Below, in pieces: positions 1 to 25,477 of a stretch of DNA of 25,477 nucleotides. This DNA is from a virus. The position numbers and the translations under genes are program-made. Position 1 is the stretch's first letter, and each line of letters begins with the position of its first letter. The notes beneath the pieces are model-generated. The model ran no database searches, was not told the origin of the DNA, and saw nothing but the letters and a program-made list of their open reading frames with translations. The DNA is taken from the IMG/VR virus record IMGVR_UViG_3300042937_000450, positions 1-25,477 of that record; one strand, 5' to 3'.

Positions 1-2
1 AC

Positions 3-455
3 GCTGTTAAAAAAGGGGCTGAATGTATTGTATTTTGGGAAGATGACGATTACTACCAACCCGACTACATAGCCTATATGTACGCTGAATGGGTACAACA
101 CGGCAAGCCCGACTTACTGGGTATTGATTATACTTACTATTATCACTTAGGGGTAAAAGGCGTACATTACCAACAACACGAAAAAAGGGCGAGTATGTTT
201 TGCACTATGGTAAGTAAAAATTGTATAGACCATCCTATGCCGGCAAACAACTATGCCTTTGCTGATTTATTTATTTGGAGTAAATGGAAAGGCGTAACGG
301 TACGACCTGAAAGAATAATGGCAATAGGTATTAAACACGGGGTAGGTATGTCGGGCGGGAGTGGGCATAAACGCACTAACATTTACACTCCCGATACTAA
401 TTTTTTGAAAGAACATTGCACACCTGAAGCCTATGAATTTTACCAATCAATCTGA
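3..455 (+). CDS. Glycosyltransferase-like protein, 5' truncated by window edge
   Basis: The reading frame is open to the left edge, so the N-terminus is missing; the first in-frame ATG (position 78) is internal. Just before it lies FWEDDDYYQPDYI, an acidic DxD-type motif preceded by a hydrophobic strand. This is the usual metal and nucleotide-sugar site of GT-A fold glycosyltransferases. The remainder has many aromatic residues and no other motif I recognise. It overlaps the next gene by 23 bases and starts a run of sugar-transfer genes, which supports the call. The donor and acceptor sugars cannot be told. The family assignment rests mainly on one motif plus context. Confidence 0.6.
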   Translation, partial: AVKKGAECIVFWEDDDYYQPDYIAYMYAEWVQHGKPDLLGIDYTYYYHLGVKGVHYQQHEKRASMFCTMVSKNCIDHPMPANNYAFADLFIWSKWKGVTVRPERIMAIGIKHGVGMSGGSGHKRTNIYTPDTNFLKEHCTPEAYEFYQSI

Positions 456-1752
456 TGTTACAGTAGTGCTAACATCGTGCAATAGACCTACCTTGTTAGC
501 CGAAACACTAAAAAGTTTTGATGAATTTAATACATACTCTTTGCACTCGTTTATTGTTATTGACGATAGCGGGGTAAAAGGCTGCAATGATAAACTAAAG
601 GAGTCGTACCCGTTTATTACTTGGATAGAAAACGAGGTTAACAAAGGGCAACCATACTCTATTGATACAGCCTATGCACTTGTAAAAACACCTTATATTT
701 TTCATTGTGAAGAGGATTGGCAGTTTTACAAATCGGGCTTTATTGAGCAATCAAAGGTTATATTAGAAAACAACCCGAATGTATTGCAAGTTTGGATAAG
801 AGCCGAAAACGACACCAACGGGCATCCATTGTTACCAAAAATCTATAATTGCAAAGGAGTACAACACAAACACCCAACAACTAAACATTTGGGAATATGG
901 AATGGGTTTAGTTTTAACCCTGGGCTAAGAAGATTAAAAGAGTATAAGCTGTTAAACTCATTTAGTCAATATGCGGAAAACGGTGAACACGGTGCAACTG
1001 TTGAAGCCAATGTAGGAGCTTTTTATAAAAACAAAGGTTTTGTTTCAGCAATTATTACCGGCAATGGTTTTGTAAGGCACTTAGGGGAACTTAATAACGT
1101 ACCACGACACCTAAAAGAGCAAAAGCAACGTGCAGCATTTATTATTCCGTACCGTGATAGGCAAGCGCACCTTAATGTATTTATCCCAACCCTGACACGC
1201 TATTTGCAAAAACAAGGCTTTAGAAACTACCATATTTATGTGGTTGAACAAGCAGACAAAAAGCCATTTAACAGGGCTAAACTTTTAAATATAGGGGCTG
1301 ATGTATCAAAAGAGCAATGCGCTTACTATATATTCCATGATGTTGATATGCGCCCTGCTGATGTTGATTATCGCTATTCTTTAAACCCGTGCCACATAGC
1401 AACAAAATGCAGCCAGTTTAAATATAAAATGCCATACCCTGATTATTTTGGGGGTGTTACCATATTTGACAAAGAGGTGTTTTATTCAATCAATGGTTAC
1501 TCAAATAACTTTTGGGGGTGGGGTGGAGAAGATGACGAGAGCCTTAATAGGGTAAAAGCAAAAGGGCTTATTGTTGATAGGCGGCAATGTGTTTTTGAAT
1601 GTACCGACCATAAAAGAGATTACTCACACGCTGCAACAAACGCTGAAAAGGTCAATATTATAGATGCTAATGACGGGGTTTCTAATTTAGAATATAAAGA
1701 AGTATCACGGTCCGCAAAAGCAAACGTAACCCATATAAAAGTATTATTATGA
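433..1752 (+). CDS. Two-domain glycosyltransferase: GT2-like N-terminal half, GT7-like C-terminal half
   Basis: The 439-residue protein has two GT-A modules. The N-terminal half opens with TVVLTSCNRP (about residues 10-19), then FIVIDDSG (40-47) and an acidic HCEEDW (91-96), as in GT2 enzymes. The C-terminal half (about 234-400) carries the ordered motifs of the beta-1,4-galactosyltransferase family GT7: IIPYRDR (237-243), FNRAKLLNIG (279-288), FHDVDMRP (301-308), YFGGV (338-342) and the long block INGYSNNFWGWGGEDDE (353-369). GT7 enzymes normally transfer Gal, GalNAc or xylose-linked Gal with Mn2+; the actual donor here is unknown. No signal peptide is seen, so it probably acts in the host cytoplasm. 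Its stop overlaps the next start as ATGA. Confidence 0.85.
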   Translation: MNFTNQSDVTVVLTSCNRPTLLAETLKSFDEFNTYSLHSFIVIDDSGVKGCNDKLKESYPFITWIENEVNKGQPYSIDTAYALVKTPYIFHCEEDWQFYKSGFIEQSKVILENNPNVLQVWIRAENDTNGHPLLPKIYNCKGVQHKHPTTKHLGIWNGFSFNPGLRRLKEYKLLNSFSQYAENGEHGATVEANVGAFYKNKGFVSAIITGNGFVRHLGELNNVPRHLKEQKQRAAFIIPYRDRQAHLNVFIPTLTRYLQKQGFRNYHIYVVEQADKKPFNRAKLLNIGADVSKEQCAYYIFHDVDMRPADVDYRYSLNPCHIATKCSQFKYKMPYPDYFGGVTIFDKEVFYSINGYSNNFWGWGGEDDESLNRVKAKGLIVDRRQCVFECTDHKRDYSHAATNAEKVNIIDANDGVSNLEYKEVSRSAKANVTHIKVLL

Positions 1753-2438
1753 AAGTAGCTGTTTATACAAGAAGCAACAACCCTGTATTGTGGGAACGTA
1801 TGTGTGAGTTTATTCCTCAAGATGTAATAAGATATAGGTGTACTGGGTTTCATGGTTTTGAAGCGGCTGTTGACTACCTATACTATATGTTTGAACACGC
1901 TGTTGAAAACAAGGTTAACTACATAATAAACATTGATGAGGATTGCTTTATTACCGATTGGAATGTTGTGCTAAACTTGTTAAAGTATACAAAAGACAAT
2001 TCGTTCACTCACGTTGGTATGCCCGATGGTTGTGTTCACCCTGGGCGGTCAAATAGTTGGGCGGTACACAATCCATTCTTTAATATTTTTAATGTTGTGG
2101 CTTGCTCTTTATTGGTACGGTCAAAGTCTAAAGAGTTTATTAATTCGTTTACCTTTGACGGAATAAAAAAGGCAACACGCCCAAAAGAAAGGGGAACGTT
2201 TCAGCATAATAACGATGAGCCGTTTTCTGGGCTTTTTTATTATTTACACGCCAAAGGCAAACCATTAAATTTATCAGCTTATATTTGGGCTGATGGTATT
2301 ACTACGGAATTGCTTTTTAAAGGCAGTCCATTTTGCGTTCACACTTGGTACAGCCGTGAATATGGTTTTGATGAGAATGTTACTAACAGAATAGACACTA
2401 TATATGAAAATTGCAGAAACAGGGTATTGGTTGGGTAA
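1749..2438 (+). CDS. Glycosyltransferase-like protein
   Basis: A 229-residue protein starting on the ATGA that ends the previous gene, so the two are probably translationally coupled. It starts with a short beta strand (MKVAVYTRS). A hydrophobic strand then leads into IINIDEDCFITD (about 59-70), a DxD-like acidic site typical of GT-A glycosyltransferases. Later it has aromatic and histidine-rich stretches (HNPFFNIF, VHTWYSREYG) but no motif that names a CAZy family for me. Its place between the GT2/GT7 fusion and a methyltransferase suggests a shared glycan-modifying pathway. Sugar specificity is unknown. Confidence 0.6.
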   Translation: MKVAVYTRSNNPVLWERMCEFIPQDVIRYRCTGFHGFEAAVDYLYYMFEHAVENKVNYIINIDEDCFITDWNVVLNLLKYTKDNSFTHVGMPDGCVHPGRSNSWAVHNPFFNIFNVVACSLLVRSKSKEFINSFTFDGIKKATRPKERGTFQHNNDEPFSGLFYYLHAKGKPLNLSAYIWADGITTELLFKGSPFCVHTWYSREYGFDENVTNRIDTIYENCRNRVLVG

Positions 2439-2949
2439 TGACACGGATAAATACCACGCCTTTGATAAGCCATTAGCTAATGCGTTATTGCCTGTATTTA
2501 AAAACTCTGAAATAGGTGTTTTTGATTTTGGTTGTGGTAAGGGTAAGTATGTTGAAAAGATTGTATCTTCAGGAATACGGTGTTTTGGCTACGATGGAAA
2601 CCCCGACACAGGAAAAGCAAAACATTGTTACACACAAGACCTAACCATCCCATTTGAACATACACATCCAATGGATTGGACTTTGTGTTTAGAAGTTGGT
2701 GAGCATATACCAAAAGAACTAACAAAGCAATTTATATCTAATTTAAAAGCATCCTTTTCAAAAGGTATTGTTATCAGTTGGGCTATACCCGGTCAAGGTG
2801 GAGATGGACACGTTAACGAATTGCCAAACGAAGAGGTTATAAAAATGTTTAGCGAGTACAATTACGATGCTAAAACAAGCCAAATGTTAAGAGATGCGGC
2901 AAGCCTTTGGTGGTTTAAGAATACTATTATGGTGTTTAGAAAAGTTTAG
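2404..2949 (+). CDS. Class I SAM-dependent methyltransferase
   Basis: A 181-residue Rossmann-fold methyltransferase. Motif I is VFDFGCGKGKY (about 39-49), the S-adenosylmethionine glycine loop. It is followed by a strand ending in YDGNP (63-67), whose Asp would bind the SAM ribose. LCLEVGEHIPKE matches the post-motif region of small-molecule or FkbM/UbiE-like methyltransferases. The ATG lies 35 bases inside the previous gene. Co-occurrence with glycosyltransferases suggests O-methylation of a sugar or of a glycosylated phage component, which is inference. Its 3' end overlaps the minus-strand gene by 14 bases, tail to tail, with no terminator between them. Confidence 0.8.
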   Translation: MKIAETGYWLGNDTDKYHAFDKPLANALLPVFKNSEIGVFDFGCGKGKYVEKIVSSGIRCFGYDGNPDTGKAKHCYTQDLTIPFEHTHPMDWTLCLEVGEHIPKELTKQFISNLKASFSKGIVISWAIPGQGGDGHVNELPNEEVIKMFSEYNYDAKTSQMLRDAASLWWFKNTIMVFRKV

Positions 2950-3445
2950 CCAAACCACAATACAGATTAACCGTTACGCCTTTTTGCTTTAAATACAAAA
3001 ACAGTTCAAAAAGGTGCTTAACGGTTTTGTTTAGCATATTCTTTTCTCCTAATGTTGGGTGATTGACAAGGTCGCATCCGTATACATTTATTTCAGTTGC
3101 ACCGTATATGTTATACGCTAAAGTTATTGCAGCATAAACGGAAGTAAACCCAAAAACAACCGTATTTTTTTTACCCATATTTTTAAGGCTATGAGTGCCG
3201 CCAATTTGGTATTCTTTAAAGCCCGGTTGGAATTGTTTAAACTCTAATTTATGCGACCAAAATTCCTTTGGCTTATAACTGCATAGTGTTTTTTTTCTTT
3301 CTCCCTTAAACCTATAAAGGTTATCAACGCATATAACCACATCAGCAGGGTAGTAAGCCCCTATGTCATTTACACCAATGGTTAAATTGCCAGTTGGCTT
3401 ATATTCCTTTAGGCTCTCCCCAAGCGCTAATATATCTACTTGCAT
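2936..3445 (-). CDS. DUF115/sialyltransferase-like protein, the only minus-strand gene
   Basis: A 169-residue protein on the opposite strand to everything else here. The N-terminus MQVDILALGESLKEY followed by LTIGVNDIGAYYPADVVICVD resembles the nucleotide-binding start of DUF115/MptE-like and GT42 sialyltransferase-like proteins: a short strand, a G-x-S-L turn, then a second strand and an Asp. Later, GFTSVYAAITLAYNIYGATEINVYGCDL looks like the helix-strand-Asp segment of the same fold. The assignment is by pattern only. A promoter with ideal Bacteroidota spacing lies upstream at 3469-3499. The gene is convergent with the methyltransferase and divergent from the capsid genes, so it is probably expressed separately, like a moron. 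Confidence 0.6.
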   Translation of the reverse strand: MQVDILALGESLKEYKPTGNLTIGVNDIGAYYPADVVICVDNLYRFKGERKKTLCSYKPKEFWSHKLEFKQFQPGFKEYQIGGTHSLKNMGKKNTVVFGFTSVYAAITLAYNIYGATEINVYGCDLVNHPTLGEKNMLNKTVKHLFELFLYLKQKGVTVNLYCGLAKLF

Positions 3446-3468
3446 TTTTTTGTAGTAATGGTGTTTAG

Positions 3469-3499
3469 CAAAACTAACAATTTTGTATCAATGAGCAAA
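3469..3499 (-). promoter_or_regulatory. Bacteroidota-type promoter for the minus-strand gene
   Basis: Read on the minus strand, TTTG (plus 3496-3499) is followed after exactly 19 bases by TAGTTTTG (plus 3469-3476). This matches the Bacteroidota sigma consensus TTTG-N19-21-TAnnTTTG. The -7 box is 23 bases upstream of the ATG at 3445. The -33 box lies inside the first codons of the divergent protease gene. Confidence 0.65.
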
Positions 3500-4633
3500 A
3501 TAGCTGAAATATACGCTTACGGAGAAGTAGATACAGTAGCGGCTGATATGGCTGATATGTTTGGTGTTGTTTCTTTGGATAGCATTAGAAAGCAATTAAC
3601 CAATGCAGGTGAATTTGATACAATACGTTTACACATTCATTCACGGGGCGGTAGTGTTAGCGAGGGCTTTGCTATCCATGATTACATTAAATCGTTAAAT
3701 AAGCCCGTTGAAACTATTATTGAGGGTTTATGCGCCAGTATAGCCACCGTTATAGCGTTGGCAGGTGAAACCCGATTAATGACCCCTAACAGTGAGTTTT
3801 TTATTCATAACCCGTGGACTGAAGCGGGTGGAGATGCTGCTAAGTTTACAGAGGTGGCAGAAATGCTTACCCAAAACGAAACGAAGTTAGCCGATTTCTA
3901 TGCTAAAAAGACGGGTCAAGATGTTGATACACTACGTCAACTAATGGCTGTTGAAACAACCCTAACCGCTAACAAAGCATTAGAACTTGGTTTTATAACC
4001 GCAATAGCAGAGCCTATTAAGGCTTATGCTAAAATTGATTTGCAACCTAAACGAAAAGTTGAAATAAAAATGACCACACAAAAAAAATCATTACTTGACA
4101 AGGTAAAAGCCTTGTTTGAAGCAGAGCCAAAGGCTTTGCATAGTGCCTTAGAAGATGGTACTGAACTGTATATTGAAACCGAAGCTGATGCGCCTAAAGT
4201 TGGCGATATGGTTTACATAGGCTCGGACAATACAGGTGAAAAAGCACCAAACGGTGAGCATACATTAACAGGCGATTTAGCAGGTTTCCGTATTGTTACA
4301 GAGGGCGGTGCAATTGCTGAAGTGTACGCACCAAGCGAATACACTATGGCTGAACTACAAGAACAAGTAACAGCCCTGCAAGCTAAAGTTGCAGAGTACG
4401 AAGCTGAAGACAAAGAAGTAGAAAACGCTTTGACAAAATCGGCTGAAACAATTGAAGCCCTGCAAGAAGAAGTAAAGGCACTTAAAGCCAACGTAAAATC
4501 TTCATACGTTCCAAAGGCACGCCAAAAAGACAACATGGCACGCCATACCGACAACAAAAAAGACGATAACCGTTTTGAGGGTATGAAAGAACGTAGGGCT
4601 GAATACAAACCTGTTAAAAAACAATTAACCTAA
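3491..4633 (+). CDS. ClpP-type prohead protease fused to a scaffold-like C-terminal domain
   Basis: From the ATG at 3491 the protein has 380 residues; the in-frame ATGs at 3440 and 3458 would add poorly conserved sequence and the first overlaps the divergent gene. Residues 1-175 are an S14 (ClpP-like) serine protease: HIHSRGGSVSEG (48-59), nucleophile Ser83 in GLCASIAT, catalytic His106 in FIHNPW, and Glu155 where ClpP has Asp, a common state in phage homologues. Residues about 194-380 are acidic then coiled coil (MAELQEQVTALQAKVAEYEA and onward) with a basic C-terminus, as in scaffolds. It precedes the capsid gene by 18 bases. It presumably directs procapsid assembly and then digests the scaffold and itself. 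Confidence 0.88.
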   Translation: MSKIAEIYAYGEVDTVAADMADMFGVVSLDSIRKQLTNAGEFDTIRLHIHSRGGSVSEGFAIHDYIKSLNKPVETIIEGLCASIATVIALAGETRLMTPNSEFFIHNPWTEAGGDAAKFTEVAEMLTQNETKLADFYAKKTGQDVDTLRQLMAVETTLTANKALELGFITAIAEPIKAYAKIDLQPKRKVEIKMTTQKKSLLDKVKALFEAEPKALHSALEDGTELYIETEADAPKVGDMVYIGSDNTGEKAPNGEHTLTGDLAGFRIVTEGGAIAEVYAPSEYTMAELQEQVTALQAKVAEYEAEDKEVENALTKSAETIEALQEEVKALKANVKSSYVPKARQKDNMARHTDNKKDDNRFEGMKERRAEYKPVKKQLT

Positions 4634-4651
4634 CCCATAAAAAGATAAGAA

Positions 4652-5731
4652 ATGGCAATTTTAAACCCAACCAATTATACGTTTACCCGTAGGGAAGTAC
4701 AACTACTTTCAGAGGCTATCTACGAGGCGTTATTTACACGCCCTGCTATTACCGAATTTCACCAAGTATTTACCGGCATTAAGGCAAACAAACAAATTGT
4801 TTTTCTTGGTAAATTAGGCTTGCTTGGTAAAGAAAAAACAACTTGTTCAACAACTGCCGACACCGCATCTATTGATATTAGCGAAAAGGTATGGACTCCA
4901 AAGTACATAGCCGCCCGTATTGAAGATTGCTGGACTGACTTAGAAGATACATTCTTTGCTTGGGCTACTAAAAACGGTGTTAACAAAACAAACATCCTTG
5001 ATACTGACTTTGCAAACTTTGTTGAAGAGCGTTTAACTGATGCTGCCGTTGATGCAGCTTGGCGTATTGCTTGGTTTGGTGATACTGATGCAGCTAACTA
5101 CAATGATAGCCCTGCTGGTGTTATTACAAACGGTATTGATGTTGACTACTTCAACCCTATTGACGGGTTTTGGAAACAACTTTTTGCAATTGGCACAGCA
5201 ACCCCGGCACGTTACGTTGACACATTGGCAACTAAAAACGGTCAGTCTACCTATGCTTTGCAAGCGTTTAACTCTACCGACCTTACAAACCGTATAGCAA
5301 CTGCAACGCTACACACCCTTAAAGTATCGGCTGATTTCCGTTTGCGTGACCGTAACAACCTTATTTACATTGTTACACAAACAGTATTTGACCAGTACGC
5401 ATACGAATTAGAAATGCAAGGTGTTGATAGTTCTTTTGTACGAATTGAGGGCGGTTTTAGCGCACTTTCTTACAACGGCATCCCGGTTGTTGGTGTTAAT
5501 TTCTTTGACCGTATGATTGACCTTTACCAAGATAACGGTACTAAATACTACCGCCCACACCGTGCCATTCTTACCACTACCGATAACTTAGGTTTAGGTG
5601 TTGAAGAAGAGGGCAACCTTGCTGAAGTTAAAGCGTTCTTTGACGAATACAACGAAAAATATGTTGCTAAATTCGCTTACAACCTTGATGCTAAAGTATT
5701 GGAAGATTACTTAGTAGAAGTAGCTTATTAA
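4652..5731 (+). CDS. Major capsid protein (probable HK97 fold)
   Basis: A 359-residue protein directly after the protease/scaffold gene, the normal place for the major capsid protein. It has no signal peptide or membrane segment and is rich in Asn, Thr, Ala and aromatic residues. The N-terminal arm (MAILNPTNYTFTRREVQLLSEAIYEAL) is followed by a body containing IYIVTQTVFDQYAYELE and a Gly-Ile-Pro-Val-Val segment (YNGIPVVGVNFFDRMI), which resembles the P-domain end of HK97-type capsids in Bacteroidota phages. It has an evenly used, highly expressed-looking codon pattern. The assignment rests on length, position and these segments; I recognise no invariant motif. Confidence 0.8.
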   Translation: MAILNPTNYTFTRREVQLLSEAIYEALFTRPAITEFHQVFTGIKANKQIVFLGKLGLLGKEKTTCSTTADTASIDISEKVWTPKYIAARIEDCWTDLEDTFFAWATKNGVNKTNILDTDFANFVEERLTDAAVDAAWRIAWFGDTDAANYNDSPAGVITNGIDVDYFNPIDGFWKQLFAIGTATPARYVDTLATKNGQSTYALQAFNSTDLTNRIATATLHTLKVSADFRLRDRNNLIYIVTQTVFDQYAYELEMQGVDSSFVRIEGGFSALSYNGIPVVGVNFFDRMIDLYQDNGTKYYRPHRAILTTTDNLGLGVEEEGNLAEVKAFFDEYNEKYVAKFAYNLDAKVLEDYLVEVAY

Positions 5732-5750
5732 CCTTTAAAAACTAAGAATT

Positions 5751-6326
5751 ATGGCACAATGCGGAGGCATAAGCGCAGATATATTGATTGATTGTGATAA
5801 CCCGCCTATTGCGGGAACTAAAGACACCCTATATCTATTTAACCTTGACGGGGCTGATTTTACCTACGATACAGCAGGTATTACACCACAAAAGATTGTT
5901 GATGGTATTACATTAGCATCAGGTCAAACATTGTTTAAAATAGAGGGTCGTAACAACTCAATTACAGCAAGTGCTGAACTTGTAAAAGGTCAGTATTTTG
6001 ACAGCTACCAACACAATGTAGGTTTTGCAGCATTTGATATTACACCGGAAACAAAAGCGCAAATTGAAAAAATGGTACAATCGGGCAACCTTTGTGCTAT
6101 TGTTGAAAATGCTAACCGTTCCGCTACTGGCAATTCAGCTTTTGAGATTTATGGTATAACCAACGGTCTTGAAGTGCTAACAAGCGTTCGTAACGTAATG
6201 GAGAATGATGGCATTTATGTACTGCAACTTGGTAGTTCGGAACTTGTAAAAGAGCCACACTTACCATTTAGCGTATTTGATACCAATTATGCTACAACAT
6301 TGGCATTAATTGAAGCCTTACTATAA
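5751..6326 (+). CDS. Probable structural protein after the capsid gene
   Basis: A 191-residue protein 19 bases after the capsid gene and immediately before a terminator, so it belongs to the most strongly transcribed part of the capsid operon. The sequence is beta-rich and acidic (YLFNLDGADFTYD, QTLFKIEGRNNSITASAELVKGQYFDSYQHNVGFAAFDI), with no membrane segment. Proteins of this size and place in Bacteroidota phages are often virion components such as a head decoration or tail-tube-like protein. I cannot choose between these from the sequence. An early Cys pair (MAQCGG and LIDCDNPP) is the only unusual local feature. Confidence 0.6.
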   Translation: MAQCGGISADILIDCDNPPIAGTKDTLYLFNLDGADFTYDTAGITPQKIVDGITLASGQTLFKIEGRNNSITASAELVKGQYFDSYQHNVGFAAFDITPETKAQIEKMVQSGNLCAIVENANRSATGNSAFEIYGITNGLEVLTSVRNVMENDGIYVLQLGSSELVKEPHLPFSVFDTNYATTLALIEALL

Positions 6327-6343
6327 CATTGTTTAACTAAAGG

Positions 6344-6372
6344 AAAGGGGGCGATAAAAAGCCCCTTTTTTT
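6344..6372 (+). terminator. Intrinsic terminator after capsid block
   Basis: GGGGC (6348-6352) pairs with GCCCC (6361-6365) around the eight-base loop GATAAAAA. The stem extends outward by one G-U pair and A-T pairs into a run of seven T (6366-6372). It ends only 12 bases before the next start codon, and no promoter is visible after it, so it may act as a partial attenuator. Confidence 0.85.
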
Positions 6373-6384
6373 ATACTAATTTTT

Positions 6385-6828
6385 ATGAAGTGGACAGTTA
6401 ACGAGGTCATGTATAACTCACAGGCTCAAAAAGAGTTTGCTGTTTTATTTAAATCAACATTTGGTAAGGGTGTAGTTTGTGGAAGTTGCCCAGGCAACCT
6501 TTACCGTGATTACTTTAAATTAAAAAATTACTTATCTTTACCATCAAACGAACAAGATATGCAATCAACTAAGAATTTTACCCTAAAAACAGGCAGTTTA
6601 ATCAGCTTTAAAGGCGTTACTTATTCAGAAAAGTATTTACCTGAATCCGCTTGTATTGAAATGCTTTTAGCACGTCCTGAACTACGCAAAAAGTTTAAGA
6701 CTATCAACGAAGATTTGCTAAAAGAAAGCCCAGTTGTTGAAACAGAAGTAATTGAAAAAGTTATTGAAGAGCCTATTGTTACTGAAGTAAAAGTACCTGT
6801 TAAAAAAGGGCGTAAACCTAAAAAATAA
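6385..6828 (+). CDS. Uncharacterised small protein with a charged C-terminal tail
   Basis: A 147-residue protein between the terminator and the portal gene. The first about 105 residues look globular and include VCGSCPGNLYRDYFKLKNYL and a beta segment (FTLKTGSLISFKGVTYSEKYL). The last 35 residues are low complexity, alternating acidic and valine/isoleucine residues, then end in a lysine-rich KKGRKPKK. Such tails often bind DNA or another virion protein. Its stop overlaps the portal start by one base. I do not recognise a family; a head-associated role is suggested only by position. Confidence 0.55.
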   Translation: MKWTVNEVMYNSQAQKEFAVLFKSTFGKGVVCGSCPGNLYRDYFKLKNYLSLPSNEQDMQSTKNFTLKTGSLISFKGVTYSEKYLPESACIEMLLARPELRKKFKTINEDLLKESPVVETEVIEKVIEEPIVTEVKVPVKKGRKPKK

Positions 6829-8114
6829 TGAAACACCGCACCTCACTTGTTGATATTCCACAAAGGCTTACTGTAAAACGTATAGCTACGGAAGGAGTAT
6901 TAGCATACGATATTGATAATGCTTACCCTCAAAGGGTAATGGATATTATTAAAGGGAGTGCTACGGCTTTTCGCTGCAACGAAATATACACCAAGTTTAT
7001 AGTAGGTCAAGGATTTGCAGACAAAACATTTTATAAGGCTAAGGTTAACAAATTAGGTCAAACCAATGACTTTATATTGCGTAAGGTATCTAATGACTTA
7101 GCAATGTTTAGGGGCTTTGCCTTTCACGTTAACTACAATGCTAACTATCAAATTACCGATGTTTATTCAGTACCTTTTGAGCATTGCAGGTTGGCGGTTG
7201 AAAAGGATAGCTACATACCTTATGCTGTTGCCGTTTACGATGACTGGAATAGGCGTAGGTTTAAGCAAATCAAAAAAGATAATATTGACTATATTGATTT
7301 TTTTAACCCTGAAAACGTAGAAGAAGAGGTTATTAAAGCGGGTGGTTTTGACAAATACAAAGGTCAGATACTTTATTTTTCTGTTGACGGGCATGAATAC
7401 CCTACGGCAACATCAGACCCAGTGTTAGAAGATTGTGTTACTGATGGTGAGATTAAGGTTAAAAAGTATAATGATATTAGAACTAACTTTATGGCATCGC
7501 ATATCTATATAAATAGGGCGGTAACTGAAGACGGTGATAGTACAGATGACCTCAACAGCGTATTAACATCATTTCAAGGTGCTGATAACAGTTCTAAAAT
7601 AATGCGTGTTGATAGCCCTGAAGAAAGCCAAGACCCTAAGTTAATTAAGGTAGACTATCAGGATACTGACAAACTTTTTGAGTATACTGAAAGTTCGGTT
7701 CAAGATAATATCCGTATGAACTACGGAATGGCAAGCATACTAATAGGTAAAGAGGTATCGGGCAAACTTGGCACGGCAGGTGAAGAGATAGAAGCGGTTG
7801 AAAGCTATAACAAAAAAACAGCCGATGAGAGGCTTATAATTGAAGAGGTTTATAAAAAGATTTTTGCATTTTATTATATGCCTATTAACCCAACTGATGA
7901 CTATTCTATTATTCCTTTAACAGCTACTTCAGAGAACGTAGACAGCCAAAATTTAGCTACTGTTATTGGAGTTGGTGGGGTGCAATCAATTACTACTATT
8001 TTAGTTGACCCAGTATTAACACCTGAACAAAAAACAAATATGATTAGGGTTATCTTTGGTGTTGATGAGAATAGTGCTAAAGCTATGGTTTACGGTACAA
8101 CAATAACAGAATAA
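6828..8114 (+). CDS. Portal protein
   Basis: A 428-residue protein whose N-terminal half matches phage portals of Bacteroidota phages: an NAYPQRVMDIIKGSATAFRCNEIYTKFIVGQGF-type segment around residues 31-63, followed by a beta-rich region (AFHVNYNANYQITDVYSVPFEHCRL) and a long helical part. The segment IRMNYGMASILIGKEVSGKLGTAGEEIEAVESYN (about 295-328) is like the portal region ahead of the long stem helix. It would form the dodecameric ring at the capsid vertex through which terminase pumps DNA. It starts on the last base of the previous stop. It lies after the capsid gene, the reverse of the common portal-protease-capsid order. Confidence 0.78.
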   Translation: MKHRTSLVDIPQRLTVKRIATEGVLAYDIDNAYPQRVMDIIKGSATAFRCNEIYTKFIVGQGFADKTFYKAKVNKLGQTNDFILRKVSNDLAMFRGFAFHVNYNANYQITDVYSVPFEHCRLAVEKDSYIPYAVAVYDDWNRRRFKQIKKDNIDYIDFFNPENVEEEVIKAGGFDKYKGQILYFSVDGHEYPTATSDPVLEDCVTDGEIKVKKYNDIRTNFMASHIYINRAVTEDGDSTDDLNSVLTSFQGADNSSKIMRVDSPEESQDPKLIKVDYQDTDKLFEYTESSVQDNIRMNYGMASILIGKEVSGKLGTAGEEIEAVESYNKKTADERLIIEEVYKKIFAFYYMPINPTDDYSIIPLTATSENVDSQNLATVIGVGGVQSITTILVDPVLTPEQKTNMIRVIFGVDENSAKAMVYGTTITE

Positions 8115-8707
8115 TGGCACTGATAACGTTTAATGATTTTGAGCCTTATAGGGAGTTAACGGGTAACTTAGACGTTACAGAAAGGCTTAACCCTTATATT
8201 AACCAAGCGCAACAATTTGACCTTAAAGAGTTAATGGGCAATCAGTTTTATACTGACCTTGTTAACAACCAATCCGATAGTAATTACCAAGCATTGTTAA
8301 ATGGTGGCGATTACACCTATAACAACCTTACCTATTCTTTTACTGGGCTAAAGGCTGTTATTGTAATGTTTGCCTATGCACGTTTTTTAGCTAACCAAAA
8401 TGTTAATGTAACCCGCTTTGGAGTTGTTTTTAAAAATAATAGCGACGTTTCGGATAGGGTAGATACCAAAACCTTGCAAGCTGCAATAAGTAACGCTAAA
8501 GAGCAAGGTAAAGCATATTGGAATGAGTGCGAAGAGTTTCTTTGCAACAAGTCAACTGACTATCCATTCTGGGGTGATGACCCTACGGTGAGTTCAAGAA
8601 AAAAAGGCGGTGTTGTTGTTATTGGTGTAGGCGGTAATTCAAACAATAGGTTACGTTATACTTGCCGAGATTGCAACCGATTGAACTGCAATTGCTATGA
8701 ATTATAA
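8114..8707 (+). CDS. Head-tail connector-like protein with a Cys-rich C-terminus
   Basis: A 197-residue protein starting on the last base of the portal stop. The first about 150 residues (LITFNDFEPYRELTGNLD, LNPYINQAQQFDLKELMGNQFYTDLV, then KAVIVMFAYARFLANQN) look like the helical DUF6712/gp6-type head-tail connector proteins common after Bacteroidota portals. The last 45 residues are different: a Gly/Val-rich linker, then YTCRDCNRLNCNCYEL with four cysteines spaced C-x2-C-x5-C-x-C, suggestive of a metal site. It overlaps the fibre-like gene by 11 bases. The connector call is good by place and pattern; the Cys tail is unexplained. Confidence 0.68.
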   Translation: MALITFNDFEPYRELTGNLDVTERLNPYINQAQQFDLKELMGNQFYTDLVNNQSDSNYQALLNGGDYTYNNLTYSFTGLKAVIVMFAYARFLANQNVNVTRFGVVFKNNSDVSDRVDTKTLQAAISNAKEQGKAYWNECEEFLCNKSTDYPFWGDDPTVSSRKKGGVVVIGVGGNSNNRLRYTCRDCNRLNCNCYEL

Positions 8708-10034
8708 ACCGTTTTCAAGCGATGTACTTTTTTTAGCTGGGGTAACTTTTCGCAGGGGTGCTGCTAATGGTTATGTTTGGACTTCCGATGCTAATGGTAG
8801 GGGAAGTTGGCAAGCGGCAAGTGGCGGAGGTGCAACTTGGGGAAGTATAACGGGGACTCTATCTTCACAAACTGACTTACAAACGGCTTTAGATGCAAAG
8901 CAAAATGAGAGCATTGTAATTAACAGCAACACAACGGCTGTCTTAGACGGTGTTTATACAGTTGTTGCATCGGCTACCTTTACCGACCCTACACCCGCCG
9001 AAGGTAAAGGGTTTATGGTGTTTGTAAGAAACGGCACGGCAACAGTAGGCGGCACGGGATATTCAACCGCCGGTACTGTAATAAACAGGATATTCCATTC
9101 TGGCGCATGGGCTAATTATACACAAGGTTCTACAACCTTAGCAATCGGTACTACACCAATAACAGGCGGCACGGTTGGCAGGGTATTGTTTGAGGGTACG
9201 GGTAATGTATTGCAACAAGCATCTAATATTTTTTGGGACAATGCTAACAGCCGTCTATCTCTTGGAATAGGTGCAAGCCCCGCAGCAAGGTTGGATATTT
9301 TATCCCCTGGCACTAGTAGTACCGACCTTGCAATACGGGTACGCAATAACGGCAACTCTATTAACCTTTTGGAACAACGGGGCAATGGCGATATATCCTT
9401 ACGCTCAAACGCTAACAGCTATACTTGCAATTTACACTTTTACGGTTTTGCGGGTACAAACTCTTGGCATTTAACAAATGGAACATCCTTTTCTAATGGA
9501 ACTGGTTATGCCGTTCTTTCTGATGCTTGTAATATTTACGCTCAAAGTACCCGTATAATTCAAATGGGTATAGGTTCTGGTAGTGGGTATGCACATTGGA
9601 ATCAGGTAGTATTTGGCTCGGCTGCACGTCAAAAATTTACATTAGGTAATTCAGCCGTAAGTAGTTTTACTTTTTATTTTGAAAATACAAATTTTGGTAT
9701 AGGGGTACATACTGGCTCTACCACAGAGTTTGGAACTAACGCCACTAATACATTTGCGCTTAAAACAGGTGTAGCACCAACAACGGGTATAACACTTGGC
9801 GATGGTTTTCAGATGTATTCAGCAGATATAGTAGCGGGTAATGCAGCCCCACACTTTAGGACTGAAAACAATGATATAGTAAAAATTTATTCAATAGGCG
9901 GATGGGGAACACCAACAGGCACGTTGACAAGAACAACCTTTGATACAACTACTGTTACCCTTTCTCAATTAGCTGAAAGAGTAGCAGCATTAATATCAGA
10001 TTTAAAAACAGGACAACAATTACTTAAAGCATAA
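8697..10034 (+). CDS. Tail-fibre or appendage-like protein
   Basis: A 445-residue protein rich in Gly, Thr, Ser and Asn. The N-terminal section NGYVWTSDANGRGSWQAA (residues about 25-42), followed by a Gly-rich joint and TDLQTALDAKQN, is a signature seen in many phage fibres. The middle has beta-helix-like repeats, including LSLGIGASPAARLDILSPG, similar to the GIG...A.LDV unit of intramolecular-chaperone fibres. However, no S74 peptidase domain follows. The C-terminus (TVTLSQLAERVAALISDLKTGQQLLKA) is a heptad helix that could trimerise. It probably binds the host surface. It overlaps both neighbours and sits among head genes, away from any recognisable tail genes. Confidence 0.7.
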   Translation: MNYKPFSSDVLFLAGVTFRRGAANGYVWTSDANGRGSWQAASGGGATWGSITGTLSSQTDLQTALDAKQNESIVINSNTTAVLDGVYTVVASATFTDPTPAEGKGFMVFVRNGTATVGGTGYSTAGTVINRIFHSGAWANYTQGSTTLAIGTTPITGGTVGRVLFEGTGNVLQQASNIFWDNANSRLSLGIGASPAARLDILSPGTSSTDLAIRVRNNGNSINLLEQRGNGDISLRSNANSYTCNLHFYGFAGTNSWHLTNGTSFSNGTGYAVLSDACNIYAQSTRIIQMGIGSGSGYAHWNQVVFGSAARQKFTLGNSAVSSFTFYFENTNFGIGVHTGSTTEFGTNATNTFALKTGVAPTTGITLGDGFQMYSADIVAGNAAPHFRTENNDIVKIYSIGGWGTPTGTLTRTTFDTTTVTLSQLAERVAALISDLKTGQQLLKA

Positions 10035-10408
10035 TGCAAACAGTAGACTTATTAACACCACATCCCGCATTGCCTGACTATACCCGTAAGGCGGTTATAA
10101 AAGGCACGTTTAGCTACCACGCTGAAAAATACAGCGTATTATTAGTTGAAGTGGAGCATTACCTTAATGGTGTTTTAGAGAATAGCCCAACGGGAATAGT
10201 AAGAAACATAACCGTAGAACTAAGGGCTGATAACAGCGTATTTGTCAACCCAGCTACGGGAGATTATGTGCCAGCAGACACACCCGGGGCGTGGGGGGAG
10301 TATGATTATGTTCATTTTTTAGAAAGCATAGTTTTACCTATAAGCAATGAAGATTTTAAAGATGATGTTGTATTAAGAGCAGAGCAACAAGGTAGGTTTG
10401 ATGTATAA
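10034..10408 (+). CDS. Uncharacterised protein, probably fibre-associated
   Basis: A 124-residue, mostly beta-type acidic protein with no membrane segment or known motif. It contains repeated strand-like stretches (KYSVLLVEVEHYLNGV, RNITVELRADNSVFVNPATG) and an acidic C-terminal half. It starts on the final A of the fibre gene's stop and ends two bases before the DUF1353 gene, so it is in the same transcript. A fibre accessory or virion protein is plausible by position only. Confidence 0.5.
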   Translation: MQTVDLLTPHPALPDYTRKAVIKGTFSYHAEKYSVLLVEVEHYLNGVLENSPTGIVRNITVELRADNSVFVNPATGDYVPADTPGAWGEYDYVHFLESIVLPISNEDFKDDVVLRAEQQGRFDV

Positions 10409-10410
10409 TT

Positions 10411-10803
10411 ATGGACGCTAAAATAACTGATAACCCAAAGGTAGAGTTGTTGCCAAAATCAACACGGGGTAGGTTTAAGACTTTAGAGCCATTAAGCCAC
10501 CAACTGATTAATGGTAGGCAACTTTTAGTACCTAAAGGCACGATAAGCAACGGTGCAAGTGTACCACGTTTACTATGGGGGATATACTCGCCTTATGGCA
10601 CTTATACTTACCCGGCTGTTATCCATGATTATTTATATGAGAATAACCTCTACACAAGGGAGTTTGCGGACAGGCAATTTTTAATTGATATGGGGAAGTG
10701 CAATACAAATAAATTTACAAAGTGGTTATTTTACTATGTAGTGCGTATATTTGGTGGATATAATTGGAATAAATTTAAAAAAAATGGTACAACTAACAAT
10801 TGA
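10411..10803 (+). CDS. DUF1353 family protein
   Basis: A 130-residue protein with the DUF1353 hallmarks: a beta-rich start, VPKGTISNGASVPRLLWGIYSPYGTYTYPAVIHDYLYENN (about residues 42-81) containing the conserved Gly-Ala-Ser-Val-Pro and His-Asp-Tyr-Leu-Tyr elements, then a helical FADRQFLIDMG. DUF1353 proteins are widespread in phages, usually near tail or lysis genes, and their function is not established. The C-terminus (KWLFYYVVRIFGGYNW) is hydrophobic and aromatic and could touch a membrane or other protein. The gene overlaps a 44-codon gene by 20 bases. Confidence 0.78.
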   Translation: MDAKITDNPKVELLPKSTRGRFKTLEPLSHQLINGRQLLVPKGTISNGASVPRLLWGIYSPYGTYTYPAVIHDYLYENNLYTREFADRQFLIDMGKCNTNKFTKWLFYYVVRIFGGYNWNKFKKNGTTNN

Positions 10804-10918
10804 ACAAGCAAACCAAATAGCTAACGTGCTGGGTACATTACCTGCTAATCAATGCTATAATGAAATTACAATATTGTTACAAGCAATAAATAAGGCTCAA
10901 CAACCAAAAGCAGAATAA
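10784..10918 (+). CDS. Small 44-residue protein, uncharacterised
   Basis: ATG at 10784 and TAA at 10916-10918 give MVQLTIEQANQIANVLGTLPANQ and onward, 44 residues. It starts 20 bases inside the DUF1353 gene, and its stop overlaps the next ATG by one base (TAATG), the same junction used by proven neighbours. Without it there would be a 114-base gap in a gapless operon. The sequence is a soluble helix-loop-helix type with Gln, Ala and Leu. Similar short proteins with a Q-x-x-x-v-l-x-x-L-P pattern are frequent in Bacteroidota phage lysis regions, with unknown role. Confidence 0.6.
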   Translation: MVQLTIEQANQIANVLGTLPANQCYNEITILLQAINKAQQPKAE

Positions 10919-11265
10919 TGGAGGGGTGGTTAGAAACAATTGTAACAGCTATTGGCGGTGCTGGCGGTGGCGGTTTCTTTGGTTGGTTTTTTACCCGTAA
11001 GAAAAGCAATGCCGATGCCAAAGGTAGCGAGTTGGAGAATGTAGAACACGCCATCAAGATATGGCGGGAAACAGCCGAAAAACTAAGCGCACGGGTGGAT
11101 GAGTTGAGCAAAGAGATTGATGAGATGCGCTTGGACTTGCTAACGGTACACCGTGAAAACAAAGCCCTAAAAGACTATTTATATAAACGTGGTATTGATT
11201 TTAAAATAATACAAAACGAGGGTTCATTCGTATTTAATGATAATAAAGACAATGGGGGCAATTAA
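10918..11265 (+). CDS. Membrane-anchored coiled-coil protein of the lysis block
   Basis: A 115-residue protein. Residues about 4-26 form a glycine-rich hydrophobic segment (WLETIVTAIGGAGGGGFFGW) followed by positive residues (TRKKS), so it is probably anchored with the rest in the cytoplasm. Residues about 38-90 are a charged heptad helix (EKLSARVDELSKEIDEMRLDLL). This architecture is common beside holins in Bacteroidota phages. It could be a holin regulator or an inner-membrane spanin-like partner; the orientation predicted from the basic stop-transfer side favours a cytoplasmic coiled coil. It overlaps the holin gene. Confidence 0.6.
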   Translation: MEGWLETIVTAIGGAGGGGFFGWFFTRKKSNADAKGSELENVEHAIKIWRETAEKLSARVDELSKEIDEMRLDLLTVHRENKALKDYLYKRGIDFKIIQNEGSFVFNDNKDNGGN

Positions 11266-11485
11266 ACAGATGTTACAAGGTAAAGACGGTGAGTATTCGC
11301 TTAGGCGGGTGCTTGCCTTGTTTTTTTCAGCCGGTATATGCTTTCACGTTACCTATTGCACCTTTAAAAACCAGCCTATGAACGATGGGGCTATTGCAAG
11401 TATGGCAGCATTGGTAGCAGCTTTACTTTCATTAACAACTTGGCAAAACACAAAAAATGATAACAGCACAAACACCCCTGTTTAA
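11252..11485 (+). CDS. Probable holin
   Basis: A 77-residue protein from the ATG at 11252; the in-frame ATG at 11237 would add five residues and more overlap. Two membrane segments are visible, about LRRVLALFFSAGICFHVTYC and GAIASMAALVAALLSLTTW, separated by a short polar turn and with a charged N-terminus (KQMLQGKDGEYS). Two-span small proteins directly before an endolysin are typical holins, which open the inner membrane at a set time. The stop lies 29 bases inside the amidase gene. No obvious dual-start antiholin motif beyond the two ATGs is seen. Confidence 0.72.
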   Translation: MGAIKQMLQGKDGEYSLRRVLALFFSAGICFHVTYCTFKNQPMNDGAIASMAALVAALLSLTTWQNTKNDNSTNTPV

Positions 11486-11963
11486 AAAGATTAAGTTTCT
11501 TTGTATTCATTGTACCGCTACTCCAGAGGGCAGGGATATGACCGCAAAGCAAATTAAAGACTACCATACACTACCAGTAGCTAAAGGTGGGCGAGGTTGG
11601 AAAACCGCAGGCTATGTTGATGTTATTCGCTTAGATGGCACTATTGAAAACATTGTACCTTACGATGACAATGAATATATGGAAAGCCGTGAAATAACAA
11701 ACGGGGTGCTGAATATGAATAGCATTACCCGTTCTTTTGTATATGTTGGTGGTATGAGTAAGGATATGAAACAGCCTAAAGACACCCGTACCGAAGCGCA
11801 AAAGGAAGTTATGGCGGCATATATCAAAAAGGTTATTGAAGCTATCCCCGACATACTTGTTGCGGGGCATAATCAATTTGCGGCTAAGGCTTGCCCCTCA
11901 TTTGATACGGTGCGTTGGTTGCGTTCTATTGGTATTCCTGATAAAAACATTTATAAAAAATGA
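11457..11963 (+). CDS. N-acetylmuramoyl-L-alanine amidase (endolysin)
   Basis: A 168-residue Amidase_2/PGRP-type enzyme like T7 lysozyme. Zinc ligands are His18 in IHCTAT, His138 in AGHNQF and Cys146 in KACPSFD. Tyr53 (AGYVDVI) and Lys144 match the two catalytic helpers of T7 lysozyme. It would cleave the amide bond between N-acetylmuramic acid and L-alanine in peptidoglycan. There is no signal peptide, so export relies on the holin encoded just before it. Its TGA overlaps the ATG of a tiny membrane peptide as ATGA. T7 lysozyme also inhibits RNA polymerase, but nothing here supports that role. Confidence 0.92.
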   Translation: MITAQTPLFKKIKFLCIHCTATPEGRDMTAKQIKDYHTLPVAKGGRGWKTAGYVDVIRLDGTIENIVPYDDNEYMESREITNGVLNMNSITRSFVYVGGMSKDMKQPKDTRTEAQKEVMAAYIKKVIEAIPDILVAGHNQFAAKACPSFDTVRWLRSIGIPDKNIYKK

Positions 11964-12031
11964 TAATCGCCCTCTTAATATTGATTGTATTGGGAGGTAT
12001 CTATTCTAATGTTATAAACCGAAACGAATGA
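11960..12031 (+). CDS. 23-residue membrane peptide
   Basis: ATG at 11960 and TGA at 12029-12031 encode MIIALLILIVLGGIYSNVIN plus three residues. The first 15 residues are almost purely Ile, Leu, Val and Ala, a single membrane span, followed by a short polar tail. Both ends use ATGA overlaps, with the amidase stop upstream and the phosphoesterase start downstream, so ribosomes could pass through all three genes by re-initiation. The gap is otherwise 64 bases with nothing in it. It may tune lysis or simply couple translation; the sequence is too short to assign by family. Confidence 0.55.
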   Translation: MIIALLILIVLGGIYSNVINRNE

Positions 12032-13194
12032 GCCAACCCAACCAAAAAGTTTGGCACTTACGAGTAGCTGAAAACCCACGAAATAAAGGAGAAAGCCCCT
12101 TTGAGTATTACAGGCGTATGGCTGTTAGGTACGGTTGCTCTTTTGAAAATGCCCGCCAAAAAATAAACAAGCACCTTAAACAGATACGCTTAGATGAGGT
12201 AAATGAAAAGGGCTACATTCCCGTAATAGACAAAGAGGGTATTGATTATGGCAGCGTATCTCACGGGTGGCTCAAAACAACTAAGGCAGACGGTAACGGT
12301 CATAAGCACTCGCTATTCTTTAAGGTAGGACACGAGGGGGATTTTATCGGTAACTTAGCCGAAAGTTTAAAGGGCTACCAATTTTGCGCCCCTAATTTAG
12401 GTAAAAAAATAGTAAGTAATAGCATAGGGCTAATCAATCTTTTTGATGCCCACATTGACAAGGTTTGCATAGTTGACAACACGCACACTAATAGTTCAAT
12501 TGAAAGCAATATAGAACATTTTAAGAGAGCCTTTGTGGCTCTTTTTAGTAAGTGCCTATCAGCCGAAAAAATAGTATTTCCCATTGGCAATGATTTCTTT
12601 AATGCTAATGACGAGAAAAACACCACAGTAAAAGGAACTCCACAGGATAGTCTATTTGATTGGAAAGATAGTTTTAGCAAAGGGGTGGAGTTGATACGTT
12701 GGTGTGTTGATTATATGTTACAATCGGGTAAGCCCGTTGATTTAATTACAGTCTATTCAAACCACGATGCCACTAAGTTGTTCTACCTATCCAAGTGCAT
12801 TGAGTTAATCTATGCCAGCAATGAAAACGTAACAATAGACTTACAGGGGGTGCAACGTAAGTATACTATATATGGAATGAATTTGTTGGGCTTTGCACAC
12901 GGGGACAAAGAGAAGACCGCAGCTTTGCCGCTACTGATGGCAACTGAAAGGCGAAAGGATTGGGGAAATGTTAGCAATTGCTTTTGGTTTTTAGGGGATA
13001 AGCACCACGAAAAAACATTTATGTTCAAAAAGTCTTTAGATATGCCAAGCGTAGAGGTGCATTGGTTAAGGGCGGTGGCAACGTCTGATAACTGGCATTA
13101 CCAATCGGGTTATATTGGTATACCAAAAACCGCATATTGTTATATCTTTGATAAAAAACACGGGTTAACCACTACCCATAGAGAACCTTTTTAA
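12028..13194 (+). CDS. Calcineurin-like metallophosphoesterase
   Basis: A 388-residue protein. The first about 60 residues are basic and helix-turn-helix like (SPFEYYRRMAVRYGCSFENARQKINKHL). The catalytic core has the metal-binding series of the calcineurin superfamily in order: FDAHID (139-144, D140 and H142), GND (187-189), SNHD (244-247), HGDK (291-294) and LGDKHH (322-327). It would hydrolyse a phosphoester; DNA, RNA or a nucleotide are all possible. Related phage proteins are often mislabelled as oxidoreductases. It lies unexpectedly inside the lysis block, coupled by ATGA to the tiny peptide. Confidence 0.82.
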   Translation: MSQPNQKVWHLRVAENPRNKGESPFEYYRRMAVRYGCSFENARQKINKHLKQIRLDEVNEKGYIPVIDKEGIDYGSVSHGWLKTTKADGNGHKHSLFFKVGHEGDFIGNLAESLKGYQFCAPNLGKKIVSNSIGLINLFDAHIDKVCIVDNTHTNSSIESNIEHFKRAFVALFSKCLSAEKIVFPIGNDFFNANDEKNTTVKGTPQDSLFDWKDSFSKGVELIRWCVDYMLQSGKPVDLITVYSNHDATKLFYLSKCIELIYASNENVTIDLQGVQRKYTIYGMNLLGFAHGDKEKTAALPLLMATERRKDWGNVSNCFWFLGDKHHEKTFMFKKSLDMPSVEVHWLRAVATSDNWHYQSGYIGIPKTAYCYIFDKKHGLTTTHREPF

Positions 13195-13195
13195 C

Positions 13196-13414
13196 ATGAT
13201 AGACCGTTTCATTTCTTACACCGAAGAAGAGGGTTGTTACAACCTTGCTTTTACCGATGACTTTTCAGCCGATGACATGGCTGATGTAATTCTTAATATT
13301 TTTGACGGACACCCCGAACTAAGGTCGGGAATAATCAAAGCGGCAACCGAAATACTGAAACCGCAATGCCCAGCTAACAGACCACAGGATATAAAAAGAC
13401 CAGATAAAGTATGA
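13196..13414 (+). CDS. Small acidic protein, uncharacterised
   Basis: A 72-residue protein one base after the phosphoesterase and ATGA-coupled to the next gene. It is acidic in the first half (FTDDFSADDMADVILNIFDGHPEL) and has a short basic tail. No membrane segment or known motif is visible. Its tight coupling suggests a working link with the neighbours, but no function can be given. Confidence 0.55.
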   Translation: MIDRFISYTEEEGCYNLAFTDDFSADDMADVILNIFDGHPELRSGIIKAATEILKPQCPANRPQDIKRPDKV

Positions 13415-14118
13415 AAAACATAAGACTAATGCAACGCCTGTTAATAATAATGGGGTTGATAATAATTATTTTGGGCTTAGGGACTTGCTACGGTGTAATG
13501 AAAGACAAGGCTAATAAATCAATGATTAATGATTTGCAAGCCGAAAGCCTATCTAAAGACCAAAGGTTTATAGAGAGAATTAAGCAAGATAGCACCCGTG
13601 AGTACACCCAAAACCAACTATTAAGCACGGAACGCAACGCTCGCATATTAGCAGAAGATGAAGCCAAACGTTTTAAAAAAATAAGCCAAGTAACAAAGGT
13701 TAATGTTAAGGTAGTAAAAGAGCCTATATTGGCAGAATACACCAATAAACCTAAAGTTACAGACACTTCCGACCATTTTACCGACATCGGCAATATGGTA
13801 GATTGCATACCAATAGGAACGGAATTTGCCTATGAAACCAAGTGGGACACCATACAAGGCAAAGTTGATAGCACAGGCATATCAATTACAAAGAATGTAA
13901 CAAACTTAGGCGAATTGACTACTATTGTGGGTTACGAAAAGCAAGGTTTTTTAAAAAAGTCTAAGCCTGTTGTATTAGTAACAACTGAAAACCCAAGCGT
14001 GAGAATAACTGGAATAAGTAACGTAGTTGTTAAGCAGCCCAAACCAAAACGGTTGGCTTGGCTAATTAGCGGAATAGCTGTTGGAATAACGGGGGGTATA
14101 TTACTGATGGCAAATTAG
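13411..14118 (+). CDS. Two-span envelope protein, candidate unimolecular spanin
   Basis: A 235-residue protein with a hydrophobic segment near each end. Residues about 9-28 (LLIIMGLIIIILGLGTC) finish with Cys26, which could be a relaxed lipobox; residues about 214-233 (WLISGIAVGITGGILLM) form a C-terminal span. Between them are a charged coiled coil (about 30-95) and a beta-type region. A lipid- or membrane-anchored N-terminus, periplasmic body and C-terminal span is the layout of u-spanins, which fuse inner and outer membranes in the last lysis step. It is the last gene before a terminator. A simple two-span membrane protein is the alternative. Confidence 0.6.
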   Translation: MKNIRLMQRLLIIMGLIIIILGLGTCYGVMKDKANKSMINDLQAESLSKDQRFIERIKQDSTREYTQNQLLSTERNARILAEDEAKRFKKISQVTKVNVKVVKEPILAEYTNKPKVTDTSDHFTDIGNMVDCIPIGTEFAYETKWDTIQGKVDSTGISITKNVTNLGELTTIVGYEKQGFLKKSKPVVLVTTENPSVRITGISNVVVKQPKPKRLAWLISGIAVGITGGILLMAN

Positions 14119-14141
14119 CCCAAACTACATATATTTATATC

Positions 14142-14171
14142 AGCCCTTAGCAGAAATGTTAGGGGCTTTTT
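14142..14171 (+). terminator. Intrinsic terminator closing the late block
   Basis: AGCCCTTAG (14142-14150) pairs with TTAGGGGCT (14159-14167), with two G-U pairs and the loop CAGAAATG, followed by T residues to 14171 and more T-rich sequence. It lies 24 bases after the last lysis-block stop and separates late from early genes. Confidence 0.85.
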
Positions 14172-14181
14172 ATTTTATTCC

Positions 14182-14196
14182 GTTTGATTTTCAAAC
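14182..14196. promoter_or_regulatory. Inverted repeat, candidate operator
   Basis: GTTTGA-TTT-TCAAAC is a perfect six-base inverted repeat with a three-base centre. It lies between the late terminator and the early promoter boxes, about 28 bases upstream of the first TACATTTG. That is a natural site for a repressor or Cro-like protein such as the one encoded at 14638. Only one copy is seen. Confidence 0.45.
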
Positions 14197-14223
14197 AGTT
14201 ACAAAATTTGCTACAATTATTTT

Positions 14224-14263
14224 TACATTTGTGTGAAAGGTATTAAAATAGTTTATACATTTG
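14224..14263 (+). promoter_or_regulatory. Early promoter region with two TACATTTG boxes
   Basis: TACATTTG occurs at 14224-14231 and 14256-14263; each fits the Bacteroidota -7 box TAnnTTTG. The second is 22 bases before the ATG at 14286, the same spacing as the two best promoters in the window, so it is the likelier one. Its -33 region is weak (TGTG at 20 bases). These boxes would drive the early block from 14286 onward. Confidence 0.55.
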
Positions 14264-14285
14264 TAAAACAAAACAAGCACACACA

Positions 14286-14465
14286 ATGACAACTCTAGAA
14301 ATTAAAATAAGCAAATTGCAAAAAGGTTATAAAGTATGGGATGCATTAACACCTATACAACGTTATGAGTTAGTAATGGTAAACTTTACACCATCAGAAC
14401 GTAAAGGAATAAACGGACTACGTAAAATGGCTCAGTACATAATTGATAACAATATAACAGCATAA
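14286..14465 (+). CDS. Small early protein, 59 residues
   Basis: ATG at 14286, TAA at 14463-14465. The protein (MTTLEIKISKLQKGYKVWDAL and onward) is basic and helical with no cysteine or membrane segment. It has a QRYELVMVNFTPSERKGINGLRKM centre that could bind nucleic acid. It is the first gene after the early promoter, where phages often encode short host-takeover proteins. No family is recognised. Confidence 0.65.
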   Translation: MTTLEIKISKLQKGYKVWDALTPIQRYELVMVNFTPSERKGINGLRKMAQYIIDNNITA

Positions 14466-14467
14466 TT

Positions 14468-14626
14468 ATGAAAGTATTTAACCTATATAAAAAAGCTAAA
14501 TGGGGTTGGTATCACGTAACCTCATTCAAGTTTGAAAATTTAGCACAAGCTATTACATTTTATAAAAAAGAGTTTGGTGCTAAGATTGGCAATAAAGATT
14601 GTAATTATAAAGTAACAGGATTATAA
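14468..14626 (+). CDS. Small early protein, 52 residues
   Basis: ATG at 14468, TAA at 14624-14626, two bases after the previous stop. The protein (MKVFNLYKKAKWGWYHVTSF and onward) is basic and aromatic, with a beta-helix pattern (HVTSFKFENLAQAITFYKKEFGAKIGNKD) that could be a small alpha/beta domain. It is co-transcribed with its neighbours. Function unknown. Confidence 0.65.
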   Translation: MKVFNLYKKAKWGWYHVTSFKFENLAQAITFYKKEFGAKIGNKDCNYKVTGL

Positions 14627-14637
14627 ATAACTAAAAA

Positions 14638-14865
14638 ATGACACACACACCAACACAACTACGAGTAATATACAAAGCTCTGAAAGGGGCTAATTTACTC
14701 GGCACGTTGCAAGCCGAAACAGGCTTTGCACGCCAATCAGTATGGAACACTTTTAACGCACCAGCTACGCAATATGTAGAAGACATTGCAACCGCAGGGG
14801 TAAAGTTGTTAAAGGACAATTGCATACTAGCAGACATTCAAACGTTAACAGAAATTTTAAACTAA
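14638..14865 (+). CDS. Small helix-turn-helix-like DNA-binding protein
   Basis: A 75-residue protein. Residues about 20-45 (LLGTLQAETGFARQSVWNTFNAP) read as helix, turn and recognition helix of a Cro/XRE-like or related DNA-binding domain, followed by a short helix. The length fits a single-domain regulator such as Cro. It lies downstream of the inverted repeat at 14182-14196, which could be its operator, though this is inference. No partner repressor gene on the other strand is present, so there is no visible lambda-type switch. Confidence 0.55.
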   Translation: MTHTPTQLRVIYKALKGANLLGTLQAETGFARQSVWNTFNAPATQYVEDIATAGVKLLKDNCILADIQTLTEILN

Positions 14866-14873
14866 AATTAACT

Positions 14874-15275
14874 ATGAAACTAAGAAAATGCGATAGCTTA
14901 TTAGCCGCAGAAAGGGTAATAGCTGAATTACAGAATGGTGAGCCAACAGATAATATTTGCGATAGGTCAATAATAGCAGGAATTGAGTGTTACCAAAACG
15001 GACGTGAACACGGCTTTGTATTGTGGGCTTTTTACGCAAACGGCAAAGATGGTAAACTTATAGCTTTTTTGAGAAACCAAGCCTATTACATTTGCCAATC
15101 TATGAGTTCTGATTGTATAATGATATACAAGGGTGCATATGCTATGCAGGGAATAAGCGAAAATGCTTATCAGCAAAAAAAATCATTTGACTTTAATGAG
15201 TTTTACGAAGCTGCAAAATGGATTGCCGAGGATATACAAAAAGAGTATTTGGTTGAACTTAATAAAACCTTTTAA
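14874..15275 (+). CDS. Uncharacterised early protein
   Basis: From the ATG at 14874, eight bases after the previous stop, the protein has 133 residues. An in-frame ATG at 14820 lies inside the previous gene and would add an unrelated N-terminus, so it is not preferred. The centre alternates strands and helices (GFVLWAFYANGKDGKLIAFLRNQAYYIC) with three cysteines, and the C-terminus is acidic and helical (FNEFYEAAKWIAEDIQKEYLVEL). I recognise no family. Confidence 0.6.
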   Translation: MKLRKCDSLLAAERVIAELQNGEPTDNICDRSIIAGIECYQNGREHGFVLWAFYANGKDGKLIAFLRNQAYYICQSMSSDCIMIYKGAYAMQGISENAYQQKKSFDFNEFYEAAKWIAEDIQKEYLVELNKTF

Positions 15276-15277
15276 CT

Positions 15278-15643
15278 ATGGAACTAGAATATCAATTAGC
15301 CGAGTTAATCGGCACAGCCCAAACAGATGAGCAATGGCGTAACGCTTTAAATGCTTATGGAGATACAGCTTGGAGTTTAAGCGACCAAGAAAAGGAGCGT
15401 ATACAGAAACTTCTTAATGAGGCATCTAATCGCATTACAAAGCAAAACAATCAGTTTTATGACCTTTGTTTTGATATACGCAAAACGCACGGTTTCCACA
15501 ATGTAATAGCAAAAACATTGCATATATCAGAGGGTGTAGCACCAATGGAAAGCGATGGAAGCCCTGTAGTGTATGACTTTACCGATGAAGAATTAACAAG
15601 CGAGAACATCGCTAAAGTGGCAAGCACCTTAATACTTAAATAA
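15278..15643 (+). CDS. Uncharacterised early protein
   Basis: A 121-residue soluble protein, largely helical in the first half (QTDEQWRNALNAYGDTAWSLSDQEKERIQKLLNEA) and acidic in the second (VVYDFTDEELTSENIAKVAS). It starts two bases after the previous stop and shares one base with the start of the DnaA-like gene. It has no membrane segment or metal-binding pattern. Co-expression with replication genes is the only functional hint. Confidence 0.6.
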   Translation: MELEYQLAELIGTAQTDEQWRNALNAYGDTAWSLSDQEKERIQKLLNEASNRITKQNNQFYDLCFDIRKTHGFHNVIAKTLHISEGVAPMESDGSPVVYDFTDEELTSENIAKVASTLILK

Positions 15644-16044
15644 TGACAAGCCAAGCATATATATTCCCAAACCTAAGCGAGAGGGGCAAGGCTATGTTCT
15701 TTGGTAGAAACGCTATGAAGATAGAACAACTACAGGACTTTGACATTTGGATTGACTTTGTTTGTCAGGAACTAAATATTACTATTGTGGACTTTAAAAG
15801 CAAAAACCGCAAAAGGCATTTAGTTGAAGCCCGTCAATTAGCCTGTTGGATGTACAACGAGTATTGCCTACTAAACAGGGTACTAAGATTAAGCCTTGAA
15901 AAGATGGGCGAGCGAATAGGGGGCAAAGACCACGCAACGGTGCTGCATTGCATAAGAACAATAGCAACCGAGATTGCCAACTACAAAGACAAAAAAGACA
16001 AATACCAATCAATGTACAACAAACTAATATTTGAATACCTATGA
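15643..16044 (+). CDS. Stand-alone DnaA domain IV-like DNA-binding protein
   Basis: A 133-residue protein whose last about 80 residues match the DNA-binding domain IV of DnaA: RKRHLVEARQLACWMYNEY (about 57-75), a basic loop and helix, then SLEKMGERIGGKDHATVLHC (84-103). GGKDHATVLHC corresponds to the DnaA signature that contacts the DnaA box. The AAA+ ATPase domains I-III are absent, and an N-terminal domain of about 50 residues replaces them. It may bind DnaA boxes in host or phage DNA, as an origin-recognition factor or a competitor of host DnaA. It starts an ATGA/TAATG-coupled run before the recombination genes. Confidence 0.85.
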   Translation: MTSQAYIFPNLSERGKAMFFGRNAMKIEQLQDFDIWIDFVCQELNITIVDFKSKNRKRHLVEARQLACWMYNEYCLLNRVLRLSLEKMGERIGGKDHATVLHCIRTIATEIANYKDKKDKYQSMYNKLIFEYL

Positions 16045-16250
16045 TAAAGACAATTAAAATAGAAATTGAGGTTGATGTTGTATGCGACATCACACCTGAA
16101 AGACCAAGCCGTGATAGGTTAACACCACCTGAATACGCATCAGTAGAAATACAAGATGTTATGTTAGCCGGTAAGAACATCACAACCTTATTAGAACTAT
16201 CGGGCTTTGACTTTGAAAATATTGAAACCGCAATTTTAGATAACATATAA
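16041..16250 (+). CDS. Small uncharacterised protein
   Basis: A 69-residue acidic protein coupled by ATGA to the DnaA-like gene. It begins with a beta strand of alternating residues (IKTIKIEIEVDVVCDI), then a proline-rich turn and an acidic helix. The pattern is of a small alpha/beta domain. It is ten bases before the ERF gene, so it is within the replication/recombination operon. No family is recognised. Confidence 0.55.
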   Translation: MIKTIKIEIEVDVVCDITPERPSRDRLTPPEYASVEIQDVMLAGKNITTLLELSGFDFENIETAILDNI

Positions 16251-16260
16251 ACAAACAACT

Positions 16261-16839
16261 ATGGAACTTCAGAAATCAGACAGCATCGTTAACCTTACCA
16301 AAGCCCTAATGCTATTTAGTATCAAGATAGGTAAGATTAAAAAAGAAAACACCAACCCTTTCTTTCATTCGCTTTACGCAGACTTACCCGCTATACAGGA
16401 TGCAATAGCCGACCCGCTACAAGAAAGTGGATTAGTGGTTACGCAGTTGCCTTGTGGCGATGGTTTAATAACTATGCTTGCCCACGCAGAAAGTGGAGAG
16501 TATATTATGGCTAACAGCATAATGAAGCCAGTTAAGAACGACCCGCAATCTATTGGTAGTGCCATAACATACCAACGCAGGTACTCATTGGCCGCCTTGC
16601 TTAACCTTAACATTGATAAGGATGATGATGGTAACGCAGCAAGTGTAGCACCTCAACCCGTACAACTAAATGAGAAGCCATGGTTAAATAAGTATTCCGA
16701 TAAGAACAAAAGCATACTATCCAAAGAATGGAACGGGGCTATTGTAAAGCTGCAAGATGGAACAACAACCATCGCTAAGATTAAAGACTATTACCGGGTA
16801 TCAAAAGAGAACGAACAAGAATTACTTAACATACGATAA
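16261..16839 (+). CDS. ERF-family single-strand annealing protein
   Basis: A 192-residue protein with the ERF recombinase signatures: NTNPFFHSLYADLPAIQDAI (about 30-49), a beta core, then GSAITYQRRYSLAALLNL (99-116) followed by an acidic DKDDDGN (119-125). ERF proteins anneal complementary single strands and work with a partner exonuclease. The next gene is a YqaJ exonuclease and then RusA, so the cassette is complete. The C-terminal about 60 residues are variable, as usual in the family. It probably circularises or repairs phage DNA ends. Confidence 0.88.
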   Translation: MELQKSDSIVNLTKALMLFSIKIGKIKKENTNPFFHSLYADLPAIQDAIADPLQESGLVVTQLPCGDGLITMLAHAESGEYIMANSIMKPVKNDPQSIGSAITYQRRYSLAALLNLNIDKDDDGNAASVAPQPVQLNEKPWLNKYSDKNKSILSKEWNGAIVKLQDGTTTIAKIKDYYRVSKENEQELLNIR

Positions 16840-17504
16840 TGGAAACATCAGCATTAGTAGAACATTTTAACCAAGCCGATATTAGTTTTGATGTATGGGC
16901 AGAGCAGCGAAGAGGTAAAGTAACTGCAAGCCTTGTCCACAAACTAATGAAAGGCTTTAACAATGAAACCGCTAAGACCTATATTAAGACCTTAGCGGGG
17001 GAGAGCATAGGTATTTACGATGAGGATAACTACCAAAGCCCTGCAATGATAGCGGGTAGCGTCAATGAGTTTGCAGCGATGCAAGAATATATTAGCTACC
17101 CAACCACCGGTGCCGTTATCTATGGCTCTAAAGTATTTGTACCTCTTGGTGAGAATGCAGGGGTAAGCCCTGATGGGGTAGAACTGATAGACTTTCAAAA
17201 GATATACCTTGAAGTTAAATGCCCTTTTACCCCTAACAAGTATGTTGAATTGGTATTATGTAACACGGTAGAAAAGCTAAAGAAAGAACGACCTGATGTG
17301 TACTGGCAATGTGTAATGAATATGCTTGTGTTGGATTGCCAAGCGGCTAAGGTATTGGTTTACCATCCTAAAAAGGGGCTACGGACTATTGACGTGCCAC
17401 GAATAGAAGAGGACATAATAGAGTGCCAAGAAGCTATTAATAAGGCAGTAGAGTTGAAATTAGAGTTAACAGCAAAACTAATTGATGTACTCACTACCAA
17501 TTAA
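16839..17504 (+). CDS. YqaJ-type viral exonuclease
   Basis: A 221-residue PD-(D/E)XK nuclease. RRGKVTASLVHKLM (about 24-37) is the YqaJ entry motif; the acidic Glu around residue 77 (SVNEFAAMQEY), GVSPDG (108-113) and LEVKCP (124-129) give the catalytic Asp, Glu and Lys. These enzymes resect DNA 5' to 3' and load the single-strand annealing protein encoded just upstream. It shares one base with the ERF stop and overlaps RusA by 20 bases. The C-terminus is a charged helix. Confidence 0.88.
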   Translation: METSALVEHFNQADISFDVWAEQRRGKVTASLVHKLMKGFNNETAKTYIKTLAGESIGIYDEDNYQSPAMIAGSVNEFAAMQEYISYPTTGAVIYGSKVFVPLGENAGVSPDGVELIDFQKIYLEVKCPFTPNKYVELVLCNTVEKLKKERPDVYWQCVMNMLVLDCQAAKVLVYHPKKGLRTIDVPRIEEDIIECQEAINKAVELKLELTAKLIDVLTTN

Positions 17505-17817
17505 GCCACTAAGCGTCAATAAAGCGTGGCAAGGAAAACGTTATAAGTCTAAAGACTATTTGAGTTATGAACGGGCGGTAATGTTGATGTTGCCAAAGTT
17601 GAAGTTACCAGAGCCGCCTTTCATTCTCACTTTAGAATTTGGTTTTAGCAGCCCATTGGCTGACCTTAGCAACCCGATAAAACTCTTTGAGGATATACTG
17701 CAAAAGAAGTACGGGTTTAACGATAAGGAGATATTTAAAATAGTAGCCACCAAAACACACACTAAAAAAGGTAACGAGTTTATTAACTTTAAAATTGAAC
17801 ATTACATTTTGCATTAA
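17485..17817 (+). CDS. rusA: RusA-like Holliday junction resolvase
   Basis: A 110-residue protein starting at the ATG at 17485 (a TTG immediately before it is also in frame). The N-terminus LPIKPLSVNKAWQGKRYKSKDY and the conserved stretch ADLSNPIKLFEDILQKKYGFND, with Asp residues in a D-x-x-N-x-x-K-x-x-x-D arrangement, match RusA, which cuts Holliday junctions symmetrically using acidic residues at a dimer interface. The length is close to the usual 120. It is the last gene of the ERF-YqaJ-RusA cassette and is followed by a 158-base gap. Confidence 0.87.
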   Translation: MYSLPIKPLSVNKAWQGKRYKSKDYLSYERAVMLMLPKLKLPEPPFILTLEFGFSSPLADLSNPIKLFEDILQKKYGFNDKEIFKIVATKTHTKKGNEFINFKIEHYILH

Positions 17818-17826
17818 ATAAATTGT

Positions 17827-17834
17827 TATATTTG
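17827..17834 (+). promoter_or_regulatory. Candidate -7 box TATATTTG
   Basis: TATATTTG fits TAnnTTTG and lies in the 158-base gap after RusA. The nearest TTTG (17808-17811) gives only a 15-base spacer, shorter than the usual 19-21, so support is moderate. Transcription from it would begin near 17840 and include RNA element A and the replication-initiator-like gene. Confidence 0.4.
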
Positions 17835-17850
17835 CTACGGACACAATTCA

Positions 17851-17973
17851 ATAACACGACACAATGGTAAGCAAATCATATTTACAATATACCCTCTTAG
17901 GGTTAATTTACGGAGCGAGTCGTGTCGCAGTCCAACCGTACTTTAACTTACTAAGGGGGCTAATTTTTTGTAT
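17851..17973 (+). ncRNA. Structured leader RNA candidate, element A
   Basis: Shares ATAACACGA (17851-17859) and TTTTTTGTAT (17964-17973) with element B at 22510-22598. CCCTCTTAG (17892-17900) can pair with CTAAGGGGG (17951-17959). Inside this, GGTT (17901-17904) can pair with AACC (17934-17937), GGA with TCC, and GCGA (17915-17918) with TCGC (17925-17928). The six-base loop GTCGTG (17919-17924) is the exact complement of upstream CACGAC (17855-17860), giving a pseudoknot. The T-run ends seven bases before the next ATG. A 39-codon reading frame crosses the same region, so coding is the alternative. Folding is by eye. Confidence 0.45.
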
Positions 17974-17983
17974 CTATGGCTAA
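17864..17983 (+). CDS. Possible 39-residue leader peptide
   Basis: ATG at 17864, TAA at 17981-17983, overlapping the next gene's ATG by eight bases (ATGGCTAA). The peptide begins MVSKSYLQYTLLGLIYGASR and is hydrophobic and aromatic, possibly membrane-inserted. The stop position would allow translational coupling. However, part of the codon set (GCG, GTC, CCG) differs from neighbouring genes, and the same bases form a convincing RNA fold. I rate it as an alternative reading of the gap. Confidence 0.35.
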   Translation: MVSKSYLQYTLLGLIYGASRVAVQPYFNLLRGLIFCIYG

Positions 17984-18722
17984 ACAGTTTGATAAACAAT
18001 GGTACCCTTTTTACCACGATTTATTTAATCGTAGTACAGCCGGGTGGGCTGCTGATAGGGTGGGGGCTTATATACTACTTTTAAACCACCAATGGCAAAA
18101 TGATGGCATACCAACCGATAAAGAAGAGTTGATTTTTATAGCCAAATGCAGCCATGAAACACTGGATAAAGTTTTGCTCAAGTTTTCTCAAGAAAAAAAC
18201 GGGAAACTCTACAATAAAAAAATGGAGATTGTACGAAAAGAACAAATTGAGAAGTACGAAAAACGAGCAAACGCAGGTAAACAGGGCGGTACAGCTAAGT
18301 ATCAAAATCTTAGCAATGCTAAAGCAATGCTTAAGCAAAACGTTAGCAAAAGTCTACCATTAAAGAATAAGAATAAGAATAATACTTTCTTAAAAGAAAG
18401 TGATTATGTTAGTATTTTAACAAATACTAACCTTGAGGTTGATATTAAAAATTTAATGGTTTTACATTTTAGAAACCGTTTGTCTAATAAAAAAACCCTC
18501 ACCGAGGGGGCGGCAAAAATTTTAGTTGCAAAAATTCAAAGCTGGCGATTGCAATATTCCGAGCAAGAAATAAAATCAGCGATTGAAGATGCTATAACAA
18601 ACAATTGGACTGGTATATTTGAGCCTAAAATTAATAAAGCCCAACAGCCTGTAAAAAGCAAAACAGCAACCACAATAACAGTAGCAGAACGCATCCGTAA
18701 AAACTTAGAAAATGAACAATAG
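17976..18722 (+). CDS. Replication initiator/helicase-loader-like protein
   Basis: A 248-residue protein. The N-terminus (WYPFYHDLFNRSTAGWAADRVGAYILLLNHQWQNDGIP, about 8-45) is like the winged-helix DUF1376 or replisome-organiser domain. A basic linker with KQGGTAKY and Lys/Asn-rich sequence follows. The C-terminal half has WRLQYSEQEIKSAIEDAITNNWTGIFEP (about 190-217), which resembles the DnaD-like YxxxGW-type tail of phage initiators. Such proteins bind the phage origin and recruit the host helicase. It lies directly after the recombination cassette, downstream of RNA element A, and overlaps the next gene by 11 bases. Confidence 0.65.
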   Translation: MAKQFDKQWYPFYHDLFNRSTAGWAADRVGAYILLLNHQWQNDGIPTDKEELIFIAKCSHETLDKVLLKFSQEKNGKLYNKKMEIVRKEQIEKYEKRANAGKQGGTAKYQNLSNAKAMLKQNVSKSLPLKNKNKNNTFLKESDYVSILTNTNLEVDIKNLMVLHFRNRLSNKKTLTEGAAKILVAKIQSWRLQYSEQEIKSAIEDAITNNWTGIFEPKINKAQQPVKSKTATTITVAERIRKNLENEQ

Positions 18723-19491
18723 TCAATTAATAACGCAAGACCGATATAAGCTAATGCAAACACCGCAAGAGCAAAAGATGTTGTTGCTGATGGATAGTGC
18801 CAAAGCTATACACACCGACTTAACAGCCTATGGTGATTTGGTTTCTATTCTTCACCATTACACCTACGGCAAAGTAACCGAAGAACAAGAACAAGATTTG
18901 ACCGTTCAAGCCAGGGACTTAAAAGAGGAGATTAAAAAGCATTTTCCCTCAATCAGTTTTGAAGAGGTTAAAATTGCGCTTAATAACACCATACGGAAAG
19001 TTTACGGGGACTTTTACGGTCTAAACATAGTTACATACCACAATGGCATAAAAAGCTATTTAAACGCAGCCGAAACGCTAAACACAAAAAAAGCGGTATT
19101 GGCACGGTTAAACCCACCGATTGTAATTGAACTTACCCCCGAAGAAAAAGAAGCCATAAGCCAAGCGGGTTTTGAAAGAATAAAAGCCAAAGTGTTAGCC
19201 GGTGAAAGCATAGTTGATGATATGGGCGCAATAGGCTGCTACAACTGGCTAAAGAAAAAAGGAACGCTTAACGGGGTGATGAGTGAACTGGAACGTGATG
19301 CAATTAAACAACGTGCTACCGATTTATTACACGCTGAATATACAGCTAAGGCAAATACCCTAAACAAAGACGTAAGGCGTGAGGCATTAAAGAAAGCCCA
19401 AGACTTAACATCGGGATTATTAGAAAATGATTTAATATCACTTTGCAAAAAACTTGCATTGGAGTATTTAATAAAACAAGGTAAGATATGA
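18712..19491 (+). CDS. Uncharacterised replication-region protein
   Basis: A 259-residue, almost entirely helical protein overlapping the initiator-like gene by 11 bases and ATGA-coupled to the methyltransferase-like gene. The first half contains a long charged helix (TEEQEQDLTVQARDLKEEIKKHF). The middle has VYGDFYGLNIVTYHNGIKSYLN. The C-terminal half is Lys/Ala-rich and coiled-coil-like. No ATPase, zinc or nuclease motif is visible. Its position suggests a partner in replication initiation, for example a helicase-loading or primosome protein; this is inference. Confidence 0.55.
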   Translation: MNNSQLITQDRYKLMQTPQEQKMLLLMDSAKAIHTDLTAYGDLVSILHHYTYGKVTEEQEQDLTVQARDLKEEIKKHFPSISFEEVKIALNNTIRKVYGDFYGLNIVTYHNGIKSYLNAAETLNTKKAVLARLNPPIVIELTPEEKEAISQAGFERIKAKVLAGESIVDDMGAIGCYNWLKKKGTLNGVMSELERDAIKQRATDLLHAEYTAKANTLNKDVRREALKKAQDLTSGLLENDLISLCKKLALEYLIKQGKI

Positions 19492-20165
19492 GAGTATTGG
19501 TAGGTTGTGAAGAAAGCCAAGCGGTAACAATAGAGTTGCGTAAACTTGGCATTGAAGCATTTAGTTGCGACATACAAGAATGTAGCGGTGGACATCCGGA
19601 ATGGCATTACCAAGAAGATATTTTTAAGGTTATTGAACGTGAACAATGGGATATGTTGATTGCGTTTCCACCTTGCACACATTTAGCAGTAAGCGGTGCA
19701 ATGCACTTTGAAGAAAAACGCAAAGATGGTAGGCAACAAGAGGGCATTGATTTTTTTATGGCTATTGCAAACGTAAACATAAAACACATAGCAATTGAAA
19801 ACCCTATTGGCATAATGAGTAAGCTATATAAAAAGCCAAGCCAAGTAATACAGCCCTATTTTTTTGGAGATGGCTTTCAAAAAACAACTTGCTTATGGCT
19901 TAAAAACCTACCGCTACTTTACCACAATGCAGAAGTAAACTTATTTGATAATGTTATAACGCACGTTGAAACAGAGGAACGGCACTACTGGACCGATGGA
20001 AAAACGGGTAGAATAAAAAGCCAACCAATGTGGTATTATCAGGCATTATTAACCGCTAAGACAAAAGAAGAGCGTTCAAAATTAAGAAGTAAAACATTCC
20101 CTGGAATAGCTAAAGCAATGGCAGAGCAATGGGGTAATTATGTAAAAGAAACGCTAACCCCCTAA
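19488..20165 (+). CDS. Cytosine-C5 methyltransferase-like protein
   Basis: A 225-residue protein. VLVGCEESQAVTIELRKLGIEAFSCDI (about 3-29) matches SAM-binding motifs I-II. AFPPCTHLA (59-67) contains the Pro-Cys catalytic motif IV, and IAIENP (101-106) matches motif VI. It is shorter than typical DNA cytosine methyltransferases, and I see no clear target-recognition domain, though the end (SKTFPGIAKAMAEQWGNYV) resembles motif X. The family is common in phages and often predicted to protect DNA from restriction. Activity is not certain. It is the last gene before a new promoter. Confidence 0.75.
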   Translation: MRVLVGCEESQAVTIELRKLGIEAFSCDIQECSGGHPEWHYQEDIFKVIEREQWDMLIAFPPCTHLAVSGAMHFEEKRKDGRQQEGIDFFMAIANVNIKHIAIENPIGIMSKLYKKPSQVIQPYFFGDGFQKTTCLWLKNLPLLYHNAEVNLFDNVITHVETEERHYWTDGKTGRIKSQPMWYYQALLTAKTKEERSKLRSKTFPGIAKAMAEQWGNYVKETLTP

Positions 20166-20199
20166 CCACCAAGCGATTAAGCCAAAAGCGAAAATAATG

Positions 20200-20230
20200 T
20201 TTGGAGGTGTAATAATTTTAAATAATTTTG
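20200..20230 (+). promoter_or_regulatory. Bacteroidota consensus promoter
   Basis: TTTG (20200-20203), exactly 19 bases, then TAATTTTG (20223-20230): a full match to TTTG-N19-TAnnTTTG. The -7 box ends 19 bases before the ATG at 20250, matching the usual distance. It would drive the small-gene block from 20250. The rest of the gap 20166-20249 shows no other signal. Confidence 0.75.
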
Positions 20231-20249
20231 GGCTATAAATAATAAAGCT

Positions 20250-20378
20250 ATGAGCAAAGAAAACGTAAAGATTGACAGTAACTTGTTAACTCAAATAAAG
20301 GAACGCAAGAAAGCAACCGGCATAACCATAACCGCATTTGTAGAGCAAGCCATAACCGACAAACTTAAAACCAAGTAA
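20250..20378 (+). CDS. Ribbon-helix-helix-like small protein
   Basis: ATG at 20250, TAA at 20376-20378, 42 residues: MSKENVKIDSNLLTQIKERK and onward. The pattern is a short beta strand (NVKIDSN), helix (LLTQIKERKKATG), then a second helix after TITAF (VEQAITDKLK), as in MetJ/Arc-type ribbon-helix-helix proteins, which bind DNA as dimers. It is the first gene after the strongest plus-strand promoter in the window, so it may repress it. The assignment is by pattern, not by database match. Confidence 0.65.
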   Translation: MSKENVKIDSNLLTQIKERKKATGITITAFVEQAITDKLKTK

Positions 20379-20389
20379 CAACACTAACA

Positions 20390-20923
20390 ATGGAGAATAA
20401 CCACACACCAAAAGACTTTATAGGTACTAACCTAATGTATGATAATGCAACTGTATTTACAATTAGAAAAGACGGCCATTGTCAGCCATTGGTAGATATA
20501 CGGGGGTGGGGCGCAATTCAAAACCTGTTTAAAGATAAAAGCGGGGCTATTGATTTTGAAGAAGCTAATCATTTTCAAGATGAGGTTGGCGAAATAATTA
20601 GAACCTCAATAGCTAACTACCAAGCCCTTAAAGCCGAGAACACTCTGTTAAAAGAAGTAAACGAAGCCCAGGTATTTACTATTGAAAAGTATCAAAAGGA
20701 GAATGAAAGTTTAACCACCCAGTTAGCAAAAGCCAATTCCGATAAGGAGAAACTAGGGGAGTTGTTGAAAGAACTATTACAAAAGGCAATTGAAGCCAAT
20801 CAGTCAGCACAGGATAGTTTTAATGTATTTGGCGAGGATATTTTTGAGGAAGAAGAAAAAACAACAGCGGCTTTGTGTGAAAAAATTCATTTAGTACTAA
20901 CCGATTGCGGAATAACCCTTTAA
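20390..20923 (+). CDS. Coiled-coil protein, uncharacterised
   Basis: A 177-residue protein eleven bases after the ribbon-helix-helix gene. The first about 60 residues look globular (FIGTNLMYDNATVFTIRKDG and a Trp-Gly-rich turn), then a long helix rich in Glu, Lys, Leu and Ala (about 75-135, including ENESLTTQLAKANSDKEKLG) forms an evident coiled coil, followed by an acidic end. No enzyme motif is seen. Such proteins often act as oligomeric adaptors; no specific role can be given. Confidence 0.55.
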   Translation: MENNHTPKDFIGTNLMYDNATVFTIRKDGHCQPLVDIRGWGAIQNLFKDKSGAIDFEEANHFQDEVGEIIRTSIANYQALKAENTLLKEVNEAQVFTIEKYQKENESLTTQLAKANSDKEKLGELLKELLQKAIEANQSAQDSFNVFGEDIFEEEEKTTAALCEKIHLVLTDCGITL

Positions 20924-20926
20924 AAG

Positions 20927-21172
20927 ATGGAAACAGAATATAATAAAAAACAAATTGAATTAGCGGCTAAAATACCGCCATTTAAGTTAGGGCAATTAGT
21001 TGAAACGCCAGATGGGAAAGGAATTATAGTTGCTTTGTCTATGCCTTATAACGGGCTTTATCTAAGCCCTAAAAACGCAAAAGCTGTTGTCTGGTATAGC
21101 ACCTCTGAAGCCGACCTTTCTAATAATAAAGTAAATTGGGAATACGATTTAACTGAACTTAAAACCCTTTAA
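20927..21172 (+). CDS. Small uncharacterised protein
   Basis: An 81-residue acidic protein three bases after the previous stop. The centre (PPFKLGQLVETPDGKGIIVALSMPYNGLYLSP) is a beta-strand-rich segment with a KOW/SH3-like Gly-rich turn pattern (GQLVETPDGKGIIVAL), found in small barrel proteins. The rest is acidic with aromatic residues. A nucleic-acid or protein-binding barrel is possible but unproven. Confidence 0.5.
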   Translation: METEYNKKQIELAAKIPPFKLGQLVETPDGKGIIVALSMPYNGLYLSPKNAKAVVWYSTSEADLSNNKVNWEYDLTELKTL

Positions 21173-21182
21173 AACAAACACC

Positions 21183-21476
21183 ATGACACTAAACTACGAG
21201 TGGATTGAAAAATCAGAATACGAGGCTAATATATTGAAGCCTAACAGCGAAATTGAAAAACAAGATTATAAACTTGCATACGTTGATGGCGCAACAGCCT
21301 ATAAGCAAGCAGTAGAAAAGAAGATTAAAGACCAAATAGCTAAATATGAAAGGCTCTACCAATTAGCACGAAAAGAAGAAAACCTAACAGATGCGGGTAT
21401 TTATTACGAATTAGAAGCATCTTATAAAAACTTTTTATTAGACCTCCAAACCCTAACCCCCACATCAAATGACTAA
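21183..21476 (+). CDS. Small helical uncharacterised protein
   Basis: A 97-residue protein, helical and charged (YKQAVEKKIKDQIAKYERLYQLARKEENL), with no motif. It is in the same operon, ten bases after the previous stop, and its stop lies eight bases inside the next gene. No family is recognised. Confidence 0.5.
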   Translation: MTLNYEWIEKSEYEANILKPNSEIEKQDYKLAYVDGATAYKQAVEKKIKDQIAKYERLYQLARKEENLTDAGIYYELEASYKNFLLDLQTLTPTSND

Positions 21477-21741
21477 CTTATCACAATCCGATTTAGATGC
21501 AATTGAACGCATCGTAGAAGCCAAATTAAGGCACTACCACCTTGTTCAGCCTATTGATACAACAGAGGGTGAGCCAATTGAAACAGAGCAGAGGTGGAAA
21601 GTTAATGTTGAAAGAACCTATGACCATCTCAACGAGTACAGGATAATAGTAGAGTTAGATGAAAAAAATGGGCTAAATAAAGAACGGGCAGATAAAGCAG
21701 CCGAAGCCATCAAGCAATACCTAAGTATTAACCAGTTTTAA
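21469..21741 (+). CDS. Small uncharacterised protein
   Basis: A 90-residue protein. An N-terminal helix (SQSDLDAIERIVEAKLRHY) is followed by an acidic loop and then a strand-helix unit (RIIVELDEKNGLNKERADKAAEAIKQYL). It overlaps the previous gene by eight bases. No motif or membrane segment is seen. Confidence 0.5.
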   Translation: MTNLSQSDLDAIERIVEAKLRHYHLVQPIDTTEGEPIETEQRWKVNVERTYDHLNEYRIIVELDEKNGLNKERADKAAEAIKQYLSINQF

Positions 21742-21757
21742 ACAAAGCATAAACAAC

Positions 21758-21946
21758 ATGGCACTAAAAGTAACAATATTCAACACGGAAGAACAAAAGG
21801 TTAAGATATATCAGCAAGATATGACCACTCTTGTATTAGAGATAGTAGAAGTTTCAGACCAAAACAGCATTAGGCTTTTAATGGACAAAGAACTGGTAGC
21901 TCAAATTTCAAACCAATTATCGGACGAATTGCGAAACCTTAAATAA
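21758..21946 (+). CDS. Small uncharacterised protein
   Basis: A 62-residue protein with a beta-rich first half (LKVTIFNTEEQKVKIYQQD) and an acidic helix at the end. The gap of 60 bases after it holds only a ten-codon frame and no signal I can support. The gene itself is kept because of its position in a run of plus-strand genes. Confidence 0.45.
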   Translation: MALKVTIFNTEEQKVKIYQQDMTTLVLEIVEVSDQNSIRLLMDKELVAQISNQLSDELRNLK

Positions 21947-22006
21947 ATAATTAACCAATAAAAATAGAAGAAATGACAGCGAAACAACTAACCAAATCTA
22001 ACTAAC

Positions 22007-22219
22007 ATGGAAACAGCGAAAGACAAAGCAGCGGAGTTAGTAAAGAAATACAGACCGCTATGCAAAATATCCGGTGGAACAGGTGATAGCATACCCGCAG
22101 CTAAAGAAGCATCCCTAATAGCGGTTGATGAGATATTAAATGCTAACCAAATATGGTATGCAGATAGCGTTCCATATAAATATTGGCAAGAAGTAAAAAA
22201 CGAACTTAACCAACTTTAA
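22007..22219 (+). CDS. Small phage protein of a recurrent Bacteroidota type
   Basis: A 70-residue protein with the pattern AKDKAAELVKKYRPL at the start, a Gly-rich turn and an AKEASLIAVDEIL helix, ending in YWQEVKNELNQL. Very similar short proteins occur repeatedly in Bacteroidota phages and prophages, by my recollection of the pattern; their function is unknown. It sits 18 bases before an HNH endonuclease gene. Confidence 0.55.
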   Translation: METAKDKAAELVKKYRPLCKISGGTGDSIPAAKEASLIAVDEILNANQIWYADSVPYKYWQEVKNELNQL

Positions 22220-22237
22220 CACCAACAAAGTTTAACA

Positions 22238-22492
22238 ATGCAAGCGCACATAGTAAACTACCATAAAGCATTAGGAGTAGACTTAGGCACTTGGATAGCT
22301 TGCGAGGTATGTAACGCTACATCGGTAGACATACACCACATAATACCCCGTTCTAAGTTTGGCAGCAAAAAAAAGGCAGAACAAGACCACGCCAACAACC
22401 TGGTTGCACTTTGCCGGGTATGTCATAACTTAGCGCACAGCGGAACTATAAGTAAAGAAAAGTTATTTGAAATTACCAAAAATAGAAAATAA
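22238..22492 (+). CDS. HNH endonuclease
   Basis: An 84-residue protein with a complete HNH zinc fold: CEVC (about 23-26), DIHHIIPRSKFG (31-42, containing the catalytic His pair), then DHANNLVALCRVCHNLAH (51-68) with Asn and the second Cys pair. HNH proteins nick or cut DNA. Small free-standing ones in phages act in packaging, or as homing endonucleases. It is about 2.5 kb upstream of the terminase genes, so a packaging role is possible, as is a homing role because another HNH gene follows. Confidence 0.85.
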   Translation: MQAHIVNYHKALGVDLGTWIACEVCNATSVDIHHIIPRSKFGSKKKAEQDHANNLVALCRVCHNLAHSGTISKEKLFEITKNRK

Positions 22493-22509
22493 TATGTATC
22501 TTAGCATAG

Positions 22510-22598
22510 ATAACACGAGGGCAGTCGTGAAGTTAACAAGAAATTTATCCCATTAGGGGGAAGTCCTGCCCGACTGAACCCTGTGGGATTTTTTGTAT
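22510..22598 (+). ncRNA. Structured leader RNA candidate, element B
   Basis: Shares ATAACACGA (22510-22518) and TTTTTTGTAT (22589-22598) with element A. ATCCCA (22547-22552) pairs with TGGGAT (22584-22589), and AGGG (22555-22558) with CCCT (22579-22582). Within, AGTC (22562-22565) pairs with GACT (22572-22575), exposing the loop CTGCCC (22566-22571). This loop is the exact complement of GGGCAG (22519-22524), itself the loop of the local hairpin CACGA/TCGTG (22514-22518 and 22525-22529). A kissing-loop or pseudoknot is possible. The outer stem plus T-run resembles a terminator, eight bases before the HNH start codon. Folding by eye. Confidence 0.5.
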
Positions 22599-22602
22599 AA
22601 AA

Positions 22603-23106
22603 ATGGAAAAAGAAATTTGGAAACCAATTGTTGGATACTCAAGTTATGAAGTTAGCAACATGGGTAATGTTAGAAGTGTAGGCAGATATATGAGAAGTAG
22701 GTGGGGTATCTCATATCTAAAACCTAAATATCTAAAAGGGTGGACAGATAAATTAGGTTATGTTAGGCATACATTTGAGGATAGGAAATTACAATTAACA
22801 CATAGGCTTGTAGCAAAGGCATTTATTCCTAATCCAGATAATAAACCAATGATTAATCACATTGACAACAACCCAAGCAATAACAGAGTAGAAAACCTTC
22901 AATGGTGTACAAACGCAGAAAACTTACAACACGCAGCAAAACAAGGGCGAATGGCTAATAACTCAAGTAAAAAAGTTATAGATGTTACTACGGGTAAAAT
23001 TTATGACAGTATAAAAAGTGCCGCAAATAGCATAGGTGTTATTCCAAATACTTTGCAATACAGAATTATGAGAAACAGCAAAAAGAATACATTTAGATAT
23101 GTATAA
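22603..23106 (+). CDS. NUMOD4-HNH homing endonuclease
   Basis: A 167-residue protein. The first about 60 residues (EIWKPIVGYSSYEVSNMGNVRSVGRYM) are a NUMOD4 DNA-binding module. The middle (LTHRLVAKAFIPNPDNKPMINHIDNNPSNNRVENLQWCTNAEN, about 65-107) is the HNH_3 catalytic core with its His-x-Asn-His-type residues. The last about 45 residues (KVIDVTTGKIYDSIKSAANSIG) are a NUMOD1-like helix-turn-helix. This layout is typical of free-standing or intron-encoded homing endonucleases. It starts immediately after RNA element B, and a 17-codon fragment follows it, which suggests that it may have invaded this locus. Confidence 0.88.
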   Translation: MEKEIWKPIVGYSSYEVSNMGNVRSVGRYMRSRWGISYLKPKYLKGWTDKLGYVRHTFEDRKLQLTHRLVAKAFIPNPDNKPMINHIDNNPSNNRVENLQWCTNAENLQHAAKQGRMANNSSKKVIDVTTGKIYDSIKSAANSIGVIPNTLQYRIMRNSKKNTFRYV

Positions 23107-23148
23107 TGTAATTACCAAAGAACAACTGAAAATTATTGTAAGTAAACG

Positions 23149-23802
23149 ATGAAGTTAGGAGTAGTATACAACATATTTGACGGACTTGAAAACCTAAAAG
23201 AAAGCATTGCTGGTATTCAACCATTCGCAAATCAAATAGAATTAGTCTATGGTAAATACGAAGACCACAAAGGCGAAATGGAAAAAAGGCAACAAGGTAT
23301 TGATAGGCTTATTGGTTGCACCCATGTACTGCTAATGGATTGCGATGAGGTTTACAAACCTGAAGAGGTAGATAGGGCTATTTATTTTATTAACCGAAAC
23401 AACCTACAAGCCACCGCTTGCCAAATGCAAACCTACTATAAGTATAAAACAGTAAAGTTTGCCACGCCCGAAACATACTACATACCATTTATTCAAACAA
23501 TCGGCAACCTAAAACTAAATGCTTGGGATATAAGGGTAGACCCCACACGGGCAATCCCAGCAAAAAACATTCACATCTTCAAAAGAGAAGAGATTGAAGC
23601 CCACCATTACAGTCATGTCAGGGATAGTGTAGAAAGCTACCGTGAAAAGCTGATTCATAGCAACGCAAACCGAAATTATAAAGACAGAATTGAAGATATA
23701 TTAAAAGATTGGGCTAACTTTGAGCCTGAAACACACGACTTTACCAAGCCCGTTCACATACCGGGCAAAGGAATTAGAAAAGAAATGTTAACTTTGGTAT
23801 AA
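23149..23802 (+). CDS. Glycosyltransferase-like protein
   Basis: A 217-residue protein starting with a strand (LGVVYNIFDGLENLKESI), like a nucleotide-sugar-binding half of a GT2-type enzyme. The acidic motif LLMDCDEVYKPEE (about 61-73) fits the GT-A DxD site. The C-terminal half has aromatic and His-rich segments (HIFKREEIEAHHYSHVRDS) typical of phage and capsule glycosyltransferases. It starts on the ATGA stop of a 17-codon frame and shares one base with the ParB-methyltransferase gene. It is far from the other glycosyltransferases at 3-2438 unless the genome is circular. Specificity unknown. Confidence 0.65.
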   Translation: MKLGVVYNIFDGLENLKESIAGIQPFANQIELVYGKYEDHKGEMEKRQQGIDRLIGCTHVLLMDCDEVYKPEEVDRAIYFINRNNLQATACQMQTYYKYKTVKFATPETYYIPFIQTIGNLKLNAWDIRVDPTRAIPAKNIHIFKREEIEAHHYSHVRDSVESYREKLIHSNANRNYKDRIEDILKDWANFEPETHDFTKPVHIPGKGIRKEMLTLV

Positions 23803-24986
23803 TGAAAATAACAGAATTAAAGCCCAACCCAAACAATCCACGTCTAATAAAAGACGATAAGTTTAAAAAGCTATGCGATAGCATACAGGCATTTCCAAAA
23901 ATGATGGAACTGCGTCCAATTATTATTGACGAGGACAATATAATCTTAGGCGGTAATATGCGTTTTAACGCACTTAAACACTTAGGATATAAAGAACTAC
24001 CTGCGGAGTGGGTAAAGCAAGCTAACGAGCTAACAGAGGAGCAGAAGCAAGAGTTTATAGTTAAAGACAACGTAGGCTTTGGTGAGTGGGATTGGGATAT
24101 ACTGGCAAACGAGTGGGATACTCAAAAGTTAGAAGAATGGGGATTGGAGTTACCTGTATCAATGCAATTGGAATTAGATGCTGAAGAGGATGATTTTGAT
24201 GTGCCTGTTGGTGGAAGCGAAACCGATATTGTATTGGGGGACCTGTTTGAGATTGGGCAGCATAGGTTGCTGTGTGGAGATAGTACCCAGACCGACACCT
24301 TTGCCAAGTTATTTGGAGAGCAGCTTGCCGACCTTGTGGTTACCGACCCGCCATACAATGTGGCTTACGAGGGCTGCACAAAAGAAAAGCTAACCATCGT
24401 AAACGACAAGCAGACCGATGGCGATTTTTATCAATTCCTTTATGATTTTTATACAGCTTTAGGAGCATACACCAAAGCAGGTGGTGCTTGGTATGTTTGG
24501 CACGCCGATAGCGAGGGGGCAAACTTTAGGCTTGCAATGAAAAATGCCGGCATAATGGTTAAGCAGTGCCTTATATGGGTTAAAAGCAGCATGGTAATGG
24601 GTAGGCAAGATTACCAATGGAAACACGAGCCCTGCCTTTACGGATGGAAAGAGGGCGCAGCACACGGATGGTATGCTGACAGAAAGCAAACTACGGTGCT
24701 CGAGTTTGACAGGCCGAACAGGAACGGAGAACACCCCACAATGAAGCCCATCCCGCTTATTGCTTATCAGATTGGCAACAGCAGCAAGCAGGGCGATATC
24801 GTGGCAGATGGTTTTGGTGGAAGCGGAACTACAATGGTTGCAGCGCACCAATTAGAAAGAAAGTGCTATATGGTTGAGTTTGACCCCAAGTATTGCCAAG
24901 TGATAATAGACCGCATGATTGCTTTGGATAGCACTTTGGAAATAAAGCTGAACGGCAAAAAGTACACACCAAAAGCTAAGGAGTAA
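23802..24986 (+). CDS. ParB-like domain fused to a DNA adenine-type methyltransferase
   Basis: A 394-residue fusion. Residues 1-about 110 are ParB/Srx-like (ELKPNPNNPRLIKDDKFKKL; GGNMRFNALKHLG, 50-62), a fold that in other proteins binds or hydrolyses nucleotides. Residues about 140-394 are an N6-adenine or N4-cytosine methyltransferase of the beta type: motif IV TDPPYN (181-186), then HPTMKP (311-316) and motif I DGFGGSGTT (336-344), and VEFDPKYC. The order IV then I is the beta-class layout. It probably modifies phage DNA, possibly to resist restriction. It lies directly before the terminase genes and shares one base with each neighbour. Confidence 0.85.
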   Translation: MKITELKPNPNNPRLIKDDKFKKLCDSIQAFPKMMELRPIIIDEDNIILGGNMRFNALKHLGYKELPAEWVKQANELTEEQKQEFIVKDNVGFGEWDWDILANEWDTQKLEEWGLELPVSMQLELDAEEDDFDVPVGGSETDIVLGDLFEIGQHRLLCGDSTQTDTFAKLFGEQLADLVVTDPPYNVAYEGCTKEKLTIVNDKQTDGDFYQFLYDFYTALGAYTKAGGAWYVWHADSEGANFRLAMKNAGIMVKQCLIWVKSSMVMGRQDYQWKHEPCLYGWKEGAAHGWYADRKQTTVLEFDRPNRNGEHPTMKPIPLIAYQIGNSSKQGDIVADGFGGSGTTMVAAHQLERKCYMVEFDPKYCQVIIDRMIALDSTLEIKLNGKKYTPKAKE

Positions 24987-25360
24987 TGGCAAAAGACAAC
25001 TTACAAAATCTGACACTTAAAAAGGTCGCAATGCTGGAGGCTTTAGAAAAGTCACTCGGAGTGGTTACAACTGCCGCAAAGTCAATAGGCATTACCAGAG
25101 AAACGCACTATGAGTGGATGCGCACCGATGCCGAGTACAAAGCCAAAGTTGAAGCCTTATCGGATGTAGCCTTAGACTTTGCCGAGAGCCAACTGCATAA
25201 GCAGATACAAAACGGGGAGGTGAGTTCAACAATATTTTATTTAAAGACTAAAGGTAAAAAACGTGGGTACATAGAAAGTCAACGTATTTCTTTTGAGGAC
25301 AACGATGGGAATGTTGATAACACCCTAAAAATTAATATAGTAAGACCAAATGCAGGTTAA
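24986..25360 (+). CDS. terS: Small terminase subunit
   Basis: A 124-residue protein. Residues about 7-60 form a helix-turn-helix (AMLEALEKSLGVVTTAAKSIGITRETHYEWMRTD), then a helical oligomerisation segment (LDFAESQLHKQIQNGEVSSTIFYLKTKGKKRGY) with the TIFYLKTKGKKRGY signature of phage small terminases. It would bind the packaging site and hand DNA to the large subunit. Its start shares one base with the methyltransferase stop, and its end overlaps TerL by 11 bases. Confidence 0.88.
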   Translation: MAKDNLQNLTLKKVAMLEALEKSLGVVTTAAKSIGITRETHYEWMRTDAEYKAKVEALSDVALDFAESQLHKQIQNGEVSSTIFYLKTKGKKRGYIESQRISFEDNDGNVDNTLKINIVRPNAG

Positions 25361-25477
25361 TGCAACTATATTATTTGAACAAACTGAAGCAGCCAACACC
25401 CGACTCATAGTACATCAGGGGGGCGCAAGGTCAAGCAAAACCTATTCCATCATTCAGTACATATTGTATAAAGCAAT
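25350..25477 (+). CDS. terL: Large terminase subunit, N-terminal part (cut by window edge)
   Basis: The ATG at 25350 opens a frame to the window end with 42 complete codons. Residues about 24-33 contain GGARSSKTYS, the Walker A-type P-loop of large terminases, preceded by the strand RLIVHQ. The protein is the ATPase motor and nuclease that packages DNA. The coupling of 11 bases to TerS is normal. The nuclease half is outside the window, so the full length and type cannot be judged. Confidence 0.88.
   Translation, partial: MQVNATILFEQTEAANTRLIVHQGGARSSKTYSIIQYILYKA

Follow-up and report, generated by a model that had tools for sequence, protein, structure and literature searches.

Immediately upstream of a homing endonuclease gene (HEG) of a virus lies a short stretch, here called element B, that raises the question of whether it encodes a structured leader RNA held together by pairing between two hairpin loops and, if so, what such a leader does. 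The window analyzed is the whole stretch of 25,477 nucleotides given by positions 1 to 25,477 of IMG/VR virus record IMGVR_UViG_3300042937_000450, and all features of it described below lie on the plus strand. A sequence-only reading had interpreted element B as the second copy of a leader RNA found 4.6 kb away (element A) and had taken the complementarity kept between changed loop bases as covariation evidence for a real tertiary pairing.

Element B folds into two hairpins with complementary loops

Leader B (22505-22602) is located just 5' of an open reading frame of 167 amino acids (22603-23106) with the Pfam domains NUMOD4 and HNH_3, which bears out the earlier claim that the element directly precedes a homing endonuclease gene. 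It follows a sequence resembling a -7 box (TATCTTAG, 22497-22504) with one mismatch to the Bacteroidota consensus TAnnTTTG, and transcription is expected to start at about 22509-22512. Hairpin 1 (22514-22529) has a CACGA/UCGUG stem, was identified by folding and by alignment to hairpin 1 of the class I model described below, and can be extended by a weak lower stem between UAA (22511-22513) and UUA (22533-22535). A linker of 17 nt (AAGUUAACAAGAAAUUU, 22530-22546), which resembles the class I linker (consensus GUUAAAAGAUAUUU) in the model and in the class I alignments, leads to the terminator-like hairpin 2 (22547-22589), which is supported by folding and by covariation of the stem in relatives. 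Its stem consists of AUCCCA/UGGGAU (22547-22552 with 22584-22589), AGGG/CCCU (22555-22558 with 22579-22582), and AGUC/GACU (22562-22565 with 22572-22575), the last of which closes the loop. As had been noticed from the letters alone, the loop CUGCCC (22566-22571) is exactly complementary to the upstream kissing strand GGGCAG (22519-22524); we confirmed that each of the two is the entire 6-nt loop of its hairpin, at a spacing of 47 nt. According to our own geometry estimate, made without a 3D model, the linker can let all parts form together.

The element folds at -31.2 kcal/mol compared with -20.0 ± 2.8 kcal/mol for shuffled sequences (z = -4.0; 0 of 200 shuffles). Directly at the base of hairpin 2, six consecutive U (22589-22594) end eight bases 5' of the start codon, and with the GC-containing stem (UGGGAU foot) they satisfy the sequence criterion for an intrinsic terminator. 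Since the stem is long and interrupted, a simple terminator pattern scan did not list it. No Shine-Dalgarno-like sequence was seen between the U-run and the AUG (UUUUUUGUAUAAAAAUG).

Element B and the HEG are part of a mobile cassette of about 664 bp (22439-23102), delimited by empty sites in relatives (e.g., L127, L125, and L132). The insertion point lies within an HNH gene starting at 22238, right after the codons for CHNLAH, and empty sites in this gene were found in L125-L148. Besides the promoter, leader B, and the HEG, the cassette brings a new 3' end, and hence C-terminus, for the interrupted gene (22439-22492). A group I intron or another self-splicing carrier of the HEG was considered and rejected: Rfam detected no intron core, and the cassette provides the interrupted gene with a new stop codon.

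Elements A and B are cousins rather than copies

Element A has a -7 box (TATATTTG, 17827-17834) and a longer leader (17851-17973), in which the fold shows a long hairpin followed by a U-run. Its upstream kissing strand CACGAC (17855-17860) is complementary to GTCGTG at 17919-17924, in the RNA the loop GUCGUG closed by GCGA/UCGC. The open reading frame that follows (17976-18722) encodes a DUF1376 protein, which is probably a replication protein, judging from the genes that follow other leaders; tblastn of this protein against INPHARED gave no match.

The sequences on which the relationship between A and B had been based are present in B (ATAACACGA at 22510-22518, TTTTTTGTAT at 22589-22598). That A and B share ATAACACGA is correct but means little: CACGAC is the kissing strand in A and part of the hairpin 1 stem in B. 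Since the shared motif has different roles in the two elements, their comparison alone is weak covariation evidence, and the tertiary pairing proposed from it is strongly supported by the independent relatives described below. The class I covariance model matches B and leaves A in the same window unmatched; A and B are therefore cousins sharing one architecture, not two copies of one leader. For element A, three relatives (L428-L430) encode a downstream protein that is 85% identical, behind a leader that is almost wholly different, with CGACUAC/GUAGUCG in place of CACGAC/GUCGUG. At the sequence level, this replacement is direct covariation for the predicted pairing of element A.

Close homologues of element B were only near-identical copies (L002 and L003), and therefore its pairing cannot be tested on them. 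Likewise, a pattern with the conserved stem and a free loop retrieved nothing beyond two near-identical copies, and blastn of A and B against INPHARED gave nothing relevant. The check that had been suggested, a search for ATAACACGA followed by TTTTTTGTAT, gave 41 matches in IMG/VR, of which 39 were unrelated and the two real relatives were both near-identical to B. Used as a refutation test, this motif search would have wrongly rejected the leader family.

A family of promoter-anchored phage leaders is found without requiring the pairing

We searched IMG/VR with a pattern that imposes no pairing, consisting of the -7 box TATATTTG, 80-110 free bases, and the terminator end RGCTTTTTTTAT. At least 120 stretches were obtained, representing at least 72 leader clusters; as the U-run is part of the pattern, its conservation in this set is not independent evidence. 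Among the matches listed, complements between the 5' segment and hairpin 2 of the same leader reached -10 kcal/mol in 54 of 72 clusters, compared with 13.5% of mismatched combinations (permutation z = -17). The complements between the loops were 6-10 bp long with a spacing of 51.6 ± 5.6 nt, again among the matches listed, and were present in 51 of the 57 clusters followed by an open reading frame versus 3 of the 15 without one. None of the six listed leaders that have an open reading frame and lack a strong kissing interaction belongs to class I by our own reading. The same pattern applied to 395 Bacteroidia genomes yielded 11 matches, seven of them at tRNA-gene loci, and no kissing leader, which indicates that the leader belongs to phages.

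A structural scan of all loci without a promoter was noisy, with reversed sequences giving similar numbers of matches unless both a high score and the right spacing were required, and promoter-anchored scans were therefore adopted. With TAnnTTTG as the anchor, 73 matches scored at least 18, compared with 5-12 for three altered boxes; a fourth altered box, which overlaps with the real one, cannot serve as a control. The promoter-anchored scan delivered 91 distinct leaders, 88 of which are followed by an open reading frame on the same strand, with the AUG at a median of 17.5 nt from the start of the U-run and the kissing strand beginning at a median of 16 nt 3' of the -7 box.

The loop-loop pairing covaries within leader classes

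We assigned leaders to classes on the basis of spacing and sequence, and the members of the class I and class II alignments were chosen for having the kissing interaction. In class I (15 leaders, loop-loop spacing of about 46-53 nt), each of the seven kissing pairs shows changes in both strands, and Watson-Crick pairs occupy all 105 cells, with G-U pairs absent altogether. The whole-structure score of this class was 0.696, compared with 0.256 ± 0.021 after shuffling and at most 0.143 when slid. In class II (14 leaders), the eight kissing pairs are formed in 100% of the cases and five of them covary. As far as comparison of sequences can do so, covariation thus demonstrates the fold and the loop-loop pairing of the leader family. 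An alternative helix that would exclude the terminator, i.e., an antiterminator, was sought in class I, and none is conserved or covarying. Formation of the lower stem in hairpin 1 leaves a class I linker of only about 10 nt, and by our own geometry estimate, again made without a 3D model, the kissing interaction may compete with this lower stem.

Element B was placed by a class I covariance model that was built from other phages only, with the kissing interaction left out and the element B sequence excluded. Its best match in the window was element B (22505-22602) with 28.5 bits and a rough E value of 0.0011, and the next match reached 14.4 bits. Based on this match and on the loop complement at 47 nt, element B is a member of class I. 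The model unites leaders of HEGs (L010, L021, L026, L046, L199, and L206) with leaders of replication genes. Although the model is blind to it, the kissing interaction is found in 27 of 28 distinct families of its matches; the exception is L208, an alpha-type leader whose pairing contains a G-U pair. The pairing is also present, as CUACCACA and its complement, at L383 (2629-2727), a locus that the model was the first to reveal.

Two further observations were made during these searches. Flavobacterium sp. phage 1/32 (L434, 5666-5795) has a weak class I match of 22.4 bits after a TATATTTG box; this candidate leader lies about 110 bp 5' of a gene, and no strong kissing interaction was seen in it. 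Loop-loop complements of 10 bp occur on the plus strand in L258 (1924) and L161 (2700) (GACACGGCAA/TTGCCGTGTC and GCCTTTACCT/AGGTAAAGGC, respectively), with unrelated phage genes behind them; in L258, a second, different leader precedes the HEG.

Leaders precede homing endonuclease and replication genes

Diverged relatives of the HEG have upstream regions that show the layout of element B in unrelated sequence, with loop pairs such as UGCGGG/CCCGCA (L010), GUGCGAG/CUCGCAC (L026), AUGGUAG/CUACCAU (L007), and CUGCAAC/GUUGCAG (L078). A U-run is present in the HEG leaders found by protein and is more variable. In 124 dereplicated upstream regions of HEGs, loop complements reached -12 kcal/mol in 20, compared with 2.2 expected from dinucleotide shuffles. 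Since the detector had been tuned on loci already seen by eye, we regard this result as supporting evidence only.

The genes behind the leaders encode mainly replication proteins and homing endonucleases. Of 66 downstream proteins, 13 have DUF6291 and 12 have NUMOD4/HNH domains, the HEG share being inflated because some loci were reached through the HEG; other domains were Lin1244_N, DUF1376, HTH_36, and GIY-YIG, and the PHROG matches were primosomal, replication-initiation, and DnaD-like proteins. Specificity of the leader family for homing endonucleases was ruled out, as replication genes are equally common downstream. Among isolates, a leader stands before the replication operon in each of the Flavobacterium phages lillamy, tooticki, and elemo. 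We assign the metagenomic contigs to Bacteroidota phages on the basis of promoter type and relatives only.

Four leader types were seen swapped before one HEG family (L010, L021, L026, L046, L195, L197, and L199), some with the same promoter flank. Since in some phages leaders of different type are found between the same promoter flank and an almost unchanged HEG, the leaders appear to move as modules. In beta-type leaders (L021, 467-478; L197, L204-L207, L209, L212, and L213), the sequence of the hairpin 1 loop occurs a third time, as UUCGCAGC, between the U-run and the AUG, which could offer the terminator loop an alternative partner in the start region. A translational switch operating through this copy was rejected for the family, the copy being absent from most other types. 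Upstream of the HEG in L048 and L053, sigma-70-like promoters are combined with a long complement between the 5' segment and the terminator loop (CCGUGGA/UCCACGG and UGUCGAGAUA/UAUCUCGACA), which may reflect the same principle in phages that infect other hosts.

A kissing-loop-locked attenuator is the favored function

The reading that we favor, and hold to be probable while short of confident, is that the leader is a cis-acting attenuator locked by the kissing loops that gives low or conditional expression of early genes. We favor it because the leader has a terminator-like foot with a U-run, because the AUG is often near, and because hairpin 1 forms first. The transcript would begin a few bases 5' of hairpin 1, so that its 5' end would fold at once, and the next 75 nt would form an intrinsic-terminator hairpin whose loop would be caught by hairpin 1 as it emerges, through 6-10 Watson-Crick base pairs. 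Next to the base of hairpin 2 lies the U-run, in many cases together with the start codon. With the loops paired, the leader would be doubly off: most RNA polymerases would stop after about 100 nt, and in read-through mRNA the start region would be held against the locked stem. As the AUG is often close by, hairpin 2 should hinder initiation in read-through RNA. Early genes, i.e., those for replication proteins and homing endonucleases, would then be made at a low level or once the lock opens.

The architecture, the loop-loop pairing, the anchoring to the promoter, and the phage and gene context are established by the comparisons above. Termination itself, its strengthening by the kissing interaction (and thus the sign of this effect), and relief by a trigger are inferred, with no transcript data at hand. 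As the search of class I for a conserved antiterminator helix found none, the evidence falls short of a two-state switch; the leader may be an attenuator with a fixed setting or an element of another kind.

An alternative is a purely translational or stability leader, whose fold would shield the 5' end or regulate the access of ribosomes, with the U-rich stretch involved in initiation rather than termination. Shine-Dalgarno sites are often missing from Bacteroidota genes, and the AUG often abuts the hairpin. Hairpin control of homing endonuclease translation is moreover known in phages (PMC2988022). However, the stem foot with its U-run is that of a canonical intrinsic terminator, and the start codon lies well 3' of the U-run in elemo and in lillamy, where the distance of about 60 nt indicates a role of the U-run beyond that of a translation signal; we consider this reading unlikely.

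It is also conceivable that termination yields the functional product, a compact small RNA of about 100 nt with a protected 5' end and a role of its own, for example in binding a host protein, while the gene is expressed by leak-through. The full unit from promoter to terminator preceding the gene, the folded 5' end with mutually sequestered loops, and the absence of a conserved alternative helix would all fit such a product. That the gene start is mostly tied to the terminator foot (see the AUG distances and the 88 of 91 leaders above), that the downstream genes are of few functional kinds, and that the loop sequence is unconserved, leaving no fixed target evident, make it rather improbable.

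A further proposal, which we consider doubtful, is a new kind of phage RNA switch: an intrinsic terminator would be locked or gated by the helix that its loop forms with the 5' hairpin of the same transcript, and the fast-changing loop pair would act as a private code that prevents cross-talk among leaders of different genes and of competing phages and allows trans control of replication and homing. The loop pair might likewise serve as a specificity code in trans, by which matching leaders of other copies or co-infecting phages interact and thereby determine expression, like types being incompatible and unlike types independent. Loop pairs do change fast and perfectly, different leader types precede the same HEG family with shared flanks, and the loops differ in the two-leader phages that we noticed (the window, L258, L309, L315, L378, and L382). 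Differing loops are nevertheless expected anyway given the high loop diversity, and pairing in cis should outcompete pairing in trans; without data on trans effects, this reading is very unlikely.

Finally, chance complementarity picked out by a pattern-seeking reader, which could appeal to the noise of the promoter-free detector genome-wide and to the many segments comparable to the two chosen loops (a 6-nt match of which is expected in about 1 in 4,000 cases), retains practically no credit and is already refuted for the family by the permutation test, the covariation in classes I and II and for element A, and the matches of the kissing-blind model.

Relation to known leader RNAs and significance

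Rfam 15 at the gathering threshold gave no match in the window or in 18 leader loci, and only chance-level matches appeared at a relaxed threshold. No such leader was described in the open-access literature that we searched, and the family is apparently undescribed and uncatalogued, while its kind, a cis-acting leader RNA, is already known. RNA hairpins repress the phage homing endonucleases T4 I-TevI, segB, and Aeh1 mobE (PMC2988022). As with the present leader, RNA structure expected to restrict expression directly precedes a phage HEG, but the known cases are single hairpins that sequester the ribosome-binding site and are escaped via a late promoter inside or near them, whereas here two hairpins with a loop-loop helix and a terminator-like foot follow the promoter and occur before replication genes too.

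In repZ-type plasmid systems, a pseudoknot activates translation and antisense RNA competes. The paired loop described here instead caps a terminator-like hairpin, and simple promoter scans, the only ones made, revealed no antisense RNA. Common to both is a pairing of loops over a long distance within the leader of a gene for a replication initiator, pseudoknot control being reported for ColIb-P9 repZ, IncB, and IncL/M (cited in PMC10724649). In plasmids, transcription attenuators of the pT181 type likewise have a terminator and loop-loop contacts in a replication gene leader. Their kissing partner is a separate antisense RNA, whereas both loops here are in one transcript. The leaders of c4 antisense RNA and P4 immunity (RF01695) are phage leaders with internal complementarity and premature termination, but there is no Rfam match at the gathering threshold, the hosts differ, and no core sequence is conserved. 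The T4-type hairpins and the plasmid replication pseudoknots are thus nearest in function, and neither has this anatomy.

Across many Bacteroidota phages, among them isolates that have laboratory hosts, the tertiary helix between the loops covaries with unusual clarity. Motif searches miss such families, and only a geometry-based search found the leaders. The naturally independent loop pairs are material with which the effect of a kissing loop on intrinsic termination can be tested, and they may be used as orthogonal RNA parts. The finding points to a layer of RNA that controls replication and homing genes of phages, in a phylum whose phage regulation has been little studied.
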